Shown piece by piece: positions 1 to 64,000 of a stretch of 64,000 bases of DNA. A program made the translations under genes and the position numbers. How positions within the stretch are numbered: position 1 is the stretch's first letter; each line of letters opens with the position of its first letter. Origin of the DNA: Rhodothermus marinus DSM 4252 (GTDB lineage Bacteria > Bacteroidota > Rhodothermia > Rhodothermales > Rhodothermaceae); contig NC_013501.1 of the NCBI RefSeq assembly GCF_000024845.1, forward strand, positions 2,646,874 to 2,710,873. The letters are read 5' to 3'. The notes beneath the pieces are model-generated. The model searched no databases and was not told the origin of the DNA. It saw only the letters and a program-made list of their open reading frames with translations.

Positions 1-998
1 TGCGCCAGCTTCTCCACCTCCGCCGCGCTCACCAGATTGAAATCCCCCGGAATCGTCTGCTTCAAACACGACGCCGCCACCGCAAACTCCAACGCCTCCC
101 GCGTGTCACCCTTCGTCAACAACCCATAAATCAAGCCCCCCGCAAACGCATCGCCCCCTCCAACCCGGTCCACCAGCTGAATCTCATACCGACGCGACCG
201 ATAACCCTCCCGACAGTCCCGATCGTCCACCATCAACGCACTCCAGCCGTTGACCGACGCCGAATAACTCTCCCGCAACGTGATCGCCACCGCCTCAAAC
301 CCAAACGTCCGCTTCAGCTCCTGCGCCAGCTCCCGATAGGCCGCCTCGTCCAGCTTCCCCGCCTCCACGTCCACCCCCTTCGGCTTAATCCCCAGACTCT
401 TCTCCGCATCCTCCTCGTTCCCTATGCACACGTCCACGTATTCCATCAACGACCGCATCACCCGCTGCGCATCCTCCACGCTCCAGAGCTTGGCCCGGTA
501 GTTCAAATCCGCACTCACCTTCACCCCCAGCCGACGCGCCACCTCCAGCGCCCGACGAAGCTCCGAGCGCACCGCCTCGCCCAAAGCCGGCGTGATCCCC
601 GTCCAGTGAAACCACCGCGCCCCCTCCAGCACCTGCTCCCAGTCAACCTCCCCCTCGCGAAGCGTCGTGATCGCCGCATGCGCCCGGTCGTAAATCACCT
701 TCGAAGGCCGCTGACTGGCCCCCGTCTCCAGAAAGTAAATCCCGATCCGATCCCCGCCCCGCACAATGAAATCCGTCCGCACCCCGAACCGACGCAAATG
801 ATTGACCGCCGCCTGACCAATCTCGTGCTTGGGAAGCTTCGTCACGAAGTAACTCTCCAGCCCGTAGTTGGCCAGCGACACGGCCACGTTCGCCTCCCCG
901 CCCCCGAACGTCACCTCGAACGTCGACGCCTGCACAAACCGACTGAAACCCGGCGTCGACAGCCGCAACATGATCTCTCCAAACGTAACTACTTTCAT
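1..998 (-). CDS. kdgK: 2-keto-3-deoxygluconate kinase, PfkB family (3' end cut by window)
   Basis: Phosphorylates 2-keto-3-deoxygluconate (KDG) to KDPG in the cytoplasm, the step between mannonate dehydratase and KDPG aldolase encoded just upstream. The start at 998 gives [14 protein letters not shown]. The sugar-binding GGGEAN motif is at residues 32-37. The PfkB signature GGGDAFAGG places the catalytic aspartate near residue 283. About 332 codons are visible and KdgK proteins are usually 310-345 residues, so little is missing. It is the last visible gene of the dctP-dctQ-dctM-manD-eda-kdgK operon, 18 bases after eda. Codon use is odd: G-ending codons (GCG, GAG, GTG, CCG, TTG, GGG) dominate, whereas its neighbours favour GCC, GAA and GGC. 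The kinase family is certain; the KDG substrate follows from context. Confidence 0.9.
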
Positions 999-1016
999 GG
1001 CTGCTGCTCCGATTGG

Positions 1017-1661
1017 TTACTGGGCCCGTGCCTGTCGAATGCTTTCCATGAGCGTGCGTGCGTTTTCGGTGAGCTTCTCCCAGCGCCCCTCAGCGATCGC
1101 CGCCCGGTCCAGCAGCGCGCTGCCCACCCCCACCGCACACGCCCCCGCCCGAAGCCACTCGCCCGCGTTCGTGAGCGTCACCCCACCGGTGGGCATCAGC
1201 TTGAGCTGCGGCATCGGCGCTTTAATCGCTCGGAAAAACGCCATCCCCACCACGTCGGCCGGAAACACCTTCACAATGTCGGCCCCGGCCTCGTGCGCCG
1301 CCAGAATCTCCGTCGGCGTAAAGGCGCCCGGAAGCGCCGGCACGTCGTAGCGGTGCGCCGTCTGGATGATCTCCGGCTTGAAGACCGGACTGACCACGTA
1401 GCGGGCCCCGGCTTCGATGACCAGACGGGCCGTCTCGGCGTCGAGCACGCTCCCGGCGCCCACCAGCGCCACATCGCCCAGGCGACGCGCGACTTCTTCG
1501 ATCATCTGAAAGGCGCGCGGCACGCTCATCGTGATTTCGATGGCCGTCACGCCGCCTTCACAGATGGCTTCCACCACGCGCACCAGGCGCTCGGGGTCGC
1601 TCATGCGGATGACGGCCACCGCCCCGCGCCGGATCAATTCCGAAACAATCTCGTGGCGCAT
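1017..1661 (-). CDS. eda: KDPG / 4-hydroxy-2-oxoglutarate aldolase
   Basis: Class I aldolase that splits 2-keto-3-deoxy-6-phosphogluconate into pyruvate and glyceraldehyde 3-phosphate, the last step of hexuronate breakdown. The 214 residues match the family size. The Schiff-base lysine is K131 in the GADIVKVFPA segment and the general-base glutamate is E42 in AIEIT. The phosphate-binding loop is in PTGGV. It starts 7 bases after manD ends and is followed at 18 bases by kdgK, so all three are very probably co-transcribed. Both the KDPG and the 4-hydroxy-2-oxoglutarate activities are known in this family; the operon favours KDPG. Confidence 0.95.
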   Translation of the reverse strand: MRHEIVSELIRRGAVAVIRMSDPERLVRVVEAICEGGVTAIEITMSVPRAFQMIEEVARRLGDVALVGAGSVLDAETARLVIEAGARYVVSPVFKPEIIQTAHRYDVPALPGAFTPTEILAAHEAGADIVKVFPADVVGMAFFRAIKAPMPQLKLMPTGGVTLTNAGEWLRAGACAVGVGSALLDRAAIAEGRWEKLTENARTLMESIRQARAQ

Positions 1662-1667
1662 GGCTCT

Positions 1668-2876
1668 TTACCAGTTGAACATGGTGCCGTCTTCCTTGCG
1701 GTTGACGGGCAGATAGGCGCGCTCGTACGGATAGCGCGCCGCCAGCTCCTCGTTGAAGTCCACGCCCAGCCCCGGCGCATCGCCCGGATGCAGGTAGCCA
1801 TCCTGGAAGTAGTAGGCATGCGGGAAGACCTCGTCGGTCTCGGGCGTGTGGCGCATGTATTCCTGGATGCCGAAGTTGGGCACCCACAGGTCGAAGTGCA
1901 GCGCGGCCGCCATCGTGATGGGCGACAGGTCCGTCGCCCCGTGGAAGCCCGTGCGCACGTGGTAGAGTTCGGCCAGCGCCGCCACTTTGCGCATGTGCGT
2001 GATGCCGCCGCCGCGCAGGACGGACGTCCGCAGATAGTCGATGAGCTGCTCGGTGATGAGCAGGTGCGCGTCGTAGATCGAATTGAACACCTCCCCGACG
2101 GCCAGCGGCGTGGTGGTGTGCTGGCGAATCCACCGGAAGCTCTCCTGCAGCTCGGCCGGCACCGGGTCTTCGAGCCAGAACAGATGGTAGGGCTCCAGCT
2201 CTTTACCCAGGCGGGCCGCCTCGATGGGCGTCAGCCGGTGGTGGACGTCGTGCAGCAGGTGCACGTCGTCGCCGTAGACGTCGCGCAGGCGCTGGAAGAG
2301 TTTGGGAATGAAGTTCAGATACTTTTCGGTGGACCAGATGTGTTCGGGCGGCAGGCCCTTTTCGGCGGGCTCGTAGAAGAGCTTTCCGCGCCCGACTCCG
2401 TAGGTGGTGGGCAGGCCCGGGATGCCGCATTGCGCCCGCACGGCCTTGTAGCCCATCTCCAGGTAGCGGCCCACCTCATCGACGACCTCTTCGATGTCGC
2501 CGCCGCTGGCGTGGCCGTAGACCATCACGCCGTAGCGGCTGGGCCCGCCCAGCAGGTTGTAAACGGGCGTGTTCAGCGCCTTGCCCTTGATGTCCCAGAG
2601 CGCCATATCGACGGCCGCGATGGCGCTCATCGTGACCGGACCGCGCCGCCAGTAGGCCCCTTTGTACAGGTACTGCCAGATGTCTTCGATCTGGAACGGA
2701 TCGCGGCCGATCAGGCAGGGAATCACATGTTCTTCGAGATAGGCGACGACGGCCATTTCCCGGCCGTTCAGCGTGGCATCGCCCAGCCCGTAGATGCCTT
2801 CGTCCGTGTAGAGCTTCAGCGTAACGAAGTTGCGGCCGGGCGAGCAGACGAACACCTTTCCGTCGGTGATCTTCAT
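1668..2876 (-). CDS. manD: D-mannonate dehydratase, enolase superfamily (ManD/RspA type)
   Basis: Dehydrates D-mannonate to 2-keto-3-deoxygluconate. At 402 residues the protein has the length I recall for characterised ManD enzymes. The catalytic positions fall in register: R147, Y159, D210, H212, E236 and E262, with a further histidine at 312 in a GFHG motif. D210, E236 and E262 are the Mg ligands of the enolase barrel. The Y159 loop separates ManD from other mandelate-racemase-group members. It sits between the TRAP transporter genes and eda/kdgK. This is the enolase-superfamily enzyme, not the unrelated UxuA. Some RspA-type proteins are catalytically poor, but here the operon gives a complete downstream route. 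Confidence 0.93.
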
Positions 2877-2906
2877 AGATGACTTACTTCTGTTAGCGGT
2901 TGATGG

Positions 2907-4208
2907 TTATTCGAGGTATCCAAAGACACGAGGCAGCCAGAGGCTCAGCTCCGGCAGGTACGTCACCAGCAGCAGTGCGATGATCATCGCCGCGTACATG
3001 GGCAAGAGCGAGCGCAGCACGCGCGTCATGGGCGTCTGCGTCACGCCCAGTCCCACGAACAGCACGGTCCCCACGGGCGGCGTGCAGAGTCCGATGCAGA
3101 GATTGAGCACCAGGATGATCCCGAAGTGAATGGGATCGATGCCCAGGTTCAGCGCCACCGGCAGAAAGATCGGGGTGAAAATCAGCACGGCGGGCGTCAT
3201 GTCCATGAACGTCCCGACGGCCAGCAGCACGAAGTTGATGATCAGCAGAATCAGGATCTTGTTGTCGGTCAGGGCCAGCAGCGCCTGGCTGACGCCCTGG
3301 GGAATCTGCTCGTAGGCCAGGATCCACGACATGGCCATCGAGGTGGCGATGAGCAGCAGCACGATGGCGGTCGTGGAAGAAGCTTCGAGCAGCACGCGGG
3401 GTAGATCCCGCAGCCGCAACTCGCGGTAGAGCAGCGCCAGAATCAGCGCGTAGAGCACGGCCACGGCGGCAGCCTCGGTGGCTGTGAAGATGCCCGCGAT
3501 GATGCCGCCGATCACGATCACCAGCAGCAGCAGGCTGGGGGCAGCGTCCCAGAACGTGCTCCATAGACGGCGGAGGCTGGGCCGACCGGCCACCGGGTAG
3601 CGCCGCTTCCAGGCGATCCAGCCGGCCACCAGCATGAGCATCAGACCGACAAGAATGCCCGGGATGTAGCCCGCCAGAAACAGCGCGGCGATCGACGTAC
3701 CGCCCGAGGCCAGCGAATAGACGATCAGGATGTTGCTGGGTGGAATGAGCAGGCCGGTGGTGGCCGAGGTGACGTTGACCGCCACACTGTAGCCCTTGTC
3801 ATATCCCTCGCGCTCCATGTGCGGCGCCATGATGCTGCCGATGGCCGAGGCGGCGGCCGCCGCCGAACCCGAGATCGCTCCGAAGAGCATGGCCGCCAGG
3901 ATGTTCACGTGCGCCAGCGCCCCCGGCAGCATACCCAGCGCCGCTTCGGCGAAGTTCACCAGTCGCCGGGCAATGCCGCCCCGGTTCATCAGATGCCCCG
4001 CCAGAATGAAAAACGGAATGGCCAGCAGCGTGAACGAATCGAGTCCGGTGGCGATGCGCTGCGCCTCGGTGGTCAGCGCCGGGGCCAGCGGCATGCTCGG
4101 CAGCATGGTCAGGATCGTGGCCAGCCCGATGCAGACCGCGATCGGCACACCCAGCAGCAACAGCACCGCAAAGGAGACGACCAGAATCAGGACGGCGATC
4201 CACTCCAT
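2907..4208 (-). CDS. dctM: TRAP transporter large permease subunit (DctM)
   Basis: Large membrane subunit of a sodium-driven tripartite transporter. It forms the transport channel with DctQ and receives substrate from DctP. The 433 residues are almost entirely hydrophobic and predict about 12 helices. It contains the family features AGHLMNRGGIARRL near residue 70, GSAAAAASAIGSIM, and PP-containing re-entrant segments (TGLLIPPSN, GLCTPPVG). It lies 12 bases after dctQ and 30 before manD. Given the catabolic genes downstream, the substrate is probably a hexuronate (glucuronate, mannuronate or a related sugar acid). The transporter family is certain; the substrate is inferred. Confidence 0.95.
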   Translation of the reverse strand: MEWIAVLILVVSFAVLLLLGVPIAVCIGLATILTMLPSMPLAPALTTEAQRIATGLDSFTLLAIPFFILAGHLMNRGGIARRLVNFAEAALGMLPGALAHVNILAAMLFGAISGSAAAAASAIGSIMAPHMEREGYDKGYSVAVNVTSATTGLLIPPSNILIVYSLASGGTSIAALFLAGYIPGILVGLMLMLVAGWIAWKRRYPVAGRPSLRRLWSTFWDAAPSLLLLVIVIGGIIAGIFTATEAAAVAVLYALILALLYRELRLRDLPRVLLEASSTTAIVLLLIATSMAMSWILAYEQIPQGVSQALLALTDNKILILLIINFVLLAVGTFMDMTPAVLIFTPIFLPVALNLGIDPIHFGIILVLNLCIGLCTPPVGTVLFVGLGVTQTPMTRVLRSLLPMYAAMIIALLLVTYLPELSLWLPRVFGYLE

Positions 4209-4220
4209 GGCTCCGGCTGT

Positions 4221-4733
4221 TTATTCGGCAGGGTCTGGCGGGTCCACCGGCGCCCCGGCGGTTCGCAGCGCCCGCACGCCCTTCCAGAGGTAGTAGATCG
4301 AATAAAACCCGATAAAAACCCCGCTCAGCGGGAGCACCAGGTACACGTACCCCAGGGGTACCTGCAGCGCGGCCGAGATCTGCCCCAGGTAGAGCATCAG
4401 CCACACCAGCCGCGCACCGCCCACAATCAGCAGCAGGGCAAAAGCCAGCGTACACGCCTCGATGATCAGTTCAAGGATCTGTCGCTGTCGCCCCTGAAGG
4501 CGTCCCGGCAACAGATCGACGGCCAGATGCAGGTGCTGTCCCGCCGCATAGCTTCCGCCCAGGAGCCCCAGCCAGATCAACAGGAAACGCGCCAGTTCCT
4601 CGGTGTACGAGCTCGGATCGCGCAGCACAAAGCGCGTAAACACCTGCCAGAGCACGTCCAGCACCAGCACCGCCATGATGACGATGACCAGACTGGCCAG
4701 CACGCGATCGATCACCTGCTTGAGACGCTCCAT
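4221..4733 (-). CDS. dctQ: TRAP transporter small permease subunit (DctQ)
   Basis: Small four-helix membrane subunit that docks to DctM in tripartite sodium-coupled uptake. The protein has 170 residues, with the family pattern VLWQVFTRFVLRDPSSYTEEL near residues 28-48 followed by WLGLLGGSYA. Helices are at about 13-35, 50-68, 90-110 and 128-150. It starts 1 base after the dctP stop, so translation is probably coupled. The proline-rich acidic C-terminal tail is not conserved in the family as far as I recall. Confidence 0.93.
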   Translation of the reverse strand: MERLKQVIDRVLASLVIVIMAVLVLDVLWQVFTRFVLRDPSSYTEELARFLLIWLGLLGGSYAAGQHLHLAVDLLPGRLQGRQRQILELIIEACTLAFALLLIVGGARLVWLMLYLGQISAALQVPLGYVYLVLPLSGVFIGFYSIYYLWKGVRALRTAGAPVDPPDPAE

Positions 4734-4734
4734 G

Positions 4735-5718
4735 TCACTCGACGGCTTTGATGCGCGCGATGAGCCGGTTCAGCTCCGGGCGATTCCGATACTGTTCGTA
4801 AATCGGTTGCACTTTCTCGACAAACGGCTGCTTGTCCGGATAAATGATCTCGACGCCGGCTTCCTGCACGGCCCGCAGCGCTTCCTCGGTGGATTCCTTC
4901 CAGAGCTGCTTCTGGTATTGCGCCGACTCCATCGCCGCTTCCTGCACCCATTGTCGCTGCTGCGGAGTGAGTCGATTCCATACGTGCAGGCTGATCAGCA
5001 GCACGTCGGGGATCGACGTGTGCTCGTCGAGCGTGTAGAAACGGGCCACCTCGTAGTGGTGCGACAGGTAGAAAGACGGCGGATTGTTTTCGGCACCGTC
5101 CACGATGCCCTGCTGCAACGCCGTGAAGACCTCGCCCCAGGGAATCGGCGTGGCCGAAGCGCCCATCAGGTTGACCATCTGAATCTGCGTGGGGCTTTCC
5201 AGCGTGCGAATCTTCAGTCCCCGCAGGTCGTCGGGTGTGTAGATGGGCCGCGTAACCGTGTAGAAGCTCCGGCTTCCGGCGTCGTAGTAGCAGAGTCCGC
5301 GCAGCAGCACACGCTCGCCGGCCAGCAGCAGCTCCTGCCCGATGGGTCCTTCGAGCACCTTGAACCGGTGCGTGTCGTCCCGAAAGAGATAGGGCAGGCT
5401 GAACACCTGATACTCCGGCACGAAGCCCTCCAGCACGGCCGCCGATACCTTGGCCATGGCCAGGCTCCCGATCTGAAGCAATTCCAGCAGCTCGCGCTCC
5501 GAGCCCAGCTGCTGGCTCGGATAGACCACCACGCGGATGGTACCGCCGGACTTCTCCTCCAGGCGCTCGCCCAGATAGACCATGGCCCTGTGCACCGAAT
5601 GCGTGGGTCCCAGCGCATGCGCCAGCCGCAGCACGAGCACGTCCTGCGACCGGGAAGCGCATCCGGCCAGCACCAGCGCCAGCAATACCGGCACCCACGC
5701 CCGCAACAACATTCGCAT
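4735..5718 (-). CDS. dctP: TRAP transporter substrate-binding lipoprotein (DctP)
   Basis: Solute-binding component that captures a carboxylate sugar and delivers it to DctQM. It has 327 residues. The N-terminus has a hydrophobic stretch ending in LAGC (Cys19), a lipobox, so the protein is probably a lipoprotein. DctP-family features follow: GEVFTALQQGIVDGAENN around residues 195-212 and the conserved carboxylate-binding arginine expected in the LKIRTLESP segment. It is first in the operon, with a good promoter (TTGACA-N17-TAGCTT) and a palindrome over the -10 box just upstream. The context supports a hexuronate ligand. Confidence 0.94.
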   Translation of the reverse strand: MRMLLRAWVPVLLALVLAGCASRSQDVLVLRLAHALGPTHSVHRAMVYLGERLEEKSGGTIRVVVYPSQQLGSERELLELLQIGSLAMAKVSAAVLEGFVPEYQVFSLPYLFRDDTHRFKVLEGPIGQELLLAGERVLLRGLCYYDAGSRSFYTVTRPIYTPDDLRGLKIRTLESPTQIQMVNLMGASATPIPWGEVFTALQQGIVDGAENNPPSFYLSHHYEVARFYTLDEHTSIPDVLLISLHVWNRLTPQQRQWVQEAAMESAQYQKQLWKESTEEALRAVQEAGVEIIYPDKQPFVEKVQPIYEQYRNRPELNRLIARIKAVE

Positions 5719-5739
5719 CGGAGCTGCGTCGATTCGTTC

Positions 5740-5779
5740 CTTAACCGTTTAAGCTAACATTTCGTTGCGATTCTGTCAA
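5740..5779 (-). promoter_or_regulatory. dctP promoter with overlapping palindromic operator
   Basis: On the minus strand TTGACA (5779-5774) is followed after 17 bases by TAGCTT (5756-5751). The inverted repeat CTTAAC-CG-TTTAAG (5740-5753) overlaps the -10 box. The uxaC promoter has the same arrangement and a near-identical palindrome. A repressor bound here would block RNA polymerase. LacI- and GntR-family repressors both use sites of this style, and no regulator gene is in the window. Confidence 0.72.
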
Positions 5780-5854
5780 GGCTCTCGTCGGGCACCTTTC
5801 GATTTTATTGAAGACACGTGCACCTGCCTCCCTTCCTATCGAGCCCCGCCGACC

Positions 5855-5881
5855 GGGCTTTCCTGTACAGATAGAAAGCCC
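5855..5881. terminator. Hairpin between two operons, possible terminator
   Basis: An 8-bp perfect stem (GGGCTTTC/GAAAGCCC) with an 11-base loop lies 56 bases past the end of the minus-strand stress array and upstream of dctP. There is no clean U-run on the minus strand, so rho-independent termination is uncertain. The remaining 5780-5936 interval shows nothing else that I recognise. Confidence 0.4.
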
Positions 5882-5936
5882 GCGCCCGCTTTTCACAGGA
5901 GCTTCACCAGACAATTCCCTTCCGGAACGCGCTCGC

Positions 5937-6047
5937 TTATCGGAACAGCAGGTAGCAGAGCAGACCGGTGAGTACCACCACGGCCAGCAGGAGCAGCAGC
6001 ACCGGCCCCATCGGAAGCACCGGCGGTACCGGATGACGCCAGGACAT
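5937..6047 (-). CDS. 36-residue single-helix membrane peptide
   Basis: Small ORF at the end of the 15-gene array. It begins MSWRHPVPP and continues as one long hydrophobic helix (about residues 13-34) ending YLLFR. The start lies 2 bases after the stop of the preceding gene (6050), as expected for a translationally coupled last gene. It resembles in size the small subunits attached to respiratory or cbb3-type complexes, but no family can be assigned. It could be a chance ORF; the tight spacing and clean transmembrane profile argue for a real gene. Confidence 0.55.
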   Translation of the reverse strand: MSWRHPVPPVLPMGPVLLLLLAVVVLTGLLCYLLFR

Positions 6048-6049
6048 GG

Positions 6050-6490
6050 CTATCTGTCGTTGGTGGTTTGATCGGACCAGACGGAAACGGGCAGTTCGCC
6101 CAGCACGGTGTGCAGCGTATTGCGGGCGACGTACCAGGCGGCCAGAACCGCCTCGCGCTCGGCAACCCGGGGCACATGCCCATCGGCCAGCGCCGCGGTC
6201 AGCTCTTCCAGATTCTCCGTGCGGTTGGCAAAAAGCTCCAGGCTGCTGGCCAGCGGCACCGCGCATTGCCAGTAACGTTGCAAGGGGGCTTTTTCGCTAA
6301 GTGGAACATCGTGGAAAATCAGAAAAGCGCGCAGCGCAGCTTTGAGCGCCCGGAGCGTCTGCTCCGCTGCCTCACTCCAGTGCTGTGATCGACGGGCCTG
6401 ATCGGCCTGTTGAAGTAGCCTGGCCGCTTTCTGAAGCAGCGCGCGCGTCAGGTCCAGCCGCTCGTTCAGCGGCAACGAAACGGGCTCCAT
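6050..6490 (-). CDS. HEPN-like helical protein of unknown function
   Basis: 146 residues from the ATG at 6490 (MEPVSLPLNER); longer in-frame starts run into the upstream membrane gene. The sequence is all-helical, with a segment around residues 45-75 (ALKAALRAFL, then a P and a K) that resembles HEPN domains, and a late YVARNTLH motif. HEPN proteins are nucleotide-binding or RNase-like and often occur in stress systems, but the exact RX4-6H catalytic motif is not present as written (R-x3-H). It starts 9 bases after the 4-helix membrane gene ends. The function is unknown. Confidence 0.6.
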   Translation of the reverse strand: MEPVSLPLNERLDLTRALLQKAARLLQQADQARRSQHWSEAAEQTLRALKAALRAFLIFHDVPLSEKAPLQRYWQCAVPLASSLELFANRTENLEELTAALADGHVPRVAEREAVLAAWYVARNTLHTVLGELPVSVWSDQTTNDR

Positions 6491-6498
6491 CGTTCCGT

Positions 6499-6909
6499 TC
6501 AGGAAGATCGGTGGTGCCGATTGGCAATCAGAATGCGCGGCCAGAGCAGCCGCGCCCAACCTGCAACGGCGAGCAGTTCGAGCAGGCGACCGGCCGTTTG
6601 CACCTCCCGGACGGTGCCCACGGCCCCGAAGACCACCAGCCATACGCCCATCGCCAGCAGTCCGCCGGCCGCCCAGGCGCCCCGGTCCGGCGGTCGCTCA
6701 CCGCGCGTCCGGGGTAGAATCCACCAGGCCACCGCTACGGCAAACAGCACCATGAAGCCCAGCAGCACCAGCTCGACGTGCACCGTCAGCAGTCCGGGCA
6801 GGGCCGGTAGCCAGCCAGCCTTGTGCACCAGCAGCCAGGCGCCCGCCGTAAAGCCCAGCAGCAGATGCACCAGCGACAGACGAACCAGCCAGTAGCTTGC
6901 GGGCGGCAT
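6499..6909 (-). CDS. Four-helix membrane protein, heme-copper-oxidase-like segment (copy B)
   Basis: 136 residues with four predicted helices (about 10-30, 40-65, 75-98, 105-122). Helix 2 carries H44 and ends in a tryptophan-rich WWILPR turn. The neighbouring gene (6913-7332) has the same layout, with H47 and FWLFPR, so the two look like paralogues. A buried histidine followed by glycine in a helix is the pattern of heme-binding membrane subunits (cbb3/NorB-like, NnrS), but no full oxidase motif set is present. It lies 3 bases after copy A. Heme binding is inference; membrane location is clear. Confidence 0.75.
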   Translation of the reverse strand: MPPASYWLVRLSLVHLLLGFTAGAWLLVHKAGWLPALPGLLTVHVELVLLGFMVLFAVAVAWWILPRTRGERPPDRGAWAAGGLLAMGVWLVVFGAVGTVREVQTAGRLLELLAVAGWARLLWPRILIANRHHRSS

Positions 6910-6912
6910 GGC

Positions 6913-7332
6913 TCAGCGGCGTTTGACCCGGGTCCACAGATAGCCAGCCATGAGCGCACCGGCCGTCCACTGCAGCAGCGCCGAAAGTGCCAGCAGTGTC
7001 TTCCACAGGGGCGCGGCCGTCCAAGCAATGGCCGGCTCGGCCACCAGGCGTAGCAGGATGCCCGCATTGAGCAGCGGATAGGCCACGCGCGCCAGCGCCT
7101 GCGGGCCGTAGGGCCGGGCGCGCGAATGCCGCGGAAACAGCCAGAACGCCACGCCGAAGATCAACTGCGTCAGCCAGCCCACCGTGAGCAGGTGAATCCA
7201 CGCAGGCCAGAGCAGGCCCTGCCAGAACGACGCGCCGCCCTCGGCCGGCCATACGATCGCCACTCCCAGCAGCAACGCCAGCGCCAGATAGGCCAGGGCC
7301 GTCTTGACGTACCAGCGCGAAAGGTCAGGCAT
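6913..7332 (-). CDS. Four-helix membrane protein, heme-copper-oxidase-like segment (copy A)
   Basis: 139 residues with four predicted helices. Helix 2 has H47 and ends WLFPRHS, matching the arrangement in the adjacent downstream gene. The start overlaps the end of the NnrS-like gene by 8 bases, a sign of translational coupling. Proteins of this style accompany NnrS in nitrogen-oxide gene clusters of related bacteria as far as I recall, but I cannot name a characterised member. It may form a complex with copy B and the NnrS-like protein. Confidence 0.75.
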   Translation of the reverse strand: MPDLSRWYVKTALAYLALALLLGVAIVWPAEGGASFWQGLLWPAWIHLLTVGWLTQLIFGVAFWLFPRHSRARPYGPQALARVAYPLLNAGILLRLVAEPAIAWTAAPLWKTLLALSALLQWTAGALMAGYLWTRVKRR

Positions 7333-8410
7333 AGGTGTCGGAGGTCTGCTTGCGACGTCGCTGCTGCTCCGCCCACGTGGTCCCGACGGTCACCCCCAGA
7401 AAGATCAGAATCGCCAGCGCGTTCAGCAAGCCGCCCCAGCGCCGCCAGACAACCAGGCCGGCCACATCCCCCACAAGGCGCACGAGCAGCGCAGCGTGCA
7501 GGAGCACCAGGTGTCCGTAGAAAAACGGTCGCCAGGCCACGGGCACGCCCAGCACCGACGGAAAGATGATCGGCGCGTGTCCGAAGACCATGCTGAAGAC
7601 GAAGCCCACCAGCACTGCATGCAGCGCCGCGTCGTACCATGGTCCGGCCACGAGCTGTCCGCGCACGAGCATCACGAGCCCGCCCACCACGAGCCAGCCA
7701 TAGCCCAGCAGCAGACACCAGGCGATAAAGCGCGTCAGTCCCGGCTGGCGTACCGTGTGGCGGGCCACGTCGTAGCGCAGCAGCCAGAGCGCCAGCAGGA
7801 TCAGCGTGGCGCCCGTCAGGTGCCAGGCCAGCGGCGGATGTACGAACGTCAGCAGCAGGCTCAGTCCGTACAGTCCGACGATGCCCAGAAACTGCTGCTC
7901 GACGCGAGCGCCGTGCAGCAGCATGCGGCTGAGTTCAAGGCGCTCGCCGGCGATCGTCAGCACCAGAAACGCCATCCACCAGGGCACCACTGCCGGCACC
8001 GGCTGTCCGAGCAGCCAGGCTGCATTGCCCACGATCAGCGCGACGGCTCCGGCGGCCATCACCAGCAGAAACGACGCGCGCTGTATGCGCAGCGCCACTG
8101 CAAAAATCCCGACCAGCCCCAGGCTTCCCAGCGTCAGCAGCAGCGGTCCGGCCAGCCGACTGCCGGCCAGGGTCAGCAGCGCGCCCAGCCCGCAGAGTGC
8201 CGGCACGGCATAGGCCGGCGGTCGATCCAGCGCCACGGCCCGCTCCAGGCTGATCAGCGTCCCGAAAAAGCCCGCAATCATCAGCGGTCCATGCAGCAGG
8301 GCCAGGGAAGGCGCCACGCCGAGCTGCCAGCCCAGCCGCTCCAGCCCGGCCGCCAGGCCCGTCAGCAGGGCCACCATGCCGAGCGCCAGCAGGGGAAAGC
8401 GCCGTTTCAT
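7325..8410 (-). CDS. NnrS-like polytopic membrane protein
   Basis: 361 residues from the ATG at 8410, giving MKRRFPLL and about 10-12 transmembrane helices. The N-terminal H40-x2-M-x2-GF pattern resembles the start of NnrS, a heme- and copper-containing protein linked to NO tolerance. A later helix has the segment GHAPIIFP, with further histidines in HAVLVGF. NnrS is usually about 390-400 residues, so this is a shorter or divergent member. The ATG overlaps the DUF488 stop by 4 bases (8407-8410). The neighbouring RIC and DUF2249 genes support an NO-related role. The family assignment is moderate; exact heme ligands are unproven. Confidence 0.7.
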   Translation of the reverse strand: MKRRFPLLALGMVALLTGLAAGLERLGWQLGVAPSLALLHGPLMIAGFFGTLISLERAVALDRPPAYAVPALCGLGALLTLAGSRLAGPLLLTLGSLGLVGIFAVALRIQRASFLLVMAAGAVALIVGNAAWLLGQPVPAVVPWWMAFLVLTIAGERLELSRMLLHGARVEQQFLGIVGLYGLSLLLTFVHPPLAWHLTGATLILLALWLLRYDVARHTVRQPGLTRFIAWCLLLGYGWLVVGGLVMLVRGQLVAGPWYDAALHAVLVGFVFSMVFGHAPIIFPSVLGVPVAWRPFFYGHLVLLHAALLVRLVGDVAGLVVWRRWGGLLNALAILIFLGVTVGTTWAEQQRRRKQTSDTYA

Positions 8411-8769
8411 AAGTCCGTCGCGGCTTTGCGAAGCAGATAGTCGCGGAGCACCACGGCCTGGTTGTGCTCCGGATCGCGCGCGCCGTAGCAGAGCGTCAGC
8501 CGTCTCGCGCGGGCACGCTCGAGCAACCAGCGCACCCCTTCCGGATTGGCCTCCAGTTCGGCCTCGTAGCGGCGCCGGAATTCCTCCCAGCGGGCCGGAT
8601 CGTGCCCGAACCAGCGCCGCAGGGCGTCGCTCGGCGCCACGTCCTTCCGCCAGGCGTCCAGCGCAGCAGCGTCTTTTCTCAAGCCACGGGGCCAGAGCCG
8701 ATCGACCAGCACCCGGAAGCCGTCGTCCGGCGCCGGCGGCTCGTAAACCCGTTTGATCCGGATATCCAT
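8407..8769 (-). CDS. DUF488 family protein
   Basis: 120 residues starting MDIRIKRVYEPP. The family core is clear: VDRLWPRGLRKD near residues 22-33, WFGHDP near 53-58, a WEEFRRRY segment, and LCYGARD near 91-97, the last being the nucleotide/thiol-style loop typical of DUF488. The biochemical function of the family is unknown; members often sit in redox or metal stress operons. It ends in a 4-base overlap with the NnrS-like gene and follows the cupin gene by 21 bases. Confidence 0.9.
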   Translation of the reverse strand: MDIRIKRVYEPPAPDDGFRVLVDRLWPRGLRKDAAALDAWRKDVAPSDALRRWFGHDPARWEEFRRRYEAELEANPEGVRWLLERARARRLTLCYGARDPEHNQAVVLRDYLLRKAATDL

Positions 8770-8790
8770 CGCAATTCGACGATGGACGAT

Positions 8791-9168
8791 TCAGGCGGCC
8801 TGTTCGGCCAGTGCGGCTTCTACCTCCACATGATCGGCCGCAGTGGGGGGTGGCGAGACCACCGCCAGCGCCACCAGCCGCGTGTGCGCCCGCACGCTCC
8901 GCGGCGTCCCGGCCGGCACGCACACCACCGAGCCCGGTCCCACCACACCTTCCTTCTCCCCGGCAATGACCAGCCCGTGCCCCTCCAGCACGGTCAGGAC
9001 CAGGTCCACGCCCGGCGTGTGCAGTGGAATCTGCTGGCCGGGCTCAAAACACACGAGCTGCACCTTCAGTCGGTCGTTCTGCGCCAGCGGTACCGGCCGA
9101 AAACGTTCCGGATCGAACTGCACCCACTCGGCCGCCCTCAGAATCATCGGATCCATGGCTTTTTCCAT
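8791..9168 (-). CDS. Small cupin-domain protein
   Basis: About 125 residues forming one cupin barrel. The first metal-binding motif region is HTPGVDLVLTVLEG. The second cupin box (PAGTPRSV) lacks the usual histidine, so metal binding is uncertain. The ATG at 9168 has AAAGGG 6 bases upstream. A second ATG at 9156 is preceded by the same GGAAAAAGCC leader that precedes the DUF2249 gene at 10348, so it may be the true start. A longer start at 9192 would overlap the upstream gene. Small cupins with a VLEGxGLV core often stabilise metal or act as sensors; no specific role can be given. Confidence 0.8.
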   Translation of the reverse strand: MEKAMDPMILRAAEWVQFDPERFRPVPLAQNDRLKVQLVCFEPGQQIPLHTPGVDLVLTVLEGHGLVIAGEKEGVVGPGSVVCVPAGTPRSVRAHTRLVALAVVSPPPTAADHVEVEAALAEQAA

Positions 9169-9178
9169 GTTTTGCCCT

Positions 9179-9679
9179 TTACATGCCGCCACGCACCAGC
9201 AACACGGCCAGCGCCAGGATCGCCAGCGACAGCAGCGTCATCAGGCGCCCCAGGTAGCTGGCCACGCGGCGCAGGTGCTCGGCCGACGCCTCGCCGCGCT
9301 CCAGGAGTTGCATGGTACGGGGCCCCAGATAGAAGTCGTGCACGGCGCTGATGCCCATTACGAGCAGCACCAGCACCAGCTTCCAGGCCAGCGTACGCCC
9401 CCAGGGTCCCTGCCAGAGCGCTCCGGAGAACAGGTCGTCCCAGCCATAGCCCCGATAGCCGATGTTCACGATCCCCGTGATCACCAGCAGCAGCAACACC
9501 GTCCAGCCGATCCACCGGAAGCGCAGGCCGAGCTGATAGAGCATGGCCGTCCGCACCGGGGCAAACTCCGGGCGGCGCAGCAGGGGCACCACGGCCACGC
9601 CCAGAAAAATCATCGAGCCGATCCAGACAGTGGCCGCCAGAATGTGCAGCCATACGGAAAACAGATACCAGCCGGACAT
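9179..9679 (-). CDS. CopD-like / DUF4149-type membrane protein
   Basis: 166 residues with four helices. The N-terminal WLHILAATVWIGSMIF pattern is the hallmark of copper-resistance D and related families, with a histidine at 12 and tryptophan at 19. A second buried histidine lies in AVHDFYLGPR. CopD-like proteins are involved in copper uptake or in heme/copper membrane chemistry. It starts 1 base after the ferredoxin stop. In this array it could supply copper to the NnrS-like protein, which is speculation. Confidence 0.82.
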   Translation of the reverse strand: MSGWYLFSVWLHILAATVWIGSMIFLGVAVVPLLRRPEFAPVRTAMLYQLGLRFRWIGWTVLLLLVITGIVNIGYRGYGWDDLFSGALWQGPWGRTLAWKLVLVLLVMGISAVHDFYLGPRTMQLLERGEASAEHLRRVASYLGRLMTLLSLAILALAVLLVRGGM

Positions 9680-9680
9680 C

Positions 9681-10037
9681 TTACCACGCCTCCGATACGT
9701 CCCAGGTCAGAATGTCTTTCTCCGACTTGGGTCGGTTGCGCCATTCCTCGGCTTCAGGCAGTGGTTCCTTCTTCTGCGTGATGTTGAAGCCCTGCGCTTT
9801 CCACTGCTCGGCCAGGTACCGATTCCACTCGATGTAGTGCTGCCACTCCTCCGGCACCTCGTCGTCCGGATAGATGGCCTCGGTGGGGCATACCGGCACG
9901 CAGGCGTTGCAGTCGATGCATTCGTCCGGATGAATCGCCAGGAAGTTCGGCCCCTCGTAGAAGGCGTCCACCGGGCAGACTTCGACGCAGTCGGTGTACT
10001 TGCAGTTGATGCAGGGCTCGCAGACGACGTAGGGCAT
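9681..10037 (-). CDS. fdxA: 7Fe-type ferredoxin (3Fe-4S plus 4Fe-4S)
   Basis: 118-residue soluble electron carrier closely following the FdxA/Azotobacter FdI pattern: C9, C17 and C21-P for the first cluster and [12 protein letters not shown] (about residues 39-50) for the second, separated by [14 protein letters not shown]. The extra free cysteine that usually follows VCPVD is alanine (A25). The C-terminal extension (about residues 60-118) is rich in W, E and K, as in long FdxA proteins. It is 14 bases after the DUF2249 gene. It probably delivers electrons within the stress module, for example to the di-iron repair protein. Confidence 0.93.
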
Positions 10038-10051
10038 GGCTACCAGAGGGT

Positions 10052-10348
10052 TTAAGGTGACGGTTGGAATTCGCCGGGGCGGTAGAACCAGATTTCCCAG
10101 TCGTCGCCTTCGCCGCGGGCGATCCAGTGCGCCCAGCCTTGCAGGCGCATCACGCCGAAAAGCGGCACGGGCTTGAACGTCGCCCGCAGGCGAAGCACGT
10201 GACCGGGCGGCACGCGACCGGCCGTCTCCATGATCAGCGAAAACGGCTCGCCGCCGCTCCGCAGAATCGGCCGCACGTCCAGTTCCACAAACCGGTCTTC
10301 CGAAAGCCCGGCCAGAAACGCCGGGGGTTGCGAGACGGCTTCGGACAT
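10052..10348 (-). CDS. DUF2249 protein, copy A
   Basis: 98 residues with the DUF2249 core: ELDVRPIL near residues 22-29, GGEPFSLIM, then [21 protein letters not shown] and a C-terminal tryptophan-rich strand. DUF2249 proteins are TusA-like in fold and recur in denitrification and nitrite-reductase operons, with unknown chemistry. It is one of three copies in this array (others at 10689-10949 and 12433-12675). The leader GGAAAAAGCC directly precedes its ATG. It begins 14 bases after the MIP18 gene ends. Confidence 0.88.
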
Positions 10349-10362
10349 GGCTTTTTCCAGGT

Positions 10363-10692
10363 TCAGTAATAACGTGCGTACATCGGAAAACGATAGCGCC
10401 GCACTTCAGGATCGATCATGTACGGCGACCAGGGCGGCTCCCAGACCAGCTCGATGATGCCACGCCGGATGCCCGGCGTGCGCTGCAGCACCCGGGCGAC
10501 TTCCTGCTTGATGTAGCTCGACATCGGACAGGCCGGCGTGGTCATCGTGAGCTTGATCTCGACGGTGCCGTCGGGCGACACCTGCAGGTCGTAGATCAAC
10601 CCCAGGTCCACGATGTTCAGACCGAGTTCGGGGTCGATCACCGAGCGCAGGCGTTCGACCAGCTCCAGTCGGGATGGTACCGGCATGCTCAT
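10363..10692 (-). CDS. MIP18-family (DUF59) Fe-S assembly protein, SufT/PaaD-like
   Basis: 109 residues starting [11 protein letters not shown]; the ATG overlaps the preceding DUF2249 stop by 4 bases. The MIP18 core is clear: [19 protein letters not shown] near residues 16-34 and [12 protein letters not shown] near 55-66, with the single reactive cysteine. The family takes part in Fe-S cluster maturation (SufT) or in oxygenase assembly (PaaD). The C-terminal PPWSPYMID segment resembles PaaD-like members. Here it fits repair of clusters damaged by nitric oxide. Confidence 0.92.
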
Positions 10693-10949
10693 GGCCCCGC
10701 TTTTCGTTTTTCCACCTGAACGCGCCAGACCTCCGGTCCGCGCTCCAGGTAGGTGAATCGGAACGCTTCGGCGCCCTGCTCGGCCAGCAGCGTGTAGTAC
10801 ATGCACGAGGGCTCGTGGTCCACGACCAGTTCGAGCACCTCGCCCGGTGCCAGCCGCCGGTAGGCGCCCATGATGGTTTCCAGACGCGCCCGCGGCGGCA
10901 CGGGCCGCACGTCCAGCAAAAGGTCGGGCGTTTCCGTCTTCGTCTTCAT
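10689..10949 (-). CDS. DUF2249 protein, copy B
   Basis: 86 residues from the ATG at 10949, which overlaps the ric stop by 4 bases. The core LLDVRPVPPRARLETIMGAY, LAPGEVLELVVDHEPS and C-terminal YLERGPEVWRVQV is close to copy C (12433-12675), which has DVRPIPPREKHATIF and YLEQGPEVWRVRI. The two are clear paralogues, while copy A is more divergent. It sits directly after the di-iron repair gene, suggesting a functional link. Confidence 0.9.
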   Translation of the reverse strand: MKTKTETPDLLLDVRPVPPRARLETIMGAYRRLAPGEVLELVVDHEPSCMYYTLLAEQGAEAFRFTYLERGPEVWRVQVEKRKAGP

Positions 10950-11662
10950 GATGCAGCTATGCCAGTTTGCAGCAGGCGACGCGCGCGGGGAAACAGGACG
11001 TTGTTTTCCCGATGCACGTGGCGGTGCATGTCGGCTTCGAGCGCCTGGAGTCCTTCCAGAAGCGCCCGGAAGCTGCTGCAGGCCCATTCGGGCGGCCGAT
11101 AGTTGTCGGAGAGTGCCCGCAACCGGTGCAGCGCCTCGCCGGCTGCGTCGTGCTCCTGTTCGGCCTGCGCGAGCAGCGGCTCCAGCTCGGCCGCGGCATC
11201 GGCCGAACCCTCCTCCAGCGCCCGGATCAGCGGAAAGATCGCTTCTTCCTCGCTGCGCATGTGGGCCTCCAGCTCCAGCTTCAGCCGCCCGAAGACTGCA
11301 CGGGCTTCGTGCAGCCAGGGGCTCTGGTGGCCGTGCACCTGCGCCACGCGATCGATCAGCGCACTCAGCCGCGGCAATTCTCGGCGCAGGTACGCATGGT
11401 GCGTCGCGACGATATGGTCGATCAGGTCGGCCAGCGAACGCGTGCGCCAGTCGACGGCGGGTTCGTCGGCCGCTTCGGTCGCTTCCAGGGCGTCCAGCAC
11501 GGCCGCCACCGTGGCCGGATCCAGCCCGCGCTCCCGGCAGGCGGCCTCCAGCGTACGGCTGCCGCCGCAGCAGTAGTCCAGGCCCAGCCGATCAAAAAGG
11601 GCCGCCCGCCGCTCGTCGGCGGCCACCAGCTCGCCAAGCGTCTTGCTTAAAAGCTCCGACAT
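10946..11662 (-). CDS. ric: Di-iron iron-sulfur cluster repair protein RIC (YtfE/ScdA/DnrN)
   Basis: 238 residues. The N-terminal ScdA domain has the signature LGLDYCCGG with C31-C32. It is followed by a hemerythrin-like four-helix bundle with histidine/glutamate ligands in THHAYLRREL, EAHMRSEEEAIFP, EQEHDAAGEALH and HRHVHRENNVLFP. RIC proteins repair Fe-S clusters hit by NO or peroxide and handle NO at the di-iron site. It has its own upstream gap (11663-11740) containing a 17-bp palindrome, so it may have a promoter of its own inside the array. This gene is the strongest indicator of the array's role. Confidence 0.95.
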   Translation of the reverse strand: MSELLSKTLGELVAADERRAALFDRLGLDYCCGGSRTLEAACRERGLDPATVAAVLDALEATEAADEPAVDWRTRSLADLIDHIVATHHAYLRRELPRLSALIDRVAQVHGHQSPWLHEARAVFGRLKLELEAHMRSEEEAIFPLIRALEEGSADAAAELEPLLAQAEQEHDAAGEALHRLRALSDNYRPPEWACSSFRALLEGLQALEADMHRHVHRENNVLFPRARRLLQTGIAAS

Positions 11663-11687
11663 GACTTTCGATGGTCTGGTTCAGGGT

Positions 11688-11704
11688 GAAAACTGCATGT
11701 TTTC
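11688..11704. promoter_or_regulatory. 17-bp perfect inverted repeat upstream of ric
   Basis: GAAAAC-TGCAT-GTTTTC is a perfect 6-bp inverted repeat with a 5-base centre, 26 bases before the ric start. On the minus strand a TTGACT box (11727-11722) lies just upstream of it, so a bound protein would overlap the expected -10 region. This 78-base gap is the only sizeable gap within the array. Confidence 0.5.
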
Positions 11705-11740
11705 AAATGCAAAGAGCCTGAAGTCAACGTCCGGTCGCCG

Positions 11741-12436
11741 CTATCCCGAAACGCCGGATCGTGCCCGTCGGGCGGCCGCCGTTCCACATCCCCAGCCGCG
11801 TCGTCGCAGCAGCCACGTCTCCCACGCCGGAAGTCGATCCGGGCCGGATGGAATCAGCGCCACCGTACCGGCGTAGCCGGCCAGCGTCAGCGCCGCCAGG
11901 AACGCCCCGACGCCGGTCGGCGCCCCGGCCTCCTGCCCTTCGGGTCCACTCCCCGGAAGCCGCACATGGGCCAGCGTGGGGAGCGTCTGCGCCAGCACCA
12001 CCCGCCAGGTGCCCTGCTGCAACGCCTCGGGCTCCGGCTGATAGCAGGTAAACATCCCCTGCTCTCGTGCCCATGCCACGGCCTGCTCGACTTCGGCCAG
12101 GTCGCTCCCGTGCACCAGGGCCGCCCGGACCGGACGGGGCAGCTCCTCGACCGGTGCCCGGAGCAACAGCCCGGCACCCAGGCGATGCGCCTCGCCGGCC
12201 CAGGTCATCAGCTCGCTCAGGCGCGGCCGCCCCGGCAACACCAGCCAGCAGACGGGCACCGACGGCTGGACGGCTTCGTCGCCGGCCTCGATCGGACAGC
12301 GCAACGCCTCGTAGCGATGGCCCTGGCCCCGGCCGAGCACCAGCTCCAGCCCGGCCAGCGCCCGACGCCGACAGGCCGCGCCCAGCTCGTCGAGCGTGGC
12401 CGTCGGCAACGCATCGCTGCTGAGCAACAGCTTCAT
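11741..12436 (-). CDS. Unknown protein, possible xylose-isomerase-like TIM barrel
   Basis: 231 residues starting MKLLLSSDALP; the ATG overlaps the DUF2249 copy C stop by 4 bases. The pattern of short hydrophobic strands alternating with helices (ELGAACRRRALAGLELVLG, PVCWLVLPGRP, AGLLLRAP, YAGTVALIPSG) suggests a TIM barrel like sugar-phosphate isomerases/AP endonuclease family 2, but it lacks obvious metal ligands. The C-terminus is arginine-rich (WLLRRRGWGCGTAAARR). Position between DUF2249 and ric makes it part of the stress array. The function is not assignable. Confidence 0.65.
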   Translation of the reverse strand: MKLLLSSDALPTATLDELGAACRRRALAGLELVLGRGQGHRYEALRCPIEAGDEAVQPSVPVCWLVLPGRPRLSELMTWAGEAHRLGAGLLLRAPVEELPRPVRAALVHGSDLAEVEQAVAWAREQGMFTCYQPEPEALQQGTWRVVLAQTLPTLAHVRLPGSGPEGQEAGAPTGVGAFLAALTLAGYAGTVALIPSGPDRLPAWETWLLRRRGWGCGTAAARRARSGVSG

Positions 12437-12675
12437 GCCCGCACCCGCGTAATGCGTACGCGCCAGACCTCAGGCCCCTGCTCCAAGTACTCCCACGTAA
12501 ACTGGCCGCTGCGCTCAAACTCGAACTGATAGCGCAGCGGCACCGGATCGTGATCGTTCACCAGCACGAACGACTCGCCCGGCGCCAGCGCATCGAACGT
12601 GGCGAAGATCGTCGCGTGCTTTTCGCGCGGCGGAATCGGCCGCACATCCAGCGTCTTTTCGGTCTGCGTGCTCAT
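12433..12675 (-). CDS. DUF2249 protein, copy C (first gene of the array)
   Basis: 80 residues from the ATG at 12675 (MSTQTEKTLDVRPIPP). An in-frame longer start at 12744 would lie in the promoter and is rejected. The core is LDVRPIPPREKHATIF, LAPGESFVLVNDHDPVPLRYQ and YLEQGPEVWRVRI, a textbook DUF2249 domain. It is the promoter-proximal gene of a 15-gene array reaching to 5937, and is divergent from the SufR-like regulator. A TTGACA-N17-TACATT promoter lies upstream. Confidence 0.9.
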   Translation of the reverse strand: MSTQTEKTLDVRPIPPREKHATIFATFDALAPGESFVLVNDHDPVPLRYQFEFERSGQFTWEYLEQGPEVWRVRITRVRA

Positions 12676-12832
12676 GGTCGGCTCTGATTTTCTTTTTTGG
12701 ACAAAAGACACCTCAAATGTAAATCGCCGCCGAATCCATGTCAAGTTTTAAAAGGAAAAAATCTTTTTTATTGACAGAAGCTCCACGAACCCGTAGTTTA
12801 CGGGCGGGCTACGGGTACAACGAAGCGGCGCA
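12676..12832. promoter_or_regulatory. Divergent promoter region of the stress array and its regulator
   Basis: Two promoters diverge. On the minus strand TTGACA (12744-12739), 17 bases, TACATT (12721-12716) drives the array. On the plus strand TTGACA (12771-12776), 17 bases, TAGTTT (12794-12799) drives the regulator. A perfect inverted repeat CCCGTA-GTT-TACGGG (12790-12804) covers the regulator -10 box and is followed by a further TACGGG half-site (about 12810-12815). In the array 5' leader there is a second palindrome TTTTG-GA-CAAAA (about 12696-12707). These are good candidate operators for the four-cysteine regulator. Confidence 0.75.
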
Positions 12833-13483
12833 ATGGCTACCTGGACGCTCCTGGGCTCCGAGACGAAACGCCAGCTCCTGCTGCTGCTCAAGCGGCGCGG
12901 TCAGCTCACGCTCGACGAAGCCGAGGCGGCCACCGGCTTGACGCGCCCCACGCTGCGCGAGCACCTGACACAACTGGAACGCGACGGCCTCGTGCGCCGC
13001 AGCACCGAACGCCGGGGCCGCGGCCGCCCGCGCCTGCTGTACCGCCTGACGCCGGCCGGTGCGCAGCTCTTCCCGAATCGGGACGGCGTGCTGCTGGGTC
13101 GTCTGCTGGACTTCCTGAAGGAAGAAGGGGCCGAGGAGCTGCTCCGCCGCTTTTTCGAACGCTACTGGACCGAGCGCCTGCAGGCGGCCCGGCAGCGGCT
13201 GGCGTCCGCGCAGACGCCGGAAGCGCGGCTGGCCGCGCTGCGCGATTTTCTGGAAGAAGAAGGGTTCACGCCCGAGATCGTCGTGTCCGAGCAGGGCGTG
13301 GAGATCCGCGAGTGCAACTGTCCGTTTGCCGAAACCATCCGGCACACGCGCCTTCCCTGCTACCTGGAAGCCCGCTTTTTTGAACAGCTGCTCGGCCGGG
13401 AGGCCGTCCGCGTTGCCTACATCCCCGACGGCAGCCCGGCGTGCAGCTATGCCTTCGATTCCCCGCCAGAAGCGGCTCAATAG
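12833..13483 (+). CDS. SufR-like winged-helix regulator with four-cysteine Fe-S site
   Basis: 216 residues. The N-terminal winged helix-turn-helix (about 8-75) is of the DeoR/ArsR type seen in SufR, with a basic wing RRGRGRPRLLYRLT. The C-terminal domain has cysteines at 161, 163, 176 and 204, the arrangement expected for an Fe-S cluster sensor. SufR proteins use a cluster to sense oxidants or cluster demand; here the adjacent RIC/NnrS-like genes suggest NO or redox sensing. It is divergent from the array and has a palindrome on its own promoter, which suggests autoregulation. Its stop overlaps the guaD stop tail to tail by 7 bases. Confidence 0.85.
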   Translation: MATWTLLGSETKRQLLLLLKRRGQLTLDEAEAATGLTRPTLREHLTQLERDGLVRRSTERRGRGRPRLLYRLTPAGAQLFPNRDGVLLGRLLDFLKEEGAEELLRRFFERYWTERLQAARQRLASAQTPEARLAALRDFLEEEGFTPEIVVSEQGVEIRECNCPFAETIRHTRLPCYLEARFFEQLLGREAVRVAYIPDGSPACSYAFDSPPEAAQ

Positions 13484-13944
13484 GGCGTACGGTCGGGGTG
13501 GTCGAGCCAGGCCTGAAACGGGGCCCAGGCGTCGCGGTCGGGCACATGAATGAACGGAATGCGGCGTGCAGGGCCCGGCCGCTCCAGTTCGTCGTAGATG
13601 AGCGCGTCGTCGAAGCCGGCGCGGGCAGCGTCGTGGCGGGTGGCGGCGTAGAAGACGCGGGCCGGTCGCGCCCAGTAGATGGCGCCCAGGCACATCGGGC
13701 ACGGCTCGCAGGAAGTGTACAGGTCGCAGCCGGTCAGTTGAAAGTGCCCCAGGCGGCGGCAGGCCTCACGGATGGCCACGATCTCGGCGTGGGCGGTCGG
13801 GTCGTTGTCGGTGGTGACCCGGTTGGTGCCCGCGGCCAGCACTTCGCCGTCGCGCACGACCAGCGCCGCAAAAGGTCCGCCGCCCCGGCGGACGTTCGCT
13901 TCGGCCAGACGGATCACTTCGCGGATGAAGGCTTCCGGGGTCAT
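13477..13944 (-). CDS. guaD: Guanine deaminase, cytidine-deaminase fold
   Basis: 155 residues from the ATG at 13944, closely matching B. subtilis GuaD in length and motifs. Zinc ligands are H52 (HAE with catalytic E54), C82 and C85 (PCPMC). The following GAIYWARP, the GFDD motif and the C-terminal tyrosine are also GuaD features. It converts guanine to xanthine. The ATG overlaps the zwf stop by 4 bases, so it is the last gene of gnd-pgl-zwf-guaD, an unusual location for a purine gene. A general nucleoside deaminase is a less likely alternative. Confidence 0.9.
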   Translation of the reverse strand: MTPEAFIREVIRLAEANVRRGGGPFAALVVRDGEVLAAGTNRVTTDNDPTAHAEIVAIREACRRLGHFQLTGCDLYTSCEPCPMCLGAIYWARPARVFYAATRHDAARAGFDDALIYDELERPGPARRIPFIHVPDRDAWAPFQAWLDHPDRTPY

Positions 13945-15398
13945 GGGTTGTCGAGTTTGCCGATGGGGCGCCACACGTGGCCGGGTTCGAGGATGCGATG
14001 CTGGCCGGTCGGGCCTTCGCCGCCGGCCGCATAGGGTTCGGGCGCCCCGTGCTGCCAGGCCTTCAGCACGGGGTCGAGCACGCGCCAGGCCCATTCCACC
14101 TCGTCGTGTCGCAGAAAGTGCGTGCGGTCGCCGCGCACGACGTCGAGCAGCAGCTGCTCGTAGGCGCTGAATTCGGGCTCGTCGTCCTGGCGGAACGGCG
14201 CCGAGAGTACCAGGTGGCGGGCGTTGAGCTGGAGGCCGGGCGCCCGGGCCCAGGCGTACAGGTCGATGCATTCGGAAGGCTTCAGCCGAAAGATCAGCCA
14301 GTTGGCGCTCAGCCCTTCGAGCGGCGTCTGCCGGAACAGGTGCGTGGGCACCTCACGAAAGCCGATGGCCACCTCGGAGTAATCGGCCCGCAGGCGTTTG
14401 CCGCTGCGCAGATAGAACGGTACGCCCTTCCAGCGCCAGGTGTCCACAAAGAACTTGACGGCCGCGAACGTTTCGGTGCGCGAATCGCGGGGGATGTTGG
14501 GCTCCTCGCGGTAGCCCGGCACCTGCTGGCCCTGCACGGTGCCGGCCGCGTACTGTCCCCGGGCGGCGAAGCGCTCGACGGCCGTCTCGGGAATGGGGCG
14601 AACGGCCCGCAGCACCTCCACCTTGTGGTCGCGCAGCACTTCGGGGTGCCAGACGGCCGGCGGCTCCATGGCCGTGAGCGTAAAGAGCTGCATCAGGTGG
14701 TTCTGCAGCATGTCGCGCAGCGCACCGGCCTGATCGTAGTAGCGCCAGCGGCCTTCCAGTCCCAGCGTTTCGGCCACCGTGATCTGCACCTGCTCGACGT
14801 GGGCCGCATTCCATACCGGCTCGATAAACCGGTTGGCGAAGCGGAAGACCATCAGGTTCTGGACGGTCTCTTTGCCCAGGTAGTGGTCGATGCGGTACAC
14901 CTGGCTCTCCTGCCAGTAGCGATGGATCTGGCGGTGCAGCGCCAGGGCCGATTCGAGATCCGAGCCGAACGGTTTTTCGATGACGATGCGGCGCCAGCCG
15001 TCGTCCTCGCGGTGCAGTCCGGCCTGGCCCAGGGCTTCGGCGGCCTCGCCAAACAGTCCGGGCGGAAGCGCCAGGTAAAAGATGGCCGGACCCTCCACCA
15101 GCTCAGCCAGTCCCTGCAGGTGCTCGGCGTGCAGCTCGCCCGGACGGTAGGTCAGGCGCGCGGCCAGTTCCTTCCAGGATTTGCGTTCGAAATCCTCCCG
15201 GGCGAACTCCTTCAGGCTTTTTTCGAGGTGCTCACGAAAGCGTTCGTCGGTCCATTCGCTGCGGCCGTAGCCCACGATGTGCCGGGGCTGCCACTGCGCC
15301 CGGACGAACAGCCGGTAGATGGCCGGCATGAGCAACCGGCGCGTCAGGTCGCCGGTGGCGCCCAGAATGACCAGCGTAACATCGTTTCCTTCCATCAT
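13941..15398 (-). CDS. zwf: Glucose-6-phosphate 1-dehydrogenase
   Basis: Oxidises glucose 6-phosphate to 6-phosphogluconolactone with NAD(P). The 485 residues match the family. Motifs are the Rossmann GATGDLTRRLL near residues 13-23, EKPFGSDLESA near 142-152, and the active site RIDHYLGKETVQNL near 173-186 with the catalytic histidine in DHYLGK. The ATG lies within the pgl stop (4-base overlap), and the end overlaps guaD. Together with gnd and pgl it encodes the complete oxidative pentose phosphate branch. Confidence 0.97.
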   Translation of the reverse strand: MMEGNDVTLVILGATGDLTRRLLMPAIYRLFVRAQWQPRHIVGYGRSEWTDERFREHLEKSLKEFAREDFERKSWKELAARLTYRPGELHAEHLQGLAELVEGPAIFYLALPPGLFGEAAEALGQAGLHREDDGWRRIVIEKPFGSDLESALALHRQIHRYWQESQVYRIDHYLGKETVQNLMVFRFANRFIEPVWNAAHVEQVQITVAETLGLEGRWRYYDQAGALRDMLQNHLMQLFTLTAMEPPAVWHPEVLRDHKVEVLRAVRPIPETAVERFAARGQYAAGTVQGQQVPGYREEPNIPRDSRTETFAAVKFFVDTWRWKGVPFYLRSGKRLRADYSEVAIGFREVPTHLFRQTPLEGLSANWLIFRLKPSECIDLYAWARAPGLQLNARHLVLSAPFRQDDEPEFSAYEQLLLDVVRGDRTHFLRHDEVEWAWRVLDPVLKAWQHGAPEPYAAGGEGPTGQHRILEPGHVWRPIGKLDNP

Positions 15399-16060
15399 GC
15401 CTCCATCGCGTCAGCAGCTTCGCGATCGGCCAGAATGGTAAGCGTCGGCACCGTCAGCCGCCGGGGCGGAAGGTCGTCGCCTGTCAACAGGCGTCGGAGC
15501 GCTTCGCGCTTGGACGCCCCGGTCACCAGCAGCAGCGCCGTCTCGGTCTGCGAAAGGGCCCGCAGCGTGAGCGTGATGCGCTCGGGCGGGGGCTTGGGCG
15601 CCCGGCGGACGGGTGCCACCAGACCGGTGGCCTCCAGCGCGGGATGCCCCGGAAACAGACTGGCCGTGTGGCCGTCTTCGCCCAGACCGAGCAGCACCAC
15701 CCGAAAGGGCACCAGCGGGGCCACCAGCGCTTCGGCTTCCCGCGCCCCCTGCTCAGGTCCCAGCTCGGCCGGAAGCCGCACCAGCCGGTAGCCACGGTCG
15801 CCCAGCGCTTCGGCCAGCATGCGGTCGTTGCGTTCGGGATGATCGGGCGGCACGCAGCGCTCGTCGGTGGGCACCAGGGTGATGGCCGGCCAGGGAAGTT
15901 CCATTTCGGCCAGCAGGTGGTAAGCCGGGCGCGGGGTGTTGCCGCCGGCCAGCGCCGCCGTTCCTCCCTGCGCGAGCGCCTGCGCCAGTCGCTGCGCCGC
16001 CATCCGACAGGCGGCCCCGGCGTCGGGGTACACTTCCAGCTGCAGATGCGGGCCGTTCAT
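15395..16060 (-). CDS. pgl: 6-phosphogluconolactonase (DevB type)
   Basis: Hydrolyses 6-phosphogluconolactone to 6-phosphogluconate. The 221 residues fit the NagB-like family. Characteristic stretches are LAGGNTPRPAYHLL near 37-50, VPTDERCVPPDHPERNDRML near 63-82, and LGLGEDGHTASLFPG near 125-139 with the catalytic histidine. It overlaps gnd by 4 bases upstream and zwf by 4 bases downstream, giving a tightly coupled three-enzyme unit. Confidence 0.95.
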   Translation of the reverse strand: MNGPHLQLEVYPDAGAACRMAAQRLAQALAQGGTAALAGGNTPRPAYHLLAEMELPWPAITLVPTDERCVPPDHPERNDRMLAEALGDRGYRLVRLPAELGPEQGAREAEALVAPLVPFRVVLLGLGEDGHTASLFPGHPALEATGLVAPVRRAPKPPPERITLTLRALSQTETALLLVTGASKREALRRLLTGDDLPPRRLTVPTLTILADREAADAMEA

Positions 16061-16971
16061 GACGCCGCCCGTTGCACGGGGTGACCGCCGAAGGCGTGGC
16101 GCAATGCGGCCAGCAGCCGGTCGCCGTAGCGCTCCGGGTCCTGGCTGGCGAACCGCCGGAAGAGCGCGGCCGCGATCGTATCGACGGGCACGCCCAGATC
16201 GACGGCTTCCTGGACGGTCCAGCGCCCCTCGCCCGAATCGGCCACCACCGGCGCAATGTCGGCCAGCGCGGCATCTTCGCGGAGCACACCGGCGATCAGG
16301 TCGAGCAGAAAGCTCCGGATGATCGTGCCGTGGCGCCAGGCTTCGGCGATGGCGGCCAGGTCGAGCTGAAAAGGCGCCTTGGCTTTGAGCAGTGCGAACC
16401 CCTCGGCGTAGGCCTGCATCAGGGCATATTCGATCCCGTTGTGGACCATCTTGACGAAGTGGCCGGCTCCGACGGGTCCGGCATGCACCCAGCCGCGATC
16501 GGGCCCCGGCGCCAGGCGCTCCAGGATGGGGCGCAGGCGCTCGATCGCCTCGGGGGGGCCGCCCGCCATCAGGCCGTAGCCTTCCCGCTCGCCCCAGAGT
16601 CCGCCCGAAACGCCCACGTCGGCAAACAGCAGGCCCCGGGCCTGCAGCGTTTCGGCGCGGCGCAGCGTGTCGCGGTAGTACGAGTTGCCGCCCTCCACGA
16701 TCAGATCGCCGGCCGCCAGGAGCGGGGCGAGCTGCGCCAGCACCTGATCGACGGGATCGCCGGCCGGCACCATGAGCCAGACCGTCCGGGGCGGCTTCAG
16801 CGCCGCCACCAGCGCCTCCAGGCGGTCCACCGTTTCGATGCCGTCCTGTGCAAGGCGGGCGCGGGCCTCCGGGTTCGGATCGTACCCCACCACACGCACT
16901 CCGGCGCGATGCAGTCGCCGGCTCATCCCGGCGCCCATGCGCCCCAGTCCGATCATGCCCAGTTCCATCAT
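16057..16971 (-). CDS. gnd: 6-phosphogluconate dehydrogenase, decarboxylating (short type)
   Basis: Converts 6-phosphogluconate to ribulose 5-phosphate and CO2. At 304 residues it is the short GndA/YqeC type rather than the 470-residue form. It has the Rossmann GLGRMGAGM near residues 8-16, the substrate loop GGNSYYRDTL near 94-103 and the catalytic VGAGHFVKMVHNGIEYA near 164-180 (lysine and asparagine). Short forms are often NAD-specific. A methionine at residue 2 may be the real start (16968). First gene of the gnd-pgl-zwf-guaD operon. Confidence 0.94.
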   Translation of the reverse strand: MMELGMIGLGRMGAGMSRRLHRAGVRVVGYDPNPEARARLAQDGIETVDRLEALVAALKPPRTVWLMVPAGDPVDQVLAQLAPLLAAGDLIVEGGNSYYRDTLRRAETLQARGLLFADVGVSGGLWGEREGYGLMAGGPPEAIERLRPILERLAPGPDRGWVHAGPVGAGHFVKMVHNGIEYALMQAYAEGFALLKAKAPFQLDLAAIAEAWRHGTIIRSFLLDLIAGVLREDAALADIAPVVADSGEGRWTVQEAVDLGVPVDTIAAALFRRFASQDPERYGDRLLAALRHAFGGHPVQRAAS

Positions 16972-17087
16972 GCGCTTCGCTTTTTTGCTACACGATACGG
17001 CAGCCTGAGCTTTTCCGCCAGCATGCGGGAGCTTTCAAAAAATTCATCGGTAACTCTTTACGAAACGATTGCATTCTGCCATCCGCC

Positions 17088-19445
17088 ATGCGAAGGGCCA
17101 TCTGCCGGAGCTGGAAGGCGCTGCTGTGGGGTCTGCTGCTTTGTCCGGTAAGCCTCTATGCCCAGTCGGCCGCGCAACTCGTCGACGAAGGGCACGACTG
17201 GCTGGCCCGCGGCGCCTATCAGGAAGCCGAGGAGACGTATCGCGAAGCGCTGGAGCTGGACGCCACCTACCTGCCCGCCTATCTGGGCATGATTCGCCTG
17301 GCCATGGCCCGCGAAAACTGGCACGAAGCCAGCGACTGGGCCGGCAGGGCGCTAAAGATCGATTCGTCCAGCCTCGCCGTGCATTACTTTCTGGGGATCA
17401 GTGAGCGCGAGCGGGCGCAGTACCAGACGCCCTTCCAGTTCACGCACCGCCGCGAGTCGCGCAAGCACTTCGAGTGGGTGCTGGCCCGCGACAGCCTCTA
17501 CCGGGACGTGCTCTACCAGTACGCGCTGCTCTACCGACAGGACGGGGACTATCCCCGGGCCATCACCCTGGCCGAGGCGCAGGTGCGGCTGCGGCCCGAT
17601 CTGGAGGAGGCGGCCATCGGACTTTTCCGCATCTATCAGAGCTATCTGAACCACACCGATCTGGACACGGCCGGGCGCTGGCTGGCACAGCATCCCACCG
17701 ATTATGCCCGCTTTTTCGAGGCGGAACGTCTGCGTCGGCTGGGACAACTCCGGGAAGCCGACGCCGCGCTTCGCACGCTCGAACGCCCTGATTTTCCCTG
17801 GCCTTCTCAGGCCATCGCGCTGATCCGGGCCCGCGTCTGGGCCGCGCTCGACCGGCCCGACTCGGTGCAGGCGATCATCGACCGCGCCATCCGTACCATC
17901 AACGGACCGCTGGCCGCCCGCTTTCTCTTTGAAGACTTCAAATACATCTTCAACTTGCAGGAACTGGAGACCTACCGGCGACTGCAGACGCCCGAGGAAT
18001 ACCGCGCCTTTTTCCAGGCCTTCTGGGAGCGGCGCGACCCGATGCCCGGCCGCCCGGTCAACGTCCGGCTCGTCGAGCACTACCGCCGGCTGCTGGTGGC
18101 CGAGCGCGACTACGCCTACGACGGCCCGCGGCTCTGGCACAACAACCCGGACAAATTCGGCGAGCTGAACCTGCCGCCCACCTATCACCTGAACCACGAG
18201 TTCAACGACAAAGGGTTGATCTACATCCGACATGGCCCGCCGGACGACCGGATCGTGACGGTCAGGGGGGAGGCCAATACGTTTCGTTCGGGTTCGCTGT
18301 GGCGCGAGCGGGAATTCGGCATGGGCTGGGTGCCGAACGAGTCGTGGCGTTACTATCGTCCGCGCATGGACTTTCACTTCGTGATCGACGAAGGTGCCAC
18401 GGGCAACAACTGGCGGCTGACGCCCGTGCTGGCCAACGCGCAGATGATCGCAGACCGGGAGATCTGGGGACCGCCCTACTCCCGCATCATGAGCACGCTG
18501 CGCACGAAGTGGGAGGTTGAGGCCGGACTGCGCCCGTTCCAGCCCACCACGCTGGAGCTTTTCGAACTCCGCGAGGAGATGGCGGCCGAAAGCCGGGCGG
18601 CCTACACGCAGGGGCTTACGTCCGATCAGCACCGCTGGCCGGCCGACCTGGTGCCGCTCCCGCTGGAGGTGCTGCCCGTGGCCTTCCGGGGCGACAGCGG
18701 CCACACCGAGGTGAACGTGTACTACGCGCTGCCGGCCGCGCCTTTCCGCGAGGTGACCGGCCGCCGCAGTGGCTACACGCCGGCCGAAGTGGGCTTTGCC
18801 GTGCACGACGCCGCCTGGCACCCGCTCGTGGCGCAGGTCCAGCAGCGCACAATCCCCATCCTCCCCGATCCAACGGCGGCCATCAACGACTTCATGGCGG
18901 TGGCGCTGGCGCCCGGCACCTATCGGCTGACGCTGCACGGCCGCTCGCTCGAGGCCGAACGCCTGCAGGGAAGCGTGCAGATCGAACTGGAGGTGCCGGA
19001 CCTGAGCGGGCCGGGCCTGCAGATGAGCGACCTGCTGCCCGCCTGGCGCATGGAACCCGCCTCGGGCGCCAGCCGCTTCGTGCGCAACGGCTGGCACCTG
19101 TGGCCCAATCCGCTGCGCCGCTTTTCGGTACGCCAGCCGGTCTATCTCTACTTCGAAATCTACGGCCTTACACCCGACACGCAGGGCCGCACCCGCTACA
19201 CCACCGAGTACATCCTTCGCCCCACGAAACCCCGTAAGAAGTTTCTGGGGCTTTTCGGCAGCGACGACCGGCCCGTACTTCGCCTCAAAAGCACGCACGA
19301 AGACACCCGGACCGACCTCGACGAGCACGCCGAACTGGACGTCAGCCGCGTCGATCCGGGCAACTACGTGCTGGAAGTCCGCATCACCGACGAACGCAGT
19401 GGCGCCACCGTCAGCCGCACGCTGGCACTGACCCTGACCGAGTAG
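17088..19445 (+). CDS. Secreted TPR protein with GWxTD domain
   Basis: 785 residues from the ATG at 17088, which is followed by a signal peptide (hydrophobic core, cleavage near YAQSA). Residues about 30-170 form TPR repeats (GAYQEAEETYREALELDATY). Then comes a GWxTD domain with AFWERRDPMPGRPVN near 305-320 and GLIYIRHGPPDDRI near 375-388, the hallmark of this family. A beta-rich C-terminal half follows. GWxTD proteins are found in Acidobacteria, Bacteroidetes and relatives with unknown function in the cell envelope. It is alone on the plus strand between two minus-strand operons. Confidence 0.88.
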   Translation: MRRAICRSWKALLWGLLLCPVSLYAQSAAQLVDEGHDWLARGAYQEAEETYREALELDATYLPAYLGMIRLAMARENWHEASDWAGRALKIDSSSLAVHYFLGISERERAQYQTPFQFTHRRESRKHFEWVLARDSLYRDVLYQYALLYRQDGDYPRAITLAEAQVRLRPDLEEAAIGLFRIYQSYLNHTDLDTAGRWLAQHPTDYARFFEAERLRRLGQLREADAALRTLERPDFPWPSQAIALIRARVWAALDRPDSVQAIIDRAIRTINGPLAARFLFEDFKYIFNLQELETYRRLQTPEEYRAFFQAFWERRDPMPGRPVNVRLVEHYRRLLVAERDYAYDGPRLWHNNPDKFGELNLPPTYHLNHEFNDKGLIYIRHGPPDDRIVTVRGEANTFRSGSLWREREFGMGWVPNESWRYYRPRMDFHFVIDEGATGNNWRLTPVLANAQMIADREIWGPPYSRIMSTLRTKWEVEAGLRPFQPTTLELFELREEMAAESRAAYTQGLTSDQHRWPADLVPLPLEVLPVAFRGDSGHTEVNVYYALPAAPFREVTGRRSGYTPAEVGFAVHDAAWHPLVAQVQQRTIPILPDPTAAINDFMAVALAPGTYRLTLHGRSLEAERLQGSVQIELEVPDLSGPGLQMSDLLPAWRMEPASGASRFVRNGWHLWPNPLRRFSVRQPVYLYFEIYGLTPDTQGRTRYTTEYILRPTKPRKKFLGLFGSDDRPVLRLKSTHEDTRTDLDEHAELDVSRVDPGNYVLEVRITDERSGATVSRTLALTLTE

Positions 19446-19472
19446 GCGCCCGTTTTGCCCGCGACCGGTCCC

Positions 19473-20414
19473 TTACCATTCGTCCTCGTAGCCGGGGCGG
19501 TTGTAGATCTCCGACCAGTCGCGGTGCCCCTCGGTATAGGCCCCCAGGCACCAGGTGAACATGAAATGCACGGGCGGTGGGGCGATCGTGTCGTGGTAGC
19601 CGGGCGTGACGTTGATGGCCTGTTCGTCGAAAATGTGCACGTAGGTGCTCACCGGATCCTCAGGCCGGGCGCAGTTCTGGAGCACGAACGGCGTATCGCC
19701 GGGGATTTCGCTTTCGCAGCGGAAGTGGTAGATCTCTTCCTTGGCCCGGTCGCCCAGCCCGAACGGCCCGTCCGGTCCGTGAAAGTGGGGCGGATAGCTG
19801 CCCACGCCACCCGGCTGGGCCAGGTAGGTGTCGCCGAAAAGCAGACGGCAGGCCTGCACGTTCTGATCGACCAGCTTGTAGACGGTGCGGCGTGTCATGG
19901 GCCGTTTGCGCCCCAGATCGGCGGCCAGCTCGGTGCCCTCGATGTCCCGGTGACGCACCAGCTGCACGGGGTACTCCGTATGGCATTCGATGGCCCGGAA
20001 TTCGCTCACGTCGGCCAGCGGGCCGTCGGCCTCGACCACCACCCGACGCCCCAGCCCCACGTAGAGCACGTCGCCCTTGCCCAGCGTATAGGTCTGGCCG
20101 TCCACAGTGAGCCGGGCCTGCCCCCGGTTCACGTAGAAGACCGCCTCCTCGGTGTCGCCGAGTTGCACCGGGATCGGCGCGTAGCCGGGCGCGTCCGGCT
20201 GCAGCGCAATCCGGGCGAAGCGCAGAAAACGGAAGCTGGAGTTTTCACCGGTGATGATCTCCTCGCGACGGTTGAGCGCCGGCCGGGCGTCGAAAAGCTC
20301 GACGGTGCGTGGCGCTTCCTCGCCGGGCATGATCGCCCGTCCGGTCAGCCGTCGCTGAGCCGGCGTTTTTGGTTCCGTCGTTACGAAGGGTCCGATGTCA
20401 CGGGGTGGTACCAT
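19473..20414 (-). CDS. KduI/IolB-family sugar-acid isomerase
   Basis: 313 residues forming two cupin-like halves. The C-terminal half has the metal site SYPPHFHG followed by KEEIYHFR, very like IolB (5-deoxyglucuronate isomerase) and the related KduI (5-keto-4-deoxyuronate isomerase). It lies 29 bases after uxaC in the same operon, so a uronate substrate is more likely than a myo-inositol derivative; no other iol gene is visible. Typical members are 270-280 residues; this one has about 35 extra N-terminal residues. The exact substrate is open. Confidence 0.82.
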   Translation of the reverse strand: MVPPRDIGPFVTTEPKTPAQRRLTGRAIMPGEEAPRTVELFDARPALNRREEIITGENSSFRFLRFARIALQPDAPGYAPIPVQLGDTEEAVFYVNRGQARLTVDGQTYTLGKGDVLYVGLGRRVVVEADGPLADVSEFRAIECHTEYPVQLVRHRDIEGTELAADLGRKRPMTRRTVYKLVDQNVQACRLLFGDTYLAQPGGVGSYPPHFHGPDGPFGLGDRAKEEIYHFRCESEIPGDTPFVLQNCARPEDPVSTYVHIFDEQAINVTPGYHDTIAPPPVHFMFTWCLGAYTEGHRDWSEIYNRPGYEDEW

Positions 20415-20443
20415 GGCTCGCTGTTGGTCTGATGGTTCAACGT

Positions 20444-21880
20444 TCAGGCGGCGGCCGGAATGAACTGATCGATCCGGTAGGTTTTACGCACCAGGTCGTA
20501 GGCCATGGCGCGCGCCATACGCCGGGCATCCGACATGTCGATGATATGGCGGGCGACCAGCCGCGCCAGGTAGTTTGCATCGATCCGGCGGGCCAGATCG
20601 TGCCGGGCCGGAATCGAGCAGAACGCCCGCGTATCGTCGTTGAAACCGGCCGTGTTGTAAATGCTGGCCGTCTCGGTGATCCACTCGCGGTAGCGCATGA
20701 TGCCCTCAATACTGTCGTGGAACCACCAGGCCGGCCCGATCTTGAGCGCCGGATAGTGGCCGGCCAGCGGCGCCAGCTCGCGCGAGTAGGTGGACTCGTC
20801 CAGCGTGAAGACGATCACCGTCAGGCGCGGATCGTTGCCGTAGGTGACGAGCAGCTCGCGCAGGTTGTAGGTGAACTCGGCCTGCACGGGGATGTCGCCG
20901 CCTTTGTCGGGGCCGAAACGCTCGTAAATGTACGTGTTGTGGTTGTAGAAAGCGCCGGCGTGGATCTGCATGACCAGCCCGTCTTCCAGGCTCATGCGGG
21001 CCATTTCCATGAGCAGGTGCGCCTCGAAGTCGGCCTGATCGGCCTCGGTCGCCTCGCCACGCAGCGCCTTCTGGAAAAGGGCTTCAGCCTGCTCGGGCGC
21101 AAGGCGGTGCGTGCGCGGCACCAGCACGGCGTGGTCCGTGGCAAAGGCGCCCATTTCCTTGAAGAAAGCCCGCCGGTTTTCCAGCGCCCGGATGAAATCC
21201 TCATAGCTCCGGATCGAAAAGCCGCAGCGCTGCTCGAGCAGCTGCAGGTGCTCGTGCCAGTCGGGCCGGGCGATCTTGAAGACGGCGTCCGGGCGGAAGC
21301 AGGGGGCCACCCGTCCGGGCCAGCCCGAAGCGCGAATGGCCTGATGATGTTCGAGCGTGTCGGTGGCGGCGTCCGTCGTGGTCAGGATCTCGATATTGAA
21401 GCGCTCGAAGAGTGCCCGCGGCCGGTACTCGGGCGACTGCAGCCGCTCCAGAATATGGTCGTAGACGTACTGAGCCGACTCGCCGTCGAGCTTGTAGGGC
21501 ACCTCGAAAACCTCGGCAAATTCGTAGTCGAGCCAGGCGCCCGTGGGCGTGCCGGCAAACAGATAGTAATGTTCGGCGAAGATCTGCCAGATCTTGCGCG
21601 GGTCGGTCTCGACCGGTTGCCCGTCGCGCCGCGGAATGCCCAGCGCCTCCAGCGGAATGCCCTGCGAGTAAAGCAGCCGGAAGATGTAGTGGTCCGGTTT
21701 GATGATCAGCGACGTCGGTTCCGGAAAGGGCTCGTTCGTCGCCAGAATGGCCGGATCCACATGGCCATGCGGACACACCAGCGGGAAGGTGCGCATCTCC
21801 TCGTAGAGTTCCCGCGCAATCCGACGCACCGTCGGATCCGGGTCGAAGTACCGATCGGGATGCAGACGAAGCGGTTCCAT
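20444..21880 (-). CDS. uxaC: Glucuronate isomerase (uronate isomerase)
   Basis: Isomerises D-glucuronate to D-fructuronate (and galacturonate to tagaturonate). The 478 residues match the family. Motifs include the metal-binding CPHGHVDP near residues 34-41, QIHAGAFYNHN near 290-300, and the late ARHDLARRIDANYLARLV. It belongs to the amidohydrolase superfamily. First gene of the uxaC-kduI/iolB operon, with a TTGGCA-N17-TAACTT promoter and a palindrome shared with dctP. It feeds the catabolic genes at 1-5.8 kb once fructuronate is reduced to mannonate. Confidence 0.96.
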   Translation of the reverse strand: MEPLRLHPDRYFDPDPTVRRIARELYEEMRTFPLVCPHGHVDPAILATNEPFPEPTSLIIKPDHYIFRLLYSQGIPLEALGIPRRDGQPVETDPRKIWQIFAEHYYLFAGTPTGAWLDYEFAEVFEVPYKLDGESAQYVYDHILERLQSPEYRPRALFERFNIEILTTTDAATDTLEHHQAIRASGWPGRVAPCFRPDAVFKIARPDWHEHLQLLEQRCGFSIRSYEDFIRALENRRAFFKEMGAFATDHAVLVPRTHRLAPEQAEALFQKALRGEATEADQADFEAHLLMEMARMSLEDGLVMQIHAGAFYNHNTYIYERFGPDKGGDIPVQAEFTYNLRELLVTYGNDPRLTVIVFTLDESTYSRELAPLAGHYPALKIGPAWWFHDSIEGIMRYREWITETASIYNTAGFNDDTRAFCSIPARHDLARRIDANYLARLVARHIIDMSDARRMARAMAYDLVRKTYRIDQFIPAAA

Positions 21881-21908
21881 TTCGTTCGCGCCGTGAAGGT
21901 TGGTCGTT

Positions 21909-21949
21909 ACTTAACGGGTTAAGTTATCGATTTTATCCCGAAATGCCAA
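21909..21949 (-). promoter_or_regulatory. uxaC promoter with overlapping palindromic operator
   Basis: On the minus strand TTGGCA (21949-21944) is followed after 17 bases by TAACTT (21926-21921). The perfect inverted repeat ACTTAAC-GG-GTTAAGT (21909-21924) covers the -10 box. The dctP promoter has the same geometry and sequence, so one regulator probably controls both. Confidence 0.75.
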
Positions 21950-21976
21950 CCCCCGGCGCAGATTTCTCCGGTCATT

Positions 21977-22588
21977 TTACAGCCCGAGCTGTCGCAGAAA
22001 GATCGGAAGGGCCCGCGGCTCCAGCAACAGCGTCAGCAGTAGCCCGCCCAGCGCTCCCCCCAGATGCGCCTCGTGGGCAATACCCCCTTCTTCGATCCCG
22101 CGCCGCACGGCATAGATCGAAAGCACCACGTATCCGATCGCGAACAGCACGGCCGGAATGCCCACCGGGAAAAAGAACAGGTAGATGCGGTCGAATGGGA
22201 AGAACAGACAGTAGCCGAAAAGCAGTCCGCTGATGGCGCCCGAAGCCCCGACGGCCGCGTAGGTGGGACGGTTACGATGCAGCCAGAGCGACAGGCCGTG
22301 CCCGGCCAGTTCGGCCCCGAAGTAGATGAGCAAAAAGCGTACGGGTCCCATCAGCACTTCCATGGGCCGCCCGAAGAAAAACAGCGTGATCATGTTGAAA
22401 GCCAGGTGGGCCCAGCCCACGTGCACGAAGCCGGCCGTGATCATCCGGTGGTACTCGCGGCCGCGCAGGATGTGCAGCGGGCGAAACGCCCACCGATCGA
22501 TGAGCGACGGATCGACCAGCAGCGCATAGCCGCTCACCAGCAGGTTGATCAGAATCAGCAGCGTGGTCCAGGGCGTCTCCAGGAACAT
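21977..22588 (-). CDS. Rhomboid-family intramembrane serine protease
   Basis: 203 residues with six helices. The catalytic serine is S116 in GASGAISG and the partner histidine is H175 in HEAHLGGALGG. The oxyanion HxxxN motif is H61/N65 in HLAFN. The N-terminal WAFRP...REYHRMITAGFVH layout is standard for bacterial rhomboids. It cleaves membrane substrates, here unknown. It is divergent from the MgtC-like gene across 99 bases. Confidence 0.93.
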   Translation of the reverse strand: MFLETPWTTLLILINLLVSGYALLVDPSLIDRWAFRPLHILRGREYHRMITAGFVHVGWAHLAFNMITLFFFGRPMEVLMGPVRFLLIYFGAELAGHGLSLWLHRNRPTYAAVGASGAISGLLFGYCLFFPFDRIYLFFFPVGIPAVLFAIGYVVLSIYAVRRGIEEGGIAHEAHLGGALGGLLLTLLLEPRALPIFLRQLGL

Positions 22589-22687
22589 CGGAAAAAGCGG
22601 TTGTTCTCAGAAAAATCCGTGCGAAGTGCTCGCTCAACGCCGGAGCGAACGCTTCGGATTCGACGCCGCCGTCGTATCTTAGGCTCC

Positions 22688-23977
22688 ATGGAAATGGAAA
22701 CCCCCACAACGTTTGCCGCGCTGGCGCTTCGGCTGGGTGTGGCGCTGGCCATCGGCCTGATGGTGGGGCTGCAGCGCGAGTTCGCCCACCGACACGAGCA
22801 GAACGCCCGCGCCGGGCTGTTTGCCGGCGCCCGCACTTTCACGCTCATCAGCCTGCTGGGCGCCACCTCCGGGCTGGCGGCCGATCTGCTGCAGGCTCCC
22901 TTCGTGGTGCTGCTCACGCTGGCGGCCGTGGGCGCGCTGCTGACCGTGGCCCACTACATCGGGGCCCAGCGCGGCGACATCGGCCTGACCACCGAGATGG
23001 CGGGCCTGCTGACGTTCCTGATCGGCCTGCTCTGCTACCTGGACCGGCTTGTGCTGGCCGCCGCGCTGGGCGTGGGACTGACCTGGCTGCTCACGCTCAA
23101 GCCGCAGACGCGCCTGCTGGCCGAGCGCATCTCGCGCGAGGACGTTTACGCCACGCTAAAGTTCGGTCTGATCACGGTGGTGCTGCTGCCGCTGCTGCCC
23201 GACCGCAGTTACGGCCCGCCGCCGTTCGACGTGCTCGTGCCGCGCGAGATCTGGCTGATGGTCGTGTTCATCTCGGCCATCAGCTTTCTGGGCTACGTGC
23301 TCACGCAGGTGCTCGGCGCCCGTCGCGGACTCGGCCTGACCGGCCTGCTGGGCGGACTGGCCTCCAGTACGGCGCTGACGCTCAGCATGGCCCGCCGCAG
23401 CCACGAATGGCCCCGCCTGGCCTCCACCGTGGCCGCCTCCATCCTGCTGGCCTGGGCCGCCATGGTCGTGCGTCTGGCGCTCATTCTGGCCGTGCTTTCT
23501 CCCGCCCTGCTTGAAGCGACAGCCCTGCCGCTGGGCGCCTCGCTGTTGCTCGGCGCCGCCTACGGCGTCTTCCTGTATCGCCACCGGCTACCCCGCCCTT
23601 CCGATGCCGAAACCCCGCTGAAGAACCCATTCGAACTGAAGCCCGCGCTGCTTTTCGGCCTGCTCTACGCCCTCATTCTGCTGCTGGCCAACACGGCCCG
23701 GCTCTACCTGGGCGCCTCGGGAGTGTACGCCTCGAGCCTGATCGGCGGGGCCGCCGATAGCGACGCCGTGGTGCTCTCGGTGGCCCAGCTCACACGCACC
23801 GGGACCGGCCTGCCGCTCGAGATTGCCGCCCGCTCCGTGATCCTGGCCACCGTCGCCAACACGGTCGTCAAGGCCGGACTGGTCTGGACGCTCGGCGCCC
23901 CGGCCCTTCGCCGCCCGATCCTGATCGGCCTGCTGGCCTACACGCTGCCCGCGCTGCTACTGGTCTGGCTCGTGTAG
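22688..23977 (+). CDS. MgtC/SapB-family membrane protein with DUF4010 domain
   Basis: 429 residues from the ATG at 22688. The N-terminal half has the MgtC/SapB signature ALAIGLMVGLQREF near residues 20-33 and TFTLISLLG near 57-65, with about five helices. The C-terminal half is DUF4010, another six to seven helices, with EIWLMVVFISAISFLGYVL and a late GGAADSDAVVLS. The function of the fusion is unknown; MgtC proteins relate to magnesium and membrane ATPase control. Longer upstream starts overlap the divergent rhomboid gene and are rejected. Confidence 0.9.
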   Translation: MEMETPTTFAALALRLGVALAIGLMVGLQREFAHRHEQNARAGLFAGARTFTLISLLGATSGLAADLLQAPFVVLLTLAAVGALLTVAHYIGAQRGDIGLTTEMAGLLTFLIGLLCYLDRLVLAAALGVGLTWLLTLKPQTRLLAERISREDVYATLKFGLITVVLLPLLPDRSYGPPPFDVLVPREIWLMVVFISAISFLGYVLTQVLGARRGLGLTGLLGGLASSTALTLSMARRSHEWPRLASTVAASILLAWAAMVVRLALILAVLSPALLEATALPLGASLLLGAAYGVFLYRHRLPRPSDAETPLKNPFELKPALLFGLLYALILLLANTARLYLGASGVYASSLIGGAADSDAVVLSVAQLTRTGTGLPLEIAARSVILATVANTVVKAGLVWTLGAPALRRPILIGLLAYTLPALLLVWLV

Positions 23978-23979
23978 CG

Positions 23980-24687
23980 TCAGACCGAAACGCCCGCCAC
24001 GTGCCGGATGAGCGACCGAAAGATGCCCAGTCCGTCCTCGCTGCCCAGCAGCGCCTCCACGCAGCGCTCCGGATGCGGCATCATGCCGAGCACATTCCGC
24101 TGCTCGTTCACGATCCCGGCGATGTTGTGCGCCGAGCCGTTGGGGTTGGCCGCCTCGGTGATGCGCCCGTCCGGCTCGCAGTAGCGGAACACCACCTGGC
24201 CGTTCGCCTCCAGGCGTTCGAGCACCTCCTTCGGAGCGAAGTAGTTACCCTCGCCGTGCGCGATCGGAATGCGCAGCACCTGGCCGGGCTGCAGCGCGTT
24301 CGTGAAGGGCGTGTCGGTCTGCTCCACGCGGACGTGCACGTACTTGCAGATGAAGCGCAGCGACGCGTTGCGCAACAGCACGCCGGGCAACAGGCCGCTT
24401 TCGCAGAGCACCTGAAATCCGTTGCAGATGCCGATGACCGGTCCCCCCTCGCGGGCAAAGCGGATCACGTCCTGCATGATCGGCGAAAAGCGGGCAATGG
24501 CGCCCGGCCGCAGGTAGTCGCCATACGAGAAGCCGCCGGGCACGATCACCACGTCCACATCCCCCAGCTTCGTCTCCTTGTGCCAGATGAAACGGGCCTC
24601 CTGCCCGGCCACGTGCTTGACGGCATGGTAGGCGTCGTGGTCGCAGTTGGAGCCCGGAAATACCAGAATGCCAAACCGAACGGCCAT
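23980..24687 (-). CDS. purQ: Phosphoribosylformylglycinamidine synthase, glutaminase subunit PurQ
   Basis: Class I glutamine amidotransferase that supplies ammonia to PurL for FGAM synthesis in purine biosynthesis. It has 235 residues from the ATG at 24687 ([18 protein letters not shown]). The catalytic triad is C88 (GICNGFQ), H205 and E207 (HPE). PurL and PurS are not in the window. Its end is 2 bases from the convergent MgtC-like gene. A strong terminator for yceI lies upstream. Confidence 0.96.
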
Positions 24688-24768
24688 GCGTGTGCTCGGA
24701 TCGTTGGTGCTGCCTCCAAAGAAGTCGCCAGGTGCAACGCCTGAGGCGCGGGCGGGTTCGTGCGACAG

Positions 24769-24798
24769 AAAAGCCCGATCCGCCGGGGCGGATCGGGC
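24769..24798 (-). terminator. Rho-independent terminator of yceI
   Basis: A 12-bp perfect inverted repeat (GCCCGATCCGCC / GGCGGATCGGGC, 24773-24798) is followed on the minus strand by a short U-run (24772-24769). It lies 26 bases past the yceI stop and upstream of purQ, separating the two units. Confidence 0.8.
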
Positions 24799-24824
24799 CG
24801 GCACGTCCGGGTTTTCCGGAAAGC

Positions 24825-25439
24825 TCAGGCGCCTTCCTGCACGGCTTCGATGTCGATCAGCAGCGTCACTTCGCGGCCCACCACCACACCACCGGCCTCG
24901 GTAAGCCGATTCCACTGCAGGCCGTAGTCGAAGCGATCAATCGTCCCGCGGGCCGTGAAAGCCGCCCGCAGCTCACCCTGCATGCCCTGAGCCGTCCCCA
25001 GAAATTCCACGTCCAGCACCACCTCTTTCGTCACATCCTTGATCGTCAGATCGCCCACGAGCTGGAACTTGTTGCCCTGAATGTTGCGCACCTCCTTGCT
25101 GACGAAGCGGATCTCCGGGTACTTCTCGGCGTCGAAGAAATCGGGCGAGCGCAGGTGATTGTCGCGCCGCTCGATGCCCGTGTTGATGCTGGCCACGCGA
25201 ATGGTGGCGGTCGCCTTCAGGGTGCTCAGGTCGTTCGGGTCGAACTGCAACGTGGCGTCGTAGTCCTCGAAGACGCCGTTCACGAAGCTGATGCCCAGGT
25301 GACGCACCCGGAAACCGATCGAGCTGTGCGCCTTGTCGATCGTCCAGTTAAGAACCTCACGGGTGGGCGCCTCGGTCGGCTGCCAGAAGCCGGCCAGCGC
25401 GATCAGCGCCGGCACCAGGAGTAAACGAAAAGCACGCAT
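24825..25439 (-). CDS. YceI-family periplasmic protein
   Basis: 204 residues with a signal peptide ([19 protein letters not shown]). The lipocalin-like YceI barrel follows: [20 protein letters not shown] near residues 32-51, a conserved [13 protein letters not shown] near 98-110, and [16 protein letters not shown] near 128-143. YceI proteins bind polyisoprenoids and are secreted; the physiological role is unclear. The single gene has its own terminator and is divergent from folC. Confidence 0.95.
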
Positions 25440-25591
25440 AGGCTTCCTCCGGTTGGTTGATGGTTGTCAGGTGTGCGTGAGTGGCACGGGTCGTTGAAAT
25501 GTTACACCACTACCCGGGTTGCCGGCAAGCCCGAATTGAAAAGCGAATATAAAAAATTTGTTACAACAAGTTTTTGCCTGCCACGAAGCGC

Positions 25592-26920
25592 ATGGACGCG
25601 CTGAACTATCTGCTCTCGCTACCCCGGTTTACGGATCAGGGGCGCGCGGCATACCGGCCGGGGCTGGAGCGCATGGGGGCGCTGCTGGCGGCCATGGGCG
25701 CGCCGCATCGGGCCTACCCGTGCGTGCACATCGCCGGCACGAACGGCAAGGGATCGACGGCCTCGCTGCTGGCGGCCATCGCCCGGGCGGCCGGCTACCG
25801 GGTCGGGCTGCACACCTCGCCGCACCTCTGGCACGTCGGCGAGCGCATGCGCATCGACGGCATCCCGGCGCCCACGACGTGGCTGGAGAAGGCCGTGGCC
25901 CGCTGTCGCCCGCTTTTCGAGCAGGTGCAGCCCAGTTTTTTTGAGGCCACGGTGGCGCTCAGCTTTCTGTACTTTGCCGAGCAGCAGGTCGATCTGGCCG
26001 TGGTGGAAGTCGGACTCGGCGGACGGCTCGACGCCACGAACGTCGTGCAGCCCCGCCTGGCCGTGATCACGTCGATCGGGCTGGATCACACGGACATCCT
26101 GGGCGAGACGATCGAGGCGATCACACGCGAAAAGGCCGGTATCATCAAGCCGGGCGTGCCCGTACTCACGGGCGTCACGCAACCCGAGGCGCTGGCCGTC
26201 ATTCGCGAAACCGCCGCCCGTCAGCAGGCTCCGCTGCACTACCTCTGGGAAGAAGTGCACCTGGAGCAGGTGGCGCCGGAGACGGTCTTCATGCGGCTGA
26301 CGGCTCGAACCCCGGCGCGTCGTTACGAAGACCTGGAGGTAGGACTGCCTGGCCGGCACCAGGCCGCCAACGCCCTGCTGGCAATCCGGGCGGCCGAACT
26401 GGTGTTGCCCGAGGTACTGGACGATCCCCGGCCGATCCGCCAGGGTCTGCGCGACGTCCGGCAACTGAGCGGCCTGCGCGGCCGGTTCGACGTGCTGCAG
26501 ACCCGACCGCTGGTCGTGGCCGATGTGGCGCACAATCCGGACGGCCTGGCGGCCGTGCTGACCACCATCGACGCGCTGCATCCGCCCGGCACCGGCCGCC
26601 GGTATGCGATCTGGAGCGCCCTGCGCGACAAAGACGCCCCCACGATGGCCGGACAACTGGTCCAGGCCGGCTTTTCCGTCTATGTCGCCGCCCTCGAAAG
26701 CCCACGCGCCTGGTCGGCCGTCGAGCTGGTTGCGATGGTGCAGCAGGTCGGCGGTCAGGTGCCGGGTGTCGGAACCGTCGCTTCCGGCTGGCAGTTACTG
26801 CAAAAGCGGCTACAGGCAGACGATGTGCTGTTGATCACAGGCTCGCATCAGGTGGTGGCCGCTCTTCCACCGGTGCTCTGGCAAAGCGCCTCAGTTGCAG
26901 GCGTCGGTTGGTGCGGATAG
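25592..26920 (+). CDS. folC: Folylpolyglutamate synthase / dihydrofolate synthase
   Basis: Mur-ligase family enzyme adding glutamate to dihydropteroate and to folates. About 442 residues from the ATG at 25592 (MDALNYLLSLPRF); an upstream in-frame TTG at 25574 is less likely. The ATP loop is HIAGTNGKGST, followed by GYRVGLHTSPHLWHVGERMRIDG, the carbamylated-lysine region TREKAGIIKPGVPVLTG, and a C-terminal domain with DVAHNPDG. The next gene, rho, has its own promoter. Confidence 0.95.
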   Translation: MDALNYLLSLPRFTDQGRAAYRPGLERMGALLAAMGAPHRAYPCVHIAGTNGKGSTASLLAAIARAAGYRVGLHTSPHLWHVGERMRIDGIPAPTTWLEKAVARCRPLFEQVQPSFFEATVALSFLYFAEQQVDLAVVEVGLGGRLDATNVVQPRLAVITSIGLDHTDILGETIEAITREKAGIIKPGVPVLTGVTQPEALAVIRETAARQQAPLHYLWEEVHLEQVAPETVFMRLTARTPARRYEDLEVGLPGRHQAANALLAIRAAELVLPEVLDDPRPIRQGLRDVRQLSGLRGRFDVLQTRPLVVADVAHNPDGLAAVLTTIDALHPPGTGRRYAIWSALRDKDAPTMAGQLVQAGFSVYVAALESPRAWSAVELVAMVQQVGGQVPGVGTVASGWQLLQKRLQADDVLLITGSHQVVAALPPVLWQSASVAGVGWCG

Positions 26921-27001
26921 GCTACAACGTCGAAATCGACCCTCCCGTTACCGGCCTCGTAGCCGGAAGTTAAATTTTCCCGAAATGCTCCGATTTTCTG
27001 G

Positions 27002-27029
27002 TTGACTTTCTGTCAGAAGATTCTAATTT
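27002..27029 (+). promoter_or_regulatory. rho promoter
   Basis: TTGACT (27002-27007), 16 bases, TAATTT (27024-27029), continuing as TAATTTTG, which also fits the Bacteroidetes -7 box TAnnTTTG. The transcript would have a leader of about 155 bases before rho. The leader contains a possible GC-rich hairpin (CCTGC.../GCAGG around 27058-27087). Long leaders are common for autoregulated rho genes. Confidence 0.6.
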
Positions 27030-27193
27030 TGCAACCGGTGGTCGCGCGGATCCCAGCCTGCCTGCGGGTCTGCCTTTCTCAGCAGGCCGACCACGAGCTG
27101 TAAAGCCCCCCCGAACCCAAGCAGGTAAAAACAACACAACCCTCAGCCTGCCACATAGAGCTTTCCTCAGTATCCAAAACCAGTGCTTCTCTC

Positions 27194-28750
27194 ATGAAGA
27201 TCTCCGAACTTCAGGCCAAGAAAATCAGCGAACTGCGCGAGCTGGCCCGCGAACTGGGCCTCACGGGATACTCGACGCTGCGCAAGCAGGATCTGATCTA
27301 TCGCATTCTGGAGGCCCAGGCGGAAGCAGAGGCCGGACGCCCGAACGGAGCGGCTCGCCGGGCCGCCACGACGCAGGAATCCACCGACGTGGCCCCGAAG
27401 GAAGAAGTGGCCGAAGCGGTGAGCGAGGACGCCGGTGACGAAACCGTCGAGGCCGAAGCTCCGGCGGCGGAAACGCAGGCCGAAGCCACCCGCGAAGATC
27501 GGCGCGCCTGGCGCGAGCGTCGGGGTCGGCGCGGACGCGTCGACATGCGCTATGCCGACTGGGACGAGCGCCGACGCCGCGTCTATGAGGGACGTCCCGC
27601 CTACATGGCCAATTACGACCCCGGCAAGACCGAACTGGAGGGCATGATCATCAAAAGCGGCGTGCTGGAGATCATGCCCGACGGTTACGGCTTCCTCCGC
27701 TCGCCCGATTACAACTACCTGCCCGGTCCCGACGACATCTACGTATCGCCCTCGCAGATCAAGCGCTTCAGCCTGCGCCTGGGCGACACGATCGAGGGGC
27801 TGGTGCGGCCGCCCAAAGAAGGCGAGCGCTTCTTCGCGTTGATTCAGGTGCACAAGGTCAACGGCCGGCCGCCCGAGGAAATGGAAGAGCGGCAGAGCTT
27901 CGACTACCTCACGCCGCTCTATCCGACCGAGCAGATCCGGCTGGAGACTTCGCCCAACGAATACAGCACGCGCATTCTGGACCTGTTTGCGCCGATCGGG
28001 AAAGGCCAGCGCGGGCTGATCGTGGCCCCGCCCAAGACGGGCAAGACCATCCTGCTGCAGAAAATCGCCAACGCCATCACGACGAACCACCCGGAGATCT
28101 ACCTGATCATCCTGCTGGTGGACGAGCGGCCCGAGGAGGTCACCGACATGGAGCGAAACGTCAAGGCCGAGGTGATCTCCTCGACGTTCGACCAGGATCC
28201 GGAGCGACACGTCGAGGTGGCCGACATCGTGCTGGAGAAGGCCAAGCGGCTGGTCGAGGCCAAGCAGGACGTGGTGATCCTGCTCGACTCGATCACGCGC
28301 CTGGCCCGCGCGCACAACGCGGTCACGCCCAGCACCGGCAAGACGCTCTCGGGTGGTATCGAGGCCGGCGCGCTGCGCGGTCCCAAGCGGTTCTTCGGCG
28401 CAGCCCGTAACGTCGAAGAAGGCGGCTCGCTGACGATCATCGGCACGGCGCTGATCGAGACCGGCAGCCGCATGGACGAAGTGATCTTCGAAGAATTCAA
28501 GGGAACCGGCAACATGGAGCTGGTGCTCGACCGGCAGCTGGCCGACCGGCGCATTTTCCCGGCCATTCACCTGATCAAGTCGGGCACGCGCCGCGAAGAG
28601 CTGCTCATTCCCGAGGCCAAGCTGCATCGCATCTGGCTCCTGCGCAAGATTCTGGCCGACATGGATCCGGTCGAGGCCATGATCTTCCTGCTGGAGAAGA
28701 TGCGGGGCACACGGAGCAACGACGAGTTCCTGGTTACGATGAACTCCTGA
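27194..28750 (+). CDS. rho: Transcription termination factor Rho
   Basis: Hexameric RNA helicase that terminates transcription. It has 518 residues, longer than the 419 of E. coli Rho. Residues 1-45 form the Rho_N domain, then about 85 residues of low-complexity acidic and then basic sequence (about 50-130) precede the RNA-binding cold-shock domain ([20 protein letters not shown]). The Walker A loop is APPKTGKT at 278-285. Downstream are the Q-loop/R-loop helicase motifs and the [11 protein letters not shown] segment. A long insert after Rho_N is typical of high-GC and Bacteroidetes Rho. A terminator follows. Confidence 0.97.
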
Positions 28751-28772
28751 GCACCTCTGGCCACGCTACAGG

Positions 28773-28803
28773 GGACCCTGCCTCCGGGTGGGGTCCTTTT
28801 TTT
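28773..28803 (+). terminator. Rho-independent terminator after rho
   Basis: Stem GGACCC (28773-28778) / GGGTCC (28791-28796) followed by seven T residues (28797-28803), 22 bases after the rho stop. Confidence 0.88.
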
Positions 28804-28886
28804 GTTGAATTCAAAAAGCAGAAAGCGCTTCCGATCAGTTTTTTTGTATCTTGCAACATTCCGGTAATGATCAAGAAGTTCGGCCG

Positions 28887-31800
28887 ATGGGAAGCCTGCT
28901 CGTTCTCCTGCTCGCGCTGCTGACGTTCAATCCTCGACCGTTTCCTCGCTACCCTGCCATTGATCCATCCGGACAACAGATCGTCTTTTCCTATCAGGGT
29001 GATCTGTGGCTGGTCCCGGTCACCGGCGGCATGGCCCAGCGCCTGACCGTCCACCCGGCCTATGAGGCCTACCCGCGCTGGAGTCCGGACGGCCGCCGCA
29101 TTGCCTTCACCAGCGATCGCTACGGCCACGACGACCTGTTCGTCATGGAACTGTTCGGCAGCCCCCCGCGCCGCCTCACCTACCATTCGGCCGACGACAT
29201 CCTGACCGACTGGACACGCGACGGCCGTCTGCTTTTCCAGACGCGACGCCTGTTCGTCCAGGTCGAGCGTGAGGCCGAAATCCACGCCATCCCCGACACC
29301 GGCGGCACGCCGGTGCGCATTCTCGACGCCACGGGCTTTCAGGCCACGCTCTCGCCGGACGGCCGCTTTCTGGCCTTCGAGCGCGGCTCCAACGCCACCT
29401 GGCGCCAGGGCTACCGCGGTTCGGCCGACCGCGACCTCTGGCTCTTCGATCTGCAGAACCACACTTTCCGTCGCCTGACCGACTTCGACGGCAACGATTA
29501 CCTGCCGGCCTGGGCCGGTCCGCGTACGCTCCTGTTCATCAGCGAACGCGACGGCACCTACAACCTGTACCGCCTGCCTCTGAACGAAGACGGCACGCCG
29601 CAGGGCGCTCCGGAGCAACTCACGCACTTTGAGGGGGACGGTGTCCGCTACTTCACGGTCAGCGCCGACGGCCGGACCATTGCCTTCGAGCGCCAGACCG
29701 ACCTCTACGTGCTCACGCTTCCCGAGGGCACCCCGCGCCGCCTGGAGATTCAGATTCCCTACGACGAGCGCTTCGATCCGGTGGAACGCCGCACCTTCAC
29801 GTCCGAGGCCACCGAATATGCGCTCTCACCCGACGGCCGGTACGTCGCCTTTGTCGTCCGCGGCGAGCTGTTCCTGCGCCGTAACGATCCCGACGACAAC
29901 CGCACGGTGCGCCTGACACGCCACCCGTGGCGCGACCGGGAGCCCGCCTGGCTCAATGACTCGACGCTCGTGTTCGTCTCGGACCGCGCCGGCCAGTACG
30001 ATCTGTACCTGCTGCGGGCGGCCGACGCGGGGACTTCCGACCTGTTCGAAAGCCTCACGCACACCGTCGTGCGCCTGACCGACACGCCGGAGGACGAGCG
30101 CGAACCGGTCGTTGCGCCGGACGGTCGCCATCTCGTGTTCCGCCGGGGGCGCGGCACACTGCTGCTGGCCCGCATCGAAGGCGATCGCCTTCGGATCACG
30201 CGCACACTGCTCGACGGCTGGGCCACGCCTGAAGACGTTGCCTGGAGTCCCGACAGCCGCTGGATCGCCTACAGCCTGCCCGACCTTGACTTCAACACGG
30301 AGGTCTACATTCAGCCCATCGACGGAAGCCATCCGCCCATCAACGTCAGCCAGCATCCCAGGCCCGACACGCACCCGGTCTGGAGTCCCGACGGCTCCAA
30401 GCTTGCCTTTCTGTCGCCGCGCAGCTCCGGCGACGTGGACGTGTGGTTCGCCTGGCTGCGCCGGGCCGACTGGGAGCGCACCGAAGAGGAATGGGAGGCC
30501 CTCGAAAAGCAATCCGACCGTAAGCGCCGCGATACGCTCACCGGTCCCATTCAGATCGACCTGGAACGCATCCACGAGCGGCTGCGCCGCGTGACCGCCC
30601 TGCCCGGGAACGAGGCCGAACTGGCCGTCTCGAAAGACGGCGAAACCTTCTACTTCGTGGCCAACCGGGGCGGCCGCACGCAGGACTACGAGGCCGAAGT
30701 GGACCTCTACCGCATCCGCTGGGACGGCTCCGAACTGAAGCGCCTCACCGAGAACGACACGGATCCCCGCCAGGTGCGGCTCAGCCGCGATGGCAAGTAC
30801 CTGTTCTTCCTGCGGCCTTCGGGTCAGCTCGTGCGGCTCAACCCGGAGAACGGCCGCCAGGAAACGCTGCGCTTTGAAGCGCGCATGGAAATCGACTACC
30901 GCGAGGAGCGTCGCCAGATCTTCGAGGAAGCCTGGCGCACGCTGGCGCAGGGCTTCTACGACCCGCAGTTCCACGGCGTCGACTGGCGAACGCTCCACGA
31001 CAAATACCTGCCCTGGGCGCTACAGGCTTCGACGAACCGGGACTTCCGCGACGTCTTCTCCTGGATGCTCGGCGAGCTAAACGCCAGCCACCTGGGCATT
31101 TCCGGTCCCGATCGGGCCGAGACGCAGCGCGAACGTACCGGCCTGCTGGGCGTGGAGGTCGAGCCCGTGCCGGGCGGCGTACGCATCCGGCATGTGGTGC
31201 CACGTTCGCCGGCAGACCGCGAGGAAAGCCGCCTGCATGTGGGCGAAGTAATTACGGCCGTCGACGGCACACCCGTAGCCGAAGTGGACAACTTCTACCG
31301 CCTGCTGGTCGATAAAGTGGACGCGCGTGTGCGGCTGACGGTGCGTGCGCCGGACGGCCGGACCCGCACCGTGATCATTCGTCCGGTCGGCTCCCTGAAC
31401 GAAGCGCTCTACGAAGAATGGGTGGCCACACGGCGTGCGCTGACCGAACGCTACAGCAACGGCCGCCTGGGCTACATCCACGTGCAGGGCATGAACTGGC
31501 CCAGCTTCGAGCGCTTCGAGCGCGAACTGGTGGCCAGCGGCCAGGGCAAAGAAGGGTTGATCATCGACGTGCGCTATAACGGCGGCGGCTGGACGACCGA
31601 CTACCTGCTGACGGTGCTGACCGTTCGTCGCCACGCCTATACGATTCCGCGTGGGGCCGCCGAGCGGCTGGATCTGCCCGATCGCCGCGCCTTTCGCGCC
31701 CATTACCCCTTCGGCGAGCGGCTGCCCTTTGCGGCCTGGACGAAACCCGTGGCCGCCCTCTGCAACCAGAACAGTTTTTCCAACGCCGAGATCTTTTCGC

Positions 31801-32090
31801 ACGCCTTTAAGAACCTGGGGCTGGGGCCGCTGATAGGCGTGCCCACCTTCGGCGCAGTCATCTCGACCGGCGGTGTGGGACTCATCGACGGATCGTTCGT
31901 TCGCCTGCCGTTCCGCGGCTGGTTCGTTTACGCCGACGACACGAACATGGAGAACGGTCCGGCCGTACCCGACATCATCGTCGAGGAAGCACCCGACAGC
32001 AAAGCGCGGGGAGAGGATCCCCAGCTCCGGGCGGCCGTCGAAGCACTGCTGGCCCGTATCGACGCCCGAAACACCGAGGAAACCCACTAA
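28887..32090 (+). CDS. Tricorn protease homologue, S41 family
   Basis: 1067 residues from the ATG at 28887; the N-terminus is a signal peptide (MGSLLVLLLALLTFNP), so it is exported, unlike archaeal tricorn. Residues 20-600 form two beta-propellers of PD40/WD-like repeats (SPDGRRIAF, SPDGRFLAF). A PDZ domain lies near 755-835. The S41 protease core has S734-H735 in NASHLG and the likely nucleophile S963 in NQNSFSNAEIF. It probably degrades peptides in the periplasm. A HAD gene follows at 15 bases. Confidence 0.93.
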   Translation: MGSLLVLLLALLTFNPRPFPRYPAIDPSGQQIVFSYQGDLWLVPVTGGMAQRLTVHPAYEAYPRWSPDGRRIAFTSDRYGHDDLFVMELFGSPPRRLTYHSADDILTDWTRDGRLLFQTRRLFVQVEREAEIHAIPDTGGTPVRILDATGFQATLSPDGRFLAFERGSNATWRQGYRGSADRDLWLFDLQNHTFRRLTDFDGNDYLPAWAGPRTLLFISERDGTYNLYRLPLNEDGTPQGAPEQLTHFEGDGVRYFTVSADGRTIAFERQTDLYVLTLPEGTPRRLEIQIPYDERFDPVERRTFTSEATEYALSPDGRYVAFVVRGELFLRRNDPDDNRTVRLTRHPWRDREPAWLNDSTLVFVSDRAGQYDLYLLRAADAGTSDLFESLTHTVVRLTDTPEDEREPVVAPDGRHLVFRRGRGTLLLARIEGDRLRITRTLLDGWATPEDVAWSPDSRWIAYSLPDLDFNTEVYIQPIDGSHPPINVSQHPRPDTHPVWSPDGSKLAFLSPRSSGDVDVWFAWLRRADWERTEEEWEALEKQSDRKRRDTLTGPIQIDLERIHERLRRVTALPGNEAELAVSKDGETFYFVANRGGRTQDYEAEVDLYRIRWDGSELKRLTENDTDPRQVRLSRDGKYLFFLRPSGQLVRLNPENGRQETLRFEARMEIDYREERRQIFEEAWRTLAQGFYDPQFHGVDWRTLHDKYLPWALQASTNRDFRDVFSWMLGELNASHLGISGPDRAETQRERTGLLGVEVEPVPGGVRIRHVVPRSPADREESRLHVGEVITAVDGTPVAEVDNFYRLLVDKVDARVRLTVRAPDGRTRTVIIRPVGSLNEALYEEWVATRRALTERYSNGRLGYIHVQGMNWPSFERFERELVASGQGKEGLIIDVRYNGGGWTTDYLLTVLTVRRHAYTIPRGAAERLDLPDRRAFRAHYPFGERLPFAAWTKPVAALCNQNSFSNAEIFSHAFKNLGLGPLIGVPTFGAVISTGGVGLIDGSFVRLPFRGWFVYADDTNMENGPAVPDIIVEEAPDSKARGEDPQLRAAVEALLARIDARNTEETH

Positions 32091-32105
32091 AACCGCAAAT
32101 AAATC

Positions 32106-32846
32106 ATGCCCTCGCGAATCAAACTCGTCCTGTTCGATATGGACGGCGTGCTGGTGGACGTGTCGCGCTCCTACCGGCGCGCCATCGAAGAGACGGTCGA
32201 GCACTTTACGGGACGCAAAATCACGCCGGCCACCATCCAGCGCTACAAAAACGCCGGCGGCTTCAACGACGACTGGAAGCTGACGCACACGATCATCCTC
32301 GACATCGGCATGCAGGTGCCCTTCAGCCGCGTGATGCAGGAGTTCCAGCGACGCTACCGGGGCGAGCACTGGGACGGCTTCATTGCTCAGGAACCGCCGC
32401 TGGTGCAGACGCAGACGCTCCAGCACCTGCGCCAGCAGGGTTACCTGATGGGGATCGTCACGGGCCGCCCCGAAGCCGAGGCGCGCTGGACGATCGAACG
32501 CTTCGGCTGGCAACCCTACTTTCCGCTGCTGGTGGCCATGGAGCACCAGGACGGCCGGGGCAAGCCCGATCCGTACCCGATTCAGCGAGCACTGGCCATG
32601 CTGGAGGCCGTCGGCATGCCGATCACGCCCTCCGAAGCCGTCTACGTGGGCGATTCGGTGGACGACATGATCGCCGCCCAGGCGGCCGGCGTTCTGCCCG
32701 TCGGCGTCATCCCGCCCTATCTGGACGCCGAAGCGCACGGGGCCCTGCTACGCGAGCGCGGCGCCCGCTATCTGCTGAACCGCACCGACGAGTTGCCTGA
32801 GCTGCTGGCCGAGCTGGAGGCGGCTTCCGTGCGCCGCGCCTCCTGA
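32106..32846 (+). CDS. HAD-superfamily hydrolase (subfamily IA)
   Basis: 246 residues. Motif I is FDMDGVLVD with D11 and D13; motif II is IVTGRP; the lysine of motif III lies in GKPDPYPI; motif IV is YVGDSVDDMIAA. The cap contains NAGGFNDDWKLTH, which marks a subgroup of HAD-IA proteins of unknown substrate. It lies 15 bases after the tricorn gene and may be co-transcribed. A small phosphate ester is the likely substrate; none can be named. Confidence 0.9.
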   Translation: MPSRIKLVLFDMDGVLVDVSRSYRRAIEETVEHFTGRKITPATIQRYKNAGGFNDDWKLTHTIILDIGMQVPFSRVMQEFQRRYRGEHWDGFIAQEPPLVQTQTLQHLRQQGYLMGIVTGRPEAEARWTIERFGWQPYFPLLVAMEHQDGRGKPDPYPIQRALAMLEAVGMPITPSEAVYVGDSVDDMIAAQAAGVLPVGVIPPYLDAEAHGALLRERGARYLLNRTDELPELLAELEAASVRRAS

Positions 32847-32917
32847 GATCGGGAACGCAGCACGTGCGTGCGGCGTGTGCAGCGGCGTCGTAGCCGCAAC
32901 CCGACACGCAGGCGCCC

Positions 32918-34633
32918 ATGAAAATCGCGCTGGCGCAGCTCAATCCGATTGTTGGAGACCTGCAGGGCAACCGCCGCAAGATCGTCGACTTCGCGCACCA
33001 GGCCTATCGCCAGGGCGCCGAACTGGTCATCTTTCCCGAAATGTGCGTGGCGGGCTACCCTCCGCAGGACCTGCTCGACATGCCCGCCTTTATCGAGGCC
33101 GTTGCCCATACGGTCGAAACGATCGCGCTGGAGGTGCCCCGCGAGCTGGGCGTGATTCTGGGCGCGCCGATCCGCAACGAAAGCCCGGTGGGCAAACGGC
33201 TCTTCAACGCGGCCCTGCTGCTGGAAGGCGGACGCATCGTGGCCCGCGTCCCGAAGCGGCTGCTGCCCACCTACGACGTATTCGACGAATACCGCTATTT
33301 CGAACCCGGCCCGCCCCAGCCGGTTGTGGAATGGCGCGGTCTGCGCATCGGGCTGCACATCTGCGAGGACATGTGGAACAACGAGGACTGGGCCCCCTAC
33401 CATCTCTACGACGAAAACCCGATCGACGAGCTGGCGGCTCAGGGAATCGATCTGTTCGTCAACATCAGCGCCTCTCCCTTCTCGCTGGGCAAACACGACG
33501 AGCGCAGCCGGATTATCGAGGGCATCTGTCGCGAACACGGCGTCCCGTTCATCTATGTGAACCAGGTGGGCGCCAACACCGAGCTGATCTTCGACGGCGA
33601 CAGCCGGGTCCATGCGCCGGACGGCTCCATTCTGCTGTGCGCTCCGTCGTTTCAGGAGGCGCTGCTGATCTGGGATACCGAAGCCGACTACGCCCCCTAC
33701 GTACACCGGCGCACCGAGATCGAAGACCTGCACGACGCACTGGTGCTGGGCATCCGGGATTACTTCTACAAAACCGGTGCTTTCGAGAAGGTGGTGCTCG
33801 GACTTTCCGGCGGGATCGATTCGGCCGTCGTCTGTGCACTGGCCGTTGCCGCGCTGGGACCGGAACGGGTCGTCGGCGTGGCCATGCCCTCGAAGTACTC
33901 CTCGCCCGAATCGGTCGAAGACGCCCGCCAGCTCGCCGAAAACCTGGGCATCACGTTTCACATCATTCCGATCATGCCGGCCGTCGATGCCTTTCGGGAA
34001 ATGCTACGTCCGGTCTTCGACGACCTGCCGGAAGACGTGACGGAGGAGAACATCCAGGCGCGTGTGCGTGGCGTCACGCTCATGGCGCTGTCGAACAAGT
34101 TCCGCTATCTGCTGCTCTCGACGGGCAACAAAAGCGAAATGGCCGTCGGCTACGTGACGCTTTATGGCGACACGAACGGCGGGCTGGCCGTGCTGGCCGA
34201 CGTGTACAAGACGCAGGTCTACCGCCTGGCCCGTTACATCAACGCCCGAGCGGGTCGCTACGTCATCCCCGAGCGCATCCTGACCAAGCCGCCTTCGGCC
34301 GAGCTGCGTCCGGGCCAGAAAGACACCGACTCGCTGCCGCCCTACGAAGTGCTGGACGTGATCCTGCAGCGCTACATCGAACACCGGGAGGAAGTGGACG
34401 AAATCGTGGCGGCCACCGGGTTCGACCGGGCGCTGGTGGCCGACATCCTGCGCCGCGTGGACCGCAACGAGTACAAGCGACGCCAGACGCCCCCGGGTCT
34501 GCGCGTAACGGGCAAGGCTTTCGGCATCGGACGCCGCCTGCCTATCGTCATGCGCTGGAATCGGGCCGTGCTCGAAGAGGTGCGACGCAACCACACGGCG
34601 GCCCTGCAAACCCAGTCGGAGCGTGCGTCATGA
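32918..34633 (+). CDS. nadE: Glutamine-dependent NAD synthetase
   Basis: Last step of NAD synthesis. It has 571 residues with two domains. The N-terminal nitrilase-type glutaminase has the triad E41, K113 and C149 (HICEDMW). The C-terminal NAD synthetase has the ATP-pyrophosphatase loop SGGIDS near residue 296 and LSTGNKSEMAVGY. The length fits the glutamine-hydrolysing class. Its stop overlaps the ruvA ATG by 4 bases. Confidence 0.97.
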   Translation: MKIALAQLNPIVGDLQGNRRKIVDFAHQAYRQGAELVIFPEMCVAGYPPQDLLDMPAFIEAVAHTVETIALEVPRELGVILGAPIRNESPVGKRLFNAALLLEGGRIVARVPKRLLPTYDVFDEYRYFEPGPPQPVVEWRGLRIGLHICEDMWNNEDWAPYHLYDENPIDELAAQGIDLFVNISASPFSLGKHDERSRIIEGICREHGVPFIYVNQVGANTELIFDGDSRVHAPDGSILLCAPSFQEALLIWDTEADYAPYVHRRTEIEDLHDALVLGIRDYFYKTGAFEKVVLGLSGGIDSAVVCALAVAALGPERVVGVAMPSKYSSPESVEDARQLAENLGITFHIIPIMPAVDAFREMLRPVFDDLPEDVTEENIQARVRGVTLMALSNKFRYLLLSTGNKSEMAVGYVTLYGDTNGGLAVLADVYKTQVYRLARYINARAGRYVIPERILTKPPSAELRPGQKDTDSLPPYEVLDVILQRYIEHREEVDEIVAATGFDRALVADILRRVDRNEYKRRQTPPGLRVTGKAFGIGRRLPIVMRWNRAVLEEVRRNHTAALQTQSERAS

Positions 34634-35232
34634 TCGCCTACGTGTCGGGCAAGCTGGCGGTCAAAAAGCTGACCGAGGTGGTGGTGGACGTCCACGGCCT
34701 GGGCTACCGGCTTCTGATTCCCACGTCCACCTACGAAGTGCTGCCGGAGGTCGGCGCTCCGGTGCACCTGCTGACGCACTACTACGTGCGGGAAGATGCC
34801 GTGCTGTTGTTCGGGTTTGCGACCGAGGCCGAGCGCGCGCTGTTCGAGGTGCTGCTGGGCGTGTCGGGCGTCGGACCCCGGCTGGCGCTGGCGGCCCTGT
34901 CGGCCCTCTCTCCGGCACAGATTCACGAAGCGGTCACCACGGGCGATGTGCAGACGCTGAAGCGCATCCCCGGCGTGGGACAGCGGCTGGCCGAACGGCT
35001 GATCGTGGAACTACGCGACCGGCTAGCGCTGCTGGATCTGGCCGAACTGACACCGGCGGGCGTGGACGATGTGCGCGCGCAGGCCCGTGTCGACGCACTG
35101 GCGGCGCTGGAGGCGCTGGGCCTGCCCCGTGCGGCCGCCGAACGCAGCCTGCGTAAGGTGCTCCGGGAGCATCCGGGCATTCAGTCGGCCGAAGAACTCA
35201 TCCGCCTGGCCCTGCGCGAGCACGGCGGCTAA
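34630..35232 (+). CDS. ruvA: Holliday junction helicase subunit RuvA
   Basis: 200 residues, standard size. Domain I (OB fold) starts MIAYVSGKLAVKKLTEVVVDVHGLGYRL. The helix-hairpin-helix pair includes LLGVSGVGPRLALAAL and LKRIPGVGQRLAERLIVELRD. The C-terminal domain III ends in ALREHGG. RuvA binds four-way junctions and loads RuvB. RuvB and RuvC are not adjacent here. Translationally coupled to nadE. Confidence 0.97.
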   Translation: MIAYVSGKLAVKKLTEVVVDVHGLGYRLLIPTSTYEVLPEVGAPVHLLTHYYVREDAVLLFGFATEAERALFEVLLGVSGVGPRLALAALSALSPAQIHEAVTTGDVQTLKRIPGVGQRLAERLIVELRDRLALLDLAELTPAGVDDVRAQARVDALAALEALGLPRAAAERSLRKVLREHPGIQSAEELIRLALREHGG

Positions 35233-36692
35233 GCCTGCTGGTGCGATACGCCGTTCGTGGTGGCACGGGTTGCGGCCGCATCGGACCGGCACCGCGGGAT
35301 GATCACGGTAAAGATGCTGCCGATGCCCGGCTGGCTTTCCACGTAGATCTGTCCGCTCAACATGCGCACGATGCGCTGCACGATGGTCAGTCCCAGCCCG
35401 CTACCTTCATAGTCGCGCGAAAGCCCGCTGGATGCCTGCTTGAACTCCTCGAAGATGACCGACTGCAACTCTTCCGGAATGCCGATCCCCGTGTCGGCCA
35501 CTTGGAGCTGCACGGTCTCCGCGTCGCCTTCGAGCAGCACGGTCACGCTGCCTGCTTCGGTGAACTTGATTGCATTGTGCACCAGGTTCTTGACCAATCG
35601 CTCCCAGAGCCCTTCGTCCACGCAGGCGATCAATGCGGGCTCGCTGCTCTGCACCGTGAGTTCCAGCTTTTTGTCGCGGGCCAGCGGGGCCAGTTCGTCG
35701 ACCACCGCCCGTGTGGCGGCCACCACATCCAGGTCCTGATGCCGCACGCGCACGGTACCGGCCTCCAGGCACGACATGTAGAGCAGTGCGTCCAGCGTGT
35801 CGAGCAGCCGCTGCCCGCTCTGCTTGATGACCTGGGCCATCTCGCAGTGCATCGGATCGTTCAGCTCCTCTTCCAGGATCTGCGCGTAGCCCAGAATGCC
35901 GGCCAGCGGCGTGCGGATCTCATGGTTCATGTTCGCCAGAAAAGTGCTCTTCAGGCGGGCCATTTCTTCGGCGGCTTCCTTGGCCGCCACCAGCACGGCC
36001 TGATGTTCCTGCACGCGCGTCAGCATTTCGTTGAAGGTGGCGGCCAGCTCCCGGAGTTCCACGGGGCCCTCGACCGGCACCCGAACCGAGTAGTCGTGCG
36101 TTTCGGCCACCGAGCGGGCCACCCGGCGCAGATGGTCCAGCGGGCGCGTGATCCGGCGCTGCAGCAACGCCACCAGGATCATGCTGATGCCCAGCGACAG
36201 CAGGATCACGCTACCGCCGACGGAGGCGTAACGCACCATGCGATCCTGCCAGCCCAGCAGGCTTGCCTGCAGGTACAGGTAACCCTGCGTCTGGCCTTCC
36301 CAGTGCACCGGCTCTACGTGGCGTAGCGTTTCCCGGTCGCTGCCGGACGTCGGGAGCCGTGCAGGTAGCGCCGTTGCGGGAAGGCCGCCGAGGTACCAGG
36401 CAAACAGCCGCCCGTCGGCCGTGTACAATGCCGCGATCTGCACGGCGGGGATGCTGCGCACACCTTCCAGCACCTCTGAAGCTGCCTGCGCATCCTGAAA
36501 GACCAGCGGTGCCACGCTGTGTTCGGTCAGCAACCTTCCCAGCACCTCCAGTTCTCGCGCTTTCTCACGCCGGAACTGGGCCAGATCGTAGAAGGCAAAC
36601 AGCACCCCGTTCAGCAGCAGGATGACCGTGCAGGTCCAGAGCACGATCAGAAGGAGCTGTGCCTTGAGCGAACAACGATCTACGAGCTTCAT
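35229..36692 (-). CDS. Sensor histidine kinase with periplasmic CHASE8-like domain
   Basis: 487 residues. A helix near 13-32 and another near 155-178 flank a periplasmic domain of about 120 residues with VAPLVFQDAQAASEVLEGV, typical of CHASE8 sensors. HAMP follows near 178-232, then HisKA with the phosphorylated H257 (NMNHEIRTPLAG) and HATPase_c with N, G1 (VADTGIGIPEE) and G2 (GSGLGLTIV) boxes. There is no receiver domain and no response regulator next door. It overlaps the YfiR-like gene by 4 bases, so the two are translated together. Confidence 0.93.
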   Translation of the reverse strand: MKLVDRCSLKAQLLLIVLWTCTVILLLNGVLFAFYDLAQFRREKARELEVLGRLLTEHSVAPLVFQDAQAASEVLEGVRSIPAVQIAALYTADGRLFAWYLGGLPATALPARLPTSGSDRETLRHVEPVHWEGQTQGYLYLQASLLGWQDRMVRYASVGGSVILLSLGISMILVALLQRRITRPLDHLRRVARSVAETHDYSVRVPVEGPVELRELAATFNEMLTRVQEHQAVLVAAKEAAEEMARLKSTFLANMNHEIRTPLAGILGYAQILEEELNDPMHCEMAQVIKQSGQRLLDTLDALLYMSCLEAGTVRVRHQDLDVVAATRAVVDELAPLARDKKLELTVQSSEPALIACVDEGLWERLVKNLVHNAIKFTEAGSVTVLLEGDAETVQLQVADTGIGIPEELQSVIFEEFKQASSGLSRDYEGSGLGLTIVQRIVRMLSGQIYVESQPGIGSIFTVIIPRCRSDAAATRATTNGVSHQQA

Positions 36693-37243
36693 CCTGCTTC
36701 CTCGTAGATTCGGGCCAGCCGGAGCAGACGGGCACTCAGTTGCAGGCCTGCCCGGCGGGCCGCCGTGATGTTGATTTCAAACTGAATTCGGTTTTTCTCT
36801 TCCACCAACCGCACCATGCCGCCCTGCTTCAGGAAATCCTCCCCTTCTCCAACCGTCAACACCGGTTGATTTTGCAGCTGCTTCAGCGAAGTCTGCAGGA
36901 CCTGCTTCGGCATCGGCCCCATAAACACGAGATGACACCCTCGAGCCGAAGCACCGACAGGCAGATGGCGGATTTCCAGCGGTCGGTTGTGGACGGTTTT
37001 GCCCTGCAGCTGCTCCAGCGCACTTCCGAACGGGTCTTTCCCCAGAATGCACAGCCGGATGGGCGTCGCCGCATCGCCCAGAGCCTCCTCCGGCCAGGTG
37101 CTGAACTGGGCAAAATGAAAAAGGAATGTTACCTTGACCCGGGCTTTTTCCGCCGGTATCGACTGATCCGATCCGATTCCTGCGAAGCCTGCCACCAGCA
37201 GCAATAGCACACCCAGCAGACGGCCACCCGGTTGAAGACGCAT
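36689..37243 (-). CDS. YfiR-family (DUF4154) periplasmic protein
   Basis: 184 residues with a signal peptide (LLGVLLLLVAGFAG). The family pattern is clear: VKVTFLFHFAQFSTWPEEAL near residues 36-55, LCILGKDPFGSALEQL near 64-79, and a late FLKQGGMVRLVEEKNRIQFEIN near 139-160. In Pseudomonas YfiR inhibits the diguanylate cyclase YfiN from the periplasm. Here the partner is a histidine kinase with a CHASE8-like domain, overlapping by 4 bases. It probably regulates that kinase. Confidence 0.9.
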   Translation of the reverse strand: MRLQPGGRLLGVLLLLVAGFAGIGSDQSIPAEKARVKVTFLFHFAQFSTWPEEALGDAATPIRLCILGKDPFGSALEQLQGKTVHNRPLEIRHLPVGASARGCHLVFMGPMPKQVLQTSLKQLQNQPVLTVGEGEDFLKQGGMVRLVEEKNRIQFEINITAARRAGLQLSARLLRLARIYEEAG

Positions 37244-37380
37244 CGTTCAGCCGGCACTTTGTTCAAACAGACTGCTAAAGGGGTATCGGCCGGAAAGGCT
37301 TTCGATTAAATTTACCGGGAATCCTGCTGAAATTTGTGCAGAACCTGTCCGGTAAGAGAAGAAGTGATCTGGTAAGCCTA

Positions 37381-37504
37381 CGCTTTGCTGCATGCCTGAC
37401 CACAAGCACGAATGCGTTTGTAGAAAGCCACGAAGGCGCCAGCCGAAGTGGCGCTTCCCGTTCGGCACTTCGCTTCGCTCCGTGCCGGACTACAAGCGCG
37501 TTTT
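37381..37504. repeat. Pair of imperfect direct repeats in an intergenic gap
   Basis: The gap 37244-37581 (338 bases) holds two related units of about 35 bases: 37381-37418 and 37471-37504. They share the pattern CGCTT-GCT---TGCC-GAC-ACAAGC-CG. Between them are hairpin-forming segments, for example CGAAGTG/CACTTCG (7 bp). No gene is convincing here. It looks like a small intergenic repeat or a decayed mobile remnant. Confidence 0.55.
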
Positions 37505-37581
37505 TCCCCGGGCTTACACGTCTGTGATCGCCCCAGTTGCGCGTGCTCCCTGAAACCATTCTTGAAAGACCTGCGCGCCCT

Positions 37582-40209
37582 TCAGAAATGCAGCACCAGC
37601 TCGAACGAAGCCTGGCGGCCCAGGTCGTACACGTCGACCGGCGCGAAGGCGAAACGCCGGGGCAGGCGCTCGCCGACCAGCACGAGCACGGGCGCGCGAT
37701 ACCAGGGATTGGCCCGATCGAACAGGTTGAACAGGCCCAGCCGTAGCTCGGCCGTGGCAAAGGGCGTCCGGTAGCGGGTCGTCAGCGTCAGGTCCATGCG
37801 ATGGTAGGGGCCCAGTCGTTCCGGTTGCGCCAGATCTGTATAGCGCTCGGTGTTGGGGGGGCCGGACGCCGAAAACCAGGCCACCGTAAGCGCGCTGCCC
37901 GGCCAGAGCGGCACGTCCAGATATGCCCGAAGCTGGTGACGCCGGTCCCAGGGGGCCGGATACCAGGCGCCGCCGTTCAGCGCGTCGTGGGCCAGGTCAA
38001 CCCGGCTCAGCGCATAGGCCAGCGTGGCCCGGAGTGGCCCGAGCGGCTGATCCAGCAGCATCTCCAGCCCGTAGGCCCGGCTGCGCGCGCCGGTAAGCCA
38101 GGGCGTCGTCGTTTCGGGGTCGCGCGTGATCAGGAAGAAAGGCGCCACGACCTCGTGCTGCCATACGTTCGCAAAGCGACGGGCGTAAGCGTCAAGCTGC
38201 AGACGCGTGCGTCCCGGCCGGAGCTGCACGCCTGCGCTCATGTTGTCCACCACGGTCGGCGGCTGATTCCGCCCGGTCAGCAGCCAGATGCCCGTGCTGT
38301 TCATGTTTTCGAAGGCCAGGTGGTGCAGAAACTGATAGTTCCGGCTGAAGCCGACGCCGGCCGACCACTGGCCTTCGGGGTGCAGCGTCAGCTGAAGACG
38401 GGGCGAAAGACGGACGTACGGGCCTGTCGAGAAGGCATGGAGCCGAAGCCCGGCCAGCACCTTCAACAGGGCACCTGTGCGTCCTTCGTACTGCAGAAAG
38501 GCGTCCGTCTGGACCGCCCGCTGCTTTTCCGCGAAGGGACGAGGCCGAACGGCCGAATGTTCTTCGTACGAAAGGTCCAGGTGTTGCAGCGTGTAGCCCA
38601 GCGTCCAGTAGCCGGCCTCTTGCGCCACCTGTAAGGCCTGCTCCCAGCGCCACTCGGTCAGGGCGTTCGTGTAAGCGAACGGCGCCAGCCGCCGAAACAG
38701 CTTCTGAAGGCCGCCCCCGGTAAAAGCGTACAGGAAGTCGTCCTTCGTGTAGCGGCTCTCGTAGGCGGTGGTTGCCAGCAGCGTCTCCAGGTGTAACGCC
38801 GCGCCCATTCGGTAGGTGAGCCGGGCGCTGGCCGTGCGGTTGGTCCAGCGCTGCCGGGTTTCGACGTCCATCCATTCAAAATCGGAGGGGCGCGCATCCC
38901 AGCGCGGCATCAGGCGCTGGGCCTGCTGGCGGGCATCGTCCCCGCCCAGGTAGCCGCTCAGCGTCAGGCGCACCGGCCCGCCTTCGAGCCGAAGCTTGCC
39001 GTGCAGATCGTAAAACGTAGCGGCCGAGGGGCCCAGCTCCAGCAGACGGGCCTCCAGATCGGCCACGTTCGGGGGAAGGGGTCCGGTGGGGCGTGCCACG
39101 TCGAGCCCGAACGCCACGAGTCGGTCGTTGCCGGGCCAGGCGAGTGCATCGAGCAGCGAGCGGCGTCCGGCCAGCAGCCAGCTTCCCGAACGGCCCAGCG
39201 GTCCTTCCAGCAGCAGGCGCCCGGCCACGTTGCTCACGCCGGCCACGCTCTGAGGGCGCTGGTAGCTGCCGCTGCGCGTCACGAAGGCAAGCGTCCCTCC
39301 GGGCGGGGCCGCGTAAGTGGCCGGCGCCACGTCGTAGAAGAAACCGACCGCCTGGAGGGCGTCCGGGTTGAAGGCGTCGAACAGGCCAAACAGATGCGAA
39401 GGATGATAGACGGGCACGCCGTCGAGCAGTACCTGGAAGCCGTCGGTCTGGCTACCCCGCACGGTCAGGCCGTCGAGCCCGATGGCCAGCCCGACGGCTG
39501 GCAGCGCCTGGAGCGCCCGGAGCACGCCGCGCTCGCCGAACGGCGCGAACCGTGCGGGTTGCACCAGCCGCTGCCAGGTGGTATCGATCCCGTCGAGCCA
39601 GGCGGCGCTTCCCACGATGAGCACGGCGGGAAGCGCCTCGGTCCGGGGCGCGAGCGCGAGCCGCAGCGGCCGCGTCGTTTCGCGCACGGCCAGCGAAATG
39701 GTTTGCGATTCGTAGCCCACATACGAGGCGGTCAGCGTCAGCGTATCGCATGCGGCCGGCAGTGCTACCGTCGCGACAAACCGCCCTTCGGCATCGGCCA
39801 TAGTGCCCCACAGCCGACCGTTCGCCCACCAGGAAACCGTCGCGTAGGGCAGCGGCAGCCCGGTCGCCGCATCGCGCACCTGCCCCTCGATCGAGACGTT
39901 GCGCGAGGGGGCTTCCAGCAATAAAAGCTGGCGCCGCGCCGTGTCGGCCTCCAGGACAAGCCCCTGCCGGGCCAGCTCGCGCGTGAGTGCTTCGATGAGA
40001 TGGGACTCGGTCGTCTGCAGCGTGACGGTGCGCCCTTCGACGAGCGCGTCGCGATAGAGCACCTGATAGCCGCTGCGCCGGGCCACGTCGTCGAGCACCT
40101 GGCGGAGTGGCACTTCCTGATAAACGACCGGCTGGGCCCGGACCGCCCCCGCCAGGCCCAGCAGGCTGACCATGAGGATCATTCGGCACGCGATCCTACC
40201 GCCCCGCAT
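37582..40209 (-). CDS. TonB-dependent outer-membrane receptor with STN signalling domain
   Basis: 875 residues. After a signal peptide, residues about 28-100 form an STN (secretin/TonB N-terminal) domain (PLRQVLDDVARRSGYQVLYR), the part that talks to FecR-type anti-sigma factors. A carboxypeptidase-like regulatory domain (about 108-190), plug (LTVRGSQTDGFQVLLDGVPVYHPSH) and beta-barrel follow, ending in phenylalanine as outer-membrane proteins do. The substrate is unknown. The start overlaps the preceding fecR end by 14 bases; the internal methionine MILMVSLL is an alternative start. It pairs with fecR, but no sigma gene is adjacent. Confidence 0.92.
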   Translation of the reverse strand: MRGGRIACRMILMVSLLGLAGAVRAQPVVYQEVPLRQVLDDVARRSGYQVLYRDALVEGRTVTLQTTESHLIEALTRELARQGLVLEADTARRQLLLLEAPSRNVSIEGQVRDAATGLPLPYATVSWWANGRLWGTMADAEGRFVATVALPAACDTLTLTASYVGYESQTISLAVRETTRPLRLALAPRTEALPAVLIVGSAAWLDGIDTTWQRLVQPARFAPFGERGVLRALQALPAVGLAIGLDGLTVRGSQTDGFQVLLDGVPVYHPSHLFGLFDAFNPDALQAVGFFYDVAPATYAAPPGGTLAFVTRSGSYQRPQSVAGVSNVAGRLLLEGPLGRSGSWLLAGRRSLLDALAWPGNDRLVAFGLDVARPTGPLPPNVADLEARLLELGPSAATFYDLHGKLRLEGGPVRLTLSGYLGGDDARQQAQRLMPRWDARPSDFEWMDVETRQRWTNRTASARLTYRMGAALHLETLLATTAYESRYTKDDFLYAFTGGGLQKLFRRLAPFAYTNALTEWRWEQALQVAQEAGYWTLGYTLQHLDLSYEEHSAVRPRPFAEKQRAVQTDAFLQYEGRTGALLKVLAGLRLHAFSTGPYVRLSPRLQLTLHPEGQWSAGVGFSRNYQFLHHLAFENMNSTGIWLLTGRNQPPTVVDNMSAGVQLRPGRTRLQLDAYARRFANVWQHEVVAPFFLITRDPETTTPWLTGARSRAYGLEMLLDQPLGPLRATLAYALSRVDLAHDALNGGAWYPAPWDRRHQLRAYLDVPLWPGSALTVAWFSASGPPNTERYTDLAQPERLGPYHRMDLTLTTRYRTPFATAELRLGLFNLFDRANPWYRAPVLVLVGERLPRRFAFAPVDVYDLGRQASFELVLHF

Positions 40210-41179
40210 CGGCTTCGAACCGGTAATGCTTCGGCGCGACCTCGACGAAGCGACCGCCCAGCACCCGACCCAGATCCTGCAATACCTGCGGCAGGCTGTC
40301 GAGCGTCAGCGTGCCGCTGAGCGTTTGCGACGCGTAGGGTTCCGGCAGCGTGAGCCGTACGCCGAAGTGATGCGCCAGCTCGGCGGCCACCTGCGCGGCC
40401 GGCTCCTGCACAAAGGTCAGCCGCCCCTGCAACCAGTCCAGGTAGGTTTCGGCCGGAGCCGGCTCCGACGGCGTCAGATGTCCGTCGGCCGTCAGGCGGC
40501 TGCGCTGACCGTCGGTGAGCACCTGCTGCTGGCCGCGCGGCCCTTCTACCCGAAGCCGCCCCGTCTCCAGAAAAACCTCCACGCCGTCCCAGGTGCGCAC
40601 GTCGAAGCGTGTACCCAGTACCGTGATGCGCACCGCTCCGGCCTCCACCTGAAACTGCCGCTCCGGCCGGTGCACCACGTCGAAAAATGCCTCGCCCTCC
40701 AGACGGTAGCGCAGGACGGTTTCCGAAGCGGCCAGCCGGTAGAGCTGCGAATGCGGCCGCAACGTGATCTGCGAGCCGTCCGGCGCCGTGTAGACCTCGG
40801 GGGTGGCATCGGCCGAAGCCACCAGCACGGGCGCACTTTCTTTCACCGCATACAGCCACCAGCCCAGACCGGCCGCCAGCAATACAACCGCCACGACCAG
40901 CGCCCGACGCCAGTACAGGCGGCGAACCTGCGGTCTGCGCTGCGGTGCCCGGTCGGCCGCCCGCCGATGCATCCGCGCCGCGATCCGCTGCCAGATCCGC
41001 TCGCTTCGCTCCGGCGGCACGGCCGGGGCCGCCTCGTCGGCCAGCGCCAGCAGCGCCCGGCCCAGCGGATCGTCGGCCAGCTCCGGGTCGGACGCCAGCG
41101 GACGCCCTTCCTCCCGGAGCTGCCCGATCCGCCGGGCCAGCGCTTCGTCACGGTCGCTATGGGACGGTCGCTCCATCAT
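40196..41179 (-). CDS. FecR-family transmembrane anti-sigma regulator
   Basis: About 327 residues from MMERPSHSDRDEAL; the longer start at 41215 would lie inside a hairpin and is less likely. An N-terminal cytoplasmic helical part (about 1-90) precedes a single helix (LVVAVVLLAAGLGWWLYA), then the FecR domain (APDGSQITLRPHSQLYR, LEGEAFFDVVH, VLGTRFDVRTW) and a C-terminal DUF4974-like segment. FecR relays signals from the STN domain of the receptor downstream to an ECF sigma factor. No sigma gene is adjacent. Confidence 0.9.
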   Translation of the reverse strand: MMERPSHSDRDEALARRIGQLREEGRPLASDPELADDPLGRALLALADEAAPAVPPERSERIWQRIAARMHRRAADRAPQRRPQVRRLYWRRALVVAVVLLAAGLGWWLYAVKESAPVLVASADATPEVYTAPDGSQITLRPHSQLYRLAASETVLRYRLEGEAFFDVVHRPERQFQVEAGAVRITVLGTRFDVRTWDGVEVFLETGRLRVEGPRGQQQVLTDGQRSRLTADGHLTPSEPAPAETYLDWLQGRLTFVQEPAAQVAAELAHHFGVRLTLPEPYASQTLSGTLTLDSLPQVLQDLGRVLGGRFVEVAPKHYRFEADAGR

Positions 41180-41197
41180 CGGTAAAGATACAAGGTC

Positions 41198-41218
41198 GGG
41201 GTGCCCGGTGGACACCCC
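41198..41218. terminator. Hairpin between the lipoprotein and fecR genes
   Basis: GGGGTG (41198-41203) / CACCCC (41213-41218) with a 9-base loop lies 13 bases past the lipoprotein stop. The minus-strand U-run is absent, so it may only attenuate transcription or stabilise the 3' end. Confidence 0.4.
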
Positions 41219-41230
41219 GCCCGGTTTTTC

Positions 41231-42154
41231 TTACGAATCCCGCTGCACGTCACCGGTACCCAGGAAGATGCGGTAGGTCTGCGGAATGCCGTAGAAGCGC
41301 ACCAGTGCCGAGCCGTCGCCGTTCATCTCGATGGTGCCTTCCACCTCATGTACCACCTCTTTGTCGCCCGTGCGCTTGACCATCCGCACTTCGTAGGCCA
41401 GCGTGCCGTAGGTCAGATGCTCCAGCGAATCGGTCGCCGACGGCTTGAGGATGTAAACCGGCCCGTCGGTCACCAGGTGCGCCCGGAATTCCATCTCCAC
41501 TTCCTGCCCCTTGTCGTTCACGAAATGCCGGGCGCCCTCCATCTGCTGCTCACCCTCGAAGGTGATCGTGTCGCTTGCGGCCTCTAGGCCCTCGACGTGC
41601 CAGGTGGCCCGACGCTCGAACGAAGCGCTCCGTTCGTTGCCCGAAGGCGTCCGCTGGGCCACCGAACCCTTACGGAAGCCCTCGAAGTCGATCGAGGCGA
41701 TCCGTTCACGTTCGGCCCGCGGATGGGCGATGAACTGTCCCTCGCTGTCCTTGAAGATGTACTTCAGCAGCGCTTCGATGGACTTCTGGAAGTTGGGGCG
41801 GGACACTTCATGGATGAAGTAAATCGTGTGCGTACCCGTCGTCGAGTCGTAATCGACGCGGAAGCCCCGCCGCATGCCGCGCCAGTAGCGCGGGTTCTGG
41901 ACCTCGTCGCCATTTTTCGAGGCGACGCTGCCCGCCAGGTAGTACATGCCGTTCTGGTCGAACGTGGCCGTGGCGTCGTACAGGTCGGTCATCATGCCGT
42001 CGCTCTGATCGGCCAGCGACTGCGCCACGATCTCGGCCACGGCCTGCGCGTCTTCTTCGCTGAGCGCCGTCTCGTTGCCGCTCTGCAGCGCGTCGCAGGC
42101 TGCCAGCGAAAGGGCCAGCAGCAACATCAGTCCACCGTGATAGAACCGCTTCAT
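41231..42154 (-). CDS. Lipoprotein of unknown function
   Basis: 307 residues. The start has an ideal ribosome site AGGAGGT. The signal peptide ends in the lipobox LAAC (C20). The mature protein is rich in charged and aromatic residues, with a helical start (ALSEEDAQAVAEIVAQSLADQSD) followed by beta-rich sequence. I recognise no family. It precedes fecR and the TonB receptor on the same strand and may belong to the same surface system, but a hairpin separates them. Confidence 0.82.
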   Translation of the reverse strand: MKRFYHGGLMLLLALSLAACDALQSGNETALSEEDAQAVAEIVAQSLADQSDGMMTDLYDATATFDQNGMYYLAGSVASKNGDEVQNPRYWRGMRRGFRVDYDSTTGTHTIYFIHEVSRPNFQKSIEALLKYIFKDSEGQFIAHPRAERERIASIDFEGFRKGSVAQRTPSGNERSASFERRATWHVEGLEAASDTITFEGEQQMEGARHFVNDKGQEVEMEFRAHLVTDGPVYILKPSATDSLEHLTYGTLAYEVRMVKRTGDKEVVHEVEGTIEMNGDGSALVRFYGIPQTYRIFLGTGDVQRDS

Positions 42155-42387
42155 CGCACACCTCCTGTGGTTTGGTGATTCGGATGGTACAACAGGCCGG
42201 CCTGCTGTCGACCGGCTACTTCCTGTACACGAAAGACGACCGCTACCCCCATCCGAATCCCCAAAAATCCAGAGCGCTTATGCGACGTGTCGCCCGAACC
42301 CCGGAAGCGCCCGCCAGAAACCGCGCCAGTCCGTGCATCATTACGCCCGGGCAAACGGCCACGTCCTCACCACGACGGGCGCCCATG

Positions 42388-42439
42388 GTGTCCGCCCCGT
42401 CGCACCCGTCGGCTCATGTCCGATCCATGGGGTGCGCCA
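42388..42439. repeat. Dispersed intergenic repeat, copy 1
   Basis: This 52-base stretch matches 49692-49743 without gaps at about 40 of 52 positions, including GTGTCCGCCC, ACCCGTCGG and GGGGTG blocks. The whole gap 42155-42532 (378 bases) has no supported gene; it also holds a perfect CAGGCCGGCCTG palindrome near 42197. Confidence 0.7.
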
Positions 42440-42532
42440 TCATGCATGATGGTGCTGTGGCCATCCAGCGCGGAGCGGGCGGTTGTGTTCGAAGCACGCT
42501 TGCTCGCTCCCGATTGCCGGAAGGCCGCACGC

Positions 42533-42580
42533 AAAAAAAACAACCCGTGGCGGCCGCCGAACGACCGACTGCCACGGGTT
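42533..42580 (-). terminator. Rho-independent terminator of the beta-helix gene
   Basis: A 10-bp perfect stem (AACCCGTGGC / GCCACGGGTT, 42542-42551 and 42571-42580) is followed on the minus strand by eight T residues (42540-42533). It lies about 25 bases past the stop of the large secreted protein gene. Confidence 0.88.
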
Positions 42581-42604
42581 GATGTCCTCTATGGATCGCC
42601 TACC

Positions 42605-45600
42605 TCAGCGCACCCGGACCAACCGGCCCGAGAACACCTCGTGCGTACCGCCGGGCGACGCTACCAGCACCCGGTACACGTACATGCCGGCGGCCAGGTC
42701 GTCCACTTCCAGCTGCAGGCGCCGTGCCCGTCCTGCTTCCAGCCGCGAGCGCGGCACGCGCCGCACCAGCCGCCCCAGCATATCGTACACCTCCACCGCC
42801 ACCTGCGACGAAGCCGGAAGGTCCAGCAGCAACTCCACGACGCCCGCACGCACCGGGTTGGGATAGTGCCCGTGGAAGGCGATGCGATCGGGCAACCCTC
42901 CCTCCGTCGCGGTCAGTTGGCCCCGCACCAGCACCAGCGGCACCGCCGGACCCACCACTTCGCGCACATCGCCGCCCTCGACGCGGCTGCTGTCGGTGGC
43001 GACTACGCGGTGGTACAACCGCTGCTGCTGTCCCGGCGCCGTGCCCAGCGAATCCAGCAGATCAGCCAGTTCCCGATAGGAGAGACCAACCACGGTATCC
43101 CGTCCGGTCACGCGGCGGCGAAGTACCTGCGCAAACAGCGAGTCGTGGGCCAGCTCCCAGCGGTAATAGACCGGATCGCCGTCCGGGTCACGCACGCCCC
43201 ACCAGACAATCTGTAACGTATCCGTGGGCTCCCCGGCAATCTGCACCGCTTCCCACACCACAGGAAGTTCCAGGGCCGGCGGCGACGGCAAACTGTTCTT
43301 TCGAACCAGCTCCAGCCGCCGTGCCGCGCCCAACACCTCCGTATGACCATCGCTGACCACCACCCGGTGGTACAACGCCAACCGCTCCCCTACACCCAGA
43401 CCCACCGAATCCGCCAGCGACCAAAGCTCCGATGGCAACACCACCACCAACGTGTCCCCCGTCTCCACTCGACGCCAAACCCGAGCAAAATCCCCCTCCG
43501 GCGACAACTCCCACCTGTACCGCAACGCATCGCCATCAGCGTCCCACGACGCACCCCACACCACACGCAACGTGTCGCCACCTCCTGCACCAACCTCCAG
43601 CACCGATCCGTCGGCCGGCTCCAGCATCTCCGCCAACGCCGGCACACTGTTTTCAATCTGCAGGAACAATGGCTGGGCGGTCCCTGCAACTTCCGCCCGC
43701 TTTCCTCCGGCCAGCATGGTGCTGTCCCACACGACGACGCAATGGGCCAGCCAGCGTCCTTCTCCCACCGATACACCCAGCGAATCCAGCAGGGCGATCA
43801 ATTCCTGATGCGAAACGGCGACCGAAGTGTCGGTCCCCACCCACACGCGGCGGTACACGTGCTGCATCGACGTATCCCCCAGTTCCCAGCGATAGACCAG
43901 GACGTCGCCATCGGCATCCGTTGCAGGCGGCCAGCTTACCCACAGCGTATCGAGCACGCTTCGGCTCAGACGCAGGGTGTCGCCGGAAACCGGCCTGACC
44001 GGCGCCACGGCGACGGGAAGATGCAGCAGCTCCTGCGGAAGGAACTCCAGCGCGCCGATGTCGCACCGCGGCGTGCCGTCTTCGTCGCCATCCTGCGGCC
44101 GCTCCACCCCCCGAAGGTCCTCGGTCGGACACACACTGTCGTCTCCCGCATCCAGCGCCGGACTGTCGGCAATAAGCCGGTAAATACCCGTCGAGTCGTC
44201 CGTCACCACCAGACGCGCATCACGCCCTATGACGTTGCCATTCTGCCCGTCCTGAAGGCCGCAGGCGCTGGCAACATCTTGGATCACGTTATTTGATGAG
44301 CTTAAATCAAGCACACCCATACAATCTTTACCAACATTATTAGCAAACAAACTATTATTTAATGCAATAAAACTATCAACACTGTACAATCCTCCACCTT
44401 GATCAGCATTATTATGAATAAGAGAAAGATTATTCCATTCTACAAAATTGCTTTCTTTGACATAGATTGCTCCACCACTAGATACAGCTTTATTATTAAA
44501 AAGGATAATATTTTTAGCAATACTTCCATTCGATTTATAAATATACATCCCACCACCATCATATCTGGCCATATTATTGTACACATATACATTAAAAAAC
44601 TGAGGATCTCCGTTATTTACGTATATACCCCCACCATAATCAGCAACATTGTTAGCAATAACAACGTTGTATAAGATTGGATCTGACCCAGATATAGTGA
44701 TCCCACCGCCTCTACTATATTGCCCAGAATATTGTTGATATTTAGGACCCACAACGTGAGCTATTATAGAATTGCTTACAACAGCTTCGCTCCCAAAAAT
44801 CTTAATCCCTGATATACCTCCAAACACATAAACGCTATCTACAACGACAGAACTTTCCTCGAAAACAATCCCGGATTCATTAATAACAGCATTTTTTACC
44901 ACAAGATTTGATCTATAAACATCAATCCCCCACCCATATTCAATTTCAATATTCAAAATTGAACACTCTTTACACCCCCTCATAAAAATATTTCTTCCTT
45001 TATTGTGTACAAATTTACTATTTAATATATCCATATAACCGTACACTAATGAGAAAAACAAAGCATCCTTTTCGTTTTGAACAAAATAAACGTCATCTAT
45101 AGATAGATATGCCTCGTAACCATCAACATATATTCCAGCCCCAACATTTGATATATTTTTTTCAATAATAACACTATAAAACCTACTAAAACCTCCACTA
45201 CTATTCACATAAACACCTCCTCCTATCCCAGATTTGTTACTATAGATATTGCTATTTTTAATTTCAATATTGCTATTATACACACAAATTCCCCCTCCTT
45301 TTTGATCAGACATATTGAATTCAATTTGCAAATTATACAAAAAAACATTGCTTGATGAAAGTATATAAAAGCCTCCCCCACAATTATCAGAAATATCAGA
45401 AGCTATTCCTCCACTAATTTTAAATCCATCTAATACTAAAGAATCAGCTACGACATAAACAACGTGCAAGGAATTATTTCCACGGAGAAGTTCATATTTT
45501 CCATCCCCATCCGCATCGATATCATTCTGATCCAGATCTCCGCTCAGCACCGTCGGGTTGGCTTCCCAGTCGCGCTGGGAGCGGTCGGTTTCGGTGCCGG

Positions 45601-45898
45601 CGAAGCCGCCATAGATGGCCACGCCGCTTTTCATCTGGAACGACAGCGTCCGGTCGTTGTCCGTCAGCCCGGTGCCCTCGTCGGGGTAGTACACCCCCGC
45701 CGCCACCCAGATTTCATCGCCTGCCTGCGCCGCCGCCAGCGCATCCTGGAGCGACGTGTAGGCATCGGCCCAGGAACTGCCATCGTTGGCCCCCGTCGCG
45801 TCTTTTTTCACGTAGATGATCCGCTGCGCCTGAGCGCTCGTGCCCAAAAGCAATGCCACCATCAGCCCGGTGGCCAGACCTCGTAGCATGCGTACCAT
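42605..45898 (-). CDS. Large secreted beta-helix protein with type IX sorting domain and AT-rich core
   Basis: About 1097 residues from the ATG at 45898, which has AGGG 7 bases upstream. A signal peptide ends near SAQAQ. Residues about 25-120 (IIYVKKDATGANDGSSWADAY) are the polymorphic outer-membrane/parallel beta-helix start. Residues about 123-540 are beta-helix repeats (GGGIYV, GGGMYI) rich in N, I, S and Y. Three homologous Ig-like units of about 110 residues follow (each with D-DGD---YRWEL). The last 90 residues are a Por/type IX C-terminal sorting domain (NPVRAG...VYDMLGRLVRR). The DNA for residues 123-540 is AT-rich, unlike the rest. It is probably a surface or secreted adhesin-like protein. 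Confidence 0.88.
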   Translation of the reverse strand: MVRMLRGLATGLMVALLLGTSAQAQRIIYVKKDATGANDGSSWADAYTSLQDALAAAQAGDEIWVAAGVYYPDEGTGLTDNDRTLSFQMKSGVAIYGGFAGTETDRSQRDWEANPTVLSGDLDQNDIDADGDGKYELLRGNNSLHVVYVVADSLVLDGFKISGGIASDISDNCGGGFYILSSSNVFLYNLQIEFNMSDQKGGGICVYNSNIEIKNSNIYSNKSGIGGGVYVNSSGGFSRFYSVIIEKNISNVGAGIYVDGYEAYLSIDDVYFVQNEKDALFFSLVYGYMDILNSKFVHNKGRNIFMRGCKECSILNIEIEYGWGIDVYRSNLVVKNAVINESGIVFEESSVVVDSVYVFGGISGIKIFGSEAVVSNSIIAHVVGPKYQQYSGQYSRGGGITISGSDPILYNVVIANNVADYGGGIYVNNGDPQFFNVYVYNNMARYDGGGMYIYKSNGSIAKNIILFNNKAVSSGGAIYVKESNFVEWNNLSLIHNNADQGGGLYSVDSFIALNNSLFANNVGKDCMGVLDLSSSNNVIQDVASACGLQDGQNGNVIGRDARLVVTDDSTGIYRLIADSPALDAGDDSVCPTEDLRGVERPQDGDEDGTPRCDIGALEFLPQELLHLPVAVAPVRPVSGDTLRLSRSVLDTLWVSWPPATDADGDVLVYRWELGDTSMQHVYRRVWVGTDTSVAVSHQELIALLDSLGVSVGEGRWLAHCVVVWDSTMLAGGKRAEVAGTAQPLFLQIENSVPALAEMLEPADGSVLEVGAGGGDTLRVVWGASWDADGDALRYRWELSPEGDFARVWRRVETGDTLVVVLPSELWSLADSVGLGVGERLALYHRVVVSDGHTEVLGAARRLELVRKNSLPSPPALELPVVWEAVQIAGEPTDTLQIVWWGVRDPDGDPVYYRWELAHDSLFAQVLRRRVTGRDTVVGLSYRELADLLDSLGTAPGQQQRLYHRVVATDSSRVEGGDVREVVGPAVPLVLVRGQLTATEGGLPDRIAFHGHYPNPVRAGVVELLLDLPASSQVAVEVYDMLGRLVRRVPRSRLEAGRARRLQLEVDDLAAGMYVYRVLVASPGGTHEVFSGRLVRVR
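44275..45535 (-). other. AT-rich segment inside a GC-rich gene
   Basis: By eye this 1.25-kb stretch is roughly one-third GC, while both flanks of the same ORF are close to two-thirds GC. The reading frame is continuous across both borders, near 44275-44300 and 45520-45535. Third codon positions are mostly A or T within it. It codes for the beta-helix repeats. This looks like a domain swap from a low-GC source. Confidence 0.85.
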
Positions 45899-46108
45899 GA
45901 CTGCCCTATCGATTGGTGAACCCATCAGGAAACAAAAGGACCACTCCGCAACCGATCAGCACCTGCTTCCGGGAAGTGCCGGTTTTCCAGACGGGCCCCG
46001 TTCCTCACAACCGCAGAGGCACACCCCGGGGTACTTTCGGAATATATCGGCGATCGTCCGGCAACGCAAGCATCGCCGCCTGCAACGGCATTGCTTCAGA
46101 CCGTATGC

Positions 46109-46828
46109 CTACGGCACCCGCTTTTGCAAAAACAACGTGACGACGTCCCGACTGATCAGCAGCAATGCCTTCGCTTTATCCTTCAGGCGCCTTGAAGAAA
46201 GGTCCCGTTTCCATGCGGTCCAGTAGCCTCGCCGCTCGCAAAGCAACACCTCGAAGCCCGCACGTCCCACAAGCGCGTGTATATCGCGCAGGGAAAACGT
46301 ATAGGGATGCCCTTTGTCAATTCGCAGAAGCTCAATCCAGAACCGCACGAATTTTCCCCAGCGGTGATAGATATTCTGTCTGAAATAGAAGCAACCTCCC
46401 GGAACCAGCACCCGATGGATTTCTGCGATAACCTGAACAGGATCCTGGCAATGATCCAGCACATTGTCCATGATCACCAGATCAAAGCTTTCATTTTCGA
46501 AGGGTAACGCTTCGCCCATACCCCTGTGATAAACAACCTGCGGATCCCGGTACTTTCTGAACTTCTCAACGGAACTGAAGAAATCTTCCAGCGGATCTAT
46601 GGCGTGTCGATAGCCGGAAGGCAGGTGGGTGACGATGCCTGCAGCCCCACTACCTACCTCCAGGATACGCGTATCCTGGTGTATCGTAAAAAAAGGCGCG
46701 ATTCTCCTGATCAGATCCTTGGCATAGGTCCTGTAATAACGCAGATCCGTCCTGTCAGCAACGTGCTGCCACCAGTCTCGTTCGTAACGCTGGGCAAGCT
46801 GCCAGCGCTGCCGGTCGTTTTTTCGCAT
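46109..46828 (-). CDS. Class I SAM-dependent methyltransferase
   Basis: 239 residues. Motif I is RILEVGSGAAGIVTHL near residues 54-69, an acidic D in AIDPLEDF, and motif IV is FDLVIMDNVLDHCQDP near 115-130, as in ubiquinone/menaquinone-type and sugar methyltransferases. The C-terminus (WKRDLSSRRLKDKAKALLLISRDV) is basic and may touch the membrane. GC is visibly lower than in flanking genes, so it may share the foreign origin of the AT-rich segment next to it. The substrate is unknown; O-antigen or lipid-linked sugar is a guess. Confidence 0.85.
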   Translation of the reverse strand: MRKNDRQRWQLAQRYERDWWQHVADRTDLRYYRTYAKDLIRRIAPFFTIHQDTRILEVGSGAAGIVTHLPSGYRHAIDPLEDFFSSVEKFRKYRDPQVVYHRGMGEALPFENESFDLVIMDNVLDHCQDPVQVIAEIHRVLVPGGCFYFRQNIYHRWGKFVRFWIELLRIDKGHPYTFSLRDIHALVGRAGFEVLLCERRGYWTAWKRDLSSRRLKDKAKALLLISRDVVTLFLQKRVP

Positions 46829-46988
46829 AGTCCCTGGCGTTTCGTCCGTCTATGAAAGATACGGTCTTTCGAAGACGGCTTTCCACGCAACGGCAAAGGG
46901 ATCGACATTTTCCGGCCATGCTCATCATCGCGGCCCGTGAACAGGACGGCGGGCGGGGCGTTGCCTCTGGCAAAACAGAACCCCGGGC

Positions 46989-47867
46989 ATGATTCCCCGC
47001 GAGCTGTTTCAGAAGATCCGGCGGCTGGAGGTGCGCACGCGCGGGCTGGTCGACAGCCTCTTCGGCGGCGAATACCACACGGCCTTCAAAGGACAGGGGA
47101 TCACCTTTGCCGAAGTGCGGCCCTACCAGATCGGCGACGACGTGCGCACGATCGACTGGAACGTCTCGGCCCGCATGGGCGCCCCCTACGTAAAGCTGTT
47201 CGAAGAAGAACGGGAGCAGACGCTGCTGCTCGTGGTCGATGTGTCGGGTTCGCAGGGCTTCGGCGTGCGCGGCCGCACGAAGCGCGAGCTGGCCGCCGAG
47301 ATCTGCGCCGTGCTCGGCTTCAGCGCGCTGCGCAACCACGACCGCGTGGGATTGCTGCTGTTTTCGGACCGGATCGAAGCGTTCGTGCCACCGCGCAAGG
47401 GGCGTCGGCACGTGCTCCGGCTCGTGCGCGACCTCTACGCCTGCCGCCCCGGCTCGACGCGCACGGACCTGCGCGTGGCGCTCGACTACCTGATGCGCGT
47501 GCTGCACCGCCGCGCCATCATCCTGCTCCTGAGCGACTTTCTGGACATGCCGGACTTCGAGCGGCCGCTCCGGGCCCTGGCCCGGCGCCACGACGTGGTG
47601 GCACTCCAGCTTCAGGACTCCGTCGAGCAGACCTGGCCCGCCGTGGGGCTGGTCGAACTCGTCGATGCCGAGACCGGCCGACGCCGCTGGATCGACACGC
47701 GCAGCGCCCGCGTGCGCGCACACCTGGCCGAGCAGGCCCGCCGCCGACAGGCCGAACTGGAGGCCTGCTTCCGCCGCCTGCAGATCGACCACGTGTGCCT
47801 GCGCACCGACGCCGACTACGTGGAGCCGCTGCTGGCCTTTTTCCACCGCCGCAACCGCCGTCGCTGA
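46989..47867 (+). CDS. DUF58-domain protein (von Willebrand-like)
   Basis: 292 residues starting MIPRELFQKIRRLEVRTRGL, the standard DUF58 start. The signature follows: GEYHTAFKGQGITFAEVRPYQIGDDVRTIDWNV, with the MIDAS-like VVDVSGS near residues 77-83. DUF58 proteins work with MoxR AAA ATPases and BatA/BatD-type proteins, a chaperone-like system linked to stress and envelope integrity. The BatD-like gene follows at a 1-base overlap. No MoxR gene is visible in the window. Confidence 0.93.
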   Translation: MIPRELFQKIRRLEVRTRGLVDSLFGGEYHTAFKGQGITFAEVRPYQIGDDVRTIDWNVSARMGAPYVKLFEEEREQTLLLVVDVSGSQGFGVRGRTKRELAAEICAVLGFSALRNHDRVGLLLFSDRIEAFVPPRKGRRHVLRLVRDLYACRPGSTRTDLRVALDYLMRVLHRRAIILLLSDFLDMPDFERPLRALARRHDVVALQLQDSVEQTWPAVGLVELVDAETGRRRWIDTRSARVRAHLAEQARRRQAELEACFRRLQIDHVCLRTDADYVEPLLAFFHRRNRRR

Positions 47868-48832
47868 TGCGCCGCCTGCTGCTCGGACTGCTGCTTCTGC
47901 TGGGATCTGTCGCGGCCGCACGCGGCCAGACGCCGCCCGAAGCCTACGTGTCGGCCGACACGGTGGCCGTCGGCGAACGCTTCACGCTGACGCTGCACGT
48001 CGCACGTCCCGCCACCGCTCGACTGGAAGTGCCCACCGACAGCCTGCTGGGCGACCTGTACGTGATCGAAGGGCCGCTGCGCTACAGCCGCCCGCTTGGC
48101 GGCGGCCGCCTGCGCGACAGCATCGTCTACGTGGTCACCACGTTCGCGCTCGACTCGGCACGGGTGCCGCCGCTGCCGCTCGTGCTCCACACCGAGACCG
48201 AACGGTACCGGCTGACCACACCGCCGCTCCGGGTGGCCGTCCGGTCCATCGTCCCGCCGGACGCCGAAGACATTCGCGATCTGGCCCCGCTCGTGGAGTT
48301 TCCGGCCGCCCGGTGGCCCTTGCTGGCGGGTGCCGCCCTGCTGGCGCTGTTGCTCGGGCTGGCCGCCTATCTCTGGCTGCAGCGACGACGTCCGGTCGTT
48401 CCGCCCCCACCGCCCCCGGCGCCCCGTCCCGATCCCTACCGGGTGGCCCTGGAGCAACTGGCGGCGCTGGAGCCGCTGGCCACACAGACGCCCGTCAAGC
48501 CCTTCTATGTGGCGCTGGCCGACGTGCTGCGCGGCTATCTGGAAGATCGCCTGGCGCTTCCGGCCCGCCACCTGACCACGCATGAACTCATCGCTCACCT
48601 CGAGCGGCATCCCTCCCGGCACGTGGCCGGGCTGGCCGTGCCGATCCGACAGGTGCTCGAAACGGCCGATCTGGTCAAATTCGCCGGCCGCACCTATCCG
48701 CCCGAGTACAACCGCCAGGTGCTGGCCGTCACCCGCACCCTGATCGAGCGGCTGGAACTGAGCGTCCAGGTCGGCGCTTCGACCCCGTCGGACGGTTCAC
48801 CCATGCACGCAGTCCGATCCGGAAAGTCATGA
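47867..48832 (+). CDS. BatD/DUF4381-like transmembrane protein
   Basis: 321 residues from the ATG at 47867 (TGATG overlap with DUF58). It has a signal peptide (MRRLLLGLLLLLGSVAAARG), a beta-sandwich exposed domain (about 22-130), a single helix (PLLAGAALLALLLGLAAYLWLQ, about 143-164), a proline-rich linker and a cytoplasmic helical region (LEQLAALEPLATQTPVKPFYVALADVLRGYLEDR). This layout is that of DUF4381/BatD partners of DUF58. It overlaps the sirtuin gene by 4 bases. Confidence 0.82.
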   Translation: MRRLLLGLLLLLGSVAAARGQTPPEAYVSADTVAVGERFTLTLHVARPATARLEVPTDSLLGDLYVIEGPLRYSRPLGGGRLRDSIVYVVTTFALDSARVPPLPLVLHTETERYRLTTPPLRVAVRSIVPPDAEDIRDLAPLVEFPAARWPLLAGAALLALLLGLAAYLWLQRRRPVVPPPPPPAPRPDPYRVALEQLAALEPLATQTPVKPFYVALADVLRGYLEDRLALPARHLTTHELIAHLERHPSRHVAGLAVPIRQVLETADLVKFAGRTYPPEYNRQVLAVTRTLIERLELSVQVGASTPSDGSPMHAVRSGKS

Positions 48833-49599
48833 GTAAAGAAACCTTCGCCTTCCCTCCGGAACTGATCGAACGGCTGGCGCGGGCGCGCTCGGTGGCCGTG
48901 CTGACGGGGGCGGGCATCAGCGCCGAAAGTGGCGTGCCGACGTTCCGCGACCCCGGCGGCCTCTGGGAACGCTTTCGCCCCGAGGAACTGGCCAACGTGC
49001 AGGCTTTCCTGCGCAACCCCGATCTCGTGCAGCGCTGGTACGCCTATCGCCGCAGGCTCGTGCGCGAAGTGGAGCCCAACCCGGGGCATTATGCGCTGGT
49101 GGAGCTGGAACGCATGGTGCCAGACTTCACGCTCATCACGCAGAACGTGGACAACCTGCACCGCCGGGCCGGGAGCCAGCGCGTCGTGGAACTGCACGGC
49201 AACCTGCTGCGCAGCTACTGCATCGACTGCGGCCGCCCGGCCGACGAAGTGGATCTGGAAGCGGCCGCCGAAGGCAAGCCCGCCCGTTGTCCGACCTGCG
49301 GCGGGCTGATCCGGCCGGACGTGGTCTGGTTCGGCGAAATGCTCCCGGAAGAAGCCCTGGCCGAAGCCTACGCTGCCTGCGAACGGGCCGAGGTGTTTCT
49401 GAGCGTCGGCACCAGCGCCGTGGTTTATCCGGCCGCCGGGCTCCCGCTCGAAGCGAAGCGGGCCGGCGCCTATGTGGCCGAAATCAACCTGCAGCCCAGT
49501 GCCATCGCGGACGAAATGGATGCGCTGCTGCTGGGCAAGGCCGGCGAGATCCTGCCCGCGCTCGTCGCAGCCGTCCGCCAGGCACGCAATGCCGGCTGA
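48829..49599 (+). CDS. cobB: NAD-dependent protein deacylase, sirtuin (class III-like)
   Basis: 256 residues. Motifs are GAGISAESGVPTFRD at 27-41, the catalytic H123 in ELHGNL, TQNVDNLH at 104-111, and zinc cysteines C131, C134, C154 and C157. Y71 and R74 (YAYR) match the pair that marks SIRT5-like class III enzymes removing succinyl and other acidic acyl groups. The ATG overlaps the BatD-like stop. It likely regulates metabolic enzymes; a link with the DUF58 pair may be only positional. Confidence 0.95.
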   Translation: MSKETFAFPPELIERLARARSVAVLTGAGISAESGVPTFRDPGGLWERFRPEELANVQAFLRNPDLVQRWYAYRRRLVREVEPNPGHYALVELERMVPDFTLITQNVDNLHRRAGSQRVVELHGNLLRSYCIDCGRPADEVDLEAAAEGKPARCPTCGGLIRPDVVWFGEMLPEEALAEAYAACERAEVFLSVGTSAVVYPAAGLPLEAKRAGAYVAEINLQPSAIADEMDALLLGKAGEILPALVAAVRQARNAG

Positions 49600-49638
49600 T
49601 ACGATTTTCGGGAAAACATAGTGCATGTGGGAAAGCAA

Positions 49639-49743
49639 GGGCGCACACGACGGTGCGCCCCTACAGATCCTTGACGTAGGGGCGGACCCCTGTGTCCGCC
49701 CGATCATACCCGTCGGATCACGTCCGCCACACGGGGTGTGGCA
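49639..49743. repeat. Intergenic repeat block with two hairpins, copy 2
   Basis: Two perfect hairpins follow the sirtuin gene: GGGCGCAC/GTGCGCCC (49639-49660) and GGGCGGAC/GTCCGCCC (49680-49701). Bases 49692-49743 match the repeat at 42388-42439. Similar GTAGGGGCGGAC---GTCCGCCC elements are widespread in environmental genomes as far as I recall. Nothing codes here (49600-49844). Confidence 0.72.
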
Positions 49744-49793
49744 CCCTCAGGCACCAGTTCAGCGATCCCTTATCAGCAATCACCTCGCAGAAC

Positions 49794-49820
49794 AAAAAAA
49801 GCCCTGACCAACGCCAGGGC
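49794..49820 (-). terminator. Rho-independent terminator of the NifU-like gene
   Basis: Stem GCCCTG (49801-49806) / CAGGGC (49815-49820) followed on the minus strand by seven T residues (49800-49794), 25 bases past the NifU-like stop. Confidence 0.85.
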
Positions 49821-49844
49821 CTTCGTTCAAGACAGCGCCATGGT

Positions 49845-50135
49845 TCAACTGGTCGCCTGAACGGCTTCGACGCGGGTGATCTCGGGAACGGCCCGCTTGA
49901 GCACCTGTTCAATCCCGGCGCGAAGCGTCATCAGGCTCATGGGACAGGTGCCGCAGGCGCCCAGCAATTCCAGCTCGACCACGTAGTCTTCGGTCACGTT
50001 CAGCAGCCGCACCGATCCGCCGTCGGTCATCAGATAGGGGCGGATCATGTCGAGCGCTTCTTCGATGCGGCGATGGAGTTCCGGGTCGTCGGGCGCCAGC
50101 GGTCCGGTCGTGTGGGTGGTTTTCGTATCGGCCAT
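49845..50135 (-). CDS. NifU C-terminal-domain Fe-S scaffold protein
   Basis: About 96 residues. The Nfu-type domain has LMTDGGSVRLLNVTEDYVVELELLGACGTCPMS with the CxxC (GACGTC) that carries a bridging [4Fe-4S] cluster. It delivers clusters to target proteins. The start is MADTKTTH (50135) or 9 bases upstream (MRIMADT). It lies 62 bases after the mrp gene, another Fe-S carrier, so the two probably act together. Confidence 0.93.
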   Translation of the reverse strand: MADTKTTHTTGPLAPDDPELHRRIEEALDMIRPYLMTDGGSVRLLNVTEDYVVELELLGACGTCPMSLMTLRAGIEQVLKRAVPEITRVEAVQATS

Positions 50136-50197
50136 GATGCGCACAGTTGCGTCTGCTGCTTTCAGAAAAACCCCTTAGCCGACGAATTGTTGCCGGT

Positions 50198-51301
50198 TTA
50201 GCGATAGAGGATCTCGACCCGCTGCGTCGGGGGCTGCTCGGCGTTGCGCAGGTTGACCTGTTCGACCACCTGCTCGGCCAGCCGGTAGAATGCCCTGGCC
50301 GAGGCGCTTTCGGGTTCGGCCAGCACGATCGGTTTGCCGAGGTCGCCGCCCTCGCGCACGGCTTCTTCGATGGGGATTTCGCCCAGGAAGGGCACGTCCA
50401 GCTCCTCGGCCAGCCGACGGGCCCCTCCGCGCCCGAAGATGTAGTATTTGCGGTCGGGTAGATCCGGCGGCGAGAAATAGGCCATGTTTTCGACGATGCC
50501 CAGCACGGGCACCTGCACGTTGTGGAACATGGCCACGCCCTTGCGGGCGTCGGCCAGTGCCACCGGCTGCGGGGTCGAGACGATGACGGCGCCGGTCAGT
50601 GCGATGGACTGGACGATGGTCAGCGGCACGTCGCCCGTGCCCGGCGGCAGGTCGAGGATCAGGTAGTCGAGCTCACCCCAGTCGGCTTCGCCCAGAAACT
50701 GGCGCAGCGCCTTGGCCACCATGGGACCGCGCCAGATGACAGCCTGCTCGGGATCGACGATGAAGCCCATCGAGAGCAGGCGCACGTTGTGCCGCACCAG
50801 CGGCACAATCTTGCGCTGCTCGTTGACGCGCGGCTTTTCGTCGCGCACGCCGAACATGGTGGGCACCGACGGCCCGTAGATGTCGGCGTCGAGCAGGCCC
50901 ACGTCGTAGCCCTGCTGCGCCAGCGCCACGGCCAGGTTGACGGCCACCGTGCTTTTGCCCACGCCGCCCTTCCCGGAGGCCACCGCGATGAAGTTCAGCA
51001 CGCCTTCGGGTTGCACCGACGGCATGGGGCCGCCGCCTTGCACCTCCAGACCGATCATCTCGGTGTCGGCGTCGATCTGCACCGCCAGCTCCGGCCCGAA
51101 GGCTTCCTGCAACAACTTCCGGCACTGCTCGGGTGCCTGACGGGCGAAGTCGGTATCGGGCCGTTTGAAGACCAGCGTAAACGAAACGCGGCCGTCTTCC
51201 ACACGCAGGTTCCGCACCATCTTGAGCCGCACGATGTCGCGGCCGCGCTCCGGCTCGACGACGCGCGCGAGCACGTGCAGCACTTCCTGAGGGGTGGGCA
51301 T
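50198..51301 (-). CDS. mrp: Mrp/NBP35 family Fe-S carrier ATPase with MIP18 domain
   Basis: 367 residues from the ATG at 51301. Residues 1-85 are a MIP18 (DUF59) domain. The deviant Walker A is ASGKGGVGKST at 108-118, followed by GLLDADIYGPSVPTMFG and LILDLPPGTGD. The usual CxxC after ENMAYF is missing (SPPDLPD instead), a feature I recall from Bacteroidetes Mrp. It acts in Fe-S cluster loading. The Nfu-type gene follows. Longer starts upstream add an implausible basic tail. Confidence 0.95.
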   Translation of the reverse strand: MPTPQEVLHVLARVVEPERGRDIVRLKMVRNLRVEDGRVSFTLVFKRPDTDFARQAPEQCRKLLQEAFGPELAVQIDADTEMIGLEVQGGGPMPSVQPEGVLNFIAVASGKGGVGKSTVAVNLAVALAQQGYDVGLLDADIYGPSVPTMFGVRDEKPRVNEQRKIVPLVRHNVRLLSMGFIVDPEQAVIWRGPMVAKALRQFLGEADWGELDYLILDLPPGTGDVPLTIVQSIALTGAVIVSTPQPVALADARKGVAMFHNVQVPVLGIVENMAYFSPPDLPDRKYYIFGRGGARRLAEELDVPFLGEIPIEEAVREGGDLGKPIVLAEPESASARAFYRLAEQVVEQVNLRNAEQPPTQRVEILYR

Positions 51302-51369
51302 GGCGCTACAGTTTCTGGCTTGTTCGGGGTGGCGCGAGTGGGACCGCAGCCTGCGCGAATTGTTCCGTT

Positions 51370-52284
51370 TCAGCGACGGGCCAGATGGCGAAGGATCAGT
51401 CCGTGCCGCAGCCCGAAAGGGCTGACGTGGCAGACCTTCCAGCCGCCCCATACCATGACCTCGTGCAGCAGCAGCGCGCCCATCGGCAGCACATCGGCCC
51501 GGCCGGCCAGCAGTTCGGGCCAGAGCGCCCGCACGGCTTCGGTCGGCATCTGCAGCAATCGGTCGCGCCAGGCGGCCACCGCAGCGCGCGTCAACGCGAT
51601 CGGCGCCCGGAGCGGAAAGCGGCGCGCCTCCAGCGCGGCCAGCGACACGCAGGTACCGGCCACCCCCACCAGCACCGGTGCGGAAGGCGGGGTGATTGCG
51701 GCCAGCGCTTCCCGGATCTGGCGCTGCGCTTCGGCAACGGCCTCAGGCGGTGGGGGCATTCCCGAAAAACAGCGTTCGGTCAGGCGCACCGTGCCGAGCG
51801 GGAGGCTGCGGGCAAACGTAATGGCGACGGTACCGTCAGGCCGACGCGTGCCCGCCACCAGCTCGGTCGAGCCGCCGCCGATGTCCACGGCCAGGCAGGG
51901 CCCTTCGGGCAGGCCGGGGGCGGCCAGCGCACCGGCCAGGCTCCACCGGGCTTCCTCATCGCCGGAGATCACTTCGAGCTCGACGCCCAGCACTTCGCGC
52001 ACCACTTCGGCCACAGCCTGCGCGTTACGGGCTTCGCGCGTGGCACTGGTAGCCGCCACGATGCAGGCTTCGACGGCATGCGCCCGGAGCGCGTCGCGAT
52101 AGGATTCCAGCGTGCGGTGGAGTCGCTCCAGCGCAGCCAGGCTGATCGTGCCGGTACGCTCCAGTCCTTCTCCCAACCGCACGAACCGCTCGGCCTCGTA
52201 GCGGGGTTGCAGCCGCCCGTCGGCCACCTCGGCGATGAGCAGCAGGGCCGTATTGGTGCCCAGGTCGATCGCGGCCAGCCGCAC
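51370..52284 (-). CDS. Ppx/GppA-family exopolyphosphatase / guanosine pentaphosphatase
   Basis: 304 residues, ASKHA fold. Motifs are RLAAIDLGTNTALLLIAEV at 2-20, ATSATREARNAQAVAEVV near 79-96, ISGDEEARWSL near 109-119 and CLAVDIGGGSTEL near 129-141. It hydrolyses polyphosphate or pppGpp. The protein lacks the C-terminal HD extension of E. coli Ppx, so it is the short bacterial type. It starts 4 bases after the prmA stop. Confidence 0.93.
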   Translation of the reverse strand: MRLAAIDLGTNTALLLIAEVADGRLQPRYEAERFVRLGEGLERTGTISLAALERLHRTLESYRDALRAHAVEACIVAATSATREARNAQAVAEVVREVLGVELEVISGDEEARWSLAGALAAPGLPEGPCLAVDIGGGSTELVAGTRRPDGTVAITFARSLPLGTVRLTERCFSGMPPPPEAVAEAQRQIREALAAITPPSAPVLVGVAGTCVSLAALEARRFPLRAPIALTRAAVAAWRDRLLQMPTEAVRALWPELLAGRADVLPMGALLLHEVMVWGGWKVCHVSPFGLRHGLILRHLARR

Positions 52285-52288
52285 GGTT

Positions 52289-53206
52289 TCAGACCGTTCG
52301 TTTCAGCATGACGGCCCACCAGGCATTTTCCATTGCCTCGTGAACGGGCTCCAGGTCGTGCGCGGCCGCCGTCTCCAGCATCAGCTCGCGCTCCTCGCGC
52401 AGCAGGCCCGAGAGCAGCACGTAGCCGGTGGGGCGTACCTTTTCCCGAAAAGCCGGCAGCAGCTCGCAGAGCACGCGCCGGTGAATGTTGGCGAGAATCA
52501 GATCGAAGTCGCGCTCGGGCACCACCTCGATGGATCCCTGTCGGAATTCGACGCGGTCGGCCACGCCGTTGCGGGCGAAGTTTTCCTGCGCATTTTCGGC
52601 CGCCCAGGGATCGATGTCGAACGCAATGGCCGAGCCGGCCCCCAGCTTCAGCGCGGCAATGGTCAGAATGCCCGTTCCGGTGCCGGCGTCGAGCACCCGG
52701 GCGCCCGGCTCCACGCAGTCGGGCAGCATCTGCAGCAGCAGACGCGTACTTTCGTGGTAGCCGGTGCCGAAGCTCATTTTCGGATCGATCTCCAGCACGA
52801 TGTGCGTGGCGTAGGCCTCGGGCACGGCATGCCAGCTCGGCTTGATCAGAAACGGTCCGACCGCGATGGGCTGCAGCTGCGACTCCCAGCGGGCGTTCCA
52901 GTTTTCCGGCTCGATCGTGCGCACCTCGATCTCGTCGGGCAGTCCCTGACGACGCAGCAGGTCGCGCACGGCTTCCCGGACGGCCGCCCGCCACTGGGAG
53001 GCCGGCATGTAGGCTTTCAGGTGATCGGGTTCTTCCCAGAAGGCCTCGAAACCCAGCGCGTCGAGCTGAATGACCAGCGGATCGTGGAGCGCCTCGGGCA
53101 CAGGCAGTACAACCTCGATCGTGGGTTCACTGATCGAGACGCTCAATTCGGAGTCCCCAGGCTTCGGGTTCATCGGGTGCCGGATATTCGAACTGTCCAT
53201 AGGCAT
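52289..53206 (-). CDS. prmA: Ribosomal protein L11 methyltransferase
   Basis: Up to 305 residues; methylates L11 using SAM. Methyltransferase motifs are RVLDAGTGTGILTIAALKLGA near 168-188 and FDIDPWAAENAQENF, with LILANIH in place of the usual NxPY. The N-terminal substrate domain is present. The start is uncertain: 53206 overlaps the preceding gene by 80 bases and an internal ATG at 53173 (MNPKPGDSEL) overlaps by 47. Both overlap, so the boundary may involve coupled translation. Confidence 0.93.
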   Translation of the reverse strand: MPMDSSNIRHPMNPKPGDSELSVSISEPTIEVVLPVPEALHDPLVIQLDALGFEAFWEEPDHLKAYMPASQWRAAVREAVRDLLRRQGLPDEIEVRTIEPENWNARWESQLQPIAVGPFLIKPSWHAVPEAYATHIVLEIDPKMSFGTGYHESTRLLLQMLPDCVEPGARVLDAGTGTGILTIAALKLGAGSAIAFDIDPWAAENAQENFARNGVADRVEFRQGSIEVVPERDFDLILANIHRRVLCELLPAFREKVRPTGYVLLSGLLREERELMLETAAAHDLEPVHEAMENAWWAVMLKRTV

Positions 53207-54881
53207 GCGAAAAATCGGTCCGAAAATGCGCCGTGTAGGAGCCGGGCGGCAGCGTCAGCGTCGTGTCGGCCAGCCGGTTACGCGCATCACCACCGGCCGG
53301 GCGTGTGTGTTCCCAGGTCATCTCCCAGACGACCTCGCCCGTGCCGGTGCGTTCGATCCAGCCGTAATCGTACCGTCCGCTGATCGACAGTTCGCCCACC
53401 GCCCGGATGCGCAGCCGCGTGGGCCGGTCTAAAGTAAACGCCTGAACGCGATGTTCGTTGTTGCCGACGCGGGTCAGATCGACGAGCACCCGACCGGCAG
53501 GCAGCGGCGCGACGGTCGTGGTCGGCGGGCTTTCGGATGCCGACGGGGCCGCCTCGGTCGCCACCTGCAACGCCTCCAGACCGGGCGCAAGCACGAAGAG
53601 CGTCACGCCCCAGCGTTCGGGATGCTCGGGCTGTCCGTTGCGCCAGTCGCCGTAGGCGTGCGAGTCGTCCGTGCGGTAGTGCAGCGTGTAGCGGCCGGGC
53701 CCGAGCACGAGCGCGGCAATTTCCAGGCGGTTGTTGGGATGGCCGCCGGCCGGGACCGAGCGAGCGCGACGCATTTCCCAGACAACGACGCCCGTGCTGT
53801 CGGTCAGCCAGGCATAGTCGTAGCGGCGATTGCGGGTGCCCAGCTCGCCCAGCGCATAGAGCAGGACCGACACGCTGTCGGCCGCGACGAAGTCGGCGCG
53901 GCGATTTTCATCGTTGCCGACGGCCGTCAGTTGCAGGACAGGCTGCAGCTGCTCCCAGGGATCGAAAAGGGCCACGCTTGTGTCTTCCGGATGCATCCGC
54001 CAGAGCGTCAGCCCCCAGGCGGCCGGATCGAGGGGCGGATTGAAGCGCCAGTTGCCGAAGGCGTGGGCGTCGTCGGTCTGAAACCAGGCGCGATAGAGGC
54101 CGGGCGCCAGCGTCAGCGTGTCCAGCACCTGTCGGTTGCCGCGCCAGCCACCGGCCGGGCGGGTCTGCGCGTAGGTCATCTCCCAGACGCGCCGGCCTTC
54201 GGGAAGCAGCTCGATCCATCCGTAGTCGGCCGGCTCCGGGTCGAACTCGCCTACCGCATAAAGGCGGACGCGCGTGGGGGCCTGCACCTCCAGCAGCGCC
54301 ATGCGGGCCATGGCCGAAGGCATGGGTGCGGCGGTCCAGAGCAGCGCCGGTCCGCCGGGAGGCAGTGGCCGATCGTCTTCCAGTCGAAGCGCGGCCACGT
54401 CGTCCAGCACCCGAAAGCGCAGCGTCCAGTCGCGGCGGCTGCGTGCCCAGGGCGCTTCGGGCGAGAGCCAGGCCCAGAAACCGGTGCGGCGCGGCACGTC
54501 GCCCTGCGTGGTGAAAAAGACTTCGTAGCGGCCGGGCGCCAAGCGAAGCGTATCGCGCACCCGGAAGCGCAGCGACTCGGTGCCGGGCGGCGGTTGCATC
54601 TGCCAGACGACGTGCCGATCGGCCGTGCGCAGCAGCCAGCCATAGGCGGCCGGTGCCGCTTCTTGCCCTTCGCCCGATCGGGCCCCGACGCCTTCCAGCA
54701 CCAACCGGACCGGACGCGCGACCACCAGCACGCGGTGGTACAGGGCACCCGGCGCCATGTCGGCAAACACGACGACCTCACCGGCCGGATGTGCCCGTCG
54801 CTGGCAGGCACGCAGGCCCACCAGCAACGCCAGCAACACCAGCACGACAAGCTGCCAGCGGATAAGCGTGGTTCGCGACAT
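53127..54881 (-). CDS. Exported protein with four tandem copies of an unnamed domain
   Basis: 584 residues. An N-terminal signal or anchor (LVVLVLLALLVGLRAC) precedes four related units of about 120 residues at roughly 35-170 (degenerate), 190-310, 320-450 and 465-584. Each has Y-YGWIE/L, VVWEM, TRPAGG---NR, L-PG-Y---F-TD and HAYG or HAFG followed by WGL. I do not recognise the domain. The unit reads like a beta-sandwich carbohydrate- or ligand-binding module. It overlaps prmA and has no obvious partner. Confidence 0.85.
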   Translation of the reverse strand: MSRTTLIRWQLVVLVLLALLVGLRACQRRAHPAGEVVVFADMAPGALYHRVLVVARPVRLVLEGVGARSGEGQEAAPAAYGWLLRTADRHVVWQMQPPPGTESLRFRVRDTLRLAPGRYEVFFTTQGDVPRRTGFWAWLSPEAPWARSRRDWTLRFRVLDDVAALRLEDDRPLPPGGPALLWTAAPMPSAMARMALLEVQAPTRVRLYAVGEFDPEPADYGWIELLPEGRRVWEMTYAQTRPAGGWRGNRQVLDTLTLAPGLYRAWFQTDDAHAFGNWRFNPPLDPAAWGLTLWRMHPEDTSVALFDPWEQLQPVLQLTAVGNDENRRADFVAADSVSVLLYALGELGTRNRRYDYAWLTDSTGVVVWEMRRARSVPAGGHPNNRLEIAALVLGPGRYTLHYRTDDSHAYGDWRNGQPEHPERWGVTLFVLAPGLEALQVATEAAPSASESPPTTTVAPLPAGRVLVDLTRVGNNEHRVQAFTLDRPTRLRIRAVGELSISGRYDYGWIERTGTGEVVWEMTWEHTRPAGGDARNRLADTTLTLPPGSYTAHFRTDFSHAYGQFEYPAPDEPEAWGLRIERLDQ

Positions 54882-55089
54882 GGCAGGGCCTCACCGGTTC
54901 GGGATCGGGCGTACGCGCACCGTCGGCCAAAAGTTACAACGACGTATACGCGCCGCCCTGCCCCTGGCGTTGTATTGATCAGAAAAAAAGCGTAACAAAG
55001 GCCCGCCGTTTTCAGTATGATGCAGACGACCGCGCACAGGCGGGCTTCGGATCGAGATTGCTTCGCGCCACGGAATTTTTCAGGTCTGC

Positions 55090-57336
55090 ATGATACGCAA
55101 CGTGACGATTCCTTCGCTGCAGCAGACGGAGATGCTGCTTCAGCAACGGCGCACCCGCCTGTTTCTGCTGTTGCCGTTCTTCGGGACCGGCTACATTCTG
55201 TCGGTCGTCTTCCATCTGCTGACCTGGAAGTCGGGCACGCCGCCCTCGACCTGGGTCCGTCTGTTCTACTACGACGGGCTCATGCTGATCACCTACGGCG
55301 CGTTGTGGCTGCTGCTCTGGGGCGAGACGCACCAGCGCGGCACCTCCCCGACGCGCACGTTCTGGAGTCTGACCGTCGCCTCGCTGCTTTTCCTGGGGCT
55401 TGGCTATCTGGTGCTGCGCATCGGCCGTCCGTCCGGCGATCTGGCTCTGTCGGCGCCGGTCACCGGCTTCGCCTACGAGACGGGCGTGCCGCTGACCTGG
55501 GCGGCCGTCGTGCAGATGAACGTGCTGGCCCTGCTCGAGGCGCTGCTGGCCTTCTGGCTGCTGCTGCAACTTCGGGGGCTGGTCCTGTTCAAACGCACGC
55601 GCCAGAGCGAGCGGAGCTGGCGCTGGATGCTGATCACCATGGCCGGCTCGGCCCTGCTGGTCGATCTGTTCCAGCCGGGCGAATTCGTGCTGGCGCTGCT
55701 GCTGAGCCTGCCGGTCGGGCTCATGCTGCGCAATGCCTTTCGCGTCGCCTGGATCCTGTATCTCACCTTCCGCCAGAAGCTGCTGAACCTGGGGCTGACC
55801 GTGCTGGCCACCGGCGCACTGTCGGGCACGCTGGCCTTTACCAGCGGCCCGGCCCACGAATACGTCTGGCACTACAGCCCGGCCCTGAGCAGCTTTGTCA
55901 ACCTGAGCCTGGCCTTTGGTATTCTCTATCTGGTCACCTCATTTCTGTCGCTGCTCTTTCACCTGCCCACGACGGGCGCCTTTCAGCGGAAGGTGGACGA
56001 ACTGGCCGCGCTCCATGCGCTGATGCAGATGGTCAGCCAGGTGTTCGACGTGGAGCGGCTGACCGAGACGATCGTCCGGCTGCCGGTCGAAGCCGGCGTG
56101 GCGCAGGCCGCCTGGCTGGCCCTGCCGGACTTTCAGACGACGTTCCGGCCCCGGATCGTGGCGGCTTACAACCTGCCGGAAGGTCAGACCCCGGAGGCAC
56201 TCGTGGACATCGAAGCGCTCTATCAGGAGGTGGCTTCCCGGCGACAGTTTCTGCTGCTGGAGCAGGCGCTGACCGATCACCGGGTGCGGGCTCGGCCGGA
56301 GCACGGCATCGGTAGCCTGCTGGTCGTGCCGCTGATTGCCCGCAACGAGCTGCTGGGTGTGCTGTTCGTCACGCGCGAGGTGGCCTACGGCTTCGAGCAG
56401 GACGACGTCGAGGCCATCTCGGTGTTTGCCACGCAGGCGGCCCTCGCCCTCGACAACGCCCGCCTGCTCAGCGAACGTCTGGAAAAGGAACGCCTGGCGC
56501 GCGAGCTGGCCATCGCACGCGACGTGCAGCGCCGCCTGCTCCCCCAGCAACTTCCCCGACTTCCCGGCCTGCAGATCGTGGCCTCCAGCGTCCCGGCCCA
56601 GGAAGTGGGCGGCGACTACTACGACCTGCTCCAGCTCGACAACCATCGGCTGGCCTTCATCGTGGCCGACGTGGCCGGCAAGGGGACCTCGGCCGCCTTC
56701 TACATGGCCGAACTGCAGGGCATCTTCCGGGCCCTGAGCCCGCTCAACCCCGATCCGGTGGTTTTTCTGACCCAGGCCAACCAGGCGCTTTTCGAAACGC
56801 TGGAGCGTAAGGCGTTCATTTCGGCCGTTTATGGCGTGTTCGATGTGGCAAAAGGCACGGTGACGCTGGCCCGCGCCGGTCATCCGCCCCCGATTCTCCT
56901 GCGCCCACACGCACCGCCGCGTCTGCTTCGACTCCAGGGATTGGGGCTGGGACTGGACCGGGGCGAACTCTTTTGCCGCACGCTGCAGCCCTGTACGCTC
57001 TCGCTCCAGGCCGGCGACCGCCTGCTGCTGTACACCGACGGTCTGATCGAAAGCCGCAACGACCGAGGCGAAGCCTTCGGCTACGATCGGCTGCTCCAGA
57101 CCCTCGAAGCGCACGCACGGGACACCGCCGTGTCGTTGCACCGCCATCTACTCGAAGCGCTGGCGCAGTTTACCGGCCATCCCGCCTATGATGACGACCT
57201 GACCCTTGTTATCTTCCAGTGGCAGGAAGTGCCGATGCTTCAGGAAGCGCGGAACCGTCAGGACATGCAGGCGCAGACCGCCGGAGCGTCGGCCTCGACC
57301 GCCCAACCCTCGCAGCCTTCGAAGCAAGCGCCATGA
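55090..57336 (+). CDS. SpoIIE-type PP2C phosphatase with membrane and GAF domains
   Basis: 748 residues. The N-terminal half has about seven helices (residues 25-295), followed by a GAF domain (about 305-460) and a short coiled linker. The PP2C/SpoIIE domain starts at RDVQRRLLPQQLPRLPG near 480 and contains EVGGDYYDLLQLD, VADVAGKGTSAAFYMA and LLLYTDGLIESRND, the metal-binding aspartates. It dephosphorylates an anti-anti-sigma factor. The next two genes are that factor and its anti-sigma kinase; the ATGA overlap with the first supports one unit. Confidence 0.93.
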   Translation: MIRNVTIPSLQQTEMLLQQRRTRLFLLLPFFGTGYILSVVFHLLTWKSGTPPSTWVRLFYYDGLMLITYGALWLLLWGETHQRGTSPTRTFWSLTVASLLFLGLGYLVLRIGRPSGDLALSAPVTGFAYETGVPLTWAAVVQMNVLALLEALLAFWLLLQLRGLVLFKRTRQSERSWRWMLITMAGSALLVDLFQPGEFVLALLLSLPVGLMLRNAFRVAWILYLTFRQKLLNLGLTVLATGALSGTLAFTSGPAHEYVWHYSPALSSFVNLSLAFGILYLVTSFLSLLFHLPTTGAFQRKVDELAALHALMQMVSQVFDVERLTETIVRLPVEAGVAQAAWLALPDFQTTFRPRIVAAYNLPEGQTPEALVDIEALYQEVASRRQFLLLEQALTDHRVRARPEHGIGSLLVVPLIARNELLGVLFVTREVAYGFEQDDVEAISVFATQAALALDNARLLSERLEKERLARELAIARDVQRRLLPQQLPRLPGLQIVASSVPAQEVGGDYYDLLQLDNHRLAFIVADVAGKGTSAAFYMAELQGIFRALSPLNPDPVVFLTQANQALFETLERKAFISAVYGVFDVAKGTVTLARAGHPPPILLRPHAPPRLLRLQGLGLGLDRGELFCRTLQPCTLSLQAGDRLLLYTDGLIESRNDRGEAFGYDRLLQTLEAHARDTAVSLHRHLLEALAQFTGHPAYDDDLTLVIFQWQEVPMLQEARNRQDMQAQTAGASASTAQPSQPSKQAP

Positions 57337-57707
57337 GCAATTTTTCGGTAGGATTCCGACAGCACGACGGCGTGCAGATTCTGGATCTGCACGGAGAACT
57401 CGACGCGCACACAGCCCCGGAGCTGGAGGCCGCCCTCCAGAAATGTCTCCAGCATGGCCATTACAACATTCTGATCAACGGACGTGATCTGGAGTACATC
57501 TCCAGCGCCGGCCTGGGCGTGTTTATGGCCTACATCGAAGAGATCCGCGAGAAAGGCGGTGATCTGAAGATTGCCGAACTCAAACCCGGCGTGTACAACG
57601 TGTTCGACCTGCTGGGTTTTCCGCTGCTGTTCGACATTCTGCCCTCGGAAACCGAAGCCCTGGAGCGTTTCGCCCGGGGCGAACGCCCGGCGCTTCCATC
57701 CTCCTGA
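57333..57707 (+). CDS. STAS-domain anti-anti-sigma factor
   Basis: 124 residues. The start overlaps the phosphatase stop by 4 bases. The STAS signature is LDLHGELDAHTAPELE near residues 17-32 and DLEYISSAGLGVFMAYIEE near 52-70, with S57/S58 as the phosphorylation site. The phosphatase upstream would activate it and the kinase downstream would inactivate it. The phosphorylated state then frees or sequesters the anti-sigma factor. Confidence 0.93.
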   Translation: MSNFSVGFRQHDGVQILDLHGELDAHTAPELEAALQKCLQHGHYNILINGRDLEYISSAGLGVFMAYIEEIREKGGDLKIAELKPGVYNVFDLLGFPLLFDILPSETEALERFARGERPALPSS

Positions 57708-57723
57708 GTAATCGGAGCCTGCC

Positions 57724-58179
57724 GTGAGCCGCGCGCTTTACACCCTCCGGATTCCCAGCTCGACGCGCTACCTGCAGACGGTACGGCGCTTCGTGGAGCG
57801 GCATGCTCGCGCGGCCGGCCTTTCGGAGGAGGCGATCGAGCGGCTCAAACTGGCCGTCGATGAAGCCTGCACGAACATCATCAAACACGCCTACAAGGGA
57901 CGTCCGGACCGGCCCATCGACGTGGCCGTGCTGCTCGAGCCGGACCGCTTCGTCGTACGCATCCGCGACCAGGGCGAAGCGTTCGATCCGACCCGCTACC
58001 GCGCGCCCGATCTGCGCACGCTCATCCGGAAGCGTCAGGGCGGCGGTCTGGGCGTGCGGCTGATCCATCAGCTCATGGACGAGGTCACCTACCGGAGCCA
58101 GGGACGCTACAACGAAGTGCAGCTCATCAAATACCTGACCCCTTCCGACACGGCCCTGCCGCCCTCGGCCAGCGCCTGA
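57724..58179 (+). CDS. Anti-sigma regulatory kinase (RsbW/SpoIIAB-like HATPase)
   Basis: 151 residues from a GTG start with GGAG upstream. HATPase_c boxes are N (LAVDEACTNIIKHAY), G1 (IRDQGEAFDP) and G2 (GGGLGVRLIHQLMDEV). It would phosphorylate the STAS protein and bind a sigma or other target. No sigma factor of the SigB/SigF class is in the window, so the output is unknown. It is 16 bases after the STAS gene. Confidence 0.92.
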   Translation: MSRALYTLRIPSSTRYLQTVRRFVERHARAAGLSEEAIERLKLAVDEACTNIIKHAYKGRPDRPIDVAVLLEPDRFVVRIRDQGEAFDPTRYRAPDLRTLIRKRQGGGLGVRLIHQLMDEVTYRSQGRYNEVQLIKYLTPSDTALPPSASA

Positions 58180-58180
58180 G

Positions 58181-58918
58181 CTACCGCCGTCCCCGATAGA
58201 GCGACGCGATCCCGAATGTCAGCGGCTTCCACTGCAGATCCCGAAAGCCCACCTTTTCCATACGGCGCAGAAAATCCGGGCCGTCCGGGAAGGCCTCAAC
58301 GGAGGCCGGCAGGTAGCGATAGGCTCCTTCGTCGCGCGACAGCCAGGCGCCGATGCGCGGCAGCACGTGATGGGCATACCAGCGGTAGAGCGTGCGAATG
58401 ACCGGTGTGCGCGGGCGGCTGAACTCCAGCACCACCAGCACCCCGCCCGGCCGCAGGACCCGGTAGCTCTCGCGCAGTCCGCGCTCCAGGTTTTCGAAGT
58501 TGCGCACGCCGAAGGCCACCAGCACCGCATCGAACTGGGCGTCGGAAAACGGCAGCTTCTCTGCGTCGCCCCTGCGCAGCACCACGCGCTCGCTCAGCCC
58601 CAGCCGATCCACTTTCTGCCGGCCGACCTGCAACATCGATTCGGCGATGTCCACCCCTACGACGCGCTCGACGGGCAGGCGACGTGCCACCTCGATCGCC
58701 AGGTCGGCCGTGCCGGTGGCCACGTCCAGCACACGCCGCGGCTGCTCAGGCGCGATCATTTCCACGGCCCGCCGCCGCCAGCGCCGATCGATGCCGGCGC
58801 TCAGGATGCGGTTGAGCAGGTCGTAGCGCGGCGCGATGGCATCGAACATAGCCGCCACCTGCCGCTTCTTACCCCGCTTCTCCCCGATCGGCGGATAGTG
58901 CTTGCGACGGTGCGGCAT
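58181..58918 (-). CDS. ubiE: Demethylmenaquinone / ubiquinone methyltransferase
   Basis: 245 residues, UbiE/MenG family. Motifs are MFDAIAPRYDLLNRILSAGIDRRWR near residues 24-48, VLDVATGTADLAIEVAR near 63-79 and FGVRNFENLERGLRESYRVLRPGG near 132-155. It methylates the menaquinone or ubiquinone ring. It overlaps pfkA by 1 base; UbiE and the glycolytic gene share a transcript only by position. In this lineage menaquinone is the likely quinone. Confidence 0.95.
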   Translation of the reverse strand: MPHRRKHYPPIGEKRGKKRQVAAMFDAIAPRYDLLNRILSAGIDRRWRRRAVEMIAPEQPRRVLDVATGTADLAIEVARRLPVERVVGVDIAESMLQVGRQKVDRLGLSERVVLRRGDAEKLPFSDAQFDAVLVAFGVRNFENLERGLRESYRVLRPGGVLVVLEFSRPRTPVIRTLYRWYAHHVLPRIGAWLSRDEGAYRYLPASVEAFPDGPDFLRRMEKVGFRDLQWKPLTFGIASLYRGRR

Positions 58919-59901
58919 CAGCCCAGCAACTGGGTCAGCTTGAGCAGCTCGTAATCTATGGTTTTCTTGCGGCTGTAGACGTGCTTGAGCGGCGTCAGTT
59001 TAATCTCGCCGTTGACCACGCCTACCATCACGTTCGTGTGTCCCTGCAGTAGCGCCTCGACGGCCGCCGACCCCAGCCGACTGGCCAACACGCGGTCGCG
59101 CGCCGTGGGCGAGCCACCCCGCTGCGTGTGGCCCAGGATGCACACCCGCAGGTCGATCTTAGCGAAAGCCGGATCCTCACGAAGGTCCTGCGCGATCTGC
59201 GTGGCGCCACCGTGCTCATCGCCTTCGGCCACCACGACGATCGACGAACGGGACTGGGCCGACATCAACGAAAGGATACGCTCCTTGATCTCCTCGATGT
59301 CGGTGAACGTCTCCGGAATCAGCACCATCTCCGCCCCGCTGCCGATGCCACAGTTCAGCGCGATGAAACCGGCGTCGCGCCCCATCACCTCGACCAGAAA
59401 CAGCCGGTCGTGCGCATCGGCCGTGTCACGAATGCGGTCGATGTTCTGAATGGCCGTGTTCATGGCCGTATCGAAGCCAATCGTCTCGTCGGTGCCGAAC
59501 AGGTCGTTGTCGATCGTGCCCGGGCACCCGACGATCGGAATGTGGTGTTCCTCATAGAAGACGGCGGCCCCACGAAACGTCCCATCGCCCCCGATGGCCA
59601 CCAGCGCATCGATGCCGGCCTTGCGGAGCTGCTCGGCCGCCTTCGCCCGGCCTTCGGGAGTCATGAAGGCCTTCGAGCGGGCACTTTTGAGAATGGTCCC
59701 GCCGAGTTGCAGGATGTTCGACACGGAGCGGCCGTCCATTTCCACGAAGTCGCCCTCGATCATGCCGGCATAACCACGCCGGATACCCACCACCTCCAGA
59801 TCGTGGGCAATGGCCGTGCGCACCACGGCCCGGATGCAGGCGTTCATGCCGGGGGCATCGCCACCGCTGGTGAAGACCCCGATACGTCGAATTTCTTCCA
59901 T
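58918..59901 (-). CDS. pfkA: 6-phosphofructokinase (ATP-dependent type)
   Basis: 327 residues, standard for bacterial PfkA. Motifs are IGVFTSGGDAPGMNACIRAVVR near residues 7-28, the ATP loop GGDGTFRGA near 103-111, and PGTIDNDLFGTDETIGFDTA near 126-145. The glycine in GGDG and in PGTIDND argues for ATP rather than pyrophosphate. It phosphorylates fructose 6-phosphate. It overlaps ubiE by 1 base and is preceded by a DUF1460 gene on the same strand. Confidence 0.95.
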   Translation of the reverse strand: MEEIRRIGVFTSGGDAPGMNACIRAVVRTAIAHDLEVVGIRRGYAGMIEGDFVEMDGRSVSNILQLGGTILKSARSKAFMTPEGRAKAAEQLRKAGIDALVAIGGDGTFRGAAVFYEEHHIPIVGCPGTIDNDLFGTDETIGFDTAMNTAIQNIDRIRDTADAHDRLFLVEVMGRDAGFIALNCGIGSGAEMVLIPETFTDIEEIKERILSLMSAQSRSSIVVVAEGDEHGGATQIAQDLREDPAFAKIDLRVCILGHTQRGGSPTARDRVLASRLGSAAVEALLQGHTNVMVGVVNGEIKLTPLKHVYSRKKTIDYELLKLTQLLG

Positions 59902-59951
59902 AGGGCGCCTGTCTGGTTGTGTGCATCTGTGGGCAACCGGAAGCGTCTGCT

Positions 59952-60785
59952 TTACCGCCGACGCGGATCGAGCGGACGCGCCACGACAATGCCCACCTGG
60001 GCGGGGTTGTTCTGCACGTACGTTTGAAGATCCGGCGAAACCCTGACGCCACCCTGTGGCGAGGCGTGCAACAGTCCACGCCGACCATCCGCACCTACAT
60101 AGACAAGCCCGACGTGCACCACGTCGAGCGTCGGCTCGCGGGCCACAAAGGCCACGATGTCGCCGGGCTGCAGACGCTCTGCGATACGGCGTATTTCATC
60201 GCGGGGCAATACGAAGCGTTCCCGTGCGCTCAGCGCTTCCTCGACGCGCCGAATACACTGCCAGGTGCTATCGGCCGCCAGGTGCGGATACAGTGTGCGG
60301 TGCTCGCTCATGAAGCGAATGCGGCGCCGCATGGGTCGGCCACCCAGTTCGCGGGTGATGTCGCGCACCAGCCCGCGCCGGGCGTTGTCGTCGATCCAGT
60401 CGGTAAAGTAATGGAGCCGGCTGCAGTAGCCGTTCATCCGGCCGTCGCGGTAGCGCAACTGTTCTACGCGTTGCTGCAAGCCGGTCAGCGTCGTGTCGCC
60501 CAGCACCACGCCCTGCGCCAGCGCCAGCACGCTCTCGACGAACAGCACGCAGTCGAAGCGGTCGAGCGGCGTCAGCAATGTCTCGGCCGGAGCAGCGTCG
60601 AGCATTCCGGCGGCGTACGGAGCGCCCCGGAGCTGCAGCCCCAGCGCCTGCATGACCTCACCCAGCGGTCGCGCCGCCAGCTGCTCCTGACGGGCGTGGC
60701 GCATCAATTCGGCAAAACGAGCCTGCAGGGCCGAGTCCGGTCCGACCACCAGCAGGCTTCCGATCAGCAATAGCGTCCAGCTCAT
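59952..60785 (-). CDS. DUF1460-family N-acetylmuramoyl-L-alanine amidase-like protein
   Basis: 277 residues with a signal peptide-like start. The family core is clear: DRFDCVLFVESVLALAQG near residues 76-93 with the catalytic cysteine, YRDGRMNGYCSRLHYFTDWIDDNA near 111-134, and late LQPGDIVAFVAREPTLDVVHVGLVY near 205-229 with the histidine. DUF1460 proteins are NlpC/P60-like peptidoglycan amidases. It starts 4 bases into the aat stop, so translation is coupled. Confidence 0.92.
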   Translation of the reverse strand: MSWTLLLIGSLLVVGPDSALQARFAELMRHARQEQLAARPLGEVMQALGLQLRGAPYAAGMLDAAPAETLLTPLDRFDCVLFVESVLALAQGVVLGDTTLTGLQQRVEQLRYRDGRMNGYCSRLHYFTDWIDDNARRGLVRDITRELGGRPMRRRIRFMSEHRTLYPHLAADSTWQCIRRVEEALSARERFVLPRDEIRRIAERLQPGDIVAFVAREPTLDVVHVGLVYVGADGRRGLLHASPQGGVRVSPDLQTYVQNNPAQVGIVVARPLDPRRR

Positions 60786-61411
60786 GGCTCCAAGTTACGA
60801 ACATCCGACGCCCAGCGCACCGGCAGCGCCACGGCCTCGGCCAGCCGCTGCTCAAAATCGGCCCGCGAGATCTCCTCGGCGCCAAACTGATGAAAGTGGG
60901 GCGTCAGGAACTGGATGTCCAGCAGGCGAAAACCCTGCCGTCGCAGGTGCGCCACCAGATGCACCAGCGCCACCTTGGAAGCCTCCGAGACCCGATGAAA
61001 CATCGACTCGCCGAAGAACGCCCCGCCGATGCAGACGCCGAACAGCCCTCCGACCAGCCGTCCTTCCTGCCAGCACTCGACGCTGTGGGCATGTCCCAGC
61101 CGGTGCAATGCCCGGTACATGTCCGCAAGCGCCGGCGCGATCCACGTCTGCGGACGGTCGGCGCAGACGGCCACCACGTCGTCGAAGGCCCGGTCGAACG
61201 TCACCTGAAAAACGCCGCGCCGCACCAGGCGGGCCAGGTTGCGCGGCACGTGGAAGCGATCGAGGGGAAGAATCGCCCGCGGGTCCGGCGCATACCAGTA
61301 GATACGTCCGTCCTCCGGATCGGCCATCGGAAAATAGCCCTGCCGATAGGCTGCCAGTACCTGAAGCAGGAGCCGTTCTTCCCCGGGAGACCGCCCCGCC
61401 GGTTTCTTCAT
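60782..61411 (-). CDS. aat: Leucyl/phenylalanyl-tRNA--protein transferase
   Basis: 209 residues. Family features are YRQGYFPMAD near residues 18-27, YWYAPDPRAILPLDRFHVPR near 34-53, FDDVVAVCADRPQTWIAP near 76-93 and AHSVECW followed by GLFGVCIGGAFFGESMFH. It adds leucine or phenylalanine to N-terminal K/R proteins for ClpS/ClpAP degradation (N-end rule). It is 15 bases after the secreted coiled-coil gene. Confidence 0.95.
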   Translation of the reverse strand: MKKPAGRSPGEERLLLQVLAAYRQGYFPMADPEDGRIYWYAPDPRAILPLDRFHVPRNLARLVRRGVFQVTFDRAFDDVVAVCADRPQTWIAPALADMYRALHRLGHAHSVECWQEGRLVGGLFGVCIGGAFFGESMFHRVSEASKVALVHLVAHLRRQGFRLLDIQFLTPHFHQFGAEEISRADFEQRLAEAVALPVRWASDVRNLEP

Positions 61412-61426
61412 GGCGGTGTGTCCATG

Positions 61427-62269
61427 CTATTCCCCCAGCAGCTCGCGCAGGCGCTGTTCGATGATCTGCTGGCGGTAGCGTTCCCGCTCGCTCAGACGCG
61501 CTCGAAGCAGACGGAGCTGCTGTTCGAGCCGGGCGATCTCGCGACGCCGGTTTTCCTGTTTGCGTTCGAAGACCTGCTCCAGTTGCCGGCGCAGCTCGGC
61601 GATGGCCTGCTCGCGCTCCGGCCCCTCCGGCATTTGTCGGATCCGCATGGCCTGAAGCTGCAGGGTTTCTTCCCAGTGCCATTCTTCCGCGATCTGCCGG
61701 GCCAGCTCGGCATCCTGCTGCTGCACGTGCCTCAGATACATCTCCCACTCCAGGCGTGGAAGCAGTCGCACCTGCTCCGAAAGCGCAGCGGCCCGCTGCT
61801 GGAGGGCTTCCAGGTGTTCTTCCAGTGCCGCCGTACGCACCTGGCGCCACGTTTCCACGCTCCGGGAAAGGCGCTCGGCCTCTTCCTGCAGCGCCCGCGC
61901 CTGTTCGATCAGCTCCGCCATGACCGCCTCCATCCGGTCGGTCGTATCGCGCGGGAGGGCCGGAATGAAAATTTCCTGCTCGAACAGCTGCTGCGGCGCA
62001 ACCGGCACAATCCGGTCCCCTTTCACCTGGAAGAACTGTCCGTTCAGGGAAAAGACCGGGCTTTCGTCACCGAAGAACTGAAGCTGCAACGACAGGTCCG
62101 ACGTGATTGTCGCTCGTTCGGCCTGCAGGTCGAATGCGACCGGCTGGCCATCCAGCCAGACCTTTCCGTTCCGGATCTCGAGCGTGCGCTGCGCAAGCGC
62201 ACCGCCGGCGCCGAGCGCCAGCATCAACCCGATCAACAAGCAGCACCGGACAGGTCCGCGACGGTTCAT
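61427..62269 (-). CDS. Exported coiled-coil protein
   Basis: 280 residues. A signal peptide (CCLLIGLMLALGAGGALAQ) is followed by about 75 residues of beta-rich sequence and then by a long charged helix (about 110-278) rich in E, R, Q and L, an evident coiled coil with several LEQQLRLLRARL-type heptads. No family is recognised; the layout recalls CpxP/Spy-type or OmpH-type periplasmic chaperones. It is the third gene of a sigma/anti-sigma operon, so it may be a target or sensor of that system. Confidence 0.8.
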   Translation of the reverse strand: MNRRGPVRCCLLIGLMLALGAGGALAQRTLEIRNGKVWLDGQPVAFDLQAERATITSDLSLQLQFFGDESPVFSLNGQFFQVKGDRIVPVAPQQLFEQEIFIPALPRDTTDRMEAVMAELIEQARALQEEAERLSRSVETWRQVRTAALEEHLEALQQRAAALSEQVRLLPRLEWEMYLRHVQQQDAELARQIAEEWHWEETLQLQAMRIRQMPEGPEREQAIAELRRQLEQVFERKQENRRREIARLEQQLRLLRARLSERERYRQQIIEQRLRELLGE

Positions 62270-62293
62270 GGCGATCCACCCCGGGTTTGCGGT

Positions 62294-62944
62294 TCAGTGG
62301 TTGCGCCGGGAAGCAGGGACCAGACCCGGTCGGCCACTGCCGGTCGGCCATGCCTCGAGCGGCAAAGCCGGCTCCCATTCGGGCGTGCTCCGGGCCTCCA
62401 GCAATTGCAGCTGACGGTAGATCTGCTGCACCGCCTCCCGGTCATCCCACCGGAGCAACATCTGTGGCGGTTCGGAGCGGGCAGCGGCTTCCGTCCGCGC
62501 GATCAGGTGGAGCCAGGCTTGCAGTTCGACGGGTTCCGGCGTGGTAGGAACCTGCTCGGCCACCACCACGCCCGGCCGATCCAGCGGCTGGTCGGTCCAG
62601 AACCGGTACCAGACGCCGCCGACCATCACCAGCAGTGTCAGGGCCCCGGCGGCCACACGCCAGCGCCAGCGACGTAGCCCCCGGCGTACCGGCCGGTCGG
62701 CGGCCACCGGCCGGGCGGCCGCCGCCACGATTCGGTCGATGACGGCCGGATCGGGCCGACGGCGCGGCCGCGTATCCAGCCAGCCCTTCACCTCCTGCAA
62801 CGCCCGCCATTCGGCCGCCAGCTCCGGATCCTCCTCGGGCGCCACGCCGTTGGGCAGTGCCTCGCCGTAGAGCAGGCGGATCAGATGCAGCCGCTTGTCT
62901 TCCATCGAACCCGGTACTTCCTGCCGTGGTAGCCGTTTGCTCAT
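62294..62944 (-). CDS. Single-helix membrane protein, probable anti-sigma factor
   Basis: Up to 216 residues; the ATG at 62944 overlaps the sigma stop by 4 bases. The N-terminal cytoplasmic part (about 1-105) has leucine-rich helices (LIRLLYGEALPNGVAPEEDPELAAEWRAL), followed by a single helix (VAAGALTLLVMVGGVWYRFW) and a 90-residue exported tail. No zinc-binding HxxxCxxC motif is seen, so it is not a ZAS type. Position after an ECF sigma strongly suggests an anti-sigma role. Confidence 0.75.
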   Translation of the reverse strand: MSKRLPRQEVPGSMEDKRLHLIRLLYGEALPNGVAPEEDPELAAEWRALQEVKGWLDTRPRRRPDPAVIDRIVAAAARPVAADRPVRRGLRRWRWRVAAGALTLLVMVGGVWYRFWTDQPLDRPGVVVAEQVPTTPEPVELQAWLHLIARTEAAARSEPPQMLLRWDDREAVQQIYRQLQLLEARSTPEWEPALPLEAWPTGSGRPGLVPASRRNH

Positions 62945-63537
62945 TCCGAAGCCGGTTGTTTCTGAGGCTGCAGCATCATTTTGCGCAGATTGATCAGCGC
63001 GTAGCGCATGCGTCCCAGCGCCGTGTTGATCGAGACGCCGGTCAGCTCGGCGATCTCCCGGAAGGTCAGCTCCGCCTCCTGGCGCAGCAACAGCACCTCG
63101 CGTTGCTCGGGCGGCAGGCGTTCGATGCAGGCGGCCAGGCGTTCCTGCAGCTCGGCTTCTTCCAGCAGCTCGTCGGCGCCGGGCGCCTCGTCCGGCAACC
63201 GATCCCAGAAGTTTCCGCCCTCTTCGCCGTCGTCCGGCGTCACGTCCTGCCAGCGCCGTCGGCTGCGCAGGTAATCGAGCGCCGCATTGCGGGCAATGCG
63301 CAGCACCCAGGCCAGCCAGCGTCCCTGGCGCGTGTAGGAGGCCCGCTCCTGACGGAGTGCCGCCAGCACACGCAGAAACGTCTCCTGAAACAGGTCGCTG
63401 GCCACCTCCGGGTCGCGCACCATCCCGAGCAGATAGCCGTAGATCCGCTCCTGATGGCGCTCGACCAGCCGGCGGAACGCCTGCGCGTCGCCCCGCTCCA
63501 GGTAGGCCGCGACCAGTTGATCGTCGGTAGGATGCAT
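62941..63537 (-). CDS. ECF sigma factor
   Basis: 198 residues. Sigma region 2 covers about 5-85 (DPEVASDLFQETFLRVL with the -10 recognition helix). Region 4 covers about 130-190 with ACIERLPPEQREVLLLRQEAELTFREIAELTGVSINTALGRMRYAL. The linker is long and acidic. It directs RNA polymerase to a stress or envelope regulon controlled by the overlapping anti-sigma gene. First gene of the three-gene minus-strand operon. Confidence 0.95.
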   Translation of the reverse strand: MHPTDDQLVAAYLERGDAQAFRRLVERHQERIYGYLLGMVRDPEVASDLFQETFLRVLAALRQERASYTRQGRWLAWVLRIARNAALDYLRSRRRWQDVTPDDGEEGGNFWDRLPDEAPGADELLEEAELQERLAACIERLPPEQREVLLLRQEAELTFREIAELTGVSINTALGRMRYALINLRKMMLQPQKQPASE

Positions 63538-63642
63538 CCGAAGGTCTGACTTCCGGAAGACGCCTGCGCAGACACCTTCCTTAACGAAGAATCCCGGGGT
63601 TTTATTGTTTGCCCGAGCCTGAGTTCGCGAAACACGAAAAAC

Positions 63643-64000
<358 letters not shown>

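What the first reader, a model, noticed from the sequence alone, without database searches (positions are those of the whole stretch)
44275..45535. AT-rich beta-helix domain embedded in a GC-rich gene
The reading frame is unbroken, yet composition drops from about two-thirds GC to about one-third for 1.25 kb, then returns. Only the beta-helix repeats are affected, not the signal peptide, Ig-like repeats or sorting domain. This looks like a recent swap of the exposed domain from a low-GC source, such as a variable adhesin or surface antigen would show.
Basis: seen in the sequence. Interest (0 to 1): 0.8.

Follow-up and report, generated by a model that had tools for sequence, protein, structure and literature searches.

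The report
Swapped core in surface protein gene
A hot-spring bacterium carries a predicted surface-protein gene whose ends match those of a sister strain while its middle is a stretch of very different DNA, which looks like a natural exchange of the working part of a protein with its secretion and anchoring parts kept.

Summary
In the 1106-codon gene at 42605-45925 (-), GC falls from about 0.65 to 0.32 between 44273 and 45500 with the frame open, and third-position GC falls from 0.78 to 0.22. Amino-acid content does not explain it. The genome matches Rhodothermus marinus DSM 4252 in replicon lengths.

The sister strain AA3-38 (named by exact chromosome length) has the same locus with 96-98% identical flanks. 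Identity drops at about 44284 and 45515, within about 20 bases of the GC steps, and a shorter, strongly diverged beta-helix core lies between. The Ig-like block (42887-44044) is also missing there. I read this as replacement of the core by recombination in the conserved end pieces, with DNA of unknown low-GC origin.

Against or open: no donor was found; only two strains were compared; direction and date are unknown; AA3-38's copy has a broken frame; an adhesin or antigen role is untested. One oddity is unexplained: the core has 1 threonine in 407 residues, against 2.7-15.3% in 47 related stretches. It is a clear new example of a known kind, a mosaic surface-protein gene.

The parts
42605..45925 (-). 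whole open reading frame, 1106 aa, predicted T9SS-secreted surface protein
45521..45925 (-). N-terminal module: signal peptide-like start plus conserved domain (residues 1-135), GC3 0.78; in AA3-38 two overlapping pieces at 94% (45469-45792) and 98% (45761-45925) DNA identity
44300..45520 (-). AT-rich beta-helix core (residues 136-542), GC 0.33, GC3 0.22, 1 Thr in 407 aa; a shorter, diverged core stands here in AA3-38
44045..44299 (-). C-cap of the beta-helix, choice-of-anchor Q type (residues 543-627; NF041518 match at 580-628); 92% DNA identity to AA3-38 over 44045-44290
42887..44044 (-). Ig/PKD/SusE-like block (residues 628-1013), normal GC, no DNA match at E <= 0.001 in 6 of 6 other Rhodothermus genomes
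42605..42886 (-). C-terminal T9SS type A sorting domain (residues 1014-1106) with stop; 97% DNA identity to AA3-38 over 42605-42877
44255..44300 (.). border on the C-cap side: DNA identity to AA3-38 in 30-column bins falls from 90-100% to 70% and then 40-60%, GC falls from 0.60 to 0.32
45485..45544 (.). border on the N side: DNA identity to AA3-38 in 30-column bins falls from 93-100% to 70% and then 27-67%, GC falls from 0.70 to 0.37-0.47 within about 90 bases

Best explanation
The gene encodes a cell-surface protein sent out by the type IX secretion system: signal peptide, a conserved N-terminal domain, a right-handed beta-helix core, a conserved cap, Ig-like domains and a sorting tail. In the DSM 4252 lineage (or, seen the other way, in AA3-38) the beta-helix core was replaced, in frame, by a homologous but strongly diverged core from a low-GC organism or element. 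The exchange used the conserved DNA on either side (N domain and cap) as homology arms. Shown: the composition break, the different core in a sister strain, and the coincidence of borders. Inferred: homologous recombination as the mechanism, a low-GC donor, surface display, and that exchange of the exposed part changes what the protein binds or how phages or grazers see the cell.
For: GC steps at 44273 and 45500 with an open frame. Sister-strain locus with 96-98% identical flanks but strongly diverged core DNA; identity steps at about 44284 and 45515. Foreign codon usage. Of 36 N-domain loci that could be measured (40 given, 4 dropped because under 120 core codons could be read), this one has a core-minus-N GC3 of -0.62; the other 35 have mean -0.065, sd 0.094, minimum -0.28. 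The C-side ~140 aa of the two strains' cores are colinear (44-45% identity) and are each other's best hit among 244 class genomes; the N-side 83 aa align at 47%; the middle ~180 aa of the DSM 4252 core have no clear counterpart in the shorter AA3-38 core. That is what replacement of one homologous core by another would leave. The repeats found in 44150-45650 all lie inside the core and none frames it; no inverted repeats. T9SS sorting tail above cut-off and SprA present in the genome.
Against: No donor: no match to the core in plasmids, phages, viral contigs or a pattern-based scan of 84,980 species genomes (these tools may leave out records near the window's own genome); the best relative in 394 phylum and 244 class genomes is AA3-38 itself at 44%. 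Only two strains could be compared. AA3-38's own core is also below its ends (GC 0.474, GC3 0.42-0.50), so direction is open, and its frame is interrupted. Both ends of the two cores still align at 44-47% protein identity, which divergence in place would also leave. The core is poorer in C and Thr than each of 17 related stretches with GC under 0.46, so it does not look like an ordinary low-GC Bacteroidota gene. Surface location and binding are untested.
Confidence: 0.76

Rival explanations
1. The core is native and AT-rich because beta-helix repeats need A/T-coded residues (Asn, Ile, Tyr, Ser, Lys).
For: The core is rich in Asn, Ile, Tyr and Lys; even with host codons its GC would be 0.53, below the genome mean. 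The 35 relatives show a slight mean GC3 fall of 0.065.
Against: GC3 is 0.22 against 0.80 expected from host codons. Of 21 relatives whose N domain has GC3 of 0.70 or more, 20 have cores with GC3 0.55-0.93 and one 0.44.
Confidence: 0.02
2. The core evolved in place by extreme divergence or hypermutation (for example C-to-T on the coding strand) from an AA3-38-like core.
For: The C-side ~140 aa are colinear with AA3-38's core and best hits of each other, and the N-side 83 aa align at 47%; the coding strand is C-poor (0.091) and Thr is nearly absent.
Against: In the colinear C-side part transversions (121) outnumber transitions (93), and C>T plus G>A make 65 of 214 differences. DNA identity is 51% there against 90-100% in bins a few tens of bases away. 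The DSM 4252 core is also much longer (407 aa against about 225) with an unmatched middle.
Confidence: 0.08
3. The AT-rich core is the older state and AA3-38 took up a new core and lost the Ig-like block; the low GC of the core is then an old import. (Not exclusive of the best explanation, which leaves direction open.)
For: AA3-38's core also has lowered GC (0.474; GC3 0.42-0.50) and a broken frame.
Against: An old import should have drifted towards host composition; GC3 0.22 shows little amelioration. Two strains cannot polarise the change.
Confidence: 0.13
4. The core came in by a mobile element or site-specific cassette system rather than by homologous recombination in the ends.
For: Other low-GC, strain-specific DNA exists in this genome, one stretch around a segment with similar places elsewhere.
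Against: No repeats of 14 bases or more that frame the core, no phage or plasmid match, in-frame domain exchange between conserved ends.
Confidence: 0.04

Closest known systems
Mosaic surface-protein genes made by intragenic recombination (spA of Staphylococcus aureus, PMC4940709; variation of bacterial antigens, PMC4534519; both seen only in a search listing)
   Same: Conserved secretion/anchoring parts with an exchanged exposed part; sharp identity borders inside one gene (general features recalled).
   Different: Free-living thermophile; composition contrast of over 30 GC points; only two alleles known.
Low-GC variable surface islands of Salinibacter ruber (order Rhodothermales by recall; PMC2800850, passages read)
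   Same: Low-GC, strain-variable surface genes in a GC-rich relative (56% against 66% GC), which its authors think probably reflects escape from phages.
   Different: Those are whole gene clusters for polysaccharides; here it is one domain inside one gene.
choice-of-anchor Q beta-helix proteins with T9SS sorting domain (NF041518, TIGR04183/PF18962)
   Same: Both end domains match above cut-off.
   Different: Core has foreign composition and almost no threonine.
Chlamydial polymorphic membrane proteins (PF02415 repeat, TIGR01376)
   Same: Beta-helix repeats with GGG motifs; one weak repeat match.
   Different: Below cut-off (20.5 of 20.6 bits for the core alone, 13.8 for the whole protein); T9SS tail in place of an autotransporter barrel (the barrel is recalled, not tested).

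Membership tests
Mosaic gene by intragenic recombination | Same locus in related strains with high-identity flanks and an internal segment of different descent | tested here: met
   Flanks 96-98%, core diverged between about 44284 and 45515; one sister strain only
Mosaic gene by intragenic recombination | Segment differs in composition and codon usage from the rest of the gene | tested here: met
   GC3 0.22 against 0.72-0.87
Mosaic gene by intragenic recombination | Donor lineage with the same segment identified (supporting rather than defining) | tested here: inconclusive
   No donor in any collection searched; an unsampled one is not excluded
T9SS type A cargo (TIGR04183, PF18962) | C-terminal sorting domain above curated cut-off | tested here: met
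   29.6 bits (cut-off 23) and 31.6 bits (cut-off 27)
T9SS type A cargo (TIGR04183, PF18962) | Genome encodes the T9SS translocon SprA | tested here: met
   TIGR04189, 2630.7 bits against a cut-off of 200; 0 of 14 control genomes match
T9SS type A cargo (TIGR04183, PF18962) | Protein is actually secreted and displayed | not testable with these tools
   needs an experiment
choice-of-anchor Q domain protein (NF041518) | Domain above curated cut-off | tested here: met
   42.8 bits, cut-off 25, residues 580-628
Right-handed beta-helix fold | Repeating short strands stacked in rungs | tested here: inconclusive
   Single-sequence model, mean pLDDT 51.8; most 10-residue blocks of the core at 51-80 with regular short strands; many of the listed PDB matches are beta-helix proteins by recall, but none at E <= 0.001
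Chlamydial polymorphic membrane protein | PMP repeats above cut-off | tested here: not met
   PF02415 20.5 of 20.6 bits (core), 13.8 (whole); TIGR01376 14.2 of 15

The most novel reading that the evidence does not exclude
The locus is a standing cassette holder: conserved N domain and cap act as fixed homology handles through which Rhodothermus marinus strains repeatedly take in beta-helix cores (and Ig-like blocks) from other community members, including one low-GC lineage whose coding strands are so poor in cytosine that the imported domain has almost no threonine. Both known alleles would then be imports, since both cores lie below their ends in GC.
Probability: 0.25. Interest if true: 0.6.

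Novelty: new member of a known kind. Interest (0 to 1): 0.42.

Why it matters
It looks like a clean natural domain graft: borders, reading frame and both alleles can be read at base level, in a culturable thermophile of which one strain has been genetically modified (PRI 493; start of the abstract of PMC5822342 seen in the listing). If confirmed, it shows exchange of an exposed domain between conserved ends in a free-living bacterium, away from immune pressure, and makes a testable case for phage or binding selection on T9SS cargo. The near-threonine-free core gives a compositional fingerprint for tracing the donor.

Tried and rejected
Donor searches: viral contigs with the core, genome contigs with the whole protein and with the core (both pattern-based, so only close relatives would be found), plasmids and phages by tblastn, own genome, 7 genus genomes, 244 class genomes, 394 phylum genomes drawn evenly: no donor.

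Paralogue-driven gene conversion inside the genome was rejected: of 33 matches to the whole protein in its own genome, the 32 others cover only residues 948-1106, so the N domain and the core have no second copy at E <= 0.001. Amino-acid composition alone was rejected. C-to-T hypermutation was rejected as the main cause. A mobile element at the borders: no framing repeats seen. Phage tail-fibre origin: best PHROGs match E 0.038, function unknown. Search of solved structures by sequence: only one match, E 0.56.

Threonine: 1 of 407 in the core; the sorting domain, 1 of 93, is low too. In 47 non-identical related stretches (45 after joining those that overlap; own copies left out, 9 duplicates and 3 stretches under 100 aa dropped) Thr ranges 2.7-15.3%, mean 7.3%. 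Six low-GC open frames in the sampled stretches of this genome have coding C 0.113-0.186 and Thr 1.9-6.5%, so part of the shortage may be a property of low-GC imports; the rest is unexplained.

Literature: a six-term search for beta-helix, Bacteroidetes, surface protein, recombination, mosaic, GC content gave 0 papers; the titles and abstract openings listed (10 of 153, 2 of 2 and 11 of 11 papers) name no report of this locus. Only the open-access library was searched.

On re-reading I corrected an overstatement (the N-side 83 aa of the two cores do align) and moved the odds of divergence in place from 0.06 to 0.08 and of the best explanation from 0.78 to 0.76.

Full report
What was checked. 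The finding lies in one open reading frame, 42605-45925 on the minus strand, 1106 codons. A three-segment fit to GC content places steps at 44273 and 45500 with GC 0.667, 0.322 and 0.633. The coordinates in the finding (44275-45535) are right to within a few tens of bases. Third-position GC is 0.78 in the N module, 0.22 in the core, 0.72 in the cap, 0.75 in the Ig-like block and 0.87 in the sorting domain. Writing the same core protein with host codons gives GC3 0.80, never below 0.70 in 2000 trials, so the residues do not force the low GC.

Whose genome. The genome has 3,386,737 bases in two contigs, the larger of 3,261,604. The total equals that of Rhodothermus marinus DSM 4252 in PMC3035238 (passages), and the replicon lengths equal those in PMC6952675 (whole text). 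The unnamed relative G002 lies on a contig of 3,430,829 bases, exactly the chromosome length of R. marinus AA3-38 in PMC6952675, which gives about 95.2% average nucleotide identity to DSM 4252. Both names rest on length alone.

Comparison with the sister strain. In AA3-38 the locus is present with flanks 96-98% identical. Window positions 42605-42877, 44045-44290, 45469-45792 and 45761-45925 align at 92-98% identity; 42878-44044 has no counterpart, and 44290-45469 aligns at DNA level only in scraps. In bins of 30 alignment columns identity falls from 90-100% to 70% at 44255-44284 and from 93-100% to 70% at 45485-45514. These steps fall within about 20 bases of the GC steps. Between them AA3-38 has a 679-base core of GC 0.474 with a 75-base tandem repeat of 3.6 copies, and its reading frame is interrupted in two places, giving three open pieces.

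Relation of the two cores. The C-side 145 aa of the AA3-38 core finds DSM 4252 as best other hit in 244 class genomes (100.8 bits, 45%; next 75.6 bits), and the DSM 4252 core finds AA3-38 best (98.2 bits, 44%; next 51.3). They are colinear over this part. The first 83 aa of the cores align at 47%; about 180 aa in the middle of the DSM 4252 core have no clear counterpart. I therefore read the event as replacement by a homologous, strongly diverged core rather than insertion of an unrelated one. In the C-side part the differences are 93 transitions and 121 transversions, with C>T plus G>A 65 of 214, which speaks against hypermutation in place.

Family context. The N domain is found in 60 of 244 genomes of the class and in 3 of 7 in the genus: DSM 4252, AA3-38 and G006, where only a 76% identical fragment remains. 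Of 40 loci given, 36 could be measured for GC3 of the core against the N domain (4 dropped because under 120 core codons could be read; two of those are AA3-38): DSM 4252 has -0.62, the other 35 have mean -0.065, sd 0.094, minimum -0.28. A few (L076, L132, L140, L083) show a milder fall of 0.23 to 0.28. AA3-38, measured apart, also has a lowered core (GC3 0.42-0.50).

Rarity in the genome. Twenty evenly spaced stretches (399,980 bases, 3800 overlapping 1-kb windows) have mean GC 0.644; 14 windows are at or below 0.33 and all come from one stretch. That stretch holds separate low-GC open frames, one of which matches glycosyltransferase models below their cut-offs. A search with its 4201 bases matches 2 of 7 genus genomes: its own, and G004 only in an inner segment (query 2202-3013) that also has three further similar places in the DSM 4252 chromosome; the low-GC parts have no match in 6 of 6 others. 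One frame at its edge (L115:18027-18890) rises from GC3 0.30 to about 0.7. Low-GC, strain-specific DNA thus occurs elsewhere in this genome, mostly as separate frames.

An unexplained property. The core has one threonine in 407 residues, at residue 410; the N domain has 10 in 135, the cap 4 in 85, the Ig-like block 20 in 386 and the sorting domain 1 in 93. In 47 non-identical related stretches Thr ranges from 2.7% to 15.3%. Coding-strand C is 0.091, lower than in each of 17 related stretches with GC under 0.46 (0.137-0.217). Six other low-GC frames of this genome have C 0.113-0.186 and Thr 1.9-6.5%. A donor with very C-poor coding strands is the simplest guess, but no such donor was found.

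Function. The protein has a T9SS type A sorting tail and a choice-of-anchor Q cap above cut-offs, and the genome has SprA. A single-sequence model shows short regular strands through the core at moderate confidence. Foldseek gave no PDB match at E <= 0.001; many of the weak ones listed (phage tailspikes, PL6 lyases, antigen 43) are beta-helix proteins by recall. Surface display is the natural inference; binding partner and role are unknown. A match to the ComEC-type competence family PF03772 is present, as in 10 of 14 control genomes; it permits but does not show uptake of foreign DNA.

Judgement. The core was exchanged by recombination between conserved ends, 0.76. The composition points to a low-GC source, not identified. 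The adhesin or antigen reading is plausible and untested. In Salinibacter ruber, of the same order by recall, low-GC variable islands encode surface polysaccharides and were thought to reflect escape from phages (PMC2800850, passages); the same pressure could act here.

Noticed in passing
window 42887-44044: The Ig-like block has normal GC but no DNA match at E <= 0.001 in 6 of 6 other Rhodothermus genomes and is absent between cap and sorting tail in AA3-38, so it is a second exchanged or lost module.
   Followed up: partly
window 44300-45520: The 407-residue core has a single threonine; the longest Thr-free run is residues 126-409 (284 aa), unlike the relatives found.
   Followed up: partly
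L115:13900-18100 (G000:C1:1003900-1008100): A low-GC stretch with separate open frames (one matches glycosyltransferase models below cut-off), split by a segment with three further similar places in the chromosome and matches in G004; its low-GC parts have no match in 6 of 6 other Rhodothermus genomes.
   Followed up: partly
L115:18027-18890: A frame at the edge of that low-GC stretch rises from GC3 0.30 to about 0.7, possibly a second composition border inside a gene.
   Followed up: no
L039:1036-3717 (G006:C45): In another Rhodothermus the N domain breaks off after about 120 residues and abuts lower-GC genes, one of them matching the DrmE family of DISARM (NF038316 80.9 of 80 bits).
   Followed up: partly
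L021:1780-2860: The AA3-38 copy has 75-base tandem repeats in its core and three open pieces, so it is either decayed or switched off.
   Followed up: partly
L076, L132, L134 (all G208), L140, L083: Milder GC3 falls (0.19-0.28) from N domain to core in other members of the family, possibly older exchanges.
   Followed up: no
window 49599-49618: AA3-38 has 472 bases (L038:13651-14122) where the window has 18.
   Followed up: no
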